Part shown: positions 1 through 64,000 of the stretch, piece by piece | Position numbering within the stretch: the first letter of the stretch is position 1 | Layout: each line of letters begins with the position of its first letter | NCBI GenBank assembly: GCA_016793885.1 | Contig: JAEUHE010000123.1 | Coordinates: 1 to 64,000, forward strand | Direction: 5' to 3' | Length of the DNA: 64,000 nt | From: Verrucomicrobiales bacterium | GTDB lineage: Bacteria; Verrucomicrobiota; Verrucomicrobiia; Limisphaerales; UBA11320 | Notes under the pieces: generated by a model | Database searches by the model: none | What the model was told of the DNA's origin: nothing | The model's input: the letters and a program-made list of their open reading frames with translations, nothing else | Program-made: the position numbers and the translations under genes

Positions 1-1
1 T

Positions 2-832
2 TGGTGTTTCGTGGACCAGACCGAGCTTACCCGCGAGGCGCCGGATTGGTTGCACCGGGTAGAACAAAGTCACGAGCCACTCATCCGCAAACTCCGACGT
101 CAGTTCTATTCATTGACCCGTGATTGGCTGCGGCAACGACGCCAAACATCCGGATCGGAATTCGATCTCGACGCGGTGGTCGACTCAGAAACCGAGCGGC
201 GATCGGGCCACACTCCGGTCGAAGCTATCTATCTCAACCGAAAGCGCGACCTGCATGACATTGCGGCGCTGGTCTTGCTGGATGTCAGCTATTCCACCGA
301 CGCCTGGATCGACAACCGCCGAGTGTTGGATGTCATTCGAGAAACGGTGTTCTGCGTGGGAGAGGTCTTGGAGGATTATGTCGAGCAGTTTGGAATCGCG
401 ACCTTCACTTCGAACACCCGGAGGGCGTGCTCATTCGAATTCATCAAACCCCTCGCTGCGCCGTGGCGACAAACGCGAGGGCGGCTAGGCGCCATCGAAC
501 CACGCGGCTACACGCGCATGGGACCGGCGCTTCGTCATGCTCAGGAGCAGCTCTTGAACACGCAGGCTAGTCGCAAGATTGTAATCCTCGTCACGGACGG
601 GCGGCCATGCGATTACGACCGCTACGAGGGCCAATATGGACTCATGGATGTGCGCAAAGCGATCGAGACGGGCCAGGCCCAGGGGATTCGAACTCATGCC
701 TTCGCGGTGGAGAAACGTGCCGCCGAGTGTCTGCCGCAAATGTTCACCCGACATCGCTACGATATCGTCCCGCGTCCGGAGATTCTCGGCAGCGTGATGT
801 GCCGGCTGTTTGCAAGGTTACTGGCGGAGTAG
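2..832 (+). CDS. norD: NorD-like von Willebrand factor A domain protein, 3' part
   Basis: This is the C-terminal part of a NorD-type vWA protein, an accessory factor thought to help assemble or activate nitric oxide reductase together with a MoxR ATPase. The metal-ion-dependent adhesion site is visible as D-x-S-x-S at residues 91-95 (counted from the GTG at position 11), followed by the family's GGYTRMGPALRHA and VTDGRPCD blocks. Full NorD is about 600 residues and only about 273 are here. The frame is open to the left edge, so the gene is cut by the window; GTG at 11 is just the first possible start. Partners such as norQ would lie outside the window. Confidence 0.8.
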   Translation, partial: WCFVDQTELTREAPDWLHRVEQSHEPLIRKLRRQFYSLTRDWLRQRRQTSGSEFDLDAVVDSETERRSGHTPVEAIYLNRKRDLHDIAALVLLDVSYSTDAWIDNRRVLDVIRETVFCVGEVLEDYVEQFGIATFTSNTRRACSFEFIKPLAAPWRQTRGRLGAIEPRGYTRMGPALRHAQEQLLNTQASRKIVILVTDGRPCDYDRYEGQYGLMDVRKAIETGQAQGIRTHAFAVEKRAAECLPQMFTRHRYDIVPRPEILGSVMCRLFARLLAE

Positions 833-1088
833 TGGAAACACTCGTAACCGTTATTTGAGTCGGCGAAAATGTCCGCTGATCGCATTTCACCGATCTTGTG
901 GGGGGAATACGGGCACCAAAGGGCTATCCTGAGTTATTGTGATCTGACAATGGGAGATGGGTTTTCCCTTGGGTCCCAACTTCGGGCAGGTGGTACTGCT
1001 CGCACTGTTCGTTTCCACACGCCAACCCATGCCCGTCCAAGCTGTTGCACATCTCGACACCGCTCGATTGTCCTGTTTTGGGTTAATG

Positions 1089-2513
1089 TCAGCGTCCAAA
1101 GCCGGTGCCAATCGTCTTCCCTTCCAGCTTGCCTTCAAGCTGATCAGCAATCGATCGGCCACGCGCCTTAATGAAGGACTTCAGCGGTACCACCGGTGTG
1201 TCACCCAATCCCGGTCCCATCGCGACGGTCATTTTTTCACCACTGGCTGCTTTTTGAAATTCGGCCAGACGCGCTGGCGATTCCTCCTGAATTGGAGCAC
1301 GAAGAATGGCGGCCAACATGTCCGTTTGCTGATGAATGCGGTCCGGTTGGAGGATCGTTTTGTTAAACTCTGCCAGTCTTGCAAGATAAAGCTTCTGGAA
1401 TGACTCGCACTTGTAGAGCCGATCCAGAAATCGGTTCTGGCCCGTCCATGGCTTGTGAATGCTCAGATTTTCGCGCTGCTCCTGAGTTCCGCGTGGGAAC
1501 TGGCCAAAAGGTTGATCCTGATCCCACGGAACAAAATGGAACTTTTGGGTCTTGGGATGGAGGTAGAGGTAGTAATTCTGACCAGGGCCAAGGATGCCGT
1601 CCATGTCCACCAACCAGGTCGTCAGCGCCATGTAGCGGGTGACGTTGTCGAGATCCACGTAGTCAGCGACTTTTGCAGCGAAGTCGCTATCGGATGCGGC
1701 CGACACGAACTTGCTGAATTCAATGACCCGCCGTTTTTGATCTTCGGTGAGTTCGCCTTTCGGGTCGTAAGTCTGGTTGTAGCTTTTCCACTCGTCACCG
1801 AGATTCGAAAAGAGGTTGGGTGTGACGGGTTTGAAGACAGCTCCCTTTCTGACGCCGAAACGTTCTTCAGCGAACGTGTTGCCGACATCCTCGATTAAAT
1901 CGTAGAGCCCCAAATAGCGTCGATCGTGCTTGCCCGGGACCGTAACGTAAACCTTCGCGTAGGCTGTCTTGGGCGCGGGAACGCCGCCGTCCTGAAAGAG
2001 TCGATAAGCAATCGCTTCGTTCATCCCGCTTGGATCTCGCACGGAATTGTGAAGGTTCAGTTGCGACATGCCGGCGAGCTTTTGTCCCTTAACGAACTGA
2101 TTTAGATCGAGTTTGAGCGATCTCTTCAAACTTTCACGTGAACTTAGGAATGTGCCGTTGCCTTTGTAGCGCACCCCCACGTCTTTGAACCTGTTCGTGC
2201 CAAACTCCAAATCCGCTCGCACGTAGTCGTAAACGTATCCAAACGCGGCGGCGATTCCGTTTCGACCTCCCTCCGGGCCTTGGAGAAAACTGCCTCCACG
2301 GCGTCCACCGGCTTGGCGATTCTGTTTAGGCTCCATGGCTTCCCATTGTTCCGGCGTGAGGCTCAGATGAACGGTCCAAACATTCGTGAAACGAAAAATG
2401 TCGCTTGGCTGCAAACCATTGGTCCCGCTCCCGGCAGAAGACTGTTGTGCGGCTATCGCATTCGAAAGCAGGGCCAGCAAAACCAAGGCATTTGTTATCA
2501 ATTTCGTGTTCAT
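1089..2513 (-). CDS. CotH kinase family secreted protein
   Basis: This 474-residue protein has an N-terminal signal peptide (hydrophobic residues 5-20) and a CotH domain. CotH proteins are atypical secreted kinases that phosphorylate other proteins. Recognisable blocks are LNLHNSVRDPSGMNE, where the family anchors the active site, then WLVDMDGILGPGQNYYLY and FHFVPWDQDQPFG, the metal-binding DxD-like segment. It starts six bases after the stop of the upstream PQQ-propeller gene, so the two are almost certainly co-transcribed. Substrates cannot be inferred. CotH plus a propeller/EF-hand protein is a common pairing in Verrucomicrobiota and Planctomycetes. Confidence 0.85.
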   Translation of the reverse strand: MNTKLITNALVLLALLSNAIAAQQSSAGSGTNGLQPSDIFRFTNVWTVHLSLTPEQWEAMEPKQNRQAGGRRGGSFLQGPEGGRNGIAAAFGYVYDYVRADLEFGTNRFKDVGVRYKGNGTFLSSRESLKRSLKLDLNQFVKGQKLAGMSQLNLHNSVRDPSGMNEAIAYRLFQDGGVPAPKTAYAKVYVTVPGKHDRRYLGLYDLIEDVGNTFAEERFGVRKGAVFKPVTPNLFSNLGDEWKSYNQTYDPKGELTEDQKRRVIEFSKFVSAASDSDFAAKVADYVDLDNVTRYMALTTWLVDMDGILGPGQNYYLYLHPKTQKFHFVPWDQDQPFGQFPRGTQEQRENLSIHKPWTGQNRFLDRLYKCESFQKLYLARLAEFNKTILQPDRIHQQTDMLAAILRAPIQEESPARLAEFQKAASGEKMTVAMGPGLGDTPVVPLKSFIKARGRSIADQLEGKLEGKTIGTGFGR

Positions 2514-2519
2514 ACAGCA

Positions 2520-4325
2520 TTATCTCGCCTTCACGTCGTAACAGAACAGCGTGTCCTGATCGCGGATGTAGAGCTTGCCATTTGCGATGACCGGGTGAGC
2601 CCACGCGGGAAGGCGGGTACGATCGGGTTGCTCGAAGCGACCTCGTTCCAGATATTCCTTGCGACTAGGCTCAATCAAAACGATTGGGCCCTCTTCAGCG
2701 CGATAGTATATCCGCCCGTCAGCCACGGCCAGGGAACCTTTCCTCAATCGCCTCTTGTCAGCATCCTTTTCGTTCCAGAGGACCTGTCCAGTTTCAAAGT
2801 CCAGTGCGACAGGATAGCCACCGCCATTCCCGCCATTCGCGCCAAAAAGGGCGCCATCGATCAGCACCACGCCGCCGTGATGATTCTCCATATCTCGTGA
2901 GAACCATACTTCCTCGGCCTTGATCCCTCCATTTGCCTCTTTGATCAACTTGACCACGCCACCGCCTGCGCCATACGCGGAGGCGGCGAACACGCGGCCG
3001 CCATGGTAGAGCGGCGTGGAAATGTTGATGCCCATGCCGTTGGCCGGACGATCATAGCGCCACAAGAACTTCCCATCAGCTGCCGCGACCCCCACGACTG
3101 CTTTGCTGGTAAATTGGACATATTGCCGCTGCCCTTCAAAGTCGATGGCGATAGGCGATGAATAGCCGGCACCCGCGTTGTTCCCTCCTCCGCCTCTACC
3201 GCCGAAGCCACGGCCGGCACCGCCAGATTGAGGTGCGGGCAAAGCGGCATTCAAACCAGCACGGAGTTTTTCTTCGGTTAAAGTTCCGGTCTTTTCGGCG
3301 TCCCATTGATCATACCATTTGGTGAAAGTGTCTTTCAGCTCAACACGGGTCACGGCACCGTCTTTGTCCGTATCGGTCGTCGTAACGAATGCCGGGGCAG
3401 TGCTGCGACTGGGACGCCGTTGCGCTGAAGTGTCCGCCCCGGGAGGGTTCTCGGCCCTCGGGACAGCATCATAAAACCGTTCCGCGAACTGCGCTGCGGT
3501 TACTTTGCCAGACTTTTCCGGATCGAGGCGATCAAACCACATATCCGCCAAAGCCGTGAACTCGGCCCGCGATACTTTCTGGTCTTTGTTCGCATCGGCC
3601 TGGGAGAACATTTGGGGTCCAACGTTGGATGCGATCGAACTCCCTCCGAAACCACCGCGCCCTCCGCCTCCTCCGCTAGGTGCGGCAGGCACATTCGTTC
3701 CGCTGTTCGTGCTGGCTGGCAACGCACTTTTCCAAAGGGTCTTGCCCGTTAGCTTGTCCAGCGCGACCAGCATCGCGTCTTGCCCTCCGGGTGTGCAGAT
3801 GACTTTGTCGCCGTCAACCAGCGGTGATTCGCGAAAGTTCCACATGGGGTTACCTCCACCGAAATCGGTGACGAGGCTTCGTTGCCAAAGCACCTTGCCG
3901 TCGGCCGTCTGGAGGCAAGCCACGTTGCCCGCGAGCCCAACCACATAGAGACGATCCCCATCCACCGTCGGGGTGGCACTGGGGCCTTCTTGTGATTGAT
4001 GAAAATTTTGGCGTAGGGCGGGTGCGACTTTGGCCGCCCAGACTTCCTTTCCGTCCTTTTCCGAGAGCGCCCAGACCAACTCGTCTTCGCCTCGGGTGCT
4101 CATGCCGTAAATGCGCCCGTTCGCAATCGACGGCGTGCTGTCGCCACCACCCAGCCCAGCAATTCTCCAAGCGAGCGGCGGACCTTCTTTGGGCCATTCC
4201 TTGAGCAGTCCGGTTTCTTTGGAATGTGCGTTGCGGTCTGGTCCTTGCCACTGTGGCCAGTCGTCGGCCAAAGCATTGTATGCAAAGAGACTTGCGGCTA
4301 GGTAAAGGCTGGCTCGTGTATTCAT
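2520..4325 (-). CDS. Secreted PQQ-like beta-propeller protein with inserted EF-hands
   Basis: This 601-residue protein has a signal peptide (cleavage likely near residue 20, after ALA) followed by [12 protein letters not shown], the classic opening of PQQ-like outer-membrane/periplasmic propellers. The propeller blades are interrupted around residues 235-365 by EF-hand calcium loops ([13 protein letters not shown] and [13 protein letters not shown]) and glycine-rich linkers. A role as periplasmic scaffold or dehydrogenase-like propeller is inferred; no catalytic residues are evident. It is the first gene of a two-gene unit with cotH. A 15-base motif 37 bases upstream is also found before the kinase gene. 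Confidence 0.85.
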
Positions 4326-4362
4326 AATTGATCCTTAGTAACAAGCGGCGGATTTAGGCTGA

Positions 4363-4377
4363 GCCCGCAAACTTTTT
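4363..4377 (-). promoter_or_regulatory. Shared motif upstream of the PQQ/CotH operon
   Basis: The plus-strand sequence GCCCGCAAACTTTTT occurs here, 37 bases before the PQQ gene start, and again identically at 7815-7829 before the kinase gene. Its position suggests a common promoter or operator element, perhaps for the adjacent ECF sigma factor. This is inference. Confidence 0.35.
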
Positions 4378-4463
4378 TTCGAAAGCCGCTCCGCCACGAC
4401 CTCGACCTTTTGGAGGCAGCCATACCGCCGCAGGTACCATGCAAGTGCTTCAACCGGAGTTAG

Positions 4464-7400
4464 TCACGGAATGATGGAACCATCAATCAATTCCAGACCT
4501 TTCAGCGTTTTTACCGCCAGCCAGTTTCCGTTTTGCGAAAACCGTATTTCTCGGGCCGGATTGGTCAGGCGTTGGAATGAGATAAGTTCCTGTTGGGTAG
4601 GCACGTTCCAAAAGCGCAGGGTGCTATCGTCGCTCACTGAAGCGAGGGTTTCACCCTCCGGTGCAAACGCCAGCCAACGAATTCCTTGCGTGTGTCCCCG
4701 GCAAATACCGAGCAGTTTTCCGGTTGTAGTGTCCCAAAGCCGGATTGCATTTTCCGGGTCGTTGACCGCCTCAGAGCCGGCGGCCAAAACGCCACCATCG
4801 TGCGAAAGCGCTAGTGCGGCAGTAACACTATAGGCAACCCCCATTGAGAACTCCGCATTTCCTGTGCGTGTTCTCCCGTCCCAGCGTTCGAATGACTTAT
4901 CAAGCAGTGTGACGACTACTCTGCCGTCCCCAGAAAAGAGCGCCGCTTTTCCAGGAAGGCGCATGGGTGGTTCTGCGCTCTCGCGCAAATTCCACCACAA
5001 AAGCGAATCTTTCTTACCGGCGGCAACGAAGCTTGAACCGTCCGGGGAAATGAGAGCCCATGACCTGACAATGTCTGGATTGGCCACGTGAACGGATTGC
5101 GTCGTCTGTAAGTCCCAAATACGAAATCCACTCGCGATTGGTTCGACCAGCACACGGAGGTCTCCACTGATTGCCGGAGCCAATTTTCCTGGGGAAACCT
5201 TGCCCAATTGCAGCAGCGTCTCGGGCTCCCCGGTTTGGAGATTGAATGCGACAACCTTTGAATCGTCATCAATGGCAACCAGAGTTTCACCGTTGCTGGA
5301 GAATCTTAGGGGCATCCAGTCGCCTTCATAGAAGGTCTCCTTCGTGACTGGATTGATTGGCCACCGCCGAACTGTGCCATCTTTACCGCCCGTGATCACG
5401 GCCGCACTATCGGGTGCGTAGGCCAAAGTCCAGATCTCGGAAGGGTTCCCGTGGAGCGTCTTCACGCGCTGCCCGGTTTTGAAGGACCAAATGCGCACGG
5501 AGTGATCCCAGCTGGTAGACGCCAGCAGTTCTCCGCCCGGAGCAAACGCTAACTCCGCGATGGTACCCGTGTGTTCGATGGTGTTCGACTGGGGTGGGAT
5601 GCTGGTGGCTTTTTCTCCTGTTTCGGCTGCCCAAACGTCGAGAACGAACACGCTGTCGTTCTTAAGCGTGTTTCGAGCGGCGACGACCGATTGTCCGTCT
5701 GGAGAGAAGACTAGAGCAGTCCGGTCGCGCATCCAGTAGCCGGAATGGTTGAAGACGCCCTTAGAATCCTTGAACAAGCGAAGGGTTGTAAGGGTCTCCA
5801 AATCCCATAGGAGAATCCCCTCACGGGTATCTACCGCAATGGCATTACCAGTTGGGCTCAATGCAAACGGCGGCATGCTGTTAGGAATCTCGGCAACGAG
5901 TTTGCCGGTGGAACTGTCCATAACCCGGATCCCTCCCCGTGAATTTGCCGCGAGCAAACGCCCGTCGCGGGAGAAACCAACCGGCGCCGAGCAGTTTGTT
6001 AAGGAAAGTGTCTCAGTCCAATCTGAAGATCGCCACACCCGCACACTGTTCTTTCCTGAGGTTGCAAGCAACCCACTGGAGGATAAGGCGACGGAATTCC
6101 CAGGTTTCGCCAAAGCCATTATTCGCTCGCCAGTTCTCGGACTGTAGATGTTCACTACATTTCGCAGACCCACGACGATCAACTCCGGCGAGGCGGCGAG
6201 TGAAAGGACGCTCGACGTCTCTCTGGCAATAACTTGGTGGTGATCGTCCTCCGCGGCATTCCAGAGATATCTCCATTCAAAACGCTTTTTCCCTTCGGGT
6301 TGGTGCCTGGCGAGGAGCTCTTTTGCCCGAGACAAGTTTCCACCGAGAATTGATTGATGGGCCAGATTGACATCGGCCACATACTCATTCAACTCAGCCC
6401 GAGCCTTCAGTTGGATAGCGGATTCGCGCTCCCGCTCGGCATTCATGCGCAGAACTGCTTCACGCTTCCGTCCGTCCTCCGCGCGCCGTTCTGCGTTTGT
6501 CGCTCGTAACGCCTGCCATCCGCTGACCAGCGTTCCAGCGACCACCACCAGGAAAACTGCGGCAGCAGTCACAAATGCTGTGCGGTGGCGTCGAAAAGCT
6601 TTTTGGAACCGATAGGCAACACTTTGTGGACGTGCGATGACAGGTTCATGAACGAGATACCGCTGGAGATCCTCGGCAAGTTGCTGTGCAGTCGCGTAAC
6701 GTCGGGTGCGGTCCTTCTCGAGACATTTCATCACGATCGAATCGAGATCGCGTTCCACACGCATCGGAGCCGGTTGTGTTGGGGTTTCAGCGACGATGCG
6801 TCGCAACCGAGTCGAAGGGGTGGCAGGCTCGACTTCCTGAATCATGCGTCGCATCCCATCAATGCCGGAGTGAGTCAGTTCCTTTCCGTCCAGCGGCGTC
6901 ACACCTGTTAACAACTCGTAAAGTAAAACTCCGAGCGAGTAGATGTCGCTGCGCGTATCCACATCCGACCCTGTCATCTGCGCCTGTTCCGGGCTGGTGT
7001 AAGCCGGAGTTCCGAGGAACGCATGGAAGTTGGTGAGAACCGTCTTTTCGGTGAGGGGCTCCTCGATCGCCTTCGCAATTCCGAAGTCAATTACCTTGGG
7101 AGCGGCTTGGCCATCCTGGATGGTTACGAGGATGTTCGAAGGTTTGAGATCACGATGGATTATCCCCTTCTGGTGCGCATGCTGAATCGCGTGACAGAGT
7201 TGGATAAAAAGTTTCAGGCGATCTTCAAGAGGCACCTGATTCACAGCGCAATACTCTGTAATCCGAACGCCACGAACCAACTCCATGACAAAAAAAGGAC
7301 GACCCATTTTCGTCGCGCCGCCATCCAGCACACGGGCGATACTCGGATGATCCATAAGCGCTAACGCCTGCCGCTCCGCTTCAAATCGAGCCACAACGCT

Positions 7401-7763
7401 CTTGGTGTCCATTCCTACACGGATCACTTTGAGTGCGACATGGCGGCGAACGGGTTCGGTCTGCTCTGCGCGATAAACGATGCCGAACCCTCCTTCACCG
7501 ATTTTCTCGACAATTTTGTAGCGTCCGATGCAGTCGCCTATGCGCTCCTCACCCGAGATCAGTGTCCCGTCGGTTTCCATGGAATCCCGCAGAAGCGTAG
7601 CTACACCCTGTTCCAGAAATCTGTCCCCCTGGTCGTTGGCCATCAGGGCTTCCACTGATTCTTTGAGCTTCGGGTCGTGAGCAGTCAAGCGAGCCACAAA
7701 AGCGGCCCGAGCCTCGACTGGCTGTTCTAAAGCCTGCAGAAAGATTTCGCGTTCCTCAGTCAT
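4464..7763 (-). CDS. Ser/Thr protein kinase with transmembrane helix and WD40-like repeats
   Basis: This is a Hanks-type kinase, about 1099 residues from the chosen start. The kinase domain covers about 82-370, with a GEGGFG glycine loop, invariant lysine in VALKVI (about 112), HRDLKPSN (203-210), DFG (226-228) and a GTPAYTSPEQA activation segment. One membrane helix lies near 397-415, then a short coiled region, then an extracytoplasmic propeller of degenerate WD40 repeats to the end. The start at 7763 (MTEERE...) is preferred over an upstream ATG at 7808 because family members begin with this short helical head. It follows the ECF sigma gene, the usual arrangement of the sigma/kinase pairs of this phylum, so the kinase may control the sigma factor. 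Confidence 0.9.
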   Translation of the reverse strand: MTEEREIFLQALEQPVEARAAFVARLTAHDPKLKESVEALMANDQGDRFLEQGVATLLRDSMETDGTLISGEERIGDCIGRYKIVEKIGEGGFGIVYRAEQTEPVRRHVALKVIRVGMDTKSVVARFEAERQALALMDHPSIARVLDGGATKMGRPFFVMELVRGVRITEYCAVNQVPLEDRLKLFIQLCHAIQHAHQKGIIHRDLKPSNILVTIQDGQAAPKVIDFGIAKAIEEPLTEKTVLTNFHAFLGTPAYTSPEQAQMTGSDVDTRSDIYSLGVLLYELLTGVTPLDGKELTHSGIDGMRRMIQEVEPATPSTRLRRIVAETPTQPAPMRVERDLDSIVMKCLEKDRTRRYATAQQLAEDLQRYLVHEPVIARPQSVAYRFQKAFRRHRTAFVTAAAVFLVVVAGTLVSGWQALRATNAERRAEDGRKREAVLRMNAERERESAIQLKARAELNEYVADVNLAHQSILGGNLSRAKELLARHQPEGKKRFEWRYLWNAAEDDHHQVIARETSSVLSLAASPELIVVGLRNVVNIYSPRTGERIMALAKPGNSVALSSSGLLATSGKNSVRVWRSSDWTETLSLTNCSAPVGFSRDGRLLAANSRGGIRVMDSSTGKLVAEIPNSMPPFALSPTGNAIAVDTREGILLWDLETLTTLRLFKDSKGVFNHSGYWMRDRTALVFSPDGQSVVAARNTLKNDSVFVLDVWAAETGEKATSIPPQSNTIEHTGTIAELAFAPGGELLASTSWDHSVRIWSFKTGQRVKTLHGNPSEIWTLAYAPDSAAVITGGKDGTVRRWPINPVTKETFYEGDWMPLRFSSNGETLVAIDDDSKVVAFNLQTGEPETLLQLGKVSPGKLAPAISGDLRVLVEPIASGFRIWDLQTTQSVHVANPDIVRSWALISPDGSSFVAAGKKDSLLWWNLRESAEPPMRLPGKAALFSGDGRVVVTLLDKSFERWDGRTRTGNAEFSMGVAYSVTAALALSHDGGVLAAGSEAVNDPENAIRLWDTTTGKLLGICRGHTQGIRWLAFAPEGETLASVSDDSTLRFWNVPTQQELISFQRLTNPAREIRFSQNGNWLAVKTLKGLELIDGSIIP

Positions 7764-7814
7764 TTGATGGCTTTCGGTATTAAGCCGGAATAACAGGCGC
7801 AAAAGCAAAGCCCG

Positions 7815-7829
7815 GCCCGCAAACTTTTT
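7815..7829 (-). promoter_or_regulatory. Second copy of the shared 15-base motif
   Basis: This is identical to the motif at 4363-4377. It overlaps the stop codon of the ECF sigma gene and lies 51 bases before the kinase start at 7763. It is a candidate promoter element internal to the sigma/kinase pair. Confidence 0.35.
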
Positions 7830-8403
7830 AGCGGCGCGCGGGCATGGAAATCTGTCGGCCGATTTGGCGTCTCAACCATGCTCGCGCATACGTCCAGATT
7901 GCCTCGGTGCTCCTCAAGGGGATTCCCAAGGTCGAGGCGGCCTCGGTCATGGTCATACCCGCAAAATAGCGCAGTTTAACCAGATTCGCCGCAGTTGGAT
8001 CCTCTTTTGACAGGGCTTGGAGAGCCTCGTCAACTGCGAGTAGTTCTTCGGAAGGACCCTGATCGACCCAGTGGTCTTCCTTAAGCTGCTCAGCTGAGGC
8101 CCCACCGCCACGCTTTGCCGCCTGCTTCCGGCGGGCTGAGTCTACAAGAATTCGGCGCATGGACTCGGCAGCTGCGGAGAAAAAGTGCGCTCTGTTCTCA
8201 AAGTTCGGATCGCCGTCACCAACCAGTCGGATCCAAGCTTCGTGCACCAATGCCGTCGGCTGCAGCGTATGCCCCGACGCCTCTCCTGCCATCTTCTGGG
8301 CGGCAATCCGCTTCAGCTCCGTGTATACGAGTGAGAGTAATTGCTCCGCGGATTGCTGCTTACCATCCCGGATCTCGCCCAGAATTCGTGTCACTTCGGA
8401 CAT
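7828..8403 (-). CDS. ECF-family RNA polymerase sigma factor
   Basis: This 191-residue sigma factor is of the type often paired with Ser/Thr kinases in Verrucomicrobiota, Planctomycetes and Acidobacteria. Region 2 is seen as LQPTALVHEAWIRLV and FFSAAAESMRRILVD, followed by the KRGGG linker. Region 4 is VKLRYFAGMTMTEAASTLGIPLRST. There is no anti-sigma gene next to it; the downstream kinase is the likely partner by context. Its targets are unknown, but the repeated motif before the kinase and PQQ genes is a candidate recognition site. Confidence 0.92.
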   Translation of the reverse strand: MSEVTRILGEIRDGKQQSAEQLLSLVYTELKRIAAQKMAGEASGHTLQPTALVHEAWIRLVGDGDPNFENRAHFFSAAAESMRRILVDSARRKQAAKRGGGASAEQLKEDHWVDQGPSEELLAVDEALQALSKEDPTAANLVKLRYFAGMTMTEAASTLGIPLRSTEAIWTYARAWLRRQIGRQISMPARR

Positions 8404-8647
8404 ATTTGCTCCTCAGAGGGGCTCTGGTGGAAAGAAAGTGCGCGTGGGGTGCATAGAAGGATCTTTAGAATCTGAACGGGCGAATGCGATCACATTCTCA
8501 TGATGCCTTTATTCATCTCATGCAAGTTCTCCAAGGACAACTGTGCAAACTCCCTCCCATTAAGCGCCGAAGGATCGTGCGCTCGGCCTACCTCCTACCT
8601 GGCAGCGCTCCGAGCTAATTCGTTGTCCAGCGATTGCTAAACACTCA

Positions 8648-8820
8648 TTTTACGGGCACCAAAACGGGCACCAAATGGTTCAGTTGGGTTAGGTTGAGTT
8701 CAGATCAGTTAGCTTGATTTCCTTAGTAAAATGAGACATTTTGGCCTCGTTCGAAGGTCGTAGGCGGACGATTCCGACCCTCGCCTCCAAATTTTCGCAC
8801 AGAGCGAAAATTTGCCACGC
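8648..8820 (+). repeat. Direct repeat shared with 29378-29547, with conserved hairpin
   Basis: This segment begins with a doubled ACGGGCACCAAA unit and ends with a perfect hairpin, AAATTTTCGC / GCGAAAATTT. It is nearly identical to 29378-29547; the hairpin stem is conserved while its loop differs (acaga here, tac there). A stretch ending in CGCCTCCA just before the hairpin resembles the 3' end of a tRNA or tmRNA, as left by integrase-mediated insertion, but no complete RNA gene is present. Confidence 0.7.
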
Positions 8821-9280
8821 CGAAGCTTCAGCGCGAAGGCGGGCTTCCGATCCCCCCTACCTACTCGGAACTGCGGAAATGTCCAGGCGGACTACCTCAG
8901 CCCATATCCCCTCCGCAAAAATTCGCCACGCCTTAGCTCTGAGTCTGCCCTGAGCTTGTCGAAGGGAAAGCGGGCTAGCAAGGTCCCTCCCCACCCCCAA
9001 CATTCCAAGCCACTAAGCTCGCTTCCCTGTCTCCGTCGCTACTGCTAACAGACATCTCCCTGCCCGCCCGGAACGTTCGATTCTCAGAGTAGATCTGAGC
9101 CGAGTCAGCACCCTGCTCGCCTCCAACCTTCCCGAAGTTCTCCGCAATCGCATTGTTCATTTACAGGATAATCCGCAGTCAGCCCAGAATGTGTTGCATT
9201 CATTTCTTCCTGCAAACGTTTGGATAAACCGCCGATCGCTTCCTGCTCGGCTATCGGTATCTGATTCAGGGCCGGACCAC

Positions 9281-9310
9281 CCCGTTCACAACCCGTTCAC
9301 AACCCGTTCC
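9281..9310 (+). repeat. Short tandem repeat, 11-base unit
   Basis: The unit cccgttcacaa occurs twice in a row, followed by a partial third copy, directly before the transposase C-terminal remnant. It probably marks a replication-slippage or junction site. Confidence 0.6.
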
Positions 9311-9312
9311 GG

Positions 9313-9624
9313 CAGGCCCTGACATGTGCTGAGGTTGAGTCTCTGAAATTCGTTCCACGGTCGCCCAACTTGAGCGCTTACGCGGAACGCTTTGTTCGTA
9401 CCATCCAAGAGTCGTGTTTGGATAACCTGATCTTGTTTGGCGAATCGTCCTTGCGAGAAGCTGCTTCTCAGCTCGTTGAACATTATCATCAGGAACGAAA
9501 CCACCAGGGACTCGAGAATAAAATCATCCGGCCTGAGTTCGAGGAGTTCCCCGCAGAAGGATCGGTGCACGGTCGTAAAAGGCTCGGCGGCCTTTTGAAC
9601 TACCACTACCGAAAAGCCGCATGA
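9313..9624 (+). pseudogene. Transposase/integrase-core C-terminal fragment
   Basis: About 100 codons encode the end of an integrase-core (rve) transposase: RSPNLSAYAERFVRTIQESC, HYHQERNHQGLENKIIRP and the terminal GGLLNYHYRKAA. The catalytic aspartates upstream are missing, so this is the distal part only. A close copy sits at 29891-30217. There is no convincing start or ribosome binding site. Confidence 0.8.
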
Positions 9625-9940
9625 AAATCGCCTCGTTCGAATTTGTGGACACTGGGCTACAGGCTCAGCAAACCGCCAGTCCTCACTCAACACCTCCTTG
9701 AGAGTTCTGGAGTCTTCCTAAGTACAGTAGGGCCAACCATCTCCTTGCACCGAGCAATCCGTTGGGTGGTTCGCGACCAGTTCTTAACTCAGGGCGAGCA
9801 TAGTCCGTTGACCTAGCGGTTTCTATATCCAGAATTCGCGCCACTACTCATAAGTCACAGCCAACGCACGGCCGACTTTCTCGATCAGAGACCTCGGTGC
9901 TGCGAGGTAATAGACTGAAACCACATGAACCACGAAATCT

Positions 9941-11752
9941 ATGAGAACCATACTCGCCAGTCTTCGTATCATCTTTATGCTAACACTTTGGGTCGCAGTG
10001 CCGTATGGCCATGGCGGGACACTTGTTGGCGGTATAGTAAACGGAGTTTGGAGAACCGGGGGCTCTCCATTCTACGTGACCAACAACATCACCGTGAGCA
10101 GCCTCGCTATCGAACCTGGTGTCCACATTGTTTTTCTTGGTCCGTTTACCTTTTCGGTTCCGGGCATCATCAAAGCGATCGGCACTGAGAGCGATCCCAT
10201 CGTCTTCACCAGGACCAATTCGATTGCGAAATGGGGGGGAATTGTTTTTCAGAACTCAGGACCCGGGAGCGAACTGGAGCATTGCCGGATCGAGGGTTCG
10301 GGCAATAGCGGAGTACGAATCAACGATAGTCAGCCCTCGTTCCGCTGGTGCGTGATAGCCAACAACTCCTCAACGGCCGGTGGAGGCGGGTTCTCAATCA
10401 ACATGGGCTCCGCCAACCTTGAGATCATCGGTTGCACGATTACCAATAATGTTGCCAGCCGAGCTGACGGCGGTGGGATTCGGGCCATCATGGGAACAGG
10501 TACCCTCATTCTCTCAGACTGTTTCGTAGGAGGAAACTCGGCCTCTATCACCGACGGAGCGATAGCCGGAGGAGGCATGAATGTGCAAGGGAATGCAGAC
10601 TTAGTCCGTTGTGTCATCCGTGGGAACCGTGCAGATGCTCACGAGGCGATCCCTGGCGGGGCCTCAGCCGCCCGTGGCGCCGGAATGTTCGCCGCGAAGG
10701 GAACAACAAGGCTGCTGAACTCTACCTTGCTTAACAATGTTGCGTATAGCACCGCTGCGGGTGGAATGTCCGGAAACAGAGGCTTTGCGTACGGAGGTGG
10801 ATTTTATCAGTCCGGCGGCAATGCGACGCTAGCAAATACCATCGTCTGTGCGAACACCGCCTCGTCGACACACGGTTCTGAGGGCGGAGGTGTTTATGCC
10901 GACGGGGCAGCTGTCACTGTCCTGAACTCCACGGTGATGGACAATACATTGCTCGGAGTGGCATGTGTCAATGCCGCGACCTGCTCGATTCAGAATTCGA
11001 TTCTGTACTTCAATAACGGCAGCCGGCAGCAGGTATCCGCGAACTGCATTGTCAGTTTCAGTGACGTTCAAGGAAGTGCCCCTGGGCAAGGAAACATTGA
11101 CTTGAACCCAATCGTTAACGACCAGTATGAGATTGTGCTGGGTTCTCCTGCTGTCGATGCTGGGAATCCCGACCCTCGGCACAACGACATTTGCTTCCCG
11201 CCTTCGATGGGCACAGCTCGAAACGACATGGGAGCGCATGGCGGTCCGGGCGGGTGCAGTTGGAGTGGCGAATGTACCGACCTCTCAATCGGGCGTGAAC
11301 CGCAAAGCGTCGTGACCTGCAGTGGACAGACGATCGCCCTTGGCGTTGTCGCTGTCGGTTCGTCTCCTTTGCGTTACCAGTGGTATCATAACACGAACTC
11401 GCCTATCAGTGGTGCGACCAATTCGACTCTCGCTATATCAAATGCGCAGCCAGCAGATGCAGGAGTCTACCATGTTGTTGTAGCAAGCCCATGCGATTCG
11501 ATTAAGAGTTCGTTCGCATCAGTTCAGGTCAGCCCTGTATGTACGTCGATTGCACTCTATGCTGGGCTGAGTTTCAGCATGCTGACTCCAGGGCGCTTCT
11601 ATAGCGTCGAATACTCCACGAATCTGTTGGATGCAACCGGGTGGATCTCATTGGACAATTTCACCCCTACGGGTGCGACGCACTTTTACCTCGATCCTCA
11701 ACCAGTGAGTAAGCCGAGACGGTTTTATCGTGTCCTCGAGTGCATGCCATGA
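9941..11752 (+). CDS. Secreted right-handed beta-helix protein with Ig-like domain
   Basis: This 603-residue protein has a signal peptide (about residues 1-24) and then a long parallel beta-helix (about 40-440), seen as repeated cysteine/asparagine-rich rungs such as CTITNNVASRADGGGI and CVIRGNRADA. This fold is typical of polysaccharide lyases and adhesins. An Ig-like domain follows (about 460-540; LRYQWYHN...DAGVYHVVV). The end carries a short domain finishing PRRFYRVLECMP, the C-terminal signature of secreted verrucomicrobial proteins that recurs in other genes here. Surface attachment or polysaccharide binding is inferred. It is transcribed alone, opposite to most neighbours. Confidence 0.8.
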   Translation: MRTILASLRIIFMLTLWVAVPYGHGGTLVGGIVNGVWRTGGSPFYVTNNITVSSLAIEPGVHIVFLGPFTFSVPGIIKAIGTESDPIVFTRTNSIAKWGGIVFQNSGPGSELEHCRIEGSGNSGVRINDSQPSFRWCVIANNSSTAGGGGFSINMGSANLEIIGCTITNNVASRADGGGIRAIMGTGTLILSDCFVGGNSASITDGAIAGGGMNVQGNADLVRCVIRGNRADAHEAIPGGASAARGAGMFAAKGTTRLLNSTLLNNVAYSTAAGGMSGNRGFAYGGGFYQSGGNATLANTIVCANTASSTHGSEGGGVYADGAAVTVLNSTVMDNTLLGVACVNAATCSIQNSILYFNNGSRQQVSANCIVSFSDVQGSAPGQGNIDLNPIVNDQYEIVLGSPAVDAGNPDPRHNDICFPPSMGTARNDMGAHGGPGGCSWSGECTDLSIGREPQSVVTCSGQTIALGVVAVGSSPLRYQWYHNTNSPISGATNSTLAISNAQPADAGVYHVVVASPCDSIKSSFASVQVSPVCTSIALYAGLSFSMLTPGRFYSVEYSTNLLDATGWISLDNFTPTGATHFYLDPQPVSKPRRFYRVLECMP

Positions 11753-12069
11753 CAGTTTCGCGCGCCCCACTCACTTTAGTAGAGATCCACTCGTGGTCTC
11801 AAAGTGCTCGTGCCCAAGAGGTACCAATGATCGTGTGGGAAAGTTCTCTGTGAAGAAGCCAGGATCCATTAGCGGGTTATCCGCCGCGCGCTGTGCTCGG
11901 GCACACTGAATCTCTCCGGCTGACTTCGGAACGCCTTGGCGAATCTGAAGTGCGAGCCTTATCCGCGACACTACTTAGTCTTTAGATGCGGGGCAGTTGG
12001 CCTGCTCTCCGGGCCAGTTCCGCTATATCCCAAAATGGCCTAACCTCGTTGATACCCTCCATCTCATTT
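11753..12069. other. Intergenic stretch, no feature seen
   Basis: These 317 bases hold no reading frame with recognisable content, no obvious terminator with a T-run and no RNA gene that I can identify. They may include the promoter of the small barrel-like gene at 12070. Confidence 0.5.
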
Positions 12070-12702
12070 ATGAAACGTCTATTCCTTCTTATTTCGTTCG
12101 GTGGGCTACTTCCTTGGTCCAAAGCAATCGCGGCAGAAAATCCGTGGTGGGGACATTTCGGTTATCGATATGTTTCCGGCATCGACTACACGCATTCGCA
12201 TGATACTCATCCCGATGATCGTTGGCTACAAAACGGGAACTTGCCGGGGTCGGCTGGCACGACCCATGTGTCTGAGGCTCATGTCGTCCAGTTCGGGCTG
12301 GGCCGTGACTTCAGTCTCCCGCAGAACTTCGTGGCCTGGTCATCGCTCGACCTTGGGGTCGGTGTGAATATGGATAAGCGCCAGAATGCGAATGATCCCA
12401 GGCCGCCTGCAACTGGGGCGTTCGTCTTTTCATGGCCATTGTGGCTCGCTGATGTTGGCCTGGGCGTGGGCTACAATCTGGGCCGGGTTCGTGTCGGTGC
12501 TGAAGCTCGCGGTGGCGGCTTGCTCATCCTTTCGGGCTATGATCGCTACTCCAGCTTGGATGTCCAGGCGGCGAAATGGCAGTGGACATATGGTCTCGGC
12601 CCCACAGTGTCTGTGAGAGTGTCGGACAGAATTGACCTAGAAGGCCGCGCTCTCTTCGGGAATGTTAGTTCGGTGACATTCTCCCTGGCCATCCACTTTT
12701 GA
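12070..12702 (+). CDS. Small outer-membrane beta-barrel-like protein
   Basis: This 210-residue protein starts with a clear signal peptide (MKRLFLLISFGGLLPW, cleavage near AIA-AEN). The mature part alternates polar and hydrophobic residues in aromatic- and glycine-rich strands, and ends in a terminal phenylalanine (FSLAIHF), the usual signature of outer-membrane barrels recognised by BamA. The internal ATG at 12070 was chosen because the upstream extension lacks signal character. No specific family is recognised, and its function is unknown. Confidence 0.65.
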   Translation: MKRLFLLISFGGLLPWSKAIAAENPWWGHFGYRYVSGIDYTHSHDTHPDDRWLQNGNLPGSAGTTHVSEAHVVQFGLGRDFSLPQNFVAWSSLDLGVGVNMDKRQNANDPRPPATGAFVFSWPLWLADVGLGVGYNLGRVRVGAEARGGGLLILSGYDRYSSLDVQAAKWQWTYGLGPTVSVRVSDRIDLEGRALFGNVSSVTFSLAIHF

Positions 12703-13293
12703 CCTGCTGCTGTGAACGAGATAGGCGGCGTCATGGAAATGGTTGTGTGCTATCATCCTCCGATACCCGATCCCGAGGATGTACTGGTCGTCAAATGAGT
12801 GGATCCTTTTGACCACCAACTCCCGCTTCTTAGGCAGTCAAGTCGATGGAACGATTCTACCGCTACTCGCAGTTATGTGGACGTGTAGAGCTCCTTGAAG
12901 CCGATGGATTCCAATGCCGCCAAAGGACCTGGGATCGGATTGAGCTGGGTAGGCCACAGATCGACTGGTGCAGAGTGGCGGGGGGGCTGCGCCGCTGAGG
13001 ATCCTGGCGAGTGAAGGGGAACTGGCAGATCCATGCGTCCGTGTCGCTGCGGTTTTAGTAAAACCGACCGCACGGATGTGTCCTTGAGTCGTCAGGTTTC
13101 GTTGCTTCACTGCTACGCCTGGGCCGAAAGCGCGGACAGGCACTTGATGGGTCAGTCCCGAGGCGCTGCACGCAACGAGCTAGTGCTCTCCCCTTCAGCC
13201 TCGTGCAGCTTCCGTCTCTGCACCTATCGTGCTCGAGCCGCCGATTGAGATCCAACAGCCTCGCGAGGAGTCCGACTCATGATGTCTAAACTC
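12703..13293. other. Gene-free stretch with a hairpin
   Basis: About 590 bases contain only short overlapping frames in several phases with no recognisable protein. A perfect hairpin, CGGTTTT-agt-AAAACCG, lies at 13050-13066. It has no trailing T-run and could be a remnant repeat. The stretch may be a decayed gene or element. Confidence 0.5.
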
Positions 13294-13323
13294 GAGAGAC
13301 CGGGGCTATCTCCCCGGTCTCTC
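13294..13323 (-). terminator. Strong hairpin, probable terminator of the gene at 13344
   Basis: A perfect 12-base stem (GAGAGACCGGGG paired with CCCCGGTCTCTC) encloses a six-base loop. It lies 20 bases beyond the stop of the minus-strand propeller/Ig gene. The downstream minus-strand sequence has only a short T-run, so it may act as a bidirectional hairpin or need a factor. Confidence 0.65.
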
Positions 13324-13343
13324 GTTGGATCAGTTCCTACTCA

Positions 13344-14636
13344 TCATGGCATTGGCAAAACTCTATAGAATCGCTGAGGTGCGTTGGTTGCGGTGTGGTC
13401 AACCACATCTGTGGAAGTAGATGTCGTCGTAATATCGGTCAGGAATTGCCAGGTATTCGGCTCAGCCACATGCTCTTTAAACTCCACTCTAAACTTTCCT
13501 CCGACTGGCCCGACGAGAGTTACCACCGGGGCAACAGAGAACTGGAGCAGGGACAATGAAGCCTCGGTGCTGATCGCGGCTCCCCCGGATGTGATGACCC
13601 GTACCGAATAAAGGCCCGCGTCTTGAGCTTCCACCGAAGCAATCGAGAACAATCGTTCGGTCGCCCCAGGGATATCCGTTCCATTCTTTCGCCATTGGTA
13701 GCTGGTTCCCGCATCTTCCTTTACGGTAACCGAGAAGAGAGCCGGAGTTCCGAGGGCTACAATCTGGCTGCGCGGTTGGTCACCAAGAACTGGCAAGCCC
13801 GGTCGGATCATACTCAGGCCTCGGTACCAGCCATTACCCTGGGAAATCTTCCGACTAGTAAGGTCGGGATTCAGTGCATACAAGCCGCTGGTGCTGGTTG
13901 TGTAAATCACCCCCGACCCATCATCATACACGAGATCGTCGAAACTCGTGAAGTTCATCCAGCTCTGGGAGGCGTAAGTAGTTCGCGCGCCGTCCGGAGT
14001 GATCCTGGTGACCTTAGCGGATGAGAAATCTTCTAGCACGAATAGGTCACCTCCGCCGGAGACATCCCCACCCGGTGGAAAATCGAGGCCACCAGCCAGA
14101 GATGAGATCTTCCCGGAGCTCGAATCGACGATAGAGACACGGTTCGCAGGCGTTTCAAAAACGTAGAGTTTGGAATAGTCCCTCCCATAAGTCATATGCC
14201 TGGGTACAAAAAAATCAGAGGTAGTAAGCGCTGTGACCTGCCCGTCAAGGTTGGCTCGCCAAAGCTGGTGACGAACAAAATCTTCTTCATTGAAGATGAC
14301 CCGACCAAACCCATCGACTGCCAAGCATTGGAGGTCTGCGACGTCATGAACAAATATCGAGCTCACATACCCTGCTGAAGTCGAAGTCACCTGGACGATA
14401 TCATTGCCAGCTACAACGAATGCGCTTTCAGAGACGGGGTTGTACACCACATCTCCCGCGTCTGTGAAGCTGGCGATTGGAGTTTGATTGCCTGTGGCAG
14501 GGTCAATGAGATACAGCGCTGAGGAGTCGGTTGCCAAGAGATGATTCGGTGGGAAGCCACCGGCGAGCCCACAGATGGGCTGGACAGTAAGCCATCCCAG
14601 CAGGAGAAGGACACCATTTTGAAGGAAACGATTCAT
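13344..14636 (-). CDS. Secreted NHL/SMP-30-like propeller protein with Ig-like domain
   Basis: This 430-residue protein has a signal peptide (about 1-25) and a beta-propeller-like region (about 30-285) with repeated strand motifs such as LYLIDPATGNQTPI, LYVFETPANRVSIVD and IYTTSTSGLYALNP. An Ig-like domain follows (about 295-375; SYQWRKNGTDIPGA...DAGLYSVRV). The protein ends in a short beta domain closing APQRFYRVLPMP. There is no catalytic motif. It is probably a surface or periplasmic recognition protein, and belongs to the run of secreted proteins that share the RFYR ending. A strong hairpin follows its stop. Confidence 0.75.
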   Translation of the reverse strand: MNRFLQNGVLLLLGWLTVQPICGLAGGFPPNHLLATDSSALYLIDPATGNQTPIASFTDAGDVVYNPVSESAFVVAGNDIVQVTSTSAGYVSSIFVHDVADLQCLAVDGFGRVIFNEEDFVRHQLWRANLDGQVTALTTSDFFVPRHMTYGRDYSKLYVFETPANRVSIVDSSSGKISSLAGGLDFPPGGDVSGGGDLFVLEDFSSAKVTRITPDGARTTYASQSWMNFTSFDDLVYDDGSGVIYTTSTSGLYALNPDLTSRKISQGNGWYRGLSMIRPGLPVLGDQPRSQIVALGTPALFSVTVKEDAGTSYQWRKNGTDIPGATERLFSIASVEAQDAGLYSVRVITSGGAAISTEASLSLLQFSVAPVVTLVGPVGGKFRVEFKEHVAEPNTWQFLTDITTTSTSTDVVDHTATNAPQRFYRVLPMP

Positions 14637-14914
14637 AGTCGATGTGGTTGTTGTTGGTTTTCGTTTTGATGCGACAACCAGAATGCCGCTCGCTCTAGAT
14701 GTAGTGCCGCGAGTTCTGCCTCGTAGCCCCTTACAGCTTTCTATGATTCGACAGAGTCGTGGGAGTTCGATAAGTCCTATCTCTCCAGAGTCGAGCTGGA
14801 TGGCCGAGCGGAGGCGGAGGCGAAGCTTCAGTGCCTAAATCTTTTGGCGACTAAATCGCGGTGATCCTTACCAGGAGTTTCGCCTGGTTTAATCGAGACG
14901 GTTTTCGGGCCTCA

Positions 14915-17092
14915 TTAGGGTATGTATACTACCCGATAGAACCGACTATCGGTTGGCGAAGGTGCGATATCGTCATACGAATACGAGGTCACATATAATT
15001 TGGTGCTTTCGGTAAGTGTGATCCAATTCGGATTTGTAAGACTATCCGTCGCCTCGACAGCGTAATACATCCAGATCTGTCCGCTGCTGATTTCAATTCT
15101 CCTTGTGCTCGGGTTTGGCTGACTGACCGTGATCGTGGGTTGTGTCGTGGTGTCCCGCGTGACGATGCTGTAAGACTCTGCGTGAGTAAAAAGTGAGTCT
15201 GGCAGCACTTGAGATCCGGACAAGGCGGGGGGAGACCATCCAAGAGGGATAAGAAATACCGCATACTGGCTGGCCAAAGCATCAATACCTCCGGTGACGG
15301 CTGAGAAGGAAAAGGTGCCAGAGGCTGGATTCAATTGCGTTAACGGAGCGGCAAACGAAGGCTTAGTCCACCATCCATTAAATCCCACCTTGAGGTAGGC
15401 GGCGATCGCGTAGTTGGTGAAAGTGACGTTCGATACCACTCCCGAGACAACGCCGCCCTGGCCGAATGGAGGCATCTCGATGACACGGACCTGCGGATTG
15501 GTTGGCCTAGGCAAAACTCCCAGATGAATCGGGGCGCTGGTGACGGAGCCAAAGGCATTCCAGACGATGACATCCAAGATGCCTTGTTGATGTGGCTGAA
15601 CGGCATTGATCGCGAAGGAGGTACCGATTGCGTCGGTGATATTAGTGCCGTTGCTGCGCCACTGGTAGGACAGCGGAGGAGTTCCGTCTGCTGTCACTGC
15701 CCAGCTCACATCAACGTTAGGCAAGACCGTGAGATCTGATGGTGAGGGCTGCTGACTGATGAACGGAAGAGTTGCCCCGGGGCTGAACTTCACACCATCC
15801 AACCAGGCCTTCGGGCCGAAATTCTCAAAAAAGCCTGGACCATCTCGCTCGCTCGGATTGTAGTCCCAACTTAGTGCATAGGTACCAGCAGGCACAAAGG
15901 CCGATTCGTGAATCCAGGCACCGCCTGGATGCGGGACCTTGTTGCTGAGAGATCGCCTCGCCACCTCGTTTCCATCGCTATCAACGAGTGTCATGTTCAT
16001 CGAAGGCAGGTACGAGATCAGCGAATTGACTGGCATTTCCATCCGCCACCAGAACTGCAGAGTACCTGGCCCCGTAAGGACGGTGCTTAACCGTAAAGGG
16101 TCTGACCATCTTCCTGCGCTAACCGGAAACTCGCCACTCCAGCCGATTGCTAGAGAGTTGGAACCGATAACTACCGGCTCACCAACAACAGTCCAAGGTA
16201 TCCATCCAGAGGTTGTCCAGGTGATGTTATCACTGTCGAGAACAGCACCTAAAGTGTTGTCGTGGCCCTCGACAGACGAGACGAAGGCGCTTGTGGTGCC
16301 AAATGAGTTGGAAATCACTACGCTGTATGCACCCAGGTCTGAAGTATGGAGGTTGTTGATCGTCAGTGCTGAATTCTCTGCTCCCGTTATGGGTAAACCA
16401 TTTCGCAACCATAGATAGCTGAGCGGAGGTGTGCCTTTTGCGAAGGCACGGAGGGTGAGCGAGGATCCGAGAATGATCTTGTTGGTATTCGCGTGGCCTG
16501 TGAACGACGGGGCAGAACCAGCCGGTGAGAAGCGGACTTGATCCACCCAGGCGTTGGAACGGGTCTGCCAGGGCCCTAGCCTCCAGAGTGCGGTGTGGAC
16601 ACCGGGGGGAATGGTGATGACCATCTCGTCCCATTGCGGAGAAGCCCCGAGTCCGATTATCTGACTATCGAGGAGGAAGAACAGGCCTTGTGAGGAGGTT
16701 GTTGCGTAGTAAAAGGACAGTGAACCGGGGCCGCTCACTGTGGTCTGCAGCCATGAGAATGATCCCTGGTTTGCCCAGGCTCCGGCGCTGAAGCCTGCGG
16801 AGGCTCCGTCCAAGGACACGCCCCCATGGCCGCTCCAAACGGGCGTGCCTCCGCTAGTCCAAGTCAATTCCGGCGCGTCCAACGCCAGACCGAGGTCGAT
16901 GGCCTTAGCATGAAGGCAGTGCCAGATAAGAGCTACAGGACAGAACAATGCAAGTAAGCGGTTGATGAATGGGTGGAACCAGGAGAGTATTCCCTGCCCA
17001 CTGCTGGGAAAGGGACGGGTGCCACCGCCGGGAACGGAATGACTCAATTCCGAGGGTACGCGAGCAATTGAAGGTGCAAATTGGTGTTTCAT
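14915..17092 (-). CDS. Large secreted multi-domain Ig-like protein
   Basis: This protein has about 725 residues. The first 50 are unusual for a secretion signal; a hydrophobic segment at about 43-65 is the likely signal or anchor, so the true start may be downstream of the ATG used here. Two lectin-like (jelly-roll) segments (about 70-190 and 275-430) alternate with Ig-like domains carrying SYLWLRNGLPITGAENS and SYQWRSNGTNITDA. The protein ends with DSRFYRVVYIP, the shared C-terminal signature. No enzyme motif is seen. Adhesion or carbohydrate recognition is inferred. Confidence 0.7.
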   Translation of the reverse strand: MKHQFAPSIARVPSELSHSVPGGGTRPFPSSGQGILSWFHPFINRLLALFCPVALIWHCLHAKAIDLGLALDAPELTWTSGGTPVWSGHGGVSLDGASAGFSAGAWANQGSFSWLQTTVSGPGSLSFYYATTSSQGLFFLLDSQIIGLGASPQWDEMVITIPPGVHTALWRLGPWQTRSNAWVDQVRFSPAGSAPSFTGHANTNKIILGSSLTLRAFAKGTPPLSYLWLRNGLPITGAENSALTINNLHTSDLGAYSVVISNSFGTTSAFVSSVEGHDNTLGAVLDSDNITWTTSGWIPWTVVGEPVVIGSNSLAIGWSGEFPVSAGRWSDPLRLSTVLTGPGTLQFWWRMEMPVNSLISYLPSMNMTLVDSDGNEVARRSLSNKVPHPGGAWIHESAFVPAGTYALSWDYNPSERDGPGFFENFGPKAWLDGVKFSPGATLPFISQQPSPSDLTVLPNVDVSWAVTADGTPPLSYQWRSNGTNITDAIGTSFAINAVQPHQQGILDVIVWNAFGSVTSAPIHLGVLPRPTNPQVRVIEMPPFGQGGVVSGVVSNVTFTNYAIAAYLKVGFNGWWTKPSFAAPLTQLNPASGTFSFSAVTGGIDALASQYAVFLIPLGWSPPALSGSQVLPDSLFTHAESYSIVTRDTTTQPTITVSQPNPSTRRIEISSGQIWMYYAVEATDSLTNPNWITLTESTKLYVTSYSYDDIAPSPTDSRFYRVVYIP

Positions 17093-17427
17093 AGTCTCTT
17101 GGATAAATGGCTGCTACCTGCCGATTGGCCATCGAGGTAGCGTTGTTTCAATAATTGTAGTGGCTCGAACCCTGACTGAGATGCATCAGGATTTCGGTTC
17201 CGATCCACACACATGGGATTGGGTAATATGTCTCTGAGCGGCACAGAACCTCCGTGACCGTCTAGGAGATGTGGAGATCAGACCATTCCCGGCAGAAAAT
17301 CCCGAGCATTAGCAGCCCCGGCAGGTCCCGCGATCCATAGCAGTGCGGGATTGTCCAGAGCCTTCCCCTTGGGGTGGTCTTTATGCAGAGACCAGGTTCC
17401 CCGAGCGTCAAGCAATGGGGAGTTCTG
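17093..17427. other. Intergenic stretch with weak inverted repeats
   Basis: This stretch has no coding content. GCTACCT at 17113-17119 pairs with AGGTAGC at 17135-17141, just before the minus-strand gene at 14915-17092. TCCCGC (17326-17331) pairs with GCGGGA (17345-17350), downstream of the glycosidase gene. The latter could be a weak terminator and the former a regulatory site. Confidence 0.35.
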
Positions 17428-20400
17428 TTAACGGAGTGGCCGACTGCTCAGACGATAAAACCGATGTGGCTGAAGTGGCGCGCTCAGATCAAGCGCCTCA
17501 AGGTAGTCCTCTCCACCTTGTTGGCGGCGAGTAATCGATACGCTTGACAACAAACGCGGCGATGAGAACAAAACATCGTCGCTGACGTAAATCCCATAAT
17601 TGCGACTTGTCGGAGCCCGCCAGAATAGTTCAATGCGGTTCTCCAAGTTTTTTTGGATCGAGGCTATTTCGAGAACGAAATTGTCGTCGACAGTTTCGCG
17701 GTCGTCGCGGGATGAAAAATAGCCCGCCTGAGAACCCAGCACGAGTGCATCTGTCGGGCCAACGAAGCTGATGTTGTCAAAGAACGCGACGTACTGTGCG
17801 GTCTGTTCAAACATTTGGACGTTGACCACCAGCGAACTAACCGCAGTTGGGTCGAATGGAGCTGAGTAGCTGGGTGTGGCGAATCGGTCGAGAGTTACAC
17901 TCAGATGACACCAGCCGTCTGGCCCTGGTTGATAGGGCTGAATGACATGCACCATGCGAAGTGTGGTGCCTTTGTTCTTTAGCTGTAATTCTACCAGCGC
18001 CGCTCGCCTATTTTGCTCGTAAAAGTCGACTGAGAAAACATAGTTGCTCCAGGCGCGACGGTCCGCTGGCAAAACCCACGTGGTTGAGTAGTCGTATTGT
18101 AGTCCGAATCCTGCAAATGTTTTTGGGCGGTTGTTGGTGACGACTAGAAAAGCGGCTTGCCCTCCGCCCCGACCTTCTAAATTAACGCCTTCATTTTGCC
18201 ATTTCGATTGGTCCGAGGGGTTCGCGTAGACATAGCTGAACCAAGGTGAGAAGAGCGGCGGGAGATTGGTGCGCGGCGGGGCATTGGACGACCATTGCGC
18301 ACCGCGCATCATACCTTCGAAGCCTTGCACAACCGTGGTTGACCGCACCACTGGTGCCTGTCGAACCGAGGCATCCCATTGGATCGGTCCCGCGCCGGTC
18401 GGAACCCGAATCTTGATGGGCATGCTTCCTGAGCCGGTCGAGACCACATAGGCATTAGTCGCGACGGGTCGGCCGCCGGAATAAAAGTTGATGGCCAAAA
18501 CGTAGTGCTCGGCATTCACATTCCTGTTATCCCACGCAGACCACCGATCTAGCGGTGTGCCTTGACTTACGGCCAGATAGGACGGGAGTTCCTGCCATTC
18601 CAACGTTGCTTGATAGGTTTGCCCGGAGACGGGGGATTGGGGAACGCCTCGCAAGACCACCGGCCAAAGGAGGCGGAGCGGCAACGAAGCCTCGTTGACG
18701 ATCACCCCTGCTTTCTCGAGCGAGATTACCCATCGATACAATCCACCGTCGTGCGATGACACGAAGCTGGTGTCGGCGAGGTCCGCATCCGGGACCACCA
18801 ACTCGACCTGCTGAATGCCATCCCCAACGACTGGGATCGGACCGGACTGCGTGCGAACCTGGAGAATCGGGTGAACCTGCTCGAGGCGCAAACGCAAATC
18901 TCCGGGCTCCTTCGCATGGTGTTCAATCTGCACCTGCGCGGGAGATCCATTCGGCCAGACGGCGGTAGGAACAGATTTGAATAAGATCTGCGATCGGTCC
19001 GAAACCAAGGAAGCTGTCCCGGCACTAGTTGCGTGGAGCAAGGCAAATCCATCCCCGCTGAGGTTTCGCTGGATGCGACCGCTGGCGTCAGGTTTTAGCA
19101 TCGTCGCGCCTGCAGTGAGGTCACTCACCGTTCGGCCGTGTAAGAGCGAAGGCGCCGACACAACGACAGCCGCCTGCGCCGTGTGCTCATTCATCAGGGA
19201 GATCAACACCGATCCGTCCCGGCAAACTCGATAGTCGGGCATAACATAACCTTCTCCCGCCCCACTCAATCGAATCGGCGGTTCGATCCGAAAGTAGTCC
19301 TGATAGATGGCACGAAGAACGCTGGCCCGATAGTCCCAAAGTTTGATGGCGTTCGCGCCGTACGTGTCGCCCAAGGCAAACGTATTCACCGCTGCCCTGG
19401 CGATTCCATGGTCCTTAAATTGCAGGGCGGGCATGGGACCTTGACTTCCGTTGACGCCGGTGTGAGTGACTATCGTTTTGCCGGAAGAGGCGGTGATGCC
19501 GTGCCAAATCTTCCAAGTGACGAATTCGGCGAAGTAGGCTGGAGTGATATCCCCAATTCCACTAGCTCCGCGGAGGAAGACGGCCCGAGTCGACGCCGGG
19601 CTGTCGGTCGAACCTCCGTCCCAGCCAGGAGCCGCGGATGCGACTTCGAGGCCGAAGATTCCCCTCATCAATCCGGGCCAATTCCGATTGGGTTGATGGT
19701 AAGCATCGAACTGCCCCGGCAGATCCGCGTTAGCGTGCAGGTGAATCCCCCTGGGAAACAGTCGGTTGGTTATAGTCTCAAGAGTGGAGGGCGAAAGCTG
19801 ATAAGCGCGTGAGAGCAGCAGCGCTGAAGCGTTGGTATAGTCACCGCGGTTGAATTGTTCGTCGTCGATGATGCCTGGCTGATATCCCAAGCGCCTGAGC
19901 GCTCCCCATATCATCGCATTCTCCTGATTGGCTCGAGGCCAGCCCATGTCGCTATCCTGGCTCCAGTAGAAAAGGACATCGCGAGGCGGTGAAATAGAGC
20001 CACCCAGGAGGTCTTCGATTTTCAGTTCCTCCATTCTGCGCAGGATGGCCACAACATTTGAGTAGACCGGCTGCTTAGGAATGCGGTGTTCGTCGACGAT
20101 ACCGAAGCCCTTTTCTCGCAGAAAATAGTTGGTGGTAAACATGTTTCTGTCGTTCCAGTGGAAGAAATGAACCCCGATTGCTCCGGACATCAATGCCTCC
20201 CATAGCTGGCTAGGTAATGCGTTGGGCTGACGTTCTGCTGCACCGGGCCCCAGGATGTTCTCGGTGCTGCTGTGGCCGGTTTCAGAGATCAACACCGGAA
20301 GCCCTACGAGCTCCTGATACTTCGCAATCCCGAAGTCCGCCGAGCGCATCTCGCTTCCGTATGATGCCCACGCGTAATTGTTCACCGCCCAAAAGTCGAG

Positions 20401-21390
20401 TGGGGCTCCTTGGCTACGGCACGCGTCGACGATTGCTTTGGCGTCTTCCGCAGAATTATTCGCGTCGGTGCCGTTAAAAATTCCCCCAACCATGGAGTAT
20501 GTTATAAGGTGGTTTGTATCCGCCGCTCTTGCAGCTCTTGCTGCCCCAGCTACGAAATTACCGATACTCGTTTTACGCCATTGTATCAGATCGTGATAGC
20601 CAGGGAGGTGCCGATCCGTGGGATAGCGAATCGGCATCTTCACGGCGTCGAAGCTGGAGAAGTTGGTCTTCCAATTTGTGTTAAGGCGCTGGATGTCGTT
20701 GTTATACTGTTTAGCAAGAACCCGCCGGAAACTGCTTTGCGACACTGCATCGTAACCTAAGAAGCGATGAACTGGATATTTGGCGGGGTCCTCCCACAGG
20801 TCGAAATAGGCGAATTCGTTGCCGAGAATCCAGGCTGCAATAGCTGGACTGTTTTTATAGCGCTCTACGACAGCGGCAATGTGGCCTTGATACACTTTCT
20901 GAGCGTCCGGATGCTCATAGTTGAGCACATCGGAAACCTCCCCTCGATCGTTGAGACCTCTCCACTCCTTGGGGAACCACTCTGGTGGATACTGGAAGCC
21001 AATCAGGACGAACAACCGCAGTCCAAGCCGCTCTGCCTCCCCTACTAGGAAGTCTGATTTGGACCAGTCATAATGGTCTGGCTGAATCTGCAATTGGCTC
21101 CAAACCAATTCACATCGAACGGAATTCGCGTAAATCTTTCGGAACTCAGTAAGGTCGTAAGTCACCTGTGCAAAGGTCTGATTAGCTCCCACCGGGGGGT
21201 TCCAGATCTGATAGGCGACGCCTCGCGGAACGAAGTACTCCGCACGGGTGGAGTCCCAAAAGTATCCATCCTTGATTCGGAGGATACCGCTGGCACCAGG
21301 TGCGGATCCCGGCAGGAGAATAAGGCTATTAAACGTTAGCATTAGAAGCATCAGCGTAAAGCTCCGATCACTCGATGGCGTCCGTTTCAT
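17428..21390 (-). CDS. Secreted GH42-like beta-galactosidase-type glycoside hydrolase
   Basis: This is a very large (about 1320 residues) clan GH-A hydrolase. After a signal peptide, the TIM barrel carries the expected acid/base Asn-Glu pair in ILGNEFAYFD (Glu about 192) and a nucleophile candidate in PVLISETGHSS (Glu about 370). A trimerisation/Rossmann-like domain follows (about 440-680, with ALLLSRAYQLSP). Long beta-rich regions come after, including a lectin-like module near 1030-1220, and the end is HRFYRLSSRPLR. The ATG at 21390 was chosen over a GTG at 21426 because GAGGA lies about nine bases ahead. It probably removes terminal galactose or related sugars outside the cytoplasm; the exact substrate is unknown. 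Confidence 0.8.
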   Translation of the reverse strand: MKRTPSSDRSFTLMLLMLTFNSLILLPGSAPGASGILRIKDGYFWDSTRAEYFVPRGVAYQIWNPPVGANQTFAQVTYDLTEFRKIYANSVRCELVWSQLQIQPDHYDWSKSDFLVGEAERLGLRLFVLIGFQYPPEWFPKEWRGLNDRGEVSDVLNYEHPDAQKVYQGHIAAVVERYKNSPAIAAWILGNEFAYFDLWEDPAKYPVHRFLGYDAVSQSSFRRVLAKQYNNDIQRLNTNWKTNFSSFDAVKMPIRYPTDRHLPGYHDLIQWRKTSIGNFVAGAARAARAADTNHLITYSMVGGIFNGTDANNSAEDAKAIVDACRSQGAPLDFWAVNNYAWASYGSEMRSADFGIAKYQELVGLPVLISETGHSSTENILGPGAAERQPNALPSQLWEALMSGAIGVHFFHWNDRNMFTTNYFLREKGFGIVDEHRIPKQPVYSNVVAILRRMEELKIEDLLGGSISPPRDVLFYWSQDSDMGWPRANQENAMIWGALRRLGYQPGIIDDEQFNRGDYTNASALLLSRAYQLSPSTLETITNRLFPRGIHLHANADLPGQFDAYHQPNRNWPGLMRGIFGLEVASAAPGWDGGSTDSPASTRAVFLRGASGIGDITPAYFAEFVTWKIWHGITASSGKTIVTHTGVNGSQGPMPALQFKDHGIARAAVNTFALGDTYGANAIKLWDYRASVLRAIYQDYFRIEPPIRLSGAGEGYVMPDYRVCRDGSVLISLMNEHTAQAAVVVSAPSLLHGRTVSDLTAGATMLKPDASGRIQRNLSGDGFALLHATSAGTASLVSDRSQILFKSVPTAVWPNGSPAQVQIEHHAKEPGDLRLRLEQVHPILQVRTQSGPIPVVGDGIQQVELVVPDADLADTSFVSSHDGGLYRWVISLEKAGVIVNEASLPLRLLWPVVLRGVPQSPVSGQTYQATLEWQELPSYLAVSQGTPLDRWSAWDNRNVNAEHYVLAINFYSGGRPVATNAYVVSTGSGSMPIKIRVPTGAGPIQWDASVRQAPVVRSTTVVQGFEGMMRGAQWSSNAPPRTNLPPLFSPWFSYVYANPSDQSKWQNEGVNLEGRGGGQAAFLVVTNNRPKTFAGFGLQYDYSTTWVLPADRRAWSNYVFSVDFYEQNRRAALVELQLKNKGTTLRMVHVIQPYQPGPDGWCHLSVTLDRFATPSYSAPFDPTAVSSLVVNVQMFEQTAQYVAFFDNISFVGPTDALVLGSQAGYFSSRDDRETVDDNFVLEIASIQKNLENRIELFWRAPTSRNYGIYVSDDVLFSSPRLLSSVSITRRQQGGEDYLEALDLSAPLQPHRFYRLSSRPLR

Positions 21391-21786
21391 ACATTTTGTC
21401 CTCACTTTTTGTGGTTTGAGATTCACGACGAATTAGTCAATGGGAGAGCGGGAAAGTCCGCGACCCTATTTCGCCGCGGAGAATCACCCTGGCGGGCTGG
21501 AGCAGAGTTTTCTTGAGGCTTGTTATTGTGTGCTCCGTCCGACCATTGAGCTGCAGGCCTACCACGGCCCGTCCCCCATTCGCGGCCAAGGCACCAAGGT
21601 TAAAATTACCGAGTCGAATAACCCGGGTAGGCGTCCTGGAACCTTCGGGAGGCGACCATGTTTTGTGATGCTCGAAAGTGCTGTAGCCGATGGAAAGGCA
21701 TATTTTCATGGCTCATCTGATAATGGTAGGGCCGGAGCACCCGGTTGCATGTGGCTGTAGATGCGATATTAGATAGACCGAACAAG
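21391..21786. other. Intergenic stretch, no gene seen
   Basis: About 400 bases lie between the start of the glycosidase and the end of the FG-GAP gene. Short frames exist on both strands without recognisable content. The promoter for the glycosidase should lie near 21400-21480. Confidence 0.45.
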
Positions 21787-23445
21787 TTAACGAAGGCGGA
21801 AGAACGCGCGGGGTAGTGCCAAACCAACTTCGTATTCTCCTGCTTTTGTCACCGCTGCTGCTGTCCATGGACTCTCCAGATTTGGTGCCGTCTCCAGTCT
21901 TACGTTCGAGAGATTGGTAGGCCACCTTATGAAGGTACTTCCTGCTTCTCGGGTTACCGTCATCACAGGGAGCTCGATCACTGTTTGAGCAAAACCGAGG
22001 ACTTCCAATTCCGGAGGCAAGCTTTCGGCCTGATCGAGGCACGGAAGATGATGGACGTTTCCACCAGTCGGGGCCAGAGCAAGCATTATTCGACTCATGT
22101 TGGACGGTAGAGCCTCGAATGTGAAGCTCCCGGTTCCAGCCAGCCTTGGGATCTCTTCACACCCTTGGAAGCTTGACCAGCCTGATCCGGGAACGAACGC
22201 TGCGCAATAAACTCCAAAGTGGGTGCTCCAGCTGGGAAGATGCGGATCAAGGACTACGCCACTAACGCTGCTCTTGCCGATCGAGGTGATCTTAAGCTGT
22301 GGCGGAGCGGACTGGTTGAGCCAAACCTTACCGGTCGTACCCGAAAGAAAGAGATCAACCGCTCCATCCTCATCCAAATCGGCTGCGGCTACGCCTAGAT
22401 TACCTCCGCAGCAGAGATGGCGACCACTGTTTTGCAAGCGACCGGCCCCGTCGTTTACCCAGATTTCGCTGATACTGCCAGGGGAGGAGTATTCGGCAGC
22501 GACGGCGTCGAGATCGCCATCCTGATCGATGTCCACAAGGATAGTGTCCCACGTTGATGACCAGGCTGGGAGTTCCTGAGTTTTTTCGAAGTTACCGGAT
22601 TCGTTGTGCCAAATTTCGATACCGTAGGAATTTCCAACGCAAGCATCAGCACGACCGTCGCCATCCAAGTCACCAATCGAAACCGAACGATACCAAACAT
22701 TTGGACGCCCGAATCCCCCCCCTTTTTCCGTCAGCATCCCCGAGCCGTCATTGATGTAGAGATGGAGAGGGAAGGCAGACGGGTCATCCATGTGATAATT
22801 TGCGAACAGAAGATCTAGATCGCCGTCGCCATCAACATCGAGAGCAGCACCACCGTAACTGCGATTGGAGGTAGACCCAAGTTGCTGGCCGCTGTCGGAA
22901 AAGTGGCCGCGCGCGTCATTTAGATAAACCAAATTTGGTGCCAGTTCTTGGGCAATCACCACGTCGGTATAGCCATCGCCGTTCATGTCCGCGACGACTA
23001 TGTGGCGGACGATGCCAAACCCTAGGTGTTCTCCTGAATCCTGAAACCTTCCATGCCCGTCACCCAGCCAAAGCTGTGCCGCGAAGTCCTTGTAGAGTAG
23101 CACGTCCGCATAGGAATCGCCGTTCGCGTCGAACGCAGCCACGGCGAGGGTAGACGCTCCGTTAAAATCTTGCCCAGAGGAAACCAGATTACCCCGTCCG
23201 TCGTTAAACCGGACCACATTCGTTCCCGTGCCGGTGATGACATCCACGTGGCCATCTCCGTTTACATCAGCTAGGGCTACCTTGCGGCCAGCGCCATCCA
23301 CTTGGATACCCGGATGAAACAACCCCGTAACCCCTTCTGCCCGTGGGGCTGCAGCGAGGTTGGTGAGGAGAGTCAGTAGGAGGAGCGCAACAGACGACGT
23401 CCTTAGGCAGCAAGGCGGCCAAAGTAGTGGAGGATTTCGGTGCAT
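21787..23445 (-). CDS. Secreted FG-GAP/VCBS repeat protein
   Basis: This 552-residue protein has a signal peptide (start at 23445, MHRNPPLL..., rather than 23505) followed by about seven repeats of the integrin-like FG-GAP/VCBS type. Typical calcium loops are DVNGDGHVD, DANGDSYAD, DMNGDGYTD, DVDGDGDLD, DLDGDGRAD, DIDQDGDLD and DLDEDGAVD, forming a calcium-binding propeller. The tail has a beta module ending in RAFFRLR, a variant of the RFYR signature. It is probably a surface protein for binding or adhesion. The next gene upstream begins a separate minus-strand operon. Confidence 0.85.
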   Translation of the reverse strand: MHRNPPLLWPPCCLRTSSVALLLLTLLTNLAAAPRAEGVTGLFHPGIQVDGAGRKVALADVNGDGHVDVITGTGTNVVRFNDGRGNLVSSGQDFNGASTLAVAAFDANGDSYADVLLYKDFAAQLWLGDGHGRFQDSGEHLGFGIVRHIVVADMNGDGYTDVVIAQELAPNLVYLNDARGHFSDSGQQLGSTSNRSYGGAALDVDGDGDLDLLFANYHMDDPSAFPLHLYINDGSGMLTEKGGGFGRPNVWYRSVSIGDLDGDGRADACVGNSYGIEIWHNESGNFEKTQELPAWSSTWDTILVDIDQDGDLDAVAAEYSSPGSISEIWVNDGAGRLQNSGRHLCCGGNLGVAAADLDEDGAVDLFLSGTTGKVWLNQSAPPQLKITSIGKSSVSGVVLDPHLPSWSTHFGVYCAAFVPGSGWSSFQGCEEIPRLAGTGSFTFEALPSNMSRIMLALAPTGGNVHHLPCLDQAESLPPELEVLGFAQTVIELPVMTVTREAGSTFIRWPTNLSNVRLETAPNLESPWTAAAVTKAGEYEVGLALPRAFFRLR

Positions 23446-23611
23446 ACGGTTTAAGTGTTTCTGGCAGCGGGTGACTCGGCGGAAGCGCCACAAATACTCA
23501 GCCACCCAGATGCCGATTTAGTTTGTACACTTACCCTGTAGTGCCGTGAGCACCCCTCATACCCCATTTGGCCGATCTCAGAGGTAAAGGAGCGTGCCAT
23601 ACTTCAAAGAG

Positions 23612-25951
23612 TCATTTTTTGAGACTTCTCAGGGGTGCCGGATCACCTGCGAGTCTAGGCGCCAACACCACACGGAATCCGAATGTGTTCCCTGGTTGGG
23701 TGTGGACCCAGCCAAATCGATACGCGCAGCGGAACCGCGCGGGATCCTGATCGATGGCCGAACCGCCTCGTGCGACGTACTTATCGCCCTCCCGATCGAT
23801 GCACATTTCATTTACGTTGCCATGCATGTCATACAGGCCTGCGATGTTGGGGAACTTAAGTCCAACCGGCTTAGTAGCGGCCACGTTAACCCACGCATAA
23901 GTCGGAAGTTCCTCTGGAGAGTCCCCAAAGCTGTAAATGTCGTCGGTGCCAGCTCGACAGGCATACTCCCACTCAGCTTCAGTGGGGAGGCGGAACTCGT
24001 AATCCTCACCCAACTCGTGATCGATTCGATCTCGTTCTAGCTCCGTGAGGCGGCGACAAAAGGCCATCGCTTCCTTGTAGGTAATGGTTTCGACCGGTCG
24101 GGATAAAAGCTTTCCGTAATCAATTGTTTGTCGGAGACGCTCAATCCACCGTCTTCCGTAATAGAATCCAGGGGCTCGCCTTTGCTCGGTGATGGCCCGA
24201 TACTCTCCTTGGGTCACCTCATACTTACCCATCCAGAACTGTCTCGGGATGTCGACTTTGATCGGCGGGATCTCGTTCTTAGCGGCGTTGGTGTCCGCGA
24301 GTGAACTCCCCATATGAAGGCTTCCGGCAGGGATGCGTACCAGGGATAGCTGGTTTGATTCAACCGTCCATTCGTTCGTGGGGGAGAAATCCTCGGAGTC
24401 GATTTGCTTCATTTTGTCCCTTAGGAATAGCGCACATTCCAACTCTCGCTGAGTCTTCAATTTCGTACTTAATTGGCTCGCACTGGAGTCGGTGATGTTC
24501 GCAGTGGCAGAGTTAACATTCCAGGCGGAGGAGGCCACCTGGTTCGCCCAGGTTCGAATCTTCTTGAGGCCTGCGAGCCTTGAAAGTCGGTATTGTGAGT
24601 TCCAGCTTGCGAGCGCCCTTTCGATGCCGCCTGTACCGGGGGTTTTGGCTTCCTCCGTCTGGATGATGTTCGCCAAGAGTTTGAAGTCGGGAGTAGCAGT
24701 TGGCCGAAGGTTGTAGGCGAGCACGGCCAAGGCGAGACCGAAAACGAAGACTGCTAGCAGGTTTCTGATGATCCTCTGAGGCCTTTGCAGTAAGTCCAGA
24801 AGCATTAGCGCTTCGCGGAGGTCGGTAGCTTTCACAATCGGAACCCGCGTAATAGGTTCTCTCCAGATATTAACATTCGGTTTATCCTTCGGATATGTGA
24901 GCGTGTCGAATGATTGCCCAAGCGCCACGACGAATGTGTTTACACAATGACCTGGCTCAGACCTCAGTGAACTCGGCGCAACAAATTTCAGCGATGAGGA
25001 GGCCAAGGTGGGGCTGCGTGAGAATTCTTTGGACTTCCTGATGCCTGTCACAAACTTGCGGAAGAAGCATGCGACTGGGTAGAAGCGATTACCTTCGTGG
25101 TTCCCTTGCTGATCGAGGCCGCAAGCTGTGACAGCCACTCCTTTAAAATCGATGCGCCGCAATTGAGGGAACTGGTGGTGAACCGCATCTCGGTCGATTT
25201 TACCTACTGCTCGTAAAAGTAGCAACTGGAGCTGGCCGCACCATGAATCACCCGCCAAGCACCTCTCCCATTCAACACCTGGTGGCAGGGTGACTTGATA
25301 TCGAAAGTCATAGTCGCTTGGTAGCAGGTTGGAATCGGCAAGGAATTGGATCGCGAGCTTCTCTGCTTCGTTCCACCGAACATCGGTGCCGAGTAGAAGT
25401 AACGCAGGAGCACGCCAGATTTGATGAGCGATGTTCAGCCGGGCAGCAGAGCCCTTTGGCCTGGGCACAAAGTCAACCGTAAGCATCGCAGCGATGTCCC
25501 CGCTTGCGGCTGTGAAAAGAATCGGGCCGCTAACGCTCAGTTTGCTTTGAATGGTGCTGGGCTCGACGGAGGAGAGCAATGTGGCATCCAAACGGAGGGC
25601 TGTAAGTTCTCGGTGAATGTCGTATACCTGCCCAAGTGGGAGGCGACGGGCATTCGCTACCTCAGGAAGAGCAGATTCGGGCGAAGCGCCCGTGTGGATA
25701 ATTCGTGCAACTTCGAGGAAGGCGGTCGCAGCTTCCCTTACTTGGATGTTGGGAAAGTAGGCTTGGAGGAAGTCATTCCCTGGCAACTGAAATAGGTCGC
25801 GTTTTTCGTCCCGTAGCCACTCTACACAAGCCGTTAACCAAACTCGGTCGATCGGGCTTCGAAGATAAGCGTCGGTGATAGGATCAGCGGCGGCGGCATT
25901 CTTGGGTTTGCCGCAAGTTTCCCAGATGGACATCAGGATTTCAAAATTCAT
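23612..25951 (-). CDS. Membrane-anchored protein with C-terminal FGE-sulfatase-like domain
   Basis: This 779-residue protein is the last gene of a three-gene unit. Residues 1-125 are helical and unassigned. Residues 130-310 weakly resemble a Lon-like (S16) fold in order of motifs: FTAASGDIAAMLTV, then LAGDSWCGQLQLLLLRA, then GVAVTACGLDQQG. One membrane helix follows at about 394-414. The C-terminal FGE/SUMF domain (about 538-767) is clear: RIPAGSLHMGS, FWMGKYEVTQGEYRAIT, RLPTEAEWEYACRAG, LYDMHGNVNEMC. The cysteine pair needed for formylglycine formation is not preserved (ARGGSAIDQDPARFRCAYR has one Cys), so the domain probably binds a ligand rather than catalysing. It follows the HEAT/beta gene by 11 bases. 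Confidence 0.75.
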   Translation of the reverse strand: MNFEILMSIWETCGKPKNAAAADPITDAYLRSPIDRVWLTACVEWLRDEKRDLFQLPGNDFLQAYFPNIQVREAATAFLEVARIIHTGASPESALPEVANARRLPLGQVYDIHRELTALRLDATLLSSVEPSTIQSKLSVSGPILFTAASGDIAAMLTVDFVPRPKGSAARLNIAHQIWRAPALLLLGTDVRWNEAEKLAIQFLADSNLLPSDYDFRYQVTLPPGVEWERCLAGDSWCGQLQLLLLRAVGKIDRDAVHHQFPQLRRIDFKGVAVTACGLDQQGNHEGNRFYPVACFFRKFVTGIRKSKEFSRSPTLASSSLKFVAPSSLRSEPGHCVNTFVVALGQSFDTLTYPKDKPNVNIWREPITRVPIVKATDLREALMLLDLLQRPQRIIRNLLAVFVFGLALAVLAYNLRPTATPDFKLLANIIQTEEAKTPGTGGIERALASWNSQYRLSRLAGLKKIRTWANQVASSAWNVNSATANITDSSASQLSTKLKTQRELECALFLRDKMKQIDSEDFSPTNEWTVESNQLSLVRIPAGSLHMGSSLADTNAAKNEIPPIKVDIPRQFWMGKYEVTQGEYRAITEQRRAPGFYYGRRWIERLRQTIDYGKLLSRPVETITYKEAMAFCRRLTELERDRIDHELGEDYEFRLPTEAEWEYACRAGTDDIYSFGDSPEELPTYAWVNVAATKPVGLKFPNIAGLYDMHGNVNEMCIDREGDKYVARGGSAIDQDPARFRCAYRFGWVHTQPGNTFGFRVVLAPRLAGDPAPLRSLKK

Positions 25952-25962
25952 GTACTAGGCGG

Positions 25963-27159
25963 CTAAGTATTGGTCTCGATGATGAAATCGATTCGGCATT
26001 GGCTCGCCTCTATCGCGGACACCGGCAGAATGACCTTGCAAACACAGGCGTTCAGATCGGCTATGTAAGCAAGCGCGGATGAGGCGGTCTTACCGCCGCA
26101 GTGAATGCTTACCTTGGCTTGATCCATGTCACGCGATAAGGCTGAAAGACTAACACATATGCCACTGGAGTCGGCTGAGATCGTCGCGACTTGAAGTCTC
26201 CGATCTGCCGGTTGCACGAAGAATGATTCGGTCTGAGGAGCAGCGGAGAAGGACCTTTGGTGCGCGCTTTCGCCAAGTTCCGCAAACAGCGGCTCGCAGT
26301 CCAACGACGGAACGCTGAATAGGTGTTTTCGATCTCTTTTATCATTCAAGTCGAGGGCTGGCTGGCATCGAAATCTTCCTGTCCGCAGCTCGACCCATTT
26401 GCTCGCGGCCTCAGCACTGATGGCTTCAATCTCTATGTCGACGTTGTCGGCACTGCTGCCTCTGCAGCGAACTTGCCAGTGACGGCCATGAATCTCATGT
26501 GAGAGTTCGACGCGGGAGGTAACCTGAATATTGGTGAGCAGCGACCGCAATTCGAGCTCAGGCGTGGAAAGCAAGCAAAGTCGGCACCGGACATCACCTG
26601 GGAGAGCAGGAAACACGAATTCCCCCCGGGCATCGGCGACGCGTTCGATGAGATCAAAGGCACCACTTTCGGACATGAGACCAAACTGCAAACCAACGAA
26701 CCAGGCTGCTGGAATCCTAGTTGAGTGTATTAGCGAAATGGCCTGATTCGCCATCTGACGTACCCAAGAGCTATCATCCTCCAGCTGAATCTTTCGCAGA
26801 TTGGGCTCAGAGTCTGGGAGGCCAAGTTGACCCAATCGCTGGCAGGCTGCTGCACGTTGAAATTCCGTCTGAGCCGAGAGATCCCGAAAACAAAGTTTCT
26901 GCATGTCCCTGGCCCCTTCCAAGTCTAGGTTATCCATCGCTGGTGGAACCGCAGTGGATGATATGCGAGCCCTTAAGGTGTAGAGTGTTTTGGTTGTAAC
27001 CTGGCAGCGACTATGAGGCACCGGTATCACCTGTAATGCCACAGACGCAGAAGACCAAAAGTACCCATCCTGAACGGCGAAGGTGGGGGTTGTAAGAAGT
27101 GCCTGCAATGTCTCTTGGCCAAGCAGATAGTGGATGCTAGTGGTTTCTTGGTGTCCCAT
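25963..27159 (-). CDS. Unrecognised protein with HEAT-like segment and beta domains
   Basis: This 398-residue protein has no confident family. An N-terminal beta region is followed by a short HEAT/armadillo-like helical segment (about 85-147; FQRAAACQRLGQLG... SSWVRQMANQAISLI). Next is a transthyretin-like beta stretch (DARGEFVFPALPGDVRCRL) as seen in carboxypeptidase-regulatory domains, and then more beta strands. There is no signal peptide or membrane helix. The start is uncertain: ATG at 27159 or at 26937 (MDNLDLEG), neither with a good ribosome binding site. It lies between two operon partners with gaps of 37 and 11 bases, which implies a shared function. Confidence 0.65.
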   Translation of the reverse strand: MGHQETTSIHYLLGQETLQALLTTPTFAVQDGYFWSSASVALQVIPVPHSRCQVTTKTLYTLRARISSTAVPPAMDNLDLEGARDMQKLCFRDLSAQTEFQRAAACQRLGQLGLPDSEPNLRKIQLEDDSSWVRQMANQAISLIHSTRIPAAWFVGLQFGLMSESGAFDLIERVADARGEFVFPALPGDVRCRLCLLSTPELELRSLLTNIQVTSRVELSHEIHGRHWQVRCRGSSADNVDIEIEAISAEAASKWVELRTGRFRCQPALDLNDKRDRKHLFSVPSLDCEPLFAELGESAHQRSFSAAPQTESFFVQPADRRLQVATISADSSGICVSLSALSRDMDQAKVSIHCGGKTASSALAYIADLNACVCKVILPVSAIEASQCRIDFIIETNT

Positions 27160-27196
27160 AAGAAAAGATCGCGTGTTACTCTATTTTATATGGATG

Positions 27197-28933
27197 TTAG
27201 CCAGCTCGGTGGCGGTGAACCCAGGAAACAAAGTCTTGGAGGATATATTCCGCAGTCGTGCGGCTTGATCGGAACGCATTTGGTACGAAAGATTGAAGTG
27301 ATGTTAAGAAGAATTGCAGTTCATCAAATATATGTGGAAAGTCGGGGCAGGGCGCATGCTTGCTGTGCCGAGAGTCTAACTCGGAACGAAAGGATTTAAC
27401 CTCCGGTTCAGCTGGTCTGATGCTCTGCCAGTGAAGTTTCCATGCCCTCCAGAGCAGCAATATGTTCAGGTCCTCAAGTTCCGATTCGCACCACTGGTGT
27501 GCATGTGCGATGCCACCTATGGACCGTTGGTCCCCCGCCGGACCATAAAGTCCATTCGACAGTGCTTCGACCTTGTCTTTATCCAGCGGATTGGATCGAC
27601 ACCAGATCTCGCAGGACTCGTCCCAGAATAAGGGTGGCTTGATGTCATCATGGTTGCTTACGTCTTCGAGATTTGCGGATAACGGGCTGGAGATACTCAC
27701 CTTCGCAAAGCCAGTTAGGATTTGGAGTGTCAGAGCTCTAGAGGAAAAGGTTTTGCGCGGGGTTCTGCAGTGGCTGAGAGGGCATGCTGAAGTCGTATCC
27801 GGATAGAGGTTGCCGCATCCCTCTGCCTTGCACTTGTAGAAACCCGCAGCTTCGTATGCGCCATAATGATGTGTGGCGAGATACAGGCGAGCCTCTAGCG
27901 AGATAACTTTATGCGCTGCAGGGTCAAAAACGACCCCGCACTTCCGGCAAAGAGCGCCGTCACGCTCTTTGCCGCAACATGGGCAAAGCCAGCCTGCGAC
28001 GCTCCCAAGGCGAACGCCGCAATTTAAATACAGCCATGTGGAGTATAGGCCTTGATAGAACTGGTTGCCGCCAAATAGTTGACCTTCGGCCCGGATGGGA
28101 CCTTTAACCGCGTTCAGGATGCGGTTCTGCAGCGTAGCGATAGTAGGATCCCATCCAGTCAACGGATGTTGGTGCAAACAGCGCTCACGCATCGTTCTGG
28201 CCGCTGGATCTAAGGGTTGGTCAGGATCACAAACACGCCGACGATAACAGATGCAGCTGCCGTTGATCAGCCAGTTGGTGATTTCGGAGGCCCTTAGCGA
28301 GAGAGAATCGATCAAATCGCAGCCTGGGGTTGATTGGCTTAACTTTCGATCAGACTGGGATAACGAGGATGGGGCTCGGCCGGAGAGCACTTCTGCCAGG
28401 CCGAATACTGGGAGAGTCAAGAGCCAGGAGTCAGAACGAAGCAGTGCCTGACGAACTCGACGTTCGACTTCGGCAAGTGCGAGCGGCCATATAGAAGGCC
28501 AACCAGAACCTTGATCAAGCACTCGGTGCCAACCGACGCCGTAAGCGATAACGAGATCGTCCGCCAATCGCTGAAGGGGAAATCGCTCATAGGCAGTGGA
28601 ACCTATAAACTCAGCTACCAGCAAGACCAGCGAATCGACGACTGTGGGGGGAAAATCCTCACTCGGCCCGAAACGGGCGAGCGCGTCCGACACGGCGTCG
28701 CGAATTAAGGAGCTCATACCAATACCCTGCCAAGGTTGCGCTATGCCAACATTGACGGGAAGGAATTGCGTCAATGTCGAAGGCAGCAACGGTGCGGACA
28801 CGTGGAAGGAAATAGACTGACATCCAAGTATCGAACGGCAAGACCGAAGTCGCAGCAGAATCAGGGGCAACCACTCCGCACAGGAGAAGCTTAGGAACGC
28901 CTTTCCAGCTAATGCATGTGAGATAGAGTTCAT
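27197..28933 (-). CDS. Unrecognised cysteine-rich zinc-ribbon protein, first gene of a three-gene unit
   Basis: This protein has about 578 residues from the ATG at 28933, which is preceded by a near-ideal ribosome binding site (GAGGAG, five to six bases away); the longer frame to 29017 is rejected for this reason. The N-terminal 300 residues are helical and unassigned. The middle holds a zinc-ribbon-like segment, CPCCGKERDGALCRKCG, and a second cysteine/histidine cluster, CKAEGCGNLYPD...CPLSHC. The C-terminus is helical and tryptophan-rich. There is no secretion signal. A nucleic-acid-binding or scaffold role is possible because of the zinc ribbons, but this is not shown. It heads an operon with the HEAT/beta and FGE-like genes. 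Confidence 0.7.
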   Translation of the reverse strand: MNSISHALAGKAFLSFSCAEWLPLILLRLRSCRSILGCQSISFHVSAPLLPSTLTQFLPVNVGIAQPWQGIGMSSLIRDAVSDALARFGPSEDFPPTVVDSLVLLVAEFIGSTAYERFPLQRLADDLVIAYGVGWHRVLDQGSGWPSIWPLALAEVERRVRQALLRSDSWLLTLPVFGLAEVLSGRAPSSLSQSDRKLSQSTPGCDLIDSLSLRASEITNWLINGSCICYRRRVCDPDQPLDPAARTMRERCLHQHPLTGWDPTIATLQNRILNAVKGPIRAEGQLFGGNQFYQGLYSTWLYLNCGVRLGSVAGWLCPCCGKERDGALCRKCGVVFDPAAHKVISLEARLYLATHHYGAYEAAGFYKCKAEGCGNLYPDTTSACPLSHCRTPRKTFSSRALTLQILTGFAKVSISSPLSANLEDVSNHDDIKPPLFWDESCEIWCRSNPLDKDKVEALSNGLYGPAGDQRSIGGIAHAHQWCESELEDLNILLLWRAWKLHWQSIRPAEPEVKSFRSELDSRHSKHAPCPDFPHIFDELQFFLTSLQSFVPNAFRSSRTTAEYILQDFVSWVHRHRAG

Positions 28934-29146
28934 TCTACTCCTCTGTAGTGGGGTGAAAACGGCATTCAGCGTCCCCTTAGCCGCAAATCTTGTTCGAGTG
29001 CCTGCCGGGATGGGCATTTAGCCCTCGGACGTCCGAAGAAACCTCGTAGTGTCCTAAAAGTCGATCGAACCGAATTCGTTGATATTGTGGGTTTTGGGAG
29101 AGGGCATGAGCTTGTCGCTCTCGGCGGATAGAGGGATAGTATTGCG

Positions 29147-29296
29147 ATGAATCCGTTGTCGTTTCTGCTGTTTTACTTTGCTGGGTGGATGAACCGCCAC
29201 CGCCGACAGCAAGCCGCCATCGAATACCTGCAGGAAGAGTTACGAATTCTCCGGGAGCAATTGGGCAAACGTCCTCCCTTTAAGGATCCCCAGCGC
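29147..29296 (+). pseudogene. Transposase N-terminal fragment
   Basis: About 50 codons match the opening of integrase-core transposases: a hydrophobic start, then NRHRRQQAAIEYLQEELRIL, REQLGKRPPFKDPQRRR. The frame then runs into the inserted repeat block and loses similarity. The distal half of the same gene type lies 600 bases downstream. Confidence 0.7.
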
Positions 29297-29377
29297 CGAA
29301 GGACCGTGTGCTTCTCTTGCCTCCTTACTCCCGGCGCTTCGAGTGAAGGCGTTGTCCCTAGATTTCTAAAGACTCAA

Positions 29378-29547
29378 TTTACGGGCACCAAAACGGGCAC
29401 CAAACGGTTCAGTTGGGTTAGGTTGAGTTCAGATGAGTTAGCTTGATTTGCTGAGGAAAATGAGGCATTGTGACCTGGTTCGAAGGTCGTAGGCGGACGA
29501 TTCCGACCCTCGCCTCCAAATTTTCGCTACGCGAAAATTTGCCGCGC
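29378..29547 (+). repeat. Direct repeat shared with 8648-8820
   Basis: This block begins with the doubled ACGGGCACCAAA unit and ends in the AAATTTTCGC-tac-GCGAAAATTT hairpin. See the copy at 8648. A separate inverted repeat, CCCGCTGC (29773-29780) with GCAGCGGG (29796-29803), lies further right inside relic B and has no counterpart in relic A. Confidence 0.7.
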
Positions 29548-29890
29548 CATAGCCACTGGCGAAGGCGGGCTACGCTGAACTCCCGAAACCTGCAGAGGTC
29601 TCCTGAATCGTTAAAGCAGGCGTCGTCGGCCGTGGCCTGGCTGGCGGTTTCACCTTTGTCCTTTGCTGCGGTCTTGGTGTAGGCATAGCAGTGTTCACTG
29701 GTTCATCCGCTCTCACCGAGAAGTCTGTTGCTGAAAATCTTTCCAGAGTCCGTCTCTCAGGAATTCAAATCACCCGCTGCGCTGCCGTGCTTCGAGCAGC
29801 GGGCGATTTCAATGGCCTCAGCAAGATCCTTGGATGTTCCTCTACTGACACGAAGGGACTCCTCGACCATGTTGTGGCTCCTATCTCTTA

Positions 29891-30217
29891 ACTGATCAGT
29901 TCCGAGAGACCTTGAAGACCGCTGGAGTAGAGTCCCTGAGCCTCCCCGTGCGGTCACCCAACTTGAATGCTTATGCGGAGCGTTTCGTGCGTACGATCAA
30001 GGAGTCGTGTTTGGACAACATTATCCTGTTTGGCGAGTCGTCCTTGCGAGAAGCAGTTTCTCAGTTCGTTGAACACTATCACCAGGAAAGAAACCACCAG
30101 GGGCTCGAGAACAAAATCATCCGACCTGAGTTCGCGCAGTTCCCAGCGGAAGGATCGCTGCATCGTCGCAAAAGGCTCGGCGGGCTCTTGAACTACTACT
30201 ACCGACAAGCCGCATGA
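29891..30217 (+). pseudogene. Transposase C-terminal fragment
   Basis: This fragment encodes TDQFRETLKTAGVESLSL, PNLNAYAERFVRTIKESC and the terminal GGLLNYYYRQAA of an integrase-core transposase. It is better preserved than the 9313-9624 copy. The catalytic core upstream is absent, so it is inactive. Confidence 0.8.
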
Positions 30218-30255
30218 AAATAGGCTCGTTCGAGTTTGTGGAACCTACGGGGTTG

Positions 30256-31191
30256 CTACACCGGAATCCTCACGATTTCCACCGAGCAGTGCGCCCGCGT
30301 AGCCACGGCGGAGGCGAGGCTGCCGAGCGTGCGGTGTTCGCCGTGCTCCAGTCCGTGCGCGCCGAGGAAAATGCAGTCGGCCTTCCAATCCTCGGCGTGT
30401 TGGAGCAGCAACTGTTTCGGGTCGCCGTCGAAGATGTGCGTTTCGAGGTCGAGTTTGGCTTTGCGCATCAGCGTCGCGAGGTTTTCAACGGCGCGGCAGA
30501 CCCACTCACCGCCATCGGCGTCGTGCTGCTGAATCCAGTCCTTGGCCCAATGCGTGGGCAACGCTGCCGCCGTCTTGAGGCGCGAATCAATTGCAGTGAC
30601 GAGTTGGAACTGTGTGTGCGGCGGCCAGCGACGGGCCGTAACGGCGTTGACTGCTGCCTCCGAATCGCGCGAACCGTCCACGGCCACGATGATGCGTGGA
30701 TGCGGGTGCGTCGAGAGGCGGGGTGGCCGCGCGATGCGCACCGAGCAGCGCGCCTCGTTGGCGACCTTGTGCGAGACGCTGCCGAGGAAGAATCGTTCCA
30801 TCACCGAACGGCCATGCGAGCCGACGACAATCAGGTCGGCCTTCCACTCGTCGGCCCTTTTCAGAATGCCCCTCGCGGGGGAATCGCCCACGGCCAGCGC
30901 CGTCACGCTCCATTTGGGGAACAGCGCACGAAGTCGCGTCGCCGCGCGCTCGGCCTGGGCGCGGCAATCGGTCTCGACGGCCTGCCACGCCGCTTCGCGG
31001 GCGCGGCGCAACGCCAGCGGTAAACGGTCGTGCGATTTAGCGTCGTGGTGCCCGGCTTCGAGTGGCAGCCAGACTTCGGCGACGGTGATGACGGTGGCGT
31101 CGAGTTTAGGCGGCAGCCCGGCGAGGGAGAGTTCGTCGATGGCAGCATCGGCGCAGCCGGAATTGTCGTAGGCAATGAGGATTCGTTTCAT
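30256..31191 (-). CDS. Universal stress protein, two UspA domains
   Basis: This protein of about 311 residues has two tandem Usp folds. The first opens MKRILIAYDNSGCADAA and ends with a nucleotide-binding loop, VVGSHGRSVMERFFLGSVS. The second opens RIIVAVDGSRDSEAAV and ends FLGAHGLEHGEHRTLGSLA. The G-x2-G-x9-S type motif suggests ATP binding in domain 1. The start at 31191 is preferred because the fold begins there. It is the last gene of a minus-strand run of stress genes and ends next to the IS relic. Confidence 0.88.
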   Translation of the reverse strand: MKRILIAYDNSGCADAAIDELSLAGLPPKLDATVITVAEVWLPLEAGHHDAKSHDRLPLALRRAREAAWQAVETDCRAQAERAATRLRALFPKWSVTALAVGDSPARGILKRADEWKADLIVVGSHGRSVMERFFLGSVSHKVANEARCSVRIARPPRLSTHPHPRIIVAVDGSRDSEAAVNAVTARRWPPHTQFQLVTAIDSRLKTAAALPTHWAKDWIQQHDADGGEWVCRAVENLATLMRKAKLDLETHIFDGDPKQLLLQHAEDWKADCIFLGAHGLEHGEHRTLGSLASAVATRAHCSVEIVRIPV

Positions 31192-31256
31192 GGGGCAATG
31201 GCGGTTTGGCGACGGTGGGGCGCGGTGGTGTGTGGGCAAGTCTGCGACTGGACGAG

Positions 31257-31634
31257 TCATGTCTGCCTTGGTGCGGGTTGCCGGGGAATGTCACGCAGGC
31301 CACCGAGCAAGGTTGCGGTGTGGAAGGGCCGTTCCAGAATGGTGCGGCAGGAGTTGCGGTCGAACGGCGTCAGGTCTACCGGCGGCGTGACCGTGACCAC
31401 GAACGGCACGCGCGAATTACAGGCATGGAGAAGTTTGAACGTGGCGAGGCCGTGGAGAATGGGCGCGCGCAGGTCGATTGGGTTGGCGGGGAACAACGCG
31501 ACAGCCTCACGGCAGTCGCGCGCCGGCAGCACGACGTAACCGCCCTGCTTCAGCACGCGGCGCAGGGATTGGCCGGCAGCGCGGCCGCGTGCCATGAGCA
31601 GGATGCTCGGCTTGTTGTCGGAGCTCGTCGGCAT
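31257..31634 (-). CDS. Receiver-like protein lacking the phospho-acceptor
   Basis: This protein of about 125 residues has the outline of a CheY receiver (ILLMARGRAAGQSLRRVLKQ, YVVLPARDCREAVAL). The strand that should carry the phosphorylated aspartate reads NPIDLRAPILHG with no Asp at the expected place, and the acidic pair near the N-terminus is also absent. It is therefore a pseudo-receiver, or degenerate. It lies between the hibernation factor and a Usp gene, transcribed with them. Confidence 0.6.
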   Translation of the reverse strand: MPTSSDNKPSILLMARGRAAGQSLRRVLKQGGYVVLPARDCREAVALFPANPIDLRAPILHGLATFKLLHACNSRVPFVVTVTPPVDLTPFDRNSCRTILERPFHTATLLGGLRDIPRQPAPRQT

Positions 31635-31639
31635 GTTTT

Positions 31640-32002
31640 TCAAGCGCGGGACGTGGCTGATACGCCCGACCACCGGCTGGTCAGTGCGGGGTGTTGCCGG
31701 TTGGTCTTCGCGCGCGTGACCTGTTTGGTTTTGCGCCGCTCAATTTGCCCTTTGAGGTTCTTGAAGACCTTGAGCCACGCGGCTTGCATCGTGTGGCCGT
31801 GCGCCGTCGCATGGATGTCCGGTCCGGGCACGGCCAGATGCACATGCGCACCGAACGCGGGCGCAGCGTCCCGCTGGTGATCCAGCACCACTTCAGCGGA
31901 GGTGACGGGGATGAGGCTCTGCAACCGCTCCAGTTGTTGCTCCAGCCAGCGGCGCAGATTGGCATGCGCGTTGAGGCCGCGAACTCGGAATTTGATGTTC
32001 AT
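31640..32002 (-). CDS. hpf: Ribosome hibernation promoting factor / RaiA family
   Basis: This 120-residue protein is of the short HPF/YfiA (sigma-54 modulation) family, which binds the ribosome decoding region and keeps ribosomes inactive in starvation. It shows the family opening MNIKFRVRGLNAHANLRRWLEQ, SAEVVLDHQRD, then HVHLAVPGPDIHATAHGHTM and the basic helix KVFKNLKGQIERRKTK. It lacks the C-terminal dimerisation domain of long HPF. Its place amid Usp genes fits a dormancy role. Confidence 0.8.
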   Translation of the reverse strand: MNIKFRVRGLNAHANLRRWLEQQLERLQSLIPVTSAEVVLDHQRDAAPAFGAHVHLAVPGPDIHATAHGHTMQAAWLKVFKNLKGQIERRKTKQVTRAKTNRQHPALTSRWSGVSATSRA

Positions 32003-32172
32003 AGGTGTGATCTTGCTTTTAGTTGTGGTGAATCAAAGCGTAGAGAGGGACAGAGCGCGGTGCCGTGAGTCTGCCCACGACTCAGAAAACGGCCGGCGCG
32101 TCGGCCAAGGGCGCCCATCTCTCCTGGGCGAATGGGAAATGGCGTGGGGCCGCCAATTTGTAGGAAGCGGTT

Positions 32173-32392
32173 TCATCGGCGATCCCGTCCGGTCAGCAGT
32201 GGCAGCAGATGCCACACGAAATAAAACACCCACGAAATGAAAGCGGCCACACACGTCCAGGCCGCCGCGTTCAGCACTCGGATGACCGTTGCTGAATTCG
32301 GGGCCGCGCTGGACGAAACCCATCTTCGTCAGCACGAGTCTGACGAGCCGCGAGAGGTCGAACTTCAGCAGGAGGGTGATGAGATTGCTCAT
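32173..32392 (-). pseudogene. Possible small membrane protein gene with frameshift
   Basis: An ATG at 32392 opens a short frame (MSNLITLLLKFDLSRLVRLV). In the next phase the sequence encodes a strong membrane helix, WTCVAAFISWVFYFVWHLLP, ending LLTGRDRR before a stop at 32173. Joining the two frames would give a 70-residue membrane protein. It may be a real frameshift, a sequencing error, or chance. Position between Usp and hpf in the same direction supports a real gene. Confidence 0.35.
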
Positions 32393-32400
32393 GGCAAGAA

Positions 32401-33441
32401 TTACTCCGGGATACTCAAGACGGGACACGGCCCGGTGCGCACGATGCGTTCGGCGGTGTGGTCGCTGGCCAGCCGCTCCCACCAAGTGTGGTGATGCGTG
32501 CCCTGCACGATGAGGACGGCGGTGAAGCGTTCGGCGGCCGTGGCGACGAACGGCCCGGCCGGCGCGCCCACTTGCACCACGGTGTCCACCGCGAGAGTCT
32601 TGGGAACGTCCGCCACAGCCCACTCGGCCAGTTGCGTTTCCGCTTCGCACCGCAGCGCCTCGTGATCGGGAGGTATCTCGACCATCTCCGGCGCGACGCA
32701 CACGACATGAACGGCGGCGAGGTGAAAGAGTGTGAGTTTCGACCGCGCGGGCAAGGCAAGGGTGACAGCGTATCGCAGGGCATTCCGGGACGACTGCGTG
32801 AAGTCCACGGGGACAAGAATGTTTCTCCAACTCGCTGGCGCTGACGCCAGTGATGGGTTGCCGTTGAGCAGGAACTCCTGCCGCACGGTGAGCACGGGAC
32901 AGGGGGCGCCGCGCACGACCCGCTCGGCGATGCTGGGCTTGAGCATCTGCTGGATGCTGCTGGGGCCCTGGGTGGACAAGACGATGAGGTTGATGCCGAG
33001 CCACCGGGCCGTTTCCATCACTTGGCGAACGGGTTCCCCGGACCGAACCAAGGTTTCTCCACGATGCGGCGTTGGAACAAACCGCCGGCTGATGCGTTCG
33101 AGTCTGCGGGCGGCGTGCTCGACGGAATCCTCGTGCGAGGGAAGGACGGCGGTGCTGTCAAAGCCGCGGGCGAGTGCGTCGAATTCTGCCACATGAAGCA
33201 GTGAGATTTCGGCGGTGAAGTAGTTGGCCAGTGCGATGGCGCATTTCAAAGTGGCGACCGAAGCATTTGAAAAATCGGTCGGCACGAGAATTTTCCCCAG
33301 CTTGAGAGCCGGGCCAGGAAGACGTGAATGGACTTGATCTTCCGGCCTACCCGGCAGTGTGCGAATGGATTCATCCTGTTCGCCGGTCAGGGCTGGTGCA
33401 AATTCGACCGGCCGCGTGGAGCGTGGAGCGAGAGCTTTCAT
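32401..33441 (-). CDS. Universal stress protein, two UspA domains
   Basis: This protein of about 346 residues has two Usp domains after a 45-residue linker. Domain 1 begins LGKILVPTDFSNASVATLK and domain 2 begins WRNILVPVDFTQSSRNALR. Each ends in a nucleotide-loop-like segment (STQGPSSIQQMLKPSIAERV; GTHHHTWWERLASDHTAERI) that departs from the strict G-x2-G ATP motif. The start at 33441 is supported by GGAG about nine bases ahead. It is one of several Usp genes in this minus-strand run. Confidence 0.88.
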   Translation of the reverse strand: MKALAPRSTRPVEFAPALTGEQDESIRTLPGRPEDQVHSRLPGPALKLGKILVPTDFSNASVATLKCAIALANYFTAEISLLHVAEFDALARGFDSTAVLPSHEDSVEHAARRLERISRRFVPTPHRGETLVRSGEPVRQVMETARWLGINLIVLSTQGPSSIQQMLKPSIAERVVRGAPCPVLTVRQEFLLNGNPSLASAPASWRNILVPVDFTQSSRNALRYAVTLALPARSKLTLFHLAAVHVVCVAPEMVEIPPDHEALRCEAETQLAEWAVADVPKTLAVDTVVQVGAPAGPFVATAAERFTAVLIVQGTHHHTWWERLASDHTAERIVRTGPCPVLSIPE

Positions 33442-33467
33442 TGGTTTGTCTCCGGTGGGTTTCCGGC

Positions 33468-33986
33468 TCATTCGTTCAAGCCCCAGCGCGAAGTTGGGGG
33501 TGGGTTGACGTAAGGGGGCGTGGCCCGTCGGCGAATCAATTCGCGGAATTCAGGTAGTTCCGGTAGCGGGTGCCGGAAATCGGCGCGTTGGTTGCAGGCT
33601 CGGCTCTGTCCTTCAGCCTGCGATTCCGCCAGCAGTTCTTCGGCTGTCGCGAGCAGAGCCGGCACATCCAGAGGCTTCTCGGCCAGCGCGCGTGCGCCAT
33701 AGGCTTGTGCCTCATCACCCAGACCCGAGCGACTCGTGATAAGAATGACGGGCAGATAGGGCCGCCCGCCGATTACCTCATGCAGCAACTTGAGGGCGTC
33801 CCAGCCATTGGCCGTGGGCCAGTCCAGGTCCACCAGCGTGAGGTCGATATGGGCCGCGGAAAACTGGTTGGACGCTTCGCGAGCGTTGCGGGCGAGGAGG
33901 ACTTCGTAGTTGGCCAGTTGCAAAGGCGCTCCCAGGCTTTCGAGGGTTTGAATGCTCTCAGTGACAAGCAAGGCAGTTTTTTTCAT
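33468..33986 (-). CDS. Single-domain response regulator (receiver plus short tail)
   Basis: This protein of about 172 residues has a receiver with the phospho-acceptor Asp in IDLTLVDLDWPTANGWD, a downstream Ser/Thr in ILITSRSG and the lysine in EKPLD. There is no output domain, only a proline- and arginine-rich tail. It may act by protein contact or in a phosphorelay. The ATG at 33986 was chosen because the receiver starts there (MKKTALLVTES). It is flanked by Usp genes in the same direction. Confidence 0.8.
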   Translation of the reverse strand: MKKTALLVTESIQTLESLGAPLQLANYEVLLARNAREASNQFSAAHIDLTLVDLDWPTANGWDALKLLHEVIGGRPYLPVILITSRSGLGDEAQAYGARALAEKPLDVPALLATAEELLAESQAEGQSRACNQRADFRHPLPELPEFRELIRRRATPPYVNPPPTSRWGLNE

Positions 33987-34011
33987 GGGTTTTTTTCCGG
34001 TTGTGCGTTGT

Positions 34012-34659
34012 TCACTGGTTGCCCGGTCGCTCAAAAGGGCTGTTGGTTGGTGAGGGTTCGTGGTCTGACTCGGTGTCTCGCCACAGCACGGGGTCCAGTT
34101 CGTCGTCGTCGTCGCCCGGCCGGGCGAGAAAGACTGGGCAGGCTGCGTGCCGGGCCACGTAGTCGGCGGTGCTCCCCAACAGCGCGCGACGGAGGGCGCT
34201 ATGGTTGTGAGCAGCGAGAAGGATCAGGTCGATGTCCAGCGTCTCGGCGGCGTGAACGATCTCAGGGCCCGGTTTGCCCGAGCGCCCGAGCGGCTTGACC
34301 GGCAGGTCTGCGGGCAATTCGCGCCGCGCCAACTGACTCAACTGTTCCACCGAGTCGGAGGCGACTTCGTCAGCCGGTTTCGTAATGAGTCGGCTGTCGA
34401 GGTCGTTCAGGAACATCCCCCGCTCCAGCACATGCAGCAGGTAAATTTGGCTGCCGAACTGGCGCGCCAGCCGCGTGGCGTAGCGCAACGCCGACAGCGA
34501 CGCCGACGTGAAGTCAACCGGCACGAGGATGCGACGCAGTTGTAGGCGCGTGTCTTCAGTGCTGCTGGGGTCATCGAACCCGCGCGAGTCGTGTGGCGTA
34601 GTCGGGCGGTCGAAAGTAAAAGAGTTGGAAAGTAGCCGTTCATTTAGGATGGTTTTCAT
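34012..34659 (-). CDS. Universal stress protein, single domain
   Basis: This protein of about 215 residues has one Usp fold, opening LRRILVPVDFTSASLSAL with LLAAHNHSALRRALLGSTA near the end. The second glycine of the ATP motif is replaced by Ser, so nucleotide binding is uncertain. An acidic tail (GDDDDELD) follows. The start at 34659 has AAGGA about nine bases ahead. Confidence 0.85.
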   Translation of the reverse strand: MKTILNERLLSNSFTFDRPTTPHDSRGFDDPSSTEDTRLQLRRILVPVDFTSASLSALRYATRLARQFGSQIYLLHVLERGMFLNDLDSRLITKPADEVASDSVEQLSQLARRELPADLPVKPLGRSGKPGPEIVHAAETLDIDLILLAAHNHSALRRALLGSTADYVARHAACPVFLARPGDDDDELDPVLWRDTESDHEPSPTNSPFERPGNQ

Positions 34660-34691
34660 GGCTTCGTTTCCTTTCATACGCTTGACCATAA

Positions 34692-34967
34692 TCAATCTGA
34701 GCCTGGGCAAGGTTGGGGCGGGCTGACCAGCAGCCAACGGCCCAGCCGGACGAGTCGCGTGGTCTTTTCACTGGCGATCGGAAAGTTCCTCGTCGTTTCG
34801 GCGCGCGCGGCAGTTGAGGAATCCACAAACGCGAGGCTGCCGGCTCGGACGGAGCAATGCAGGCTGAGGTCCGGCGGAGGCTCCGGTCCCGGATGCGGGT
34901 GAGATGTCGCCGCGATGTGTTCGAAGGACAAGGTGGTAAACGATTTCAAAGTGATTTGAGTTTTCAT
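34692..34967 (-). CDS. Small hypothetical protein
   Basis: A 91-codon frame starts MKTQITLKSFTTLSFEH, with a proline/histidine-rich middle and no known domain. It lies in the same direction, 32 bases ahead of a Usp gene, and diverges from the LysR-type regulator. Its beginning looks like other small proteins heading stress operons, but no ribosome binding site is clear and it may not be translated. Confidence 0.35.
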   Translation of the reverse strand: MKTQITLKSFTTLSFEHIAATSHPHPGPEPPPDLSLHCSVRAGSLAFVDSSTAARAETTRNFPIASEKTTRLVRLGRWLLVSPPQPCPGSD

Positions 34968-35062
34968 TTTTATGAGTCACGGTTTGTTTCTTGATAAAAC
35001 GTGGAGGGACCTGCGGAATTCGACCAATACTGATTTCCGAATTTACTCTTAGGAAAACTGGA

Positions 35063-35079
35063 ATAGGCTCAAAGCCTAT
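35063..35079 (+). promoter_or_regulatory. Perfect palindrome overlapping the nhaR-like start codon
   Basis: ATAGGCT-caa-AGCCTAT is a seven-base perfect inverted repeat whose right arm ends inside the ATG at 35078. It could be an operator for autoregulation or an mRNA hairpin that hides the start codon. Confidence 0.5.
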
Positions 35080-35977
35080 GGAATGGCTGAACTACCATCA
35101 CCTGCTCTATTTTTGGAAGGTCGCCCGGGAAGGCAGCATCCTCATGGCGTCCGAGAAGCTACGCGTCTCGCAGCCTTCCATCTGCGCACAGTTAAAATCT
35201 CTGGAGGAGGCGTTGGGCGAAAAACTTTTTCGGCGCAGTGGACGTAACCTGGTGATGACGGAGACGGGGCAGTTGGTCTTCGGTTATGCGGAGGAGATTT
35301 TTTCCCTCGGCAGCGAGTTGTTAAACGCGGTGAAGCAAGGCACCGCCCAGCGCGCATTGAAGCTGAACGTGGGCGTTGCCGATTCCGTTCCGAAGCAGGT
35401 GGCCAGCGCCATTCTCAAACCGGTGTTCAACCTGCCCATCCCGGTGCATGTGGTGTGTCGCGAGGGCAAGGTGGAGGACTTGCTCTCGCAACTGGCCGCG
35501 GTGCGGCTCGACATTGTGCTGTCCGATGAACCTGCCTCGACGGGGCTGCCGTTCAAGACCTTCAATCACCTCCTGGGTTCATGCGGCGTGACGTTTTGTG
35601 CGATGCCGGAGCTGGCGAAGCGACTGCAGAAGGGTTTTCCGAAATCTCTGAACGGCGCTCCGGCGCTGTTGCCGACGCAGAATACCAGTCTCCGACGGTC
35701 ATTGGAGAAATGGTTCCAGTCCCTCGACATCCGCCCGCGCATTGTGGCGGAGTTTGAGGATGGTTCGCTGATGAAGTCGGTGGCCAGGGGAGGGGGAGGA
35801 TTCATCCCGGTGGCCTCCGTCGTGGCAGACGAAGCCGTGGAGCGATACAAGTTCAGGGTCATCGGCGCGACGGAAAAATGTACTGACCAGTTCTACGCCA
35901 TCACCGCCGAACGGCGGCTCACGCATCCGGCGGTGATTTTGATGACGGAGCAGGCACAGAAGTCTCTTTTTCGCTGA
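35078..35977 (+). CDS. nhaR: LysR-family transcriptional regulator, NhaR-like
   Basis: This 299-residue protein has a LysR winged helix (MEWLNYHHLLYFWKVAREGS, EKLRVSQPSICAQLKSLEEALGEKLF) with the NYHHLLYFW opening typical of NhaR, the activator of the Na+/H+ antiporter gene in enterics. A substrate-binding domain covers about 95-295. The ATG at 35078 is preferred to one 87 bases upstream because NhaR proteins begin here. It is divergent from the minus-strand stress genes and may control either side. No nhaA gene is present in the window, so its effector is unknown. Confidence 0.8.
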   Translation: MEWLNYHHLLYFWKVAREGSILMASEKLRVSQPSICAQLKSLEEALGEKLFRRSGRNLVMTETGQLVFGYAEEIFSLGSELLNAVKQGTAQRALKLNVGVADSVPKQVASAILKPVFNLPIPVHVVCREGKVEDLLSQLAAVRLDIVLSDEPASTGLPFKTFNHLLGSCGVTFCAMPELAKRLQKGFPKSLNGAPALLPTQNTSLRRSLEKWFQSLDIRPRIVAEFEDGSLMKSVARGGGGFIPVASVVADEAVERYKFRVIGATEKCTDQFYAITAERRLTHPAVILMTEQAQKSLFR

Positions 35978-36378
35978 AAGGGCAGGCCGACAACTCCTAC
36001 CGTCACGCGTAGAGTTGGCGTCAGATCAACAATTCCATTTTATGGAAGTGTTGGCTACACTACTTGTAATGGTCGAATGTTCATGGTCCCGCTAACTTGG
36101 AGATGCGATGGGTGACCCGACTCGATACAGGAAGCAGGCGGGGACGCGGGACAGGGTCCGGACGGGTGAAGTGAGCGTGCGCCTCAGTGGCCTGGATAGT
36201 TGAGAACCTGAGGCGGCTCCGAGATTGCCAACCGCTTCAGGACGACTGAGGGGTGACGGGGACAAGTCAAGCCGGGCCGAGCAAAAGATGTCGAGGAGTG
36301 ACCAAGATTCAGGGAGTCCTCCAAGTGCGGTCGCTGTTGCACTATCGAGTCGAACCACGCGAAAGCCGAAGTGACGCT
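35978..36378. other. Intergenic stretch with a small palindrome
   Basis: There is no gene in these 400 bases. TTCCAT-ttt-ATGGAA (36033-36047) is a perfect inverted repeat 55 bases after the regulator's stop; it could be an operator or weak terminator. The rest shows nothing recognisable. Confidence 0.4.
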
Positions 36379-36852
36379 ATGAAAACCAGGTCAGTGCAAT
36401 TCACATCCGTGAGCCGAAGCGAGACCAGAATGTCGAAACAGCAACTCGTTCTCATCGAGTTCACGCCCCCAAGCGGGTTTACGGTGCGCATTGCCGACGG
36501 AGCTCAGCTACGTGTCGCCGGAAGTAGAGAGCGCCGGGTAGACGGCGATGAGAAGCGCTTTGGAGAAACTTGCAGAACTGTGCCAGCAGTAACTCGGCGC
36601 GAAGCGTCTCTGCCAGGCCAGCGAGCGCGTGGGCGTGCCGTGGCACGAAATAACCACCGCCCCCAAGAGTACGGTGTCGATCCTATCATCATCTCGACCC
36701 ACGGCCGCACCGGTCTAAAGCCTTTGCTCCCCGGGCGCACCGCCGAGCGGGTCGTGCGTCATGCGCCGTGTCCGGTGCTGGTTGTGCGCGAGTGCGAGCT
36801 TGATTTCGCCGATGGCCGTCTTCTCCCAGCTATGCCTAAACGTGAGTGTTGA
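36379..36852 (+). pseudogene. Degenerate universal stress protein gene
   Basis: The C-terminal 45 codons are a good Usp end (YGVDPIIISTHGRTGLKPLL, TAERVVRHAPCPVLVVRE). Upstream the Usp pattern continues only in another phase: EKLAEL then, after a stop, LGAKRLCQASERVGVPWHE. The gene has thus lost frame at least once, and its N-terminal domain strand is not recognisable. It sits directly before an intact three-domain Usp gene. Confidence 0.65.
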
Positions 36853-36887
36853 AATCACCCGGTACCGACTGAACACCTACATAAGCC

Positions 36888-38270
36888 ATGACTACCAAAA
36901 CCAAATCATCGAAAGCCAAACAATCGGGGACGAGAGCTCCGGTGCTGCTTGTTGGTACCGATTTTTCCTCCACTGCCAAGGCGGCGGCGAACGTCGCCGC
37001 CGCCTTGGCGCAACGCTTGGACGGGTCTCTCGATCTGGTTCACGTGAGCGTGATTCCGGCGTATCCGCCGCTGCGCAGAAAGTTGCGTGAGGAGGCGGAG
37101 CGCCTGCGACGGTCAGGCGCGTTGGTCCATGAGACGCTCCTTAACGGCAACGCCGATGAGGAGTTGGTCAAGCGCTCTCAGCTCGGATCTTGCCGGCTGA
37201 TTGTCGTGTCGTCGCTGGGTAAGCGGCGTTCTGAACGTTGGCTGCTGGGCAGCGTTTCGGAGCGGACGGCTGAGCGGGCGACTGTACCAACGCTGGTGGT
37301 GCGTGACCCCGCTCCGTTTGAAGCGTGGACGCGAGGTCAACGACAGTTGAAAGTGTTTGTCGCGTTCAACTTCACGGTCACATCCGAGGCCGCTATGCGC
37401 TGGGTCAAGGAGTTGCAAGCTATCGGCCCGTGCGATGTGGTGGTGGGTTACGTGGACTGGCCGCCGGAACAACGGACGCGCCTTGGTGGCTCTGGATCGT
37501 TGCCCTTGGTGGGCAATCTGCCCGATGTGCAGGCTGTATTGGAACGAGATGTGCGAACGCGAGCGGTCGAGTTGCTGGGTGACATGCCCTTTCGGTTGCG
37601 GGTGGAGGCCAATTGGGGGCGTCCCGATGCGCGGCTGGCTGAGATGGCCAAGGAGGAAGGGTCCGACGTCATCGCGGTCGGCTCACACCAATATCGCGGC
37701 TTCGAGAGGCTGTGGCACACTTCGGTGTCGCGCGGATTGCTCCACAGCGCGACGATGAGCGTGGCGGTGGTTCCGCTCTCCACCCTTGAGAAACGCGGAG
37801 CCGACATGGCCCCAGCGGTGCGGCGGGTTCTCGTAACGACGGATTTTTCGGAGCTGGCCAACCACGCGATTCCCCACGCCTATTCCCTAGTGCGTGGCGG
37901 GGGCACTGTTTACCTAGTGCATGTGGCGCATCCCCAGCAACTACCCGGGGGCGAGTATTTGCAAGGCCCTTCAGACCGTCGCTTCGAAGGGCAACATGCC
38001 AAACACATCCAGGCGGCGATCGGGAAGCTGCGCGCGTTGATACCGGCGGAGGCCGCACTGCGAGGCGTCATCACAGAGGTGGAGGTGGTCGAACACCGTG
38101 ATGTTGCTGAGGCGATTGGTCAGGTGGCGGAACGGTTCGGAGTGGACATCATCTGCCTGGGCACGCACGGCGGGTCTGGATTGTCGAAGGCGCTGATGGG
38201 CTCGGTTGCCCAGAAAGTGATGACAAACAGCGAACGTCCGTTACTCGTCGTTCGCCCGCCGGTGGAATAA
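36888..38270 (+). CDS. Universal stress protein with three UspA domains
   Basis: This 460-residue protein has three tandem Usp folds. They open at PVLLVGTDFSSTAKAAANV (about 18), LKVFVAFNFTVTSEAAM (about 153) and RRVLVTTDFSELANHAI (about 315). The first ends SSLGKRRSERWLLGSVSERT, the second GSHQYRGFERLWHTSVSRG, and the third GTHGGSGLSKALMGSVAQKV, the last matching the ATP-binding G-x2-G-x9-S pattern. Only the third looks competent to bind nucleotide. Triple-domain Usp proteins are uncommon. It is followed by a truncated Usp frame. Confidence 0.85.
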   Translation: MTTKTKSSKAKQSGTRAPVLLVGTDFSSTAKAAANVAAALAQRLDGSLDLVHVSVIPAYPPLRRKLREEAERLRRSGALVHETLLNGNADEELVKRSQLGSCRLIVVSSLGKRRSERWLLGSVSERTAERATVPTLVVRDPAPFEAWTRGQRQLKVFVAFNFTVTSEAAMRWVKELQAIGPCDVVVGYVDWPPEQRTRLGGSGSLPLVGNLPDVQAVLERDVRTRAVELLGDMPFRLRVEANWGRPDARLAEMAKEEGSDVIAVGSHQYRGFERLWHTSVSRGLLHSATMSVAVVPLSTLEKRGADMAPAVRRVLVTTDFSELANHAIPHAYSLVRGGGTVYLVHVAHPQQLPGGEYLQGPSDRRFEGQHAKHIQAAIGKLRALIPAEAALRGVITEVEVVEHRDVAEAIGQVAERFGVDIICLGTHGGSGLSKALMGSVAQKVMTNSERPLLVVRPPVE

Positions 38271-38294
38271 ATGAGCCAACAACACTGAAGCGCG

Positions 38295-38516
38295 ATGGAT
38301 CGTTCCAGTTTAGCTCTGGTCGGAGTGGAATTTTCCGAGTGCGCGAAAGCCGCCCTGCAACAAGCGGCTCGCATGGCCAGGAGGCAGAACGCGACGCTGC
38401 ATGTGCTGCGCTATCGAATGGCGAAACCCGAAGCCACTCCTGGTTTCCACAAGCAATATAAGCACATGCTTCAACGGCGGTCGAAGGACGTCGTCGGCGC
38501 ATCGCGCTGGCGTTGA
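38295..38516 (+). pseudogene. Truncated universal stress protein (N-terminal 45 residues)
   Basis: The frame begins MDRSSLALVGVEFSECAKAA and ARRQNATLHVLRY, the first strand and helix of a Usp domain. It then loses similarity and stops at 73 codons, overlapping the longest frame of the P-type ATPase. It is probably a deletion remnant. Confidence 0.55.
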
Positions 38517-38557
38517 GGGTGAGTGTATCCTGCACGCCTCCTGAACGGAATCAAGGT

Positions 38558-41299
38558 ATGACGAAGGAACCTGAGACAACGGTCGGACCCAGTCACTGGC
38601 ACGCGCTGGCCGCGCCGGAAGTGCTTCAGCTTGTTCAGACTGACGCAGACCTCGGTCTCGGCCGCGAGGAAGCCACCCGCCGGCTCGCCGAGCATGGGCC
38701 AAACGCTCTGCCTGAAGCGAAACATCGCTCGCTGCTGAGCGTCTTCCTCCGGCAGTTCGCCAGCCCCCTTATCTACATCCTATTCGTCGCGGCGGTCATC
38801 GCCTTCGCGATGGGCCATCGCAACGACTCCGTCGTTATCCTCATTGTCGTCATCATCAACGCGGTTATCGGCACCGTCCAGGAGGGCCGCGCCGAACGGT
38901 CGATGGAAGCATTGCGTCGCTTGTCCGCGCTGAAGGTTCGCGTGCTGCGCGGCGGCGATGAGGAAACCATCGAAGCGCATACCCTCGTGCCTGGGGACCT
39001 TGTGCTCCTCTCGGCGGGTGATGCCGTGGGCGCGGACGCGCGCCTGCTCGAAGCCGCGGCGCTGGAATCCGCCGAAGCAGCGCTCACCGGTGAGTCGCTG
39101 CCGGTCGCCAAGCACCCCGAGCCTCTGTCTGAAGACACGTCCCTCGCCGACCGCCGCAACATGGTCTATTCCGGCACGCATATCGCCGCTGGTCGCGGCA
39201 AGGCCGTGGTGGTGGCGACCGGCCTCGCGACGGAAGTAGGCAAGATTGCGAGACTCACCGCAGGCGCTGCGGACCCAAGGACCCCGCTGGAACTGCGTAT
39301 CTACCAGTTTGGGCGTTACCTGGTGGGCGCAGCCAGCGGCCTCTTTGCGATCATTATCGCGTTTGGACTGCTGCGCGGTCTGCCCTTCGGGGAAATACTC
39401 ATGGTCGCCATTAGCCAGATGGTTTCCATGGTGCCGGAGGGTTTGCCGGTGGCGATGACGATTGCGCTGGCCGTCGGGATGCAGCGCATGGCGAAACGTG
39501 GCGCGATTGTCCGTCGTCTGGCCGCCGTCGAAACGCTCGGGTCCACCAGTGTGATCTGCAGCGACAAGACCGGCACGTTGACGAAGAACGAAATGACGGT
39601 CACCACGCTCTGGCTGCCGGGTGCTCGGCAAATCGAAATAACCGGCGCGGGTTACTCGCCCGAAGGCAAGCTGCTCGACGCAGGAAATGAAACCACCTGC
39701 AAAGACGACGCGGCCCTGCGCGCTCTGCTGGAGGCCGTCGCCTTGTGCAACGACGCCCAGCTCGTTCGACCCGACGATGGCGACCCGCGCTGGCGCGCGT
39801 TGGGCGACCCCACGGAAGCCGCGTTGCTCACGCTAGCCATCAAGGGCTGCGTGGAGCTCGATCTGCTCCGCCAGCAGATGCCGCGTCGCGCTGAAATTCC
39901 CTTCAATTCCGCTGCCAAGATGATGGCCACCCAACACGGCCACGGCCCGCGTGGTCGCGTCTTCATCAAGGGTGCGCCCGAAGTGGTGCTCGACCTCTGT
40001 TCCACCGCGCGCCAAAACGACCAGCGTGAACCGGTGGACGAATCGTTTCGTCGCGATGTGGAAGCCGCCTCCAGCGCGATGGGCGCCCGCGCCTTGCGCC
40101 TGCTGGCCGTGGCCGAAGTGGATGATTGGGGGTTGGAGGAAGGCGTGGGTTTCGCGCCTTTCAAGGGCCGAGCCACTTTTCTCGGTCTCATCGGGCAGAT
40201 GGACCCGCCGCGCGACGAAGTAAAAGCCGCCGTGGCCGAGTGCCGCGACGCCGGCATCCGGCCCGTGATGGTCACGGGCGACCACAAAATCACCGGCCTG
40301 GCCATCGCCCGCACACTCGGGATTGCTCGCGACGGGGACCTGGCCGTGGACGGTCGCGAGTTGGAGCTGATGCCGGAGCAAGATTTGCGAACAAGCCTGG
40401 ACCGCATTTCGGTGTTCGCCCGCGTGCATCCTGCGCAGAAGCTTCGCATCGTCGAAGCTTTCCAATCGCAGAACAAAGTCGTGGCCATGACCGGCGACGG
40501 CGTGAACGACGCGCCGGCCCTGGCCAGCGCCGACGTGGGCGTGGCGATGGGCATCACTGGCACCGAGGTTGCCAAGGGCGCGGCCAAGATTGTCATCACC
40601 GATGACAACTTCGCGACCATCGTCAACGCTGTCCAGGAAGGTCGGCTTGTTTACCGCAATCTCAAGAAGGTGATTCTCTACCTCTTCGCCACGTCGATGG
40701 CGGAGGTTCTCGTTCTGTTGAGCGCGCTGTTTCTCGGCTACCCGCTGCCACTGGCGGCCGTGCAGATTCTGTGGATTAACATCGTCACCGAAGGGACAGT
40801 GACGGTAAATCTCATTATGGAACCGCCGGAGGGCGACGAGATGAAGCGTCCGCCCATTCGGCAAGACGAGCCGTTACTCAACCGCACGATGCTCAAGCGC
40901 GTTGCGCTCATGACACCAGTCATGGCGCTGTCAGCGTTCGGCTACTATGTGTGGCGGACTTCGACCGGCGCGCCCTTCGAGTTGGTGCGCAGCGAGACCT
41001 TCACCGTGCTGGCGGTCTGCCAGTGGTTCAACGTGCTCAACTGCAGGAGTGAACTAAAGTCGGCACTGAACTTCAGCCTTTTCAAAAATTACTGGCTGCT
41101 CGGCGGCCTGGCCTTGGGCAACGTGCTGCACTTCCTCGTCATCTACACCGAGCCGATGAACCGCATCTTCCACACCGTGCCGATTCCGATGACAGACTTC
41201 TTCCTCATCGGTGCGGTTGCCAGCCTCGTGCTGTGGGTCGAGGAGATTCGGAAATTCTTCGCCCGCCGCCGGGCTCGCAAAGCGGGAACGATTTCATGA
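38558..41299 (+). CDS. Cation-transporting P-type ATPase (type II)
   Basis: This protein of about 913 residues moves a cation across the membrane at the cost of ATP. Visible motifs are TGES (about 177-180, actuator), PEGLP in membrane helix 4 (about 293-297), DKTGT with the phosphorylated Asp (about 336), and the GDGVNDAPALASADVGVAMG hinge. An N-terminal cation-ATPase domain and about ten membrane helices complete it. PEGLP is the Ca2+/Na+,K+-ATPase pattern rather than the heavy-metal CPC type, so Ca2+ or a monovalent cation is likely. The start at 38558 follows AAGG. Confidence 0.9.
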   Translation: MTKEPETTVGPSHWHALAAPEVLQLVQTDADLGLGREEATRRLAEHGPNALPEAKHRSLLSVFLRQFASPLIYILFVAAVIAFAMGHRNDSVVILIVVIINAVIGTVQEGRAERSMEALRRLSALKVRVLRGGDEETIEAHTLVPGDLVLLSAGDAVGADARLLEAAALESAEAALTGESLPVAKHPEPLSEDTSLADRRNMVYSGTHIAAGRGKAVVVATGLATEVGKIARLTAGAADPRTPLELRIYQFGRYLVGAASGLFAIIIAFGLLRGLPFGEILMVAISQMVSMVPEGLPVAMTIALAVGMQRMAKRGAIVRRLAAVETLGSTSVICSDKTGTLTKNEMTVTTLWLPGARQIEITGAGYSPEGKLLDAGNETTCKDDAALRALLEAVALCNDAQLVRPDDGDPRWRALGDPTEAALLTLAIKGCVELDLLRQQMPRRAEIPFNSAAKMMATQHGHGPRGRVFIKGAPEVVLDLCSTARQNDQREPVDESFRRDVEAASSAMGARALRLLAVAEVDDWGLEEGVGFAPFKGRATFLGLIGQMDPPRDEVKAAVAECRDAGIRPVMVTGDHKITGLAIARTLGIARDGDLAVDGRELELMPEQDLRTSLDRISVFARVHPAQKLRIVEAFQSQNKVVAMTGDGVNDAPALASADVGVAMGITGTEVAKGAAKIVITDDNFATIVNAVQEGRLVYRNLKKVILYLFATSMAEVLVLLSALFLGYPLPLAAVQILWINIVTEGTVTVNLIMEPPEGDEMKRPPIRQDEPLLNRTMLKRVALMTPVMALSAFGYYVWRTSTGAPFELVRSETFTVLAVCQWFNVLNCRSELKSALNFSLFKNYWLLGGLALGNVLHFLVIYTEPMNRIFHTVPIPMTDFFLIGAVASLVLWVEEIRKFFARRRARKAGTIS

Positions 41300-41393
41300 A
41301 AGCGAACAGCAGCTCCGCTCAAAATCTGGACGAACACCGGATGGCTTCAGGCGTGCGTCCATCGTCCAACCGTTTGTCTTAGCAAGCAATTGC

Positions 41394-42377
41394 ATGAAGC
41401 ACGACGCACCCCATTTGACCGAACCGGTCCTGCGCCATGCGCGCAAGGACTTCGCTGTATTGGGGGTTGAGATGACCGTCGCAGGAGCGTTGGATGCGAT
41501 TCGCCAGCGAGGTATCGGAGAGAAGATTGTCTATTTCTATGTGGTGGACGCAGACCAGCGCCTGGTTGGCGTCGTGCCGACTCGTCGCTTGCTCACGGCA
41601 TCATTGGAGCAACGGTTGCCGGAAATCATGGTATCGCGGGTGCTGGCCATCCCCCAGACGGCGACATTGCTGGAAGCGTGCGAGTTATTTGTTCTGCACC
41701 GCTTTTTGGCCTTTCCGGTGGTGGATGAACAGCGCCATGTCGTCGGGGTGGTCAATGTCGATTTGTTCACGCGGGAGGTTTTCAACTTTACTGAGCAAGA
41801 GCGAATAGACGAGGTGTTTGAGGCGATTGGCTTTCACGTTTCACAGGTGCGTGATGCGTCACCCTGGCGTGCGTTTCGGTTTCGCTTCCCTTGGTTGTTG
41901 GCCACCATCGCCAGCGGCACGATTTGCGCGTTCCTGGCGGGCGCGTTCGAGTTGACGCTGGCCAAGAGCCTGGTGCTCGCCTTTTTTCTGACGCTGGTTC
42001 TGGGCTTGGGTGAGAGCGTCAGCATGCAGTCGATGTCCGTCACGATTCACGCGCTGCGGTTCATGCAGCCCACCTGGCGCTGGTATGTGCGAGCGTTCCA
42101 GCGAGAGGTCGGAACCGCACTGCTCTTGGGAGTGACGTGCGGCGCGGCGGTGACGGCAATTGCCTGGCTGTGGCGCGGCGCGGCCCTGCCGGCGCTGGTG
42201 ATCGGTGGTGGCATTGTGCTTTCACTGGGCACGGCCTGTGTGCTGGGACTGAGCATCCCGGCCATTCTGCACGCGCTCAAGCTCGACCCGAAGATTGCGG
42301 CCGGGCCAGTAACGCTGGCATTGACGGACATTTTCACCGTCTTGTTTTACTTCACGCTCGCAGCCTGGCTGCTTTGA
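41394..42377 (+). CDS. mgtE: MgtE-like divalent cation transporter, CBS domains plus membrane domain
   Basis: This protein of about 327 residues has a tandem CBS pair (about 1-150; IVYFYVVDADQRLVGVVPTR, FPVVDEQRHVVGVVNV) followed by five membrane helices of the MgtE/SLC41 fold. The last helix segment, LDPKIAAGPVTLALTDIFTV, matches the conserved MgtE ending. The N-terminal helical domain of canonical MgtE is absent. Transport of Mg2+ or a similar ion, gated by the CBS domains, is inferred. It lies 94 bases after the P-type ATPase, suggesting a joint role in ion balance under stress. Confidence 0.8.
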   Translation: MKHDAPHLTEPVLRHARKDFAVLGVEMTVAGALDAIRQRGIGEKIVYFYVVDADQRLVGVVPTRRLLTASLEQRLPEIMVSRVLAIPQTATLLEACELFVLHRFLAFPVVDEQRHVVGVVNVDLFTREVFNFTEQERIDEVFEAIGFHVSQVRDASPWRAFRFRFPWLLATIASGTICAFLAGAFELTLAKSLVLAFFLTLVLGLGESVSMQSMSVTIHALRFMQPTWRWYVRAFQREVGTALLLGVTCGAAVTAIAWLWRGAALPALVIGGGIVLSLGTACVLGLSIPAILHALKLDPKIAAGPVTLALTDIFTVLFYFTLAAWLL

Positions 42378-42413
42378 AAATTGAACTAATGCTCGATGAG
42401 AACAAGCGATTCC

Positions 42414-44870
42414 ATGACAACACTGACAGAACTTAGTCCGACGCTGAAAAGAAATCGGCGGCCCTCGAACGCGCTTCCCGTCCAATCTAAATCAACACTA
42501 GCGTCCCCGACTTCGCACGATGCTCTCGACCGCTACCTGCGCGCGGTGAATTACCTGGCCGCCGCGCAGGTCTATTTGCAGGGGAATCCGCTGCTAGAAA
42601 AACCGCTCCGACACAAACACATCCGCGAACGGTTGCTGGGGCATTGGGGCACTTGTCCGGGTATCAACTTCATCTACACACACCTGAACCGGCTCATCCG
42701 CAACACGGATGCGAGTGTGTTGCTACTGACCGGGCCAGGGCACGGCGCGGCGGCCAATCTGGCCAACGCTTATCTCGAAGGTTCACTGCGGGAAGTGTAT
42801 CCCGATCTCACGCTCGACCGCGCGGGATTGGAGCGCTTCGTCAAGCGGTTCTCATGGCCCGGTGGTTTCGCCAGTCACCTCAATCCCGAACTGCCCGGCG
42901 TCATTCACGAGGGCGGCGAGTTGGGTTACGCGCTGGCGACGGCGTTTGGTGCCGTGTTCGACAACCCCGACCTCATCGCCGCGTGCATCGTCGGTGATGG
43001 AGAAGCGGAGACCGGCCCGACAGCCGGTGCCTGGCACAGCGGAAAGTTCCTGAATCCGGCCACGGATGGCGCGGTGCTGCCCATCCTTCTGTTGAACGGA
43101 TTCAAAATAGCCAACCCCACGCTGTTCGTTTCGATGACTGAGGACGAGTTGCTCGCGTTGTTTGCCGGCAACGGCTGGCAGGCGCGCATCGTCTCGACCG
43201 ACGCCGACGCCCATCGTGACATGGCGGCGGCGTGCGACTGGGCTTACGCCGCGATTCGTTCCTTGCAGAAATCTAGCCGCGAAGGCAGTGCGGTGGAACG
43301 CCCGCGCTGGCCCATGATTATTCTGCGCACGCCCAAAGGCTGGACCGGTCCCGTCGCGGTGGACGGAAAAGCGGTGGAAGGTTCCTACCGCGCCCATCAG
43401 GTGCCCGCCAAGGAATGTAAAACCAACCGCACCCATCTCAAGGTCATCGAACGCTGGCTGCGCTCGTATCGGCCCGAAGAACTGTGGGATGAACAAGGCC
43501 GCCCGCAAGCGGACCTCCTCGCGCTTTGCCCCAGGGGCGACCGGCGCATGGCCATGAATCCGCATGCCAACGGCGGCAAATTGCGGCGCCCGCTCGACCT
43601 TCCGCCGCTGAAGGATTTCGCCGTGGACGCTCGTGATCATGGCGAGGTGCGCGTGAGTGGTATGGAGACGCTGGGCAAATACCTCGCCGAAGTCATCCGC
43701 CGGAGCGAACCGCGCCGCCATTTCCGCATCGTTTGCCCGGACGAATTGGAATCGAACAAGCTGGGCGCGGTGTTTCAGGCGACGCAGCGCCAGTTCACCT
43801 GGCCCGTGCCGCGTCACTCCGAGAATATCGCACCTTCCGGGGCGGTGCTCGAAGTGTTGAGCGAGCACAATTGTCAGGGCTGGCTGCAAGGCTACCTCCT
43901 CACGGGCCGGCACGGATTGTTCCCCTGCTACGAGGCGTTCATCTCCATCGTGGACGGGATGATGAACCAGTATGCGAAGTTCCTGAAAGCCGCGGGCGAA
44001 GTCCCGTGGCGGGTGCCCGTTTCGTCGCTCAATTACCTGCTCACCTCGGAGACATGGCGGCAGGAACACAACGGTTATTCGCACCAAGGACCGGGCTTCA
44101 TCAACAATCTGCTCACCAAGAAGGGTCATACCTACCGCATCTATCTGCCGCCCGACGCCAACACGTTGCTCAGCACCGTCCGCCACTGCCTGTGCTCGAC
44201 GGGTTACATTAACCTAATTATCGCCGCCAAGCATCCGCTGCCCCAATGGCTGAGTCCCGCCGAGGCGGACGAACACTGCCGCGTCGGCGCGTCGGCGTGG
44301 CGGTGGGCCAGCACGCACGGGGAGGAGGAGCCGGAAGTCGTGCTCGCCGGTTGCGGCGACAATCTCACCGTGGAAGTGATGGCCGCGGCACAAATCCTCG
44401 GCGAAGAAGCACCGGCCTGGCGAGTGCGGGTCGTCAACGTGACTGACCTTCAGGTGATCGGCATTCCGCAGAAATATCCGCACGGACTGGACGAATACCG
44501 CTTCCAACGATTGTTTCCGCTGGGCTGTCCCGTTGTCTTCAATTTCCACGGCTACACCGCCGCCATCAAACAACTGCTGTGGGAGCGGCCCGAAAACGAA
44601 CGCTTCGACGTGAACGGCTATCGGGAGGAAGGTACGACCACCACTCCGTTCGACATGCAGGTGCGCAACAAGACCAGCCGCTGGCATCTGGTCATTCAAG
44701 CTGCGCAGAAGCTGGCCGCGCGCAACCCGCGCATGTCGGCCCTCGCCGAGGAATTGATCCGCAAATACGAGAGCAAGCTCACCGAGCATTACACTTACGT
44801 CCGCACGATGAGCATTGACCCGCCGGAAATCCTCAATTGGCGCTGGAAGGCGCGCCGGGCTGGTAAATGA
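42414..44870 (+). CDS. xfp: Phosphoketolase (xylulose-5-phosphate/fructose-6-phosphate)
   Basis: This thiamine-diphosphate enzyme of about 818 residues splits xylulose-5-P or fructose-6-P with phosphate to give acetyl phosphate plus glyceraldehyde-3-P or erythrose-4-P. Signature segments include LLGHWGTCPGINFIYTHLNR, TGPGHGAAANLANAYLEG, SWPGGFASHLNPELPG, the cofactor site VGDGEAETGPTAGAWHSGKF and YSHQGPGFINNLLTKKG. Length is normal for the family. The stop overlaps the acetate kinase start (ATGA), so the product acetyl phosphate can be turned into acetate and ATP by the next gene. Confidence 0.95.
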   Translation: MTTLTELSPTLKRNRRPSNALPVQSKSTLASPTSHDALDRYLRAVNYLAAAQVYLQGNPLLEKPLRHKHIRERLLGHWGTCPGINFIYTHLNRLIRNTDASVLLLTGPGHGAAANLANAYLEGSLREVYPDLTLDRAGLERFVKRFSWPGGFASHLNPELPGVIHEGGELGYALATAFGAVFDNPDLIAACIVGDGEAETGPTAGAWHSGKFLNPATDGAVLPILLLNGFKIANPTLFVSMTEDELLALFAGNGWQARIVSTDADAHRDMAAACDWAYAAIRSLQKSSREGSAVERPRWPMIILRTPKGWTGPVAVDGKAVEGSYRAHQVPAKECKTNRTHLKVIERWLRSYRPEELWDEQGRPQADLLALCPRGDRRMAMNPHANGGKLRRPLDLPPLKDFAVDARDHGEVRVSGMETLGKYLAEVIRRSEPRRHFRIVCPDELESNKLGAVFQATQRQFTWPVPRHSENIAPSGAVLEVLSEHNCQGWLQGYLLTGRHGLFPCYEAFISIVDGMMNQYAKFLKAAGEVPWRVPVSSLNYLLTSETWRQEHNGYSHQGPGFINNLLTKKGHTYRIYLPPDANTLLSTVRHCLCSTGYINLIIAAKHPLPQWLSPAEADEHCRVGASAWRWASTHGEEEPEVVLAGCGDNLTVEVMAAAQILGEEAPAWRVRVVNVTDLQVIGIPQKYPHGLDEYRFQRLFPLGCPVVFNFHGYTAAIKQLLWERPENERFDVNGYREEGTTTTPFDMQVRNKTSRWHLVIQAAQKLAARNPRMSALAEELIRKYESKLTEHYTYVRTMSIDPPEILNWRWKARRAGK

Positions 44871-46099
44871 ACATCCTCGTCATCAACAGTGGCAGTGCGA
44901 CGCTCAAGCTGGACGCGCTGGAAATCGCACCGGCGGGCGGTCAAACACAACGTCTTGCCCAAGCGCGGTTCGAGCAGCTCGGCTCCGCTGCGGGCCTCCA
45001 CTTCTCTGCTGATACTGGGCGGACGCTGAAGGAGACGAGAACAGTTCCCGACCACACCGCCGCGCTTCAACTGTTCCTTGGCTGGTTGCGCCGCGAGAAT
45101 GACACCGCGCTGGACATCTCGGCTGTCGGTCACCGCGTGGTGCATGGTGGCCCTAAGTTTAATTCACCCAAGCTGCTCACGCCGGAGACGCTGTTCGAGT
45201 TGGAGTCATTGCACGTCCTCGCGCCGCTGCATAATCCGCCGGCGATGGCCGGCATTCGCGCGGCGCGCGGCGTCTTTGGTCCGGACATGCCGATGGTGGC
45301 GGTGTTCGACACCGCGTTTCACCGCACACTGCCCGAACACGCCGCCACCTACGCGCTGCCGGCCGAACTCGCGCGACGTCATGGCATCCGTCGCTACGGT
45401 TTTCACGGCCTTGCGCACGAATCCATGCTGCGCCGCTACTCGGAACTGACGGGCAGTCCAACCTCGCAGGGCAATCTCATCACGGTGCAACTGGGCGGCG
45501 GCTGCTCCGTCACGGCCATTCGCGAGGGGCGTTCGGTGGATACATCGATGGGTTTCACCCCGCTCGAAGGATTGATGATGGCCACGCGTGCCGGGGATAT
45601 TGACCCCGGAGCGCTGATGACGCTGCTGCGCGACGAAAACCTTTCGTCGGCGGCGCTGGAGGAAATGCTCAACCGCCAATGTGGGCTGCTCGGTGTGTCC
45701 GGCCGTTCCGCCGATATGCGCGAGTTGCTCACCACCGCGCCTAACGACACTCGCGCGGCACTGGCCGTGGAAATGTTCTGCTACCGCGTGAGCAAATACG
45801 TGGGTGCGTTCCTGGCCGCGCTGGGCGGAGCGCAAGCGGTCGTTTTCGGCGGCGGCATCGGCGAGAACAGTCCCGAAGTCCGCGCTCGCATCTGCGAACG
45901 CCTCCCTTGGTTCGGCCTGCGTCTGGACGCCTCACGAAACCTCGCCACGCTAGCCGCCGACGCTCGCATCTCCGACGATACTTCCCGCCTTCAGGCGTGG
46001 GTTGTCGCCGTGGATGAGTCAGTGCTGGTGGCCGGGCAAACTGCCGCTGTAATCGAGAACTGCGCCAGCCCGCAGGCAAAGACGGAGGCGATGACGTGA
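44867..46099 (+). CDS. ackA: Acetate kinase
   Basis: This 410-residue enzyme converts acetyl phosphate and ADP to acetate and ATP. It shows the family opening ILVINSGSATLKLD, the PROSITE-like RYGFHGLAHES, the phosphate loop QLGGGCSVTAI, and DTSMGFTPLEGLMMATRAGDIDPG. The start overlaps the phosphoketolase stop by four bases, giving translational coupling. Together the two genes form an oxygen-independent substrate-level phosphorylation route from pentose phosphates. Confidence 0.95.
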   Translation: MNILVINSGSATLKLDALEIAPAGGQTQRLAQARFEQLGSAAGLHFSADTGRTLKETRTVPDHTAALQLFLGWLRRENDTALDISAVGHRVVHGGPKFNSPKLLTPETLFELESLHVLAPLHNPPAMAGIRAARGVFGPDMPMVAVFDTAFHRTLPEHAATYALPAELARRHGIRRYGFHGLAHESMLRRYSELTGSPTSQGNLITVQLGGGCSVTAIREGRSVDTSMGFTPLEGLMMATRAGDIDPGALMTLLRDENLSSAALEEMLNRQCGLLGVSGRSADMRELLTTAPNDTRAALAVEMFCYRVSKYVGAFLAALGGAQAVVFGGGIGENSPEVRARICERLPWFGLRLDASRNLATLAADARISDDTSRLQAWVVAVDESVLVAGQTAAVIENCASPQAKTEAMT

Positions 46100-46113
46100 G
46101 GAGCGCCAACGGC

Positions 46114-46334
46114 ATGAACCAAGACGTGGAGTTCGGGGCGTCGTGGGGAACGACACTCAAGGTCATCAGCATCGGCGCGAGCGCAGTTCTGTGCCGAGTG
46201 AAAACCGCGTCGTCGTCCTTTCGCCTGACGAGCCGACGCGATTCCTGGGGGGACTGCAAAGGTATCTGGCTCCGGGCGTCAGGAATGCTCGTTCGCCCGC
46301 GCGCCCGCAAACCCCGCATCCTGCCAAACTATGA
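46114..46334 (+). pseudogene. Remnant of a small PH-domain-like protein gene
   Basis: The start MNQDVEFGASWGTTLKVISI resembles the first strands of small bacterial PH-type proteins, and in another phase ENRVVVLSPDEPTRFLGGLQ resembles the last strand and helix of the same fold. The middle is missing and the frame is shifted, so the gene looks deleted internally. It lies between acetate kinase and a Usp gene. Confidence 0.45.
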
Positions 46335-46906
46335 AAGCAACCATCAAGAAGCCCAAACGTCTCGTCCGCCGCAAGCCCTCCGCGACCCTCACCAAAGCAC
46401 TCACGCCCATGCCGGCGGCAAACGCGCCCGTCATCGAACTGGTGCCTTCGCTGCTGAAAATTGGCAGAGTCCTTGTGCCGGTGGATTTTTCCGACTGTTC
46501 GCTCAAGGCGCTGCACTACGCCGTTCGTTTCGCTGAGCAGTTCGGCTCCAAACTCATCCTCACCCACGTCGTCGAGTTGTATCCCGGCGATTATGTGTTC
46601 GGCCTCAAGGACGCGATTGACTCCAACCAGTGGCGCTTCGAGCAGGCGCGTGCCCAGTTGGAGCGGACGTGCGAGTCACTGGCCTGGCCGCGCACGGTTC
46701 GCACCGAGCGGGTCGTGTTGTTCGGCAAACCGTTTCACCAAATCTGTGACGCCGCCAAGGAGCGAAGCATCGACCTCATCATCATTGCCACGCACGGACG
46801 CACCGGACTGCAACGCTTGCAACTGGGCAGCACCGCCGAACGCGTGGTGCGCCACGCCCCGTGTCCGGTGCTCGTTGTGCGCGAATGGGAGAAGGAATTC
46901 GCCTGA
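46331..46906 (+). CDS. Universal stress protein, single domain
   Basis: This 191-residue protein has a basic, alanine/proline-rich head of about 40 residues and then one Usp domain (IGRVLVPVDFSDCSLKALHY). It has a complete nucleotide-binding motif, ATHGRTGLQRLQLGSTAERV, and the family end HAPCPVLVVRE. ATP binding is likely. It immediately precedes the hydrogenase operon. Confidence 0.9.
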   Translation: MKATIKKPKRLVRRKPSATLTKALTPMPAANAPVIELVPSLLKIGRVLVPVDFSDCSLKALHYAVRFAEQFGSKLILTHVVELYPGDYVFGLKDAIDSNQWRFEQARAQLERTCESLAWPRTVRTERVVLFGKPFHQICDAAKERSIDLIIIATHGRTGLQRLQLGSTAERVVRHAPCPVLVVREWEKEFA

Positions 46907-46935
46907 AGTTCGCCGCCTTAACTGAACTCCAAACG

Positions 46936-48096
46936 ATGCCAAACGCCGACCTCAACGAATCGACCGCCACGCTGGACCGCGCTGACCTATCGCGCTTGTT
47001 CGAGGCGCTGCACGCCAGGGGCTATCAGATCGTGGGACCGACCGTCCGGGATGGAGCGATTGTCTATGATACACTGGCCGACTCCGACCAACTCCCGTTC
47101 GGCTGGACGGACGAGCAGGACGGCGGCAAGTATCGTTTGAAGAAGCGAAATGACGCCGCGCTCTTCGGCTACGTCGTCGGGCCACATTCGTGGAAGAAGT
47201 ATCTCTTTCCACCGGAGCAACGGCTCTTCCGCGCCCGCAAGACGGCGGAAGGATTCGAGGTTCTGCCGGAGAACATCGTCGCTCCCAAACTCGCCTTTCT
47301 TGGCGTCCGTTCCTGCGAACTGCACGCCATTGCCATTCAGGACAAAGTCTTCCTCGGTGGGCAGTTCGTTGACGCAGTGTATCAGGCACGGCGGCAAAAC
47401 GTCTTCATCATCGCGGTCAACTGCGGCCAGGCGGGCGGCACTTGCTTCTGTGTCTCGATGAAAACCGGCCCGAAGGCGACGAGCGGTTTCGACCTCGCGC
47501 TCACGGAGATTCTCGACGGCCAGCGCCACTATTTCGTCGTCGAGTCCGGCAGCGACGCGGGCGCGCAAGTGCTGGCGGAATTGCCCCATCGTCCTGCCGA
47601 AACCGCAGAACTCTCCGCCGCCGCCGAAGCGACCGCCCGAGCCACGGCCCAGATGGGCCGCACTCTTGACACCACGGGAATCAAGGAACTGCTCTATCGC
47701 AGCCTCGAACATCCGCAGTGGGATCGCGTGGCAGGCCGCTGTCTCTCGTGCGCGAACTGCACGCTGGCCTGCCCGACCTGTTTCTGCGCGAATGTCGAGG
47801 ACGTGACCGACCTGACCGGCGAACACGCCGAGCGTTGGCGTAAGTGGGATTCGTGTTTCACCGTCGGCTTCTCGTACATCGCGGGCGGTTCGGTGCGTTC
47901 GTCCGTTAAATCGCGTTACCGCCAATGGCTCACGCACAAACTGGCGACGTGGATTGACCAGTTCGGCACGTCGGGCTGCGTGGGCTGCGGGCGTTGCATC
48001 ACCTGGTGCCCGGTGGCCATTGACCTCACCGAGGAAGTCCGCGTCATCCGCCAATCCGAACGCCGCGTGCCTCCGCCAAAAAAGGAAATCATCTAA
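46936..48096 (+). CDS. hydB: Group 3b [NiFe] hydrogenase beta subunit (4Fe-4S)
   Basis: This iron-sulfur subunit of about 386 residues, of the cytosolic NAD(P)-linked sulfhydrogenase type, carries electrons between the catalytic dimer and the flavin subunit. Two cluster motifs are clear: [16 protein letters not shown] (about 270-285) and [12 protein letters not shown] (about 350-361). [14 protein letters not shown] and [13 protein letters not shown] add conserved cysteines. The start at 46936 is preferred over the longer frame from 46861, which overlaps the Usp gene. It is the first gene of the hydrogenase operon hydB-cNMP-hydG-hydD-hydA. Confidence 0.92.
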
Positions 48097-48108
48097 CCCA
48101 CCACCCTT

Positions 48109-48570
48109 ATGAAAGTCTTCAGGGCACTCATCAACGAACACCCGTTCTTCCACGGGATGAAGCCGGAGCACCTCGAACTCGTGGTCAAGGCTGCGCGCGA
48201 AGTGAAGTTCGCTGCCGACGATGTGATCTTCCGCGAGGGCGATTGCGCAGGCGATTTCTTCCTCCTTGAAACCGGCAAGGTCGTGTTGGACGCACACGCG
48301 CCGGGCCGTGAGGCCGTGGCTATTCAAACGCTCGGCCCCGCCGACGCGCTCGGCTGGTCGTGGCTGTTCCCGCCGTTCGTCTGGCATTTCGGCGCGCGGG
48401 CGCTTGAACCGACCACAGCAATCTGCTTCGACGGCGCGCGGTTGCTTATCGCCTGCGAGCGAAACTCCGCGCTGGGCTACGACCTGATGAAGCGTGTCGC
48501 CCGGGTCATGATGCAACGCCTCCAGGCCACGCGCCTGCAATTGCTCGATGTGTATGGAACGCACCCTTGA
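48109..48570 (+). CDS. Cyclic-nucleotide-binding-domain protein without DNA-binding domain
   Basis: This 153-residue protein is a single Crp-type cNMP-binding fold ([52 protein letters not shown]). There is no helix-turn-helix, so it is not a transcription factor. The canonical cNMP phosphate-binding RSA motif is not evident. It lies inside the hydrogenase operon and its end overlaps the start of hydG, which suggests it modulates or helps assemble the hydrogenase. Confidence 0.82.
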
Positions 48571-49420
48571 ACAGACTCCCGTCCTGCCTGGAGCCGCCGA
48601 GGCGATGCTGCCCGCGCCTTGGCGCGTCGAGCAGGTGCGCAAGGAAACTGCGGATACGTTCACGCTCGCGCTCGCTCCGCTGGCGGACACTCCGTCGCTC
48701 GCGTTCGCGCCAGGCCAGTTCAACATGCTCTATGTCTTTGGCGTCGGCGAAGTGCCCATTTCCATCAGCGGCAACCCGGTCGAGCCGTCGCCGCTCACGC
48801 ACACGACGCGCGCGGTGGGCACCGTCACGCGCGCTATGTGGAAGCTCCAGCCCGGCGACGCGCTCGGCGTGCGCGGGCCGTATGGTTCAGGCTGGCCGGT
48901 TGCCGAAGCGGTGGGGCGCGATGTGGTGCTCGTGGCAGGCGGACTCGGGTTGGCCCCGCTGCGCCCGGCGCTTTACCACCTGCTCGCGCGTCGGGGAGAC
49001 TTCGGCAAAGTCGTCCTGCTCTACGGCACGCGCACGCCGCAGGACCTGTTGTTCCGCCCGGAACTGCGGCGGTGGGGCGCGCGACGCGATCTGCATGTTC
49101 ACGTCACCGTGGACCGCGCCGTCGGCCAGTGGCGCGGCAATGTCGGCGTCGTCACCACGCTCATCCCGCACGCGCCGTTTGACCCATCGAACTCCGTGGC
49201 GATGCTGTGCGGGCCGGAAGTGATGATGCGCTTCACGGCGCTCGAATTGCAGAAGCGCGGCGTACCGCCGGAGCGCATCTTCGTCTCGTTGGAGCGAAAC
49301 ATGAAATGCGCCATTGGCTTCTGTGGCCATTGCCAGTATGGGCCTGAGTTTGTTTGCAAGGGCGGCCCGGTGTTCCGCTACGACCGCGTCAAGCCGCTGC
49401 TAAATGTCCGGGAACTGTGA
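48548..49420 (+). CDS. hydG: Group 3b hydrogenase gamma subunit (FAD/NAD(P) reductase)
   Basis: This 290-residue diaphorase subunit passes electrons between NAD(P)H and the iron-sulfur chain. It has a ferredoxin-reductase FAD domain ([20 protein letters not shown]), an NAD domain ([33 protein letters not shown]) and a C-terminal 2Fe-2S motif ([22 protein letters not shown] split over about 265-285). The start is at 48548 or two codons later; both overlap the preceding gene. Confidence 0.92.
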
Positions 49421-49430
49421 GCCGACCAGC

Positions 49431-50216
49431 ATGAAAGCGCCGCCCAAGCCCAAACTCGCCGTGTGGAAGTTCGCCTCGTGCGACGGCTGCCAGTTGAGTC
49501 TGCTCGATTGCGAGGACGAACTGCTCGCGCTCGCCGGACAGGTTCACATCGCGAACTTCGTTGAAGCCTCGCGCGAAGTCGTCAAAGGCCCCTACGACCT
49601 GTCTCTCGTTGAAGGCTCCATCACCACCCCGCATGACGCCGAGCGCATTCACCAGATTCGCCGGGTCTCGAAGCACCTCGTCACCATCGGCGCGTGCGCC
49701 ACGGCGGGCGGCATCCAGGCGTTGCGCAATTTCAAGGACGTGAAGGAATTCACCGCCATCGTCTATGCGCGGCCTGACTACATCTCCACGCTGGCGAAGT
49801 CCACGCCCATTGCCGACCATGTGTTCGTCGATTTCGAGCTGCGCGGCTGCCCGGTGAACAAGCACCAGTTAATCGAGGTTATCAGCGCCTTTCTCTCCGG
49901 GCGCAAACCGAACACTCCGCCGCACAGTGTCTGCATGGAGTGCAAGCGGCGCGGCATCGTCTGCGTGATGGTCGCGCATGGTACCCCGTGTCTCGGCCCC
50001 GTGACGCACGCGGGTTGCGGTGCGCTCTGCCCGGCCTACAACCGCGGTTGCTACGGCTGCTTTGGCCCGAAGGAGACACCGAACACCGGTTCGCTTGCGA
50101 CATGGATGGGCCACATCTTGCACGTCACAGAGCCGGACCTGGTGCGCGCCTTCCGCACCTATAACGCCGGCGCGGAAGCCTTCCGCAAAGAAAGCGAGGC
50201 GCATGAAGAACACTAG
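49431..50216 (+). CDS. hydD: Group 3b [NiFe] hydrogenase small (delta) subunit
   Basis: This protein of about 261 residues carries the proximal iron-sulfur cluster. It begins [20 protein letters not shown] with the typical CxGCQ motif. It continues with [16 protein letters not shown] and [16 protein letters not shown], then a cysteine-rich C-terminus ([38 protein letters not shown]). There is no twin-arginine signal, so the enzyme is cytosolic. It overlaps the large-subunit gene by 14 bases. Confidence 0.93.
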
Positions 50217-52260
50217 AACCATCAAAGTGGATTACCTCGCCCGCGTGGAGGGCGAAGGAGCGCTGCTCATTAAAATCAAGGGCGGGGTCGTGACCGACGT
50301 GAAGCTCAAGATTTTTGAGCCGCCGCGGTTCTTCGAGGCGTTCCTGCGCGGACGCGATTTCCGCGAAGTGCCCGACATCACCGCGCGGATCTGCGGCATC
50401 TGTCCCATCGCCTATCAAATGAGCGGGGTTCATGCGATGGAAGATGCGTGTGGCGTGACGCTGGGCGGCCCGTTGCGCGCGCTCCGTCGCCTCATCTATT
50501 GCGGGGAATGGATCGAAAGCCACACGCTCCACATCTACATGCTGCACGCGCCGGATTTCCTCGGCTACGAGAGCGCCATCCACATGGCCAAAGACCACGC
50601 GGCCATCGTGCAGCGCGGCTTGCAGTTGAAGAAAGTGGGCAACCAAATCGTGTCCACGGTCGGCGGGCGCGAAGTGCATCCGGTCAACGTCCGCGTCGGC
50701 GGCTTCTATCGCGTGCCTACCAAACATGATCTCGCGCCGCTGGCCGAGCGGCTCAAATGGGCGCGCGACGCCGCGCTCGAGACCGTTCGCTGGACGGCGC
50801 AATTCGGCTTCCCCGACTTCGAGCAGGACTACGAGTTCGTCGCGCTCCGGCATCCCGACGAATACCCGTTCAACGAAGGCCACATCGCGTCGAATCGCGG
50901 CCTGGACATCGCCGCCCGCGACTACGACGAGCACTTCACCGAGGAACACGTCGAACACTCCAACGCGCTGCACTCGGTGCTCAAGGAACGAGGCGCCTAT
51001 TTCGTGGGTCCGATGGCGCGTTACAGCCTCAACTTCGACCGGCTCTCGCCGCTCGCACAGAACGCCGCGCGCGAAGCTGGTCTCGATTCGGTGTGCCGCA
51101 ATCCTTTTCGGAGCATCATCGTTCGCTCCGTCGAAGTGCTCTGGGCCTGCGACGAAGCCCTGCGGATCATCGAGAATTACGAGCCGCCGGACGCGCCCTC
51201 GGTCGAGGTCCCGCCCCGTGCCGCCACGGGCTACAGCGCGACCGAGGCCCCACGGGGTTTGCTCTACCATCGCTACCGCCTGGACGAGCAGGGGCATATT
51301 CTGGACGCCCAAATCGTGCCGCCCACGTCGCAAAACCAAAAGACCATCGAGGACGACCTCCGCCGTTTCGTGCCGCCGCGCGCGAGCCTGCCGACTGACC
51401 AACTCACCTGGCAATGCGAGCAGGCCGTCCGCAATTACGACCCGTGCATCTCCTGCGCAACGCACTTTCTGAAGCTCAGCATCGAGCGTGAGAGCGAAGA
51501 GTCTGCGAGCATGAAGGCCGGACTGCCTGCCCGCACAGAGCCCTCGACCGGGATTCTCCGCTCTGAAGGACGGGATCGGCTGGATCCACTGCCGACGCCG
51601 AGGAGCGTCATCGTTCTGCTGGGCGGACCGGGATCGGGCAAGGGCACCCATGGGCAGGCATTGGCGGCGGCGCTCCGCTACCAGCATCTGTCGTTGGGCC
51701 AGCATCTCCGCGACCACATCCGGCGCGCGACGCCGTTGGGTCGTGGCGCCAGGGAATTCATTGCTAGGGGACAGTTGGTCCCTGACGAAGTGGCGAGCGA
51801 GGCGGTAAGGCCGATGCTCGGCAGCTATTCTTCCGCCAAGGGTTTCGTTTTAGATGGCTATCCGCGCTCCCTGGCACAGGCGGAGGCCTTGGATGCGATT
51901 GTGTCGTCGCTCGGTTGCGTCGTCGCCCAGATCCTCCATCTCGTCATTTCAGATGATGAAATGCTGCGTCGGCTCGCGGGTCGCTTGACGTGCAGGGTGT
52001 GCGGGTGGACCTGTCATGCAATCGCCCAACCGCCAGTCCGGCCCGGTGTGTGCGATGTGTGTGGCGGAGAACTGTTCCGACGCGAAGACGACGAGCCGGA
52101 CACGATACGGCGACGGGTCGCCGTGTTTCATCGGATGATCGGTCCGGTCCTGGATTTCTATCGGAAGTCTGACCGACTAGTGGAGATAGCTGCGGAGGGT
52201 TCGGTGCAGGAGGTGAGCGCCCGGTTAGTCGCACAATCGAGAGGACAATATCCATCATGA
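50203..52260 (+). CDS. hydA: Hydrogenase large subunit fused to adenylate kinase
   Basis: This is one continuous 685-codon frame. Residues 1-430 are the NiFe catalytic subunit: [18 protein letters not shown], the first metal motif [14 protein letters not shown] and the last DPCISCATH (413-421). A normal-looking tail (FLKLSIERE) and a linker of about 45 residues follow, and then an entire adenylate kinase (about 469-685). The kinase has its P-loop [11 protein letters not shown] (474-), [15 protein letters not shown], and a zinc LID with CRVC (597-600) and CDVC (617-620). Maturation endopeptidases cut after the His of the last metal motif, so cleavage here would release the kinase. An in-frame ATG at 51511 could also start it separately. 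A lost stop codon is the alternative. Confidence 0.9.
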
Positions 52261-52772
52261 CACTCACTCTCGACGGCAGATCCATGTTCACGCAACCGAG
52301 CTCGGGCATCCTTCTCCTCGGGCTAGGGAACGATTTCCGGGGTGACGACGGTGTGGGCCGAGTGGTTGCGCGGCGTCTGGCTCAGACTGAGTGGCCAGGT
52401 GTGACCGTGCGCGAGGAGAGCGGCGAAGGGGTCACCTTGATGGAGGCGTGGAAGTATGCCGACTCGGTGATACTCGTTGATGCCGTCCAATCCGGGGACG
52501 CGCCGGGGACGATTCATCGGCTCGACGCGCGGGCGCAGAGCATCCCAGCGAACTTCTTCCATTACTCAACGCACGCCTTCAGCGTGGCAGAGGCAGTGGA
52601 ACTTGCGCGCGCGCTGAACCAGCTTCCACCCCGGCTCATCCTCTACGGCATTGAGGGCAGAGACTTCAGCGACGGAGAAAGGATTTCACCCGAAGTCGCC
52701 GCGGCGATGGACGAACTGCTGGGCCGCGTCCGTCAGGAGATCCAAAGTATCCTCGCGAACTTCAACCATTGA
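52257..52772 (+). CDS. hycI: Hydrogenase maturation endopeptidase
   Basis: This 171-residue HycI/HybD-family protease removes the C-terminal tail of the large subunit after nickel insertion. It has the [13 protein letters not shown] signature and the three presumed nickel ligands: Glu in [13 protein letters not shown], Asp in [11 protein letters not shown] and His in [12 protein letters not shown]. The ATGA overlap with the hydA-adk stop couples their translation. Its substrate here would be the fusion protein. Confidence 0.9.
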
Positions 52773-52782
52773 AAGGAATCCC

Positions 52783-53046
52783 GTGCACGAATTCTCCCTG
52801 ATCATCGACCTCATGCGAAAAATTAAAGACATTGCGGCGCAGCACCAGGCGAAGAAAGTGGCGAGCGTGCGCGTGGTGCTTGGCGCGCTCTGCCACATCT
52901 CGCCCGAACATTTCCGCGAGCACTTCGAGGAAGCCGCCGTCGCCACGGTGGCCGACGGGGCGGAGCTTGAGGTCGTGATTAATCCCGACCCCAACGACCC
53001 GCACGCGCAGGACATCCTGCTCGACAGTGTGGATGTGGAGGAGTGA
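52783..53046 (+). CDS. hypA: HypA-like nickel chaperone without zinc finger
   Basis: This 87-residue protein starts with GTG (read as Met) after GAAAGGA, giving the MHEFSLI N-terminus; the His-2 and Glu-3 nickel ligands of HypA are conserved. Canonical HypA has about 113 residues with a four-cysteine zinc domain. Here the chain runs from DGAELEVVINPDP straight to DPHAQDILLDSVDVEE, so the zinc finger is missing. It lies between hycI and hypF. No hypB GTPase gene is seen in the window. Confidence 0.8.
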   Translation: MHEFSLIIDLMRKIKDIAAQHQAKKVASVRVVLGALCHISPEHFREHFEEAAVATVADGAELEVVINPDPNDPHAQDILLDSVDVEE

Positions 53047-55398
53047 ATGACCAGCACCCCGGCCAACCCCGTGACGACGACAAGCGAAGCGCCCGTACGC
53101 CTGCGCATGACGATTCGCGGCGCGGTGCAAGGCGTGGGATTTCGGCCCTTCGTCTATCGGCTGGCGACGGAGTTGAAGCTGGCGGGTTGGGTCAACAATT
53201 CGCCGCAGGGCGTGGCCGTAGAAGTGGAGGGTCTGCGAGCGCGCGCGGAAGAATTCCTGTTGCGCCTCGAAGTGGAGAAGCCGCCGCACAGTTCGATTCA
53301 GAGTCTGGAGGCGGCGTGGCTCAATGCGGCGGGGTTCGGCTCATTCGAGATTCGCGCCAGCGACGGCGACGGCGGGAAGAGCGCGCTCGTGTTGCCCGAC
53401 ATCGCGACGTGCGCGGACTGCCGCCGCGAAATTTTTAACCCGAAAAACCGCCGTTACCACTACCCGTTCACCAACTGCACGCACTGCGGCCCGCGCTTCA
53501 GCATTATCAAATCGCTGCCCTACGACCGAGCGAACACGGCGATGAAATCGTTCACGATGTGCGCGCGGTGTCAGGCCGAATACGACGACCCGCGCGACCG
53601 CCGCTTCCACGCTCAACCAAACGCCTGCCCGGCCTGCGGCCCGTATCTGGAACTTTGGGACGCGCACGGCCGATGCTTTGAGGCTCACGACACGGCCCTG
53701 CGGGCCGCCGTCGAGGCGATTCTACGGGGAATGATTGTCGCCGTGAAAGGGGTGGGTGGTTTTCACCTCATCGTTTCCGCGCACGATGAACGCGCGGTGC
53801 GGCGGCTGCGCGAGCGAAAGCATCGCGAGGAAAAGCCGTTCGCGCTGATGTTTCCGTCGCTGGAGTCGGTGCGCGAGTCATGTGAAGTGTCGCCGCTCGA
53901 AGCACGCCTGCTCCGCTCGCCGGAAGCGCCCATTGTGCTGCTGCGCCGTCGCCGCGAATCTCAAATTACAAATCCGAAATCTCAACTCTCAGGGGCAATC
54001 GCGCCGGGTAATCCATGTCTCGGCGTGATGCTGCCTTACACGCCACTGCATCATTTGCTGCTGGCCGAACTGCGCTTCGCGGTCGTAGCTACGAGCGGCA
54101 ACTTAAGCGACGAACCTATTTGCACCGACGAACGCGAAGCCCTCGAAGGTCTCGGCGCCATCGCCGACGTTTTCCTCGTCCACAACCGCCCCATTGTGCG
54201 GCACGTGGATGACTCCATCCTGCGTGTCATGGCCGGGCGCGAATTGGTGCTGCGGCGGGCGCGCCGATTCGCACCGCTGCCGGTCTGCGTGCAGACCGAG
54301 TTGCCGACGACTCTCGCCGTCGGGGCGCACCTGAAGAACACCGTCGCGTTGGCTGTCGGGAGACAGGTGTTTATCAGCCAGCACATCGGCGATCTGGAAA
54401 CCGCGCCCGCGCTGGCCGCCTTTGGGCGGGTCGCGGCCGACTTGCCGCGACTCTACGAGGCTCACCCGGAAGTCATCGCCGCCGACGCGCACCCGGATTA
54501 TCTCTCGACGCAGTTCGCCATGGCGCGCACGGTTCAAGCGCCGGGCGCACGTTTCGTTCCCGTGCAGCATCATTACGCGCATGTGCTGTCGTGCATGGCC
54601 GAGAACGAACTCGAACCACCCGTACTCGGCGTGTGCTGGGACGGCACGGGCTACGGGCTGGACGGCACGATTTGGGGTGGCGAGTTCCTGCGCGTGATTG
54701 CCAATGGTTTCGAGCGCGTCGCACACTTGCGCCCGTTCCGTCTGCCGGGCGGGGAACAGGCCATGCGCGAGCCGTGCCGGTCCGCGCTGGGTTTGCTTTA
54801 CGAATGTCTAGGCGAAGACGCATTCACGCGGAAACGACTCCCGACGCTCGGCGCGTTCTCCGAAACCGAATTGCGGACGTTGCGCCAAATGCTGGTACGC
54901 GGCGTGAACGCGCCGCTGACCTCCAGCGCGGGCCGCTTGTTCGATGCCGTCGCGTCGCTGCTTGGGTTGCGTCAGATGGCCGGTTTCGAGGGCCAGGCCG
55001 CGATGGAAGTCGAGTTCGCCGCCGGCGCCGGCCCTTCGGACGAAGCCTACGAACTCACTTTGTCTAACGGGGTGTTGGACTGGATACCCATGATGCACGA
55101 CCTCCTGCACGACATTTATGAACAGATACCGACGGCGAACATCGCGGCGAAGTTTCATCACGCGCTCGTCGAAGGCATCGTGGCCGTCGCTCGCGTGGTG
55201 GGCGAGGAGCGCGTGGCGCTCACCGGCGGCTGCTTTCAGAACAAGCATCTTACCGAGCGCGCGGTGAAACGTCTGGCCGAGGAAGGCTTCCGGCCCTGCT
55301 GGCATCAGCGCGTGCCGCCCAATGACGGCGGCATTGCCCTGGGGCAAGTGTTGGCCGCAGTGGGGGCATTGGCTTCGGAGAAATCATCATGTGTTTAG
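53047..55398 (+). CDS. hypF: Carbamoyltransferase HypF
   Basis: This 783-residue protein makes the cyanide ligands of the NiFe site from carbamoyl phosphate, working with HypE. Domains in order are an acylphosphatase-like head (GAVQGVGFRPFVYRLA), two zinc fingers (CADCRREIFNP, CTHCGPRFSII, CARCQAEYDDP, CPACGPYLELW), a YrdC-like domain (GMIVAVKGVGGFHLI, AVVATSGNLSDEPIC) and a Kae1-like domain (PVQHHYAHVLSCMAEN, WDGTGYGLDGTIWGGEF, LTGGCFQNKHLTE). An A/T-rich in-frame insertion sits at about residues 304-314. It overlaps hypC by 10 bases. Confidence 0.95.
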   Translation: MTSTPANPVTTTSEAPVRLRMTIRGAVQGVGFRPFVYRLATELKLAGWVNNSPQGVAVEVEGLRARAEEFLLRLEVEKPPHSSIQSLEAAWLNAAGFGSFEIRASDGDGGKSALVLPDIATCADCRREIFNPKNRRYHYPFTNCTHCGPRFSIIKSLPYDRANTAMKSFTMCARCQAEYDDPRDRRFHAQPNACPACGPYLELWDAHGRCFEAHDTALRAAVEAILRGMIVAVKGVGGFHLIVSAHDERAVRRLRERKHREEKPFALMFPSLESVRESCEVSPLEARLLRSPEAPIVLLRRRRESQITNPKSQLSGAIAPGNPCLGVMLPYTPLHHLLLAELRFAVVATSGNLSDEPICTDEREALEGLGAIADVFLVHNRPIVRHVDDSILRVMAGRELVLRRARRFAPLPVCVQTELPTTLAVGAHLKNTVALAVGRQVFISQHIGDLETAPALAAFGRVAADLPRLYEAHPEVIAADAHPDYLSTQFAMARTVQAPGARFVPVQHHYAHVLSCMAENELEPPVLGVCWDGTGYGLDGTIWGGEFLRVIANGFERVAHLRPFRLPGGEQAMREPCRSALGLLYECLGEDAFTRKRLPTLGAFSETELRTLRQMLVRGVNAPLTSSAGRLFDAVASLLGLRQMAGFEGQAAMEVEFAAGAGPSDEAYELTLSNGVLDWIPMMHDLLHDIYEQIPTANIAAKFHHALVEGIVAVARVVGEERVALTGGCFQNKHLTERAVKRLAEEGFRPCWHQRVPPNDGGIALGQVLAAVGALASEKSSCV
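53956..53990 (+). repeat. A/T-rich repeat-like insertion inside hypF
   Basis: About 35 bases of low-GC sequence (units like AAATTACAAATCCGAAATC) sit within otherwise GC-rich hypF and keep the frame open. They resemble short intergenic repeats of this phylum. They fall in a loop between RRRR and IAPGNP, where other HypF proteins have little. Confidence 0.5.
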
Positions 55399-55654
55399 CC
55401 ATCCCCGGAAAAGTCTTGAGCATCGCTGGTGACGAAGCGTTGCAGCGCGCCGGTCGCGTGAGCTTCGGCGGCATCCTGAAGGAAGTGAACCTCGCCTTCG
55501 TTCCGGAGGCGGAGGTTGGCGATTACGTCATCGTGCATGTCGGCGTGGCCATCAGCCGCGTGGACGGAGCGGAGGCGCAGCGCGTTTTCGATTACCTGGG
55601 CCAGATGGGCGAACTGGCCGAGCTGCAGCCCGATTCAACCGGCAAATCGGCGCC

Positions 55655-55658
<4 letters not shown>
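55389..55658 (+). CDS. hypC: Hydrogenase assembly chaperone HypC
   Basis: This 89-residue protein has the invariant [10 protein letters not shown]-terminus, whose Cys-2 binds the iron precursor with HypD, then the small beta barrel ([35 protein letters not shown]). It overlaps hypF at its start and hypD at its end, so the genes are translationally coupled. Confidence 0.95.
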
Positions 55659-56755
<1,097 letters not shown>

Positions 56756-56759
56756 CGCC

Positions 56760-57809
56760 ATGAAACCTGAATTCAGCACCAGTTGTCCGCTGCCATTGGC
56801 CGACCACCCAAACGTCCTGCTCGCCCACGGCGGCGGCGGACGGCTCATGAACCAGCTCATCGAGAAGCTGTTCCTGCCCGCGTTTGGCAACCCGCTGCTC
56901 AACCAACGTCACGACGGCGCGGTGATTGACGTGCGCGGTCAGCGCCTCGCCTTCACGACCGATTCCTACGTCGTGCGTCCGCTCTTCTTCCCCGGCGGCG
57001 ACATCGGCACGCTGGCGGTCAACGGCACGGTCAACGACCTGGTCATGTGCGGGGCGCGACCGAAGTGGCTCAGCGCCGGGTTCATCATCGAAGAGGGTTT
57101 ACCCATGGAAACGCTCTGGCGGGTGGTGCAGTCCATGCGGCAAGCCGCCGCTGCTGCGGGAGTCGAACTCGTCACGGGCGACACCAAGGTGGTGGACAAG
57201 GGCAAAGGCGACGGACTGTTCATCAACACTGCGGGGCTGGGCGTGGTCGGACACAACGTCGTGATTGCACCGGCTCGTGTGGTGCCCGGCGACGTGGTGC
57301 TGTTGAGTGGCGACGTGGGCCGGCACGGCATGGCCATCATGTCCGTGCGCGAAGGTCTCCAGTTTGAGAGCACGATTGAGAGCGATTGTGCGCCGCTGAC
57401 CGCGCCGGTGCTGGCGCTGCTCGACGCAGGTGTTGAAATCCACTGCCTGCGCGACCTGACTCGCGGCGGACTCGCCAGTGCGCTGAACGAAATCGCCGTT
57501 GCCGCCCGCGTGCAGGTGGACATCGACGAAAGCGCCCTGCCCGTGAGGGAGGAAGTGCGCGGAGCATGCGAAATTCTTGGCCTCGACCCGCTCTACGTGG
57601 CCAACGAAGGCCGCTTCGTGGCCTTCATCTCCCCGCGTGACCTCCCGCGCGCTCTCGATCTGCTGCACGCCCACGCGCTCGGAGCCGACGCCAAGTTCAT
57701 CGGAACCGTGGGCGCCGGCACACCCGGCCTGGTCACACTCAAAAACCGCCTCGGCGTTGCGCGCGTGCTCGACCTCCTGAGCGGCGAACAGTTGCCGAGG
57801 ATTTGCTGA
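56760..57809 (+). CDS. hypE: Hydrogenase maturation protein HypE
   Basis: This 349-residue PurM-like enzyme dehydrates the thiocarbamoyl group on its own C-terminal cysteine to thiocyanate, the cyanide source. It shows [49 protein letters not shown], and [17 protein letters not shown]. The chain ends PRIC, with the required terminal cysteine. The start at 56760 is four bases after hypD. Confidence 0.95.
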
Positions 57810-57828
57810 ACCGTTCACTCTTACCCCC

Positions 57829-58821
57829 ATGTTGCTGGACATAACATTTCTCGTCGCCGGCCTGGTGCTGATTTTCAAGGGCGGTGAACTGTTTGTGTCA
57901 GCGGCCGTGCGCGTCGCCGAGATGCTGCGGATGCCGCGCGTCGTCATCGGCGGCACGCTGGTCAGCCTCGTCACCACTTCGCCAGAGATGGTGGTCTCCA
58001 TTATGGCCGGGCTGAAGGGCGAGTCGGGTCTGGCCGTGGGCAACGCCGTCGGCTCGTGCATCTGCAACATCGGCCTCGTCCTCGGCGTCACTGCGGCCAT
58101 CAAGCATGTGGACGTCCATCCGCAGGCGCTCCGTTCGCCCCTCATCGGCATGTTTTTCTTTGGTGTGGTGTTGCTTCTGATGACGCTCGACCTCGTGCTG
58201 CAGCGCTGGCAGGGCGTGATGTTGCTCCTTGGTGGGGCGGCTTATTTCGCGTGGGACTTCTGGCAAGACTGGCACAACAAGAAGCCGAGTGAAGTGGCCG
58301 AAGCCACGGCCATCGCGAAGGAAGCCGTGGCCACGCGCTGGGCCTGGTTTCAAACCAAGCCGGGCACTGCGGTGCAGTTTCTCATCGGCGCGGCCATCGT
58401 GATTATCGGGAGCAAACTGCTAGTGGATTCTGCGGTGAATATCGCTCATGTGCTGGGCGTGCCATCCATCATCGTCGGTTTGACGGTCCTGGCGGTGGGC
58501 ACCTCCTTTCCGGAATTGGTCACTGCCATCACCTCCAGCCGAAAGAACGTTTCCGACATTGCCGTCGGCAACGTAGTCGGCGCGAACATCGCCAACCTGA
58601 CTGTGGTGATTGGCGCGGCGGCGTCGATTCGCGAGGTGACGATGGATCGGTTGACGCAGCTCTTCAACTTCCCCGCCATGCTGGTCTCGATGCTCCTGAT
58701 GTTATGGATGCTGAAGACAGGCAAGCGCGTGACGCGGCGCGAAGGAGCCATCCTGCTGGTCTTTTACGGCGTTTATCTTGGCGCCGTGGTGGTCTTGACG
58801 GTTTGGCAAAAGAACGAGTAA
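57829..58821 (+). CDS. Ca2+/Na+ (cation/Ca2+) antiporter, CaCA family
   Basis: This 330-residue membrane protein has about ten helices and the two alpha-repeats of the family: GGTLVSLVTTSPEMVVSIMA with AVGNAVGSCICNIGLVLG, and GLTVLAVGTSFPELVTAITS with AVGNVVGANIANLTVVIG. The first repeat has TTSPE, so the acidic transport residue is kept. It probably exports Ca2+ or Na+ in exchange for the other ion or H+. It follows hypE by 19 bases, possibly in the same transcript. Confidence 0.88.
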   Translation: MLLDITFLVAGLVLIFKGGELFVSAAVRVAEMLRMPRVVIGGTLVSLVTTSPEMVVSIMAGLKGESGLAVGNAVGSCICNIGLVLGVTAAIKHVDVHPQALRSPLIGMFFFGVVLLLMTLDLVLQRWQGVMLLLGGAAYFAWDFWQDWHNKKPSEVAEATAIAKEAVATRWAWFQTKPGTAVQFLIGAAIVIIGSKLLVDSAVNIAHVLGVPSIIVGLTVLAVGTSFPELVTAITSSRKNVSDIAVGNVVGANIANLTVVIGAAASIREVTMDRLTQLFNFPAMLVSMLLMLWMLKTGKRVTRREGAILLVFYGVYLGAVVVLTVWQKNE

Positions 58822-59076
58822 GGCGACCTTGATCGCGGAGGTGCCCTTCTTTGTAACTTTCTTTGCCCAGGCGGCCCAGTCCTTTCATGAATCAGCAAAA
58901 CGCGCATCGAGGCCGGAGCCGTCCGGCGCGTCATTGAAACGACTCCAACCTGCATGACGCGTGCGGTAATTTACCCAACAATGTATTGAACCCGGCGTTT
59001 CCAGCGATGCCCGATGCGCTGTTTGAGCGTAACCTTTGTTCCCTTGACAGCTCAAAGTCATGATCGCATCGCCTTT

Positions 59077-59510
59077 ATGAAGTGGGAAGAACTGTTGGCC
59101 CTGTTGAACGAATACGTGGACGGGACGATTGATCCCGGCATCTGCGAGGAATTCGAGAAGTACATGGCCGAGTGAATCCCTGCCAGGTGGTCATTGACAA
59201 CATCCGCAAGACCATCACGCTCTACAAAGAGGGGCAGCGGTACGACTTGCCCATCGAATTCCACCACCGGCTGCATCGCGCGCTCAACGAAGCAGGAAAA
59301 TCGGCGCTGGTAGGCGAAGTGATGCTGCGCGAGTTCCACACGGCCAGTCCTTTCGACATGGCGGAGGGCATTCTCGCGCGGCTTCAGGAGTGCAACTGCC
59401 ACTCGCTGCCGGTCGTGCACAACGGCCGCCTTGTGGGTCTGCTCACAGCGGAGAATCTCGGTGAGTTCCTGATGATTCAAGGAGCGTTGAAAGCCGAGAA
59501 ACCGGCGTAG
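59077..59510 (+). pseudogene. Zinc-finger anti-sigma-like/CBS protein gene with frameshift
   Basis: The first 32 codons (MKWEELLALLNEYVDGTIDP, ICEEFEKYMAE) end at TGA (59173-59175). The remaining protein continues in another phase from GTG at 59172: VNPCQVVIDNIRKTITLYK, then a CBS half (FDMAEGILARLQECNCHSLP, HNGRLVGLL). Adding one C after 59174 would restore E-C-N-P-C, the usual CxxC of this family. So the two frames are either one gene with a one-base deletion or two genes overlapping by GTGA. It faces a truncated ECF sigma gene. Confidence 0.65.
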
Positions 59511-59968
59511 GCGGAAAGTGCTCGAGTTCGGTTCGGCCTTCGTAGTAGTGACGCGCGTTGCACGCGCATCGCCGCACCATCGAAAGACCGGGTCAACTGC
59601 TCGCGCAGTTGCAGGCGGGCGCGCAGCAGGCGCACCTTCACGTTGACCTCGATGATGCGCATCGCATTCGCGGTTTCCCTCACGGACATACCTTCCACAT
59701 CGCGGAGCACGAACACCACGCGATGTTTGTCAGCGAGTTGGGTCAATACCGTCTCGATGAGCCGTGTAGTTTCGCGCTTAAGAACGATCTGGTCAGGCAA
59801 TTCGCGCCACTCTGCGATGTATTCTGGATGCTGGATGCGCCCGACTTCAGCCGAAGGGTCGGTGTTGGCTTCCATCGAGACCGTGGGCAAGCCCTTGCGC
59901 TTGCGCAGAATCCTCAGCGCGGCGTGGATGGGTTCCAGGAATTTTGGTGGTTCGTGGCAGGCGAAACC
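59477..59968 (-). pseudogene. Truncated ECF sigma factor gene (region 4 kept)
   Basis: The frame encodes HAALRILRKRKGLPTVSM, the end of region 2 and linker, then a good region 4: LADKHRVVFVLRDVEGMSVR, ETANAMRIIEVNVKVRLLRA. Region 2 upstream is absent. Instead the same frame is closed by the stop of the CBM48 gene (59969-59971). It appears to have lost its 5' part at a junction with that gene. Confidence 0.7.
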
Positions 59969-60247
59969 TCAACCCACCTGCCGCACCATGTCTGCACTCC
60001 CGTAGGGATTCGGCACGCGGAGGGCGCAATCCGGGTCGTCCTGCCACTGGCCGTCCACCAGGAACCGGTAATGATGCGCACCCGGTTCCAGTTCGATCGT
60101 CGCGCGCCACACACCTCCGGTTTCCTTTTTGAGAGGAACCGGATTCTGTTCCCAGTGCGTGAAGTCTCCCGCGAGCTGCACGCTCGTCGCTGCCGGAGCC
60201 GTGATGGAGAACGTTTGTTTGCCTTTGGATTTGATTGTCTTAGCCAT
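59969..60247 (-). CDS. CBM48 / AMPK glycogen-binding-like protein
   Basis: This 92-residue protein consists of one early-set/CBM48 fold: TFSITAPAATSVQLAGDFTHW, PVPLKKETGGVWRATIELEPG, YRFLVDGQWQDDP and RVPNPYGSADMV. Such domains bind glycogen or alpha-glucans, or join AMPK-type complexes. The start at 60247 is preceded by AAGG at seven bases. It may link glycogen reserves to the stress programme. Confidence 0.85.
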   Translation of the reverse strand: MAKTIKSKGKQTFSITAPAATSVQLAGDFTHWEQNPVPLKKETGGVWRATIELEPGAHHYRFLVDGQWQDDPDCALRVPNPYGSADMVRQVG

Positions 60248-60297
60248 AATTTGCCTTACGTTTTGGTTTTTCGGTTTAAGCTGTTCCGGGTTGTCCA

Positions 60298-60690
60298 TCA
60301 TTCGCGGTCGGTTTCTTGCAGGTCGCCGGGCAGTGCCTGGCGAATTGCCGCCAGCATCTTCTCCGCTCCCTCCTGCTTGACCACGAAGTTGTTGGCGCCG
60401 GCGGCGCGAGCCTGGTTTTCGTAGCGGACGGGGTCGAACATCGTCATGGCGATGAGCGGTAGTGCGGGAAAGAGCAGCCGTAGTTCGCGGATCAACTCAA
60501 GGCCGCTGGAGGATTTGAGCTCGATGTCAATCAGCACAAGGTCGGCGCTGGCAGTGCTGATGACTGAAAGGGCAAACGACACATCGTCCGCCTCGCCGCA
60601 CACCACCAAATCGTTTTCGCGGTTGATGGTTTCGACGATGCCTTGCCGGACAGCCGCATGGTCTTCGACAACGAAAATCTTCTTTTTCAC
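60298..60690 (-). CDS. Single-domain response regulator
   Basis: This receiver domain of about 130 residues has an acidic pocket (VVEDHAAVRQGIVETI), phospho-Asp at about 55 in LVLIDIELKSSSG, the Thr switch in IAMTMFD and a Lys in FVVKQEG. There is no output domain. GTG at 60690 was chosen because the receiver starts there; an ATG at 60843, overlapping the stop of the AraC-type gene, would add 51 unrelated residues. It is a close relative of the receiver of the LuxR-type regulator at 61844. Confidence 0.8.
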   Translation of the reverse strand: MKKKIFVVEDHAAVRQGIVETINRENDLVVCGEADDVSFALSVISTASADLVLIDIELKSSSGLELIRELRLLFPALPLIAMTMFDPVRYENQARAAGANNFVVKQEGAEKMLAAIRQALPGDLQETDRE

Positions 60691-60839
60691 CGGGCGGTCG
60701 ATTGCTGCGGAAGACAAGGTGAAATTATGGCGCTTCGAGCTGGGCAGCCAGTGTGCGGGCAATGAGTGAGGCGCGGGCAATTTGCCCAATGCTCTGTCCC
60801 AAGCCGCAGCAGCAAGGCGACGCATCTCCTCGCATGGCC

Positions 60840-61700
60840 TCATTCGTTGATGCCCCAGCGGCGATAGGTGGGGGTGGTTTCCTCCAGTGAGGCGCGGGCG
60901 AATTCAGCCCGAGGCTCCGCGGCGGACATCGAGTCTGACGACTCCTGCGATCTCTCCATCCATTGCGCGGGGATGGCGCGGGGGGTGGAGGCACCAGGCG
61001 GGTGGTTATTGAGCAGGTCCATGCCTCGTTGGGCGGCCAGTTCGCGTAGAAAATCCACGCAACCCGACGCGGACAACGCCACCGCGCCGCCGCCGGGTTG
61101 AAATGCCACCAACGCGCGGCGCGCGCCCCGCTGAGGGGCCGGCCAACTCCTGGCCCAGCGTTGAAACGTTTCCGAACACGCGCGCTCATCGTCCACCGTG
61201 ACGACAATCATGTCGGCTGCGGCCACGTCGCGGCTGGCGTGAGTGCGGATGTCCCGCTGGTCCAGCATGTCCATCCGCCAGAGCCGGAATTCAAACCAAT
61301 GGTCCTTGTCGAGTTGCTTGAGGGCGTGGTCGCAGGTCCGCATGGCTTCATGGCCGCTGATGCGGTCTGAATATAGAATCAGGACTTTTAGCTTTTCAGG
61401 TGCGCTTTTGCTTTTCATGGGCGTCGGTCTGGTTCCTGGCGCGTCGATGTTTGGCTGTCCCAGCATTTGCCGGTAGGCCGTCGGCGACTGGCCGGCGATG
61501 TGTTCGAAGCAGCGGTTGAATTGGGTTATGGATCGAAAGCCGAGGTGCTCGGCGATTTCGCCGAGGCGGTAGTGCGGATTGAGCAAGAGGTTTTTGGCCT
61601 TTTCGATGCGCGTCACCTCATGCGCCGAACAAGACAGTCCTGTGTCGCGCCTCAAAGGCTCTGAATTCAGAATCGTCGGCTGAACGACTGTTGCTGTCAT
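60840..61700 (-). CDS. AraC-type half-domain fused to an unassigned alpha/beta domain
   Basis: This protein has 286 residues. Residues 28-82 form the second AraC helix-turn-helix (VTRIEKAKNLLLNPHYRLGE, IAEHLGFRSITQFNRCFEHI, GQSPTAYRQ); the first helix-turn-helix is reduced or missing. From about 103 an alpha/beta domain follows (KLKVLILYSDRISGHEAM, RLWRMDMLDQRDIRTHASRD, ADMIVVTVDDERACSETF). I recall similar uncharacterised domains in Verrucomicrobiota. DNA binding plus signal sensing is inferred. It sits between two receiver genes. Confidence 0.7.
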   Translation of the reverse strand: MTATVVQPTILNSEPLRRDTGLSCSAHEVTRIEKAKNLLLNPHYRLGEIAEHLGFRSITQFNRCFEHIAGQSPTAYRQMLGQPNIDAPGTRPTPMKSKSAPEKLKVLILYSDRISGHEAMRTCDHALKQLDKDHWFEFRLWRMDMLDQRDIRTHASRDVAAADMIVVTVDDERACSETFQRWARSWPAPQRGARRALVAFQPGGGAVALSASGCVDFLRELAAQRGMDLLNNHPPGASTPRAIPAQWMERSQESSDSMSAAEPRAEFARASLEETTPTYRRWGINE

Positions 61701-61843
61701 GGGCCGCAGAGTAAGGCGCGGCTGCGGTTCGTGCCTATTGGGCAGACGGACACGCGCACCTAATCAGCCAGGGAGGGGCGGACAGGCGATTCAGGAAGGG
61801 GGGATAAGCAAAATGCTTAGGCGCGACGGAACCGAACATCGGC

Positions 61844-62587
61844 TCACGACCGGCGTGAGGAGGGCTTCGAGGAAACGTCCGGCGCCGCCGCGGGGAGCGC
61901 GGGCCACTCCTGCGCTTGCACCCAGCGGATGGCAAAGCGGAGTAATTCCGGCGTGGTATTGAAACCGAGCTTCTCTTTGATTTTGCCTCGATGCACGTCC
62001 ACGGTCTTCGTGCTGAGGTGCATTTTCTGCGCGATTTCCTCCGTGGCCCAGCCTTCGCCAAAGAATCGTAACGCCTCCAGCTCACGGTCCGTGAGTTTGC
62101 TCTCGGGCGTGCCGCCGGACTTGCCTGATTGGCCAGTGAAGGTTTCGAGCAGGCGCGCCGACATCGGCGCGCTGAGGGCAATCTGTCCGCTCAAGACGGC
62201 GCGGATGGCGCCAACGACTTTTTCCGGCCCTTCGCTTTTCATCACGTACCCGCGTCCGCCGGCGCGGAGCACACGCGGCGCGTAGAACATCTCGTCGTGC
62301 ATCGAGACTACAAGCGTCGGCAGGCCCGGATGCAGCGCCTGAATGTCCTTGAGCAACTCCAGTCCATCCTTGTCCGGCAACGTCAGGTCCGTCACCACCA
62401 GGTCGGGCTTCAGGCGGACAATCGCCTCCATCGCCTCGCGCGCCGTGCCCGTTTCACCACATACCATGAAGTCAGTTTCGCGGTTGAGCGTTTCCACCTG
62501 GCCCAACCGCGTCATGGGATGGTCGTCCACGATGAGGAGTTTTTTCTTCGCCACGGGTCCGGTGACCGGTTTGTTTTTTGACGCCAT
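61844..62587 (-). CDS. LuxR/FixJ-family response regulator
   Basis: This protein of about 247 residues has an N-terminal receiver (LLIVDDHPMTRLGQVETL; phospho-Asp about 67 in DLVVTDLTLPDKDG) and a LuxR-type helix-turn-helix (LTDRELEALRFFGEGWATEE, IAQKMHLSTKTVDVHRGKIK). The start at 62587 lies two bases after the histidine kinase stop, so the two form a pair. It is the likely transcriptional controller of the island. Confidence 0.93.
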   Translation of the reverse strand: MASKNKPVTGPVAKKKLLIVDDHPMTRLGQVETLNRETDFMVCGETGTAREAMEAIVRLKPDLVVTDLTLPDKDGLELLKDIQALHPGLPTLVVSMHDEMFYAPRVLRAGGRGYVMKSEGPEKVVGAIRAVLSGQIALSAPMSARLLETFTGQSGKSGGTPESKLTDRELEALRFFGEGWATEEIAQKMHLSTKTVDVHRGKIKEKLGFNTTPELLRFAIRWVQAQEWPALPAAAPDVSSKPSSRRS

Positions 62588-62589
62588 AC

Positions 62590-63999
62590 TCAAGGTTTCC
62601 TTTCTTCTCGCTCTCCTCCCTCGGCGGGCGGAGATGAGGGAGTGGCCGCTGCTCCGGTGGTTCCCCGCCAGACTCGCGCCACCGAGCAGCATACCAATAC
62701 ACCACCACCGTCGGGAACGCCCTGCGCCGTCAATTGCCCGCCAATCAACTGGGCGCGATGTTTCATCGTTTGCAGTCCCAGCCCACCGCTGACAGGAGCA
62801 TTCTGCGGCAATCCTGTGCCGTGGTCACGCACGGAAACCTCCAGGCTGCGCGCAGTGGCGGCCAGGCGGATGTCGATGCGCGAAGTGCCGCTGTGTTTGA
62901 GCGCGTTGTTCACCGCTTCCTGCGCAATGCGATACAGGTGCGTGGCGGTCGTCTGGTCTTCGAGCAACACGGCGGAATCCGTGTCGAAAATGCACTCGAT
63001 GCGGCAATCCCGCGTGACGCGGTCGGCGAGGTTTTGCAGCGCGGTCATCAGGCCGTCCGGCTCGGGGGGCACCGGGTAAAGGCCGTATGAGATTTCGCGG
63101 GCGTCCGCCAGGGCCTTCTCGACAAGCGTGTGGATTTGCGCGGCCCGTTCCGCCTCCGCCGCTCCGCGTTCCTTGAGGTCGCGCTGGAGCAGGTTGCCTA
63201 GGAAGAGCGCTCCGCCCAGCTCCTGGCCCAAGCCGTCATGGAGGTCGCGCGCGATGCGGCCACGCTCCTGTTCGGCGGAGGACGTGACGGCGGCTTCGAG
63301 CCGCTTGCGCTCTGTCAGGTCGCGCAACAGTCCGGTGAAAATGCGCCGGTCGCCCAGCTTGACCTCGCTCACGGCGAGGTCGATTGGGAACATCGTGCCG
63401 TCTTTGCGCTGGCCCGCGACTTCGCGGCCGATGCCGATGATTTTCGCGTAGCCGGTCTCCCGATAACGGGCGATGTAGCCATCGTGTTGCTCGCGATAGG
63501 GCGAAGGCATGAGCAGACTGACGTTGCGGCCGATGACCTCGTCGGCACGGTAGTCAAACATGCGCTCGGCGGCGGCGTTCATCGAATCCACGATGCCTCG
63601 CTCGTTGATGGTGATGATGCCTTCAACAGCCGTGTCCACTATTGCCTGAAGCCGCTGTTGCTGCTCAGTTAATTCCGCGGTGCGCTCCGCCACGCGTTGT
63701 TCCAGCGAGCCGTTGAGGTGGCTGAGCGCTTCCTGCTGTTGTCGGATTTCGGCCAGACTCCGAAGATAGGCTCGGCCACCCAAGACGGCTGCCCACAAAG
63801 CGACAAGCCCGAGCGCGCGATTGAATACCTCGACTCCGATGGCTGTGCCATGCGGGGACAGGAGAAAGCCTACAATAATGAGGATGGAGCAGACCGAAGC
63901 CCCTACCAAAGCAAACCTCAGTCCGGAGAGCCACAGGCAGGCTACGCCCAAAGGAATATAGAGTAACCAAGGGGCTAAACCTGTGGGCATCCGCGTGTC
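62590..63999 (-). CDS. FixL-like PAS histidine kinase (may be cut by the window edge)
   Basis: An ATG at 63990 gives 466 residues, but the frame is open to the edge, so the N-terminus may be longer. Two to three membrane helices (about 5-75) are followed by a coiled coil and a PAS domain (about 112-228). PAS positions His169 (REQHDGYIARY) and Arg189 (IIGIGREVAG) are 20 apart, as are the haem ligand His200 and oxygen-contacting Arg220 of Bradyrhizobium FixL. The kinase core is the HisKA_3 type (RGRIARDLHDGLGQELGGAL, His about 251) with an ATPase domain (AQEAVNNALKHSG, RDHGTGLP, GGLGLQTM). It is probably an oxygen sensor paired with the LuxR-type regulator. Confidence 0.88.
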   Translation of the reverse strand, partial: DTRMPTGLAPWLLYIPLGVACLWLSGLRFALVGASVCSILIIVGFLLSPHGTAIGVEVFNRALGLVALWAAVLGGRAYLRSLAEIRQQQEALSHLNGSLEQRVAERTAELTEQQQRLQAIVDTAVEGIITINERGIVDSMNAAAERMFDYRADEVIGRNVSLLMPSPYREQHDGYIARYRETGYAKIIGIGREVAGQRKDGTMFPIDLAVSEVKLGDRRIFTGLLRDLTERKRLEAAVTSSAEQERGRIARDLHDGLGQELGGALFLGNLLQRDLKERGAAEAERAAQIHTLVEKALADAREISYGLYPVPPEPDGLMTALQNLADRVTRDCRIECIFDTDSAVLLEDQTTATHLYRIAQEAVNNALKHSGTSRIDIRLAATARSLEVSVRDHGTGLPQNAPVSGGLGLQTMKHRAQLIGGQLTAQGVPDGGGVLVCCSVARVWRGTTGAAATPSSPPAEGGEREERKP

Positions 64000-64000
64000 G

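Follow-up and report, generated by a model that had tools for sequence, protein, structure and literature searches.

Gene layout and setting

We analyzed a window of 64,000 nucleotides (positions 1 to 64,000 of contig C123, forward strand) from a Verrucomicrobiales bacterium. The window contains a minus-strand trio of genes, here called P1, P2 and P3, spanning positions 23612-28933. ORF calling reproduced the three ORFs of the original prediction exactly, with 37 and 11 bases between them. The tight spacing and shared strand suggest that the trio is co-transcribed. The genes and their flanking features are as follows.

8527..9649, plus strand: left IS relic, of the same family and orientation as the right relic and 81-86% identical to it
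23612..25951, minus strand: P3, 779 aa, with an N-domain (aa 1-393), a TM helix (aa ~394-414), a linker and an FGE/C-type-lectin-fold domain (aa 537-762)
24770..25525, minus strand: middle of P3 (aa ~143-394), with a Lon/S16-like motif order seen by eye (LLLLGTDVRWNEAEKLAIQFL, DYDFRYQVTLPPG..GDSWCG, GVAVTACGLDQQG, VPIVKATDLREALMLL); not significant
25963..27159, minus strand: P2, 398 aa, with a HEAT-like segment (aa ~80-150), likely beta-rich in its C-terminal half and free of membrane spans
27197..28933, minus strand: P1, 578 aa, soluble, with probable Zn sites; a possible true start at 28717 would give 506 aa
29041..30253, plus strand: right IS relic, degraded, with an N-terminal fragment (29147-29446) and an rve_3 integrase fragment (29912-30217, E=8.7e-12)

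The open frames of P1, P2 and P3 extend over 606, 398 and 779 codons, respectively, compared with 323 codons for the longest ORF found in 200 block-shuffles of the region. A single strong ribosome binding site had been predicted at the operon head. A strong Shine-Dalgarno sequence (ACAGAGGAGTAGA) is indeed present ahead of the P1 head ATG at 28933, but it may not serve the true P1 start. P1 scores as non-coding over its first 72 codons, so translation may begin at 28717 (MSSLIRD) instead of 28933, and the strong site is perhaps not the true one. The codon usage of P1 and P2 was untypical of the genome, with the coding frame scoring no better than one antisense frame, and P3 was unlike both. 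The usage of P1 and P2 fits young or acquired genes. A promoter scan of the trio returned nothing above chance, and scans of the setting for RNA families and tRNAs found none.

The trio had been described as lying between two IS relics, and both proved to be real members of one family. Some 107 bases separate the P1 ATG from the start of the right relic upstream of it. Partial matches to this IS family occur at ~20 other places in the genome, and more partial copies lie just past the window on the same contig (64209-66066). The same-strand genes downstream of the trio encode FG-GAP and GH42-type proteins, with Ig-domain proteins also present in the surroundings; the neighbours code for secreted or metabolic proteins and include no defence genes.

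Elsewhere in the window, the GC content shifts from ~54-56% to 61-65% at ~30.2 kb, at the right IS relic. The region beyond it (30200-64000) carries genes for universal stress proteins, a P-type ATPase, phosphoketolase/acetate kinase and Hyp/NiFe hydrogenase, among them a 746-aa ORF (50020-52260) predicted to combine a NiFe-hydrogenase large-subunit-type domain with an adenylate kinase domain. At 4464-8403, an ECF sigma factor (PF07638) adjoins a Ser/Thr kinase with WD40 repeats.

Domain content of the three proteins

A motif scan of P1 revealed two four-cysteine clusters, C317-x2-C320/C329-x2-C332 (CPCC..CRKC) and C368-x4-C373/C384-x4-C389 (CKAEGC..CPLSHC). Judged from the sequence, both are probable Zn sites. 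P1 had no match in Pfam, NCBIfam, PADLOC or PHROG. Its weak matches within the order (E 0.004-0.5) were chance-like, falling in short ORFs, in frames with stops or in antisense-like frames.

P2 resembles HEAT-repeat proteins (PF13646) at aa ~80-150. This segment matched HEAT_2 at E=2.2e-4, under the curated Pfam cut-off, and designed alphaReps at E=2.6e-14; the alphaRep matches support the sub-threshold HEAT_2 match. P2 differs from HEAT-repeat proteins in that its match is short and sub-threshold, whereas the other 250 residues match nothing. The second half of the protein gave no above-threshold profile match.

The C-terminal part of P3 (aa 537-762) matched FGE-sulfatase (PF03781) in Pfam with E=1e-40, and by sequence it belongs to the FGE/SUMF1 fold. 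The closest solved structure was that of TvpA (E=6.8e-17), a ligand-binding DGR variable protein of Treponema with a C-type-lectin fold. True formylglycine-generating enzymes carry a copper-binding catalytic Cys pair, CxxxxC. The corresponding region of P3 reads RGGSAIDQDPARFRCAYR with a single Cys742, and the segment after RGGS (AIDQDPARFRCAYR) contains one Cys only. P3 therefore lacks the catalytic Cys pair, and we rejected it as a catalytic formylglycine-generating enzyme. In this respect the domain is non-catalytic as in TvpA, but P3 differs from PF03781 proteins and TvpA in that its domain is joined to a TM helix and to an N-domain of 393 aa without detectable relatives. Unlike TvpA, it also has no DGR template repeat and no reverse transcriptase nearby.

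The hydropathy of P3 peaks at 2.37 at aa 394, marking one strong hydrophobic helix (aa 394-414) with arginines N-terminal to it. Because these arginines flank the helix on its N-terminal side, the predicted topology is that of a single-pass membrane protein, N-in/C-out, which would place the N-domain in the cytoplasm and the FGE domain outside it. No profile matched the N-domain above threshold. The motif, Pfam and hydropathy evidence thus upholds the predicted domain reading of zinc motifs in P1, HEAT repeats in P2 and a membrane-anchored, non-catalytic FGE-like protein in P3.

Distribution and comparison with conflict systems

We searched for relatives of each protein in genomes of the phylum and the order. 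Neither P1 (288 genomes of the phylum, 313 of the order) nor the P3 N-domain (194 and 320 genomes, respectively) had a significant relative outside its own genome, and P2 gave generic HEAT matches only (194 and 313 genomes). P1, P2 and the P3 N-domain were all absent from four same-genus genomes. Exact peptide scans found no P1 or P3 N-domain in GTDB contigs and none of P1, P2 and P3 in IMG/VR; tblastn found none of the three in plasmids and no P1 or P3 N-domain in phages. The genome searches are finite samples, and the contig scans reach only close relatives. The FGE part of P3, in contrast to its N-domain, was matched in 54 of the 58 relatives and eight times within its own genome, where two other long FGE proteins that were inspected have architectures that differ from P3.

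The original prediction depended on the trio co-occurring elsewhere. With P1, P2 and the P3 N-domain all lacking relatives in the searches, the trio has no second occurrence at this search depth, and on this point the result went against it. Given its absence from every other genome searched, the trio looks like a lineage-specific accessory module. Its orphan status and atypical codon use are consistent with a rare module that either arrived recently or evolves fast; recent acquisition is probable.

FGE/C-type-lectin domains are contained in cyanobacterial VMAP ternary systems (PMC7159879), and FGE/CLec domains have been described as DGR-diversified, proposed antigen sensors beside MoxR ATPases, some of them with uncharacterised N-terminal extensions (PMC10907252). 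Like the vWA-MoxR-VMAP systems of these two studies, the trio is a small operon that includes a multi-domain protein with a C-terminal C-type-lectin-fold domain. Unlike them, it has no MoxR ATPase, vWA, VMAP, recognisable effector or DGR. A MoxR-family AAA+ ATPase was found neither in P1-P3 nor in the neighbouring genes scanned, and Pfam gave no match to vWA or VMAP components. No reverse transcriptase lies near the trio; the three RVT_1 matches in the genome are all on other contigs. A search for a DGR template repeat of the P3 3' end yielded short partial matches only, several of them at other FGE genes, and no local repeat, in an assembly that is 95.7% complete. Because MoxR, vWA, VMAP, a nearby reverse transcriptase and a template repeat are all absent, we rejected the trio as a vWA-MoxR-VMAP ternary system and P3 as a DGR target. 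The trio may still act like a sensor module, though not as a member of the VMAP/DGR systems.

Searches against defence models were likewise negative. P1, P2 and P3 had no match to PADLOC models at E up to 1 and included no defence family of Pfam or NCBIfam. In profile searches, none of the three proteins showed an NTPase, nuclease, TIR or peptidase domain or any other effector that could be recognised.

A candidate sensing complex and its alternatives

We consider the chances about even that the trio forms a true accessory operon, specific to the lineage, and encodes a small sensing complex. The outer FGE/C-type-lectin-fold domain of P3 would bind a ligand outside the cytoplasm, most likely as a non-enzyme, and the signal would be relayed inward by the P3 N-domain on the cytoplasmic side together with P2, as HEAT/beta protein, and P1, as Zn-binding protein. 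We infer both the formation of this complex and signalling by P1-P3. The ligand could be a phage or competitor product, pointing to defence, or an ordinary environmental polymer; since FG-GAP, GH42 and Ig-domain proteins surround the trio, an ordinary environmental ligand is at least as likely. The sensing operon is favoured by the tight co-oriented spacing, the likeness to TvpA, the single Cys, the TM helix, the orphan status, the codon use and the same-family IS relics on both sides. Against it stand the lack of a second trio, the absence of relatives and weak coding signal of P1, AF2 pLDDT values below 36 and the null promoter scan.

A less probable explanation, which still carries appreciable weight, is that three unrelated lineage-specific orphans lie side by side by chance in an IS-disturbed region. 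P3 would then be an FGE-domain envelope protein of a sort common in the phylum, with a divergent N-terminus, and there would be no three-part system. The commonness of FGE proteins among the relatives and within the genome, the failure to find the trio in any other genome searched and the weak, atypical codon signal of P1 and P2 all agree with this explanation, whereas the short gaps and shared strand, which suggest co-transcription, argue against it. We regard it as unlikely that the trio forms a hitherto unrecognised module for anti-phage or self/non-self conflict, in which the FGE-like domain would sense an antigen and P1/P2 or the P3 N-domain would supply the adaptor and effector functions. 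The published VMAP systems (PMC7159879) and proposed antigen sensors beside MoxR ATPases (PMC10907252) offer precedents, and the IS flanks, orphan status and atypical codon use are consistent with it. However, P1-P3 match no PADLOC model and contain no recognisable effector, MoxR, vWA and reverse transcriptase are missing in and beside the trio, and the neighbours are not defence genes. The conflict-system reading is therefore possible but unsupported. The sensing or conflict module originally proposed is partly supported: the domain reading and IS-flanked setting stood, but the searches gave no defence-family match, no relatives of P1, P2 or the P3 N-domain and no MoxR, vWA, VMAP or DGR reverse transcriptase here.

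Still more improbable is that P3 is a membrane-bound, ligand-gated protein of Lon-like (S16) protease fold, in which binding outside would activate the cytoplasmic domain to cleave P2 or P1. By eye, the motifs and the predicted strands and helices of aa 143-394 follow an S16-like order, and hhalign, unaided, set LLLLGTDVRWNEAEKLAIQFL...VTLPPG..GDS in that order. Tests of this region with profiles derived from LonA, ComM and PDB entries, with hhalign and with a glocal profile of our own gave no significant support for an S16 core. Pfam gave no Lon_C match at a maximum E-value of 10, and the hhalign score lay under those of shuffled controls. The glocal profile reached z=1.65 against shuffles, and 109 of 505 real fragments, which include some true Lon pieces, scored equally high. 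GDS is present, but FFRK stands where the catalytic Lys would be expected, making a Ser-Lys dyad doubtful. With a mean pLDDT of 35.6 for whole P3 and 31.8 for its middle domain, the AF2 models are unusable. Least probable of all, and very unlikely, is a new type of membrane-anchored system for conflict or signalling, with an extracytoplasmic lectin-fold sensor controlling a Lon-like protease-fold domain in the cytoplasm, whose targets would be a HEAT adaptor and a Zn-binding partner.

FGE/C-type-lectin domains are abundant in this order. The trio is one unreplicated case and serves mainly as an orphan locus flagged for rechecking as genomes of the lineage accrue. If it is a functional unit, FGE/C-type-lectin sensor proteins would gain an NTPase-free, membrane-anchored architecture.
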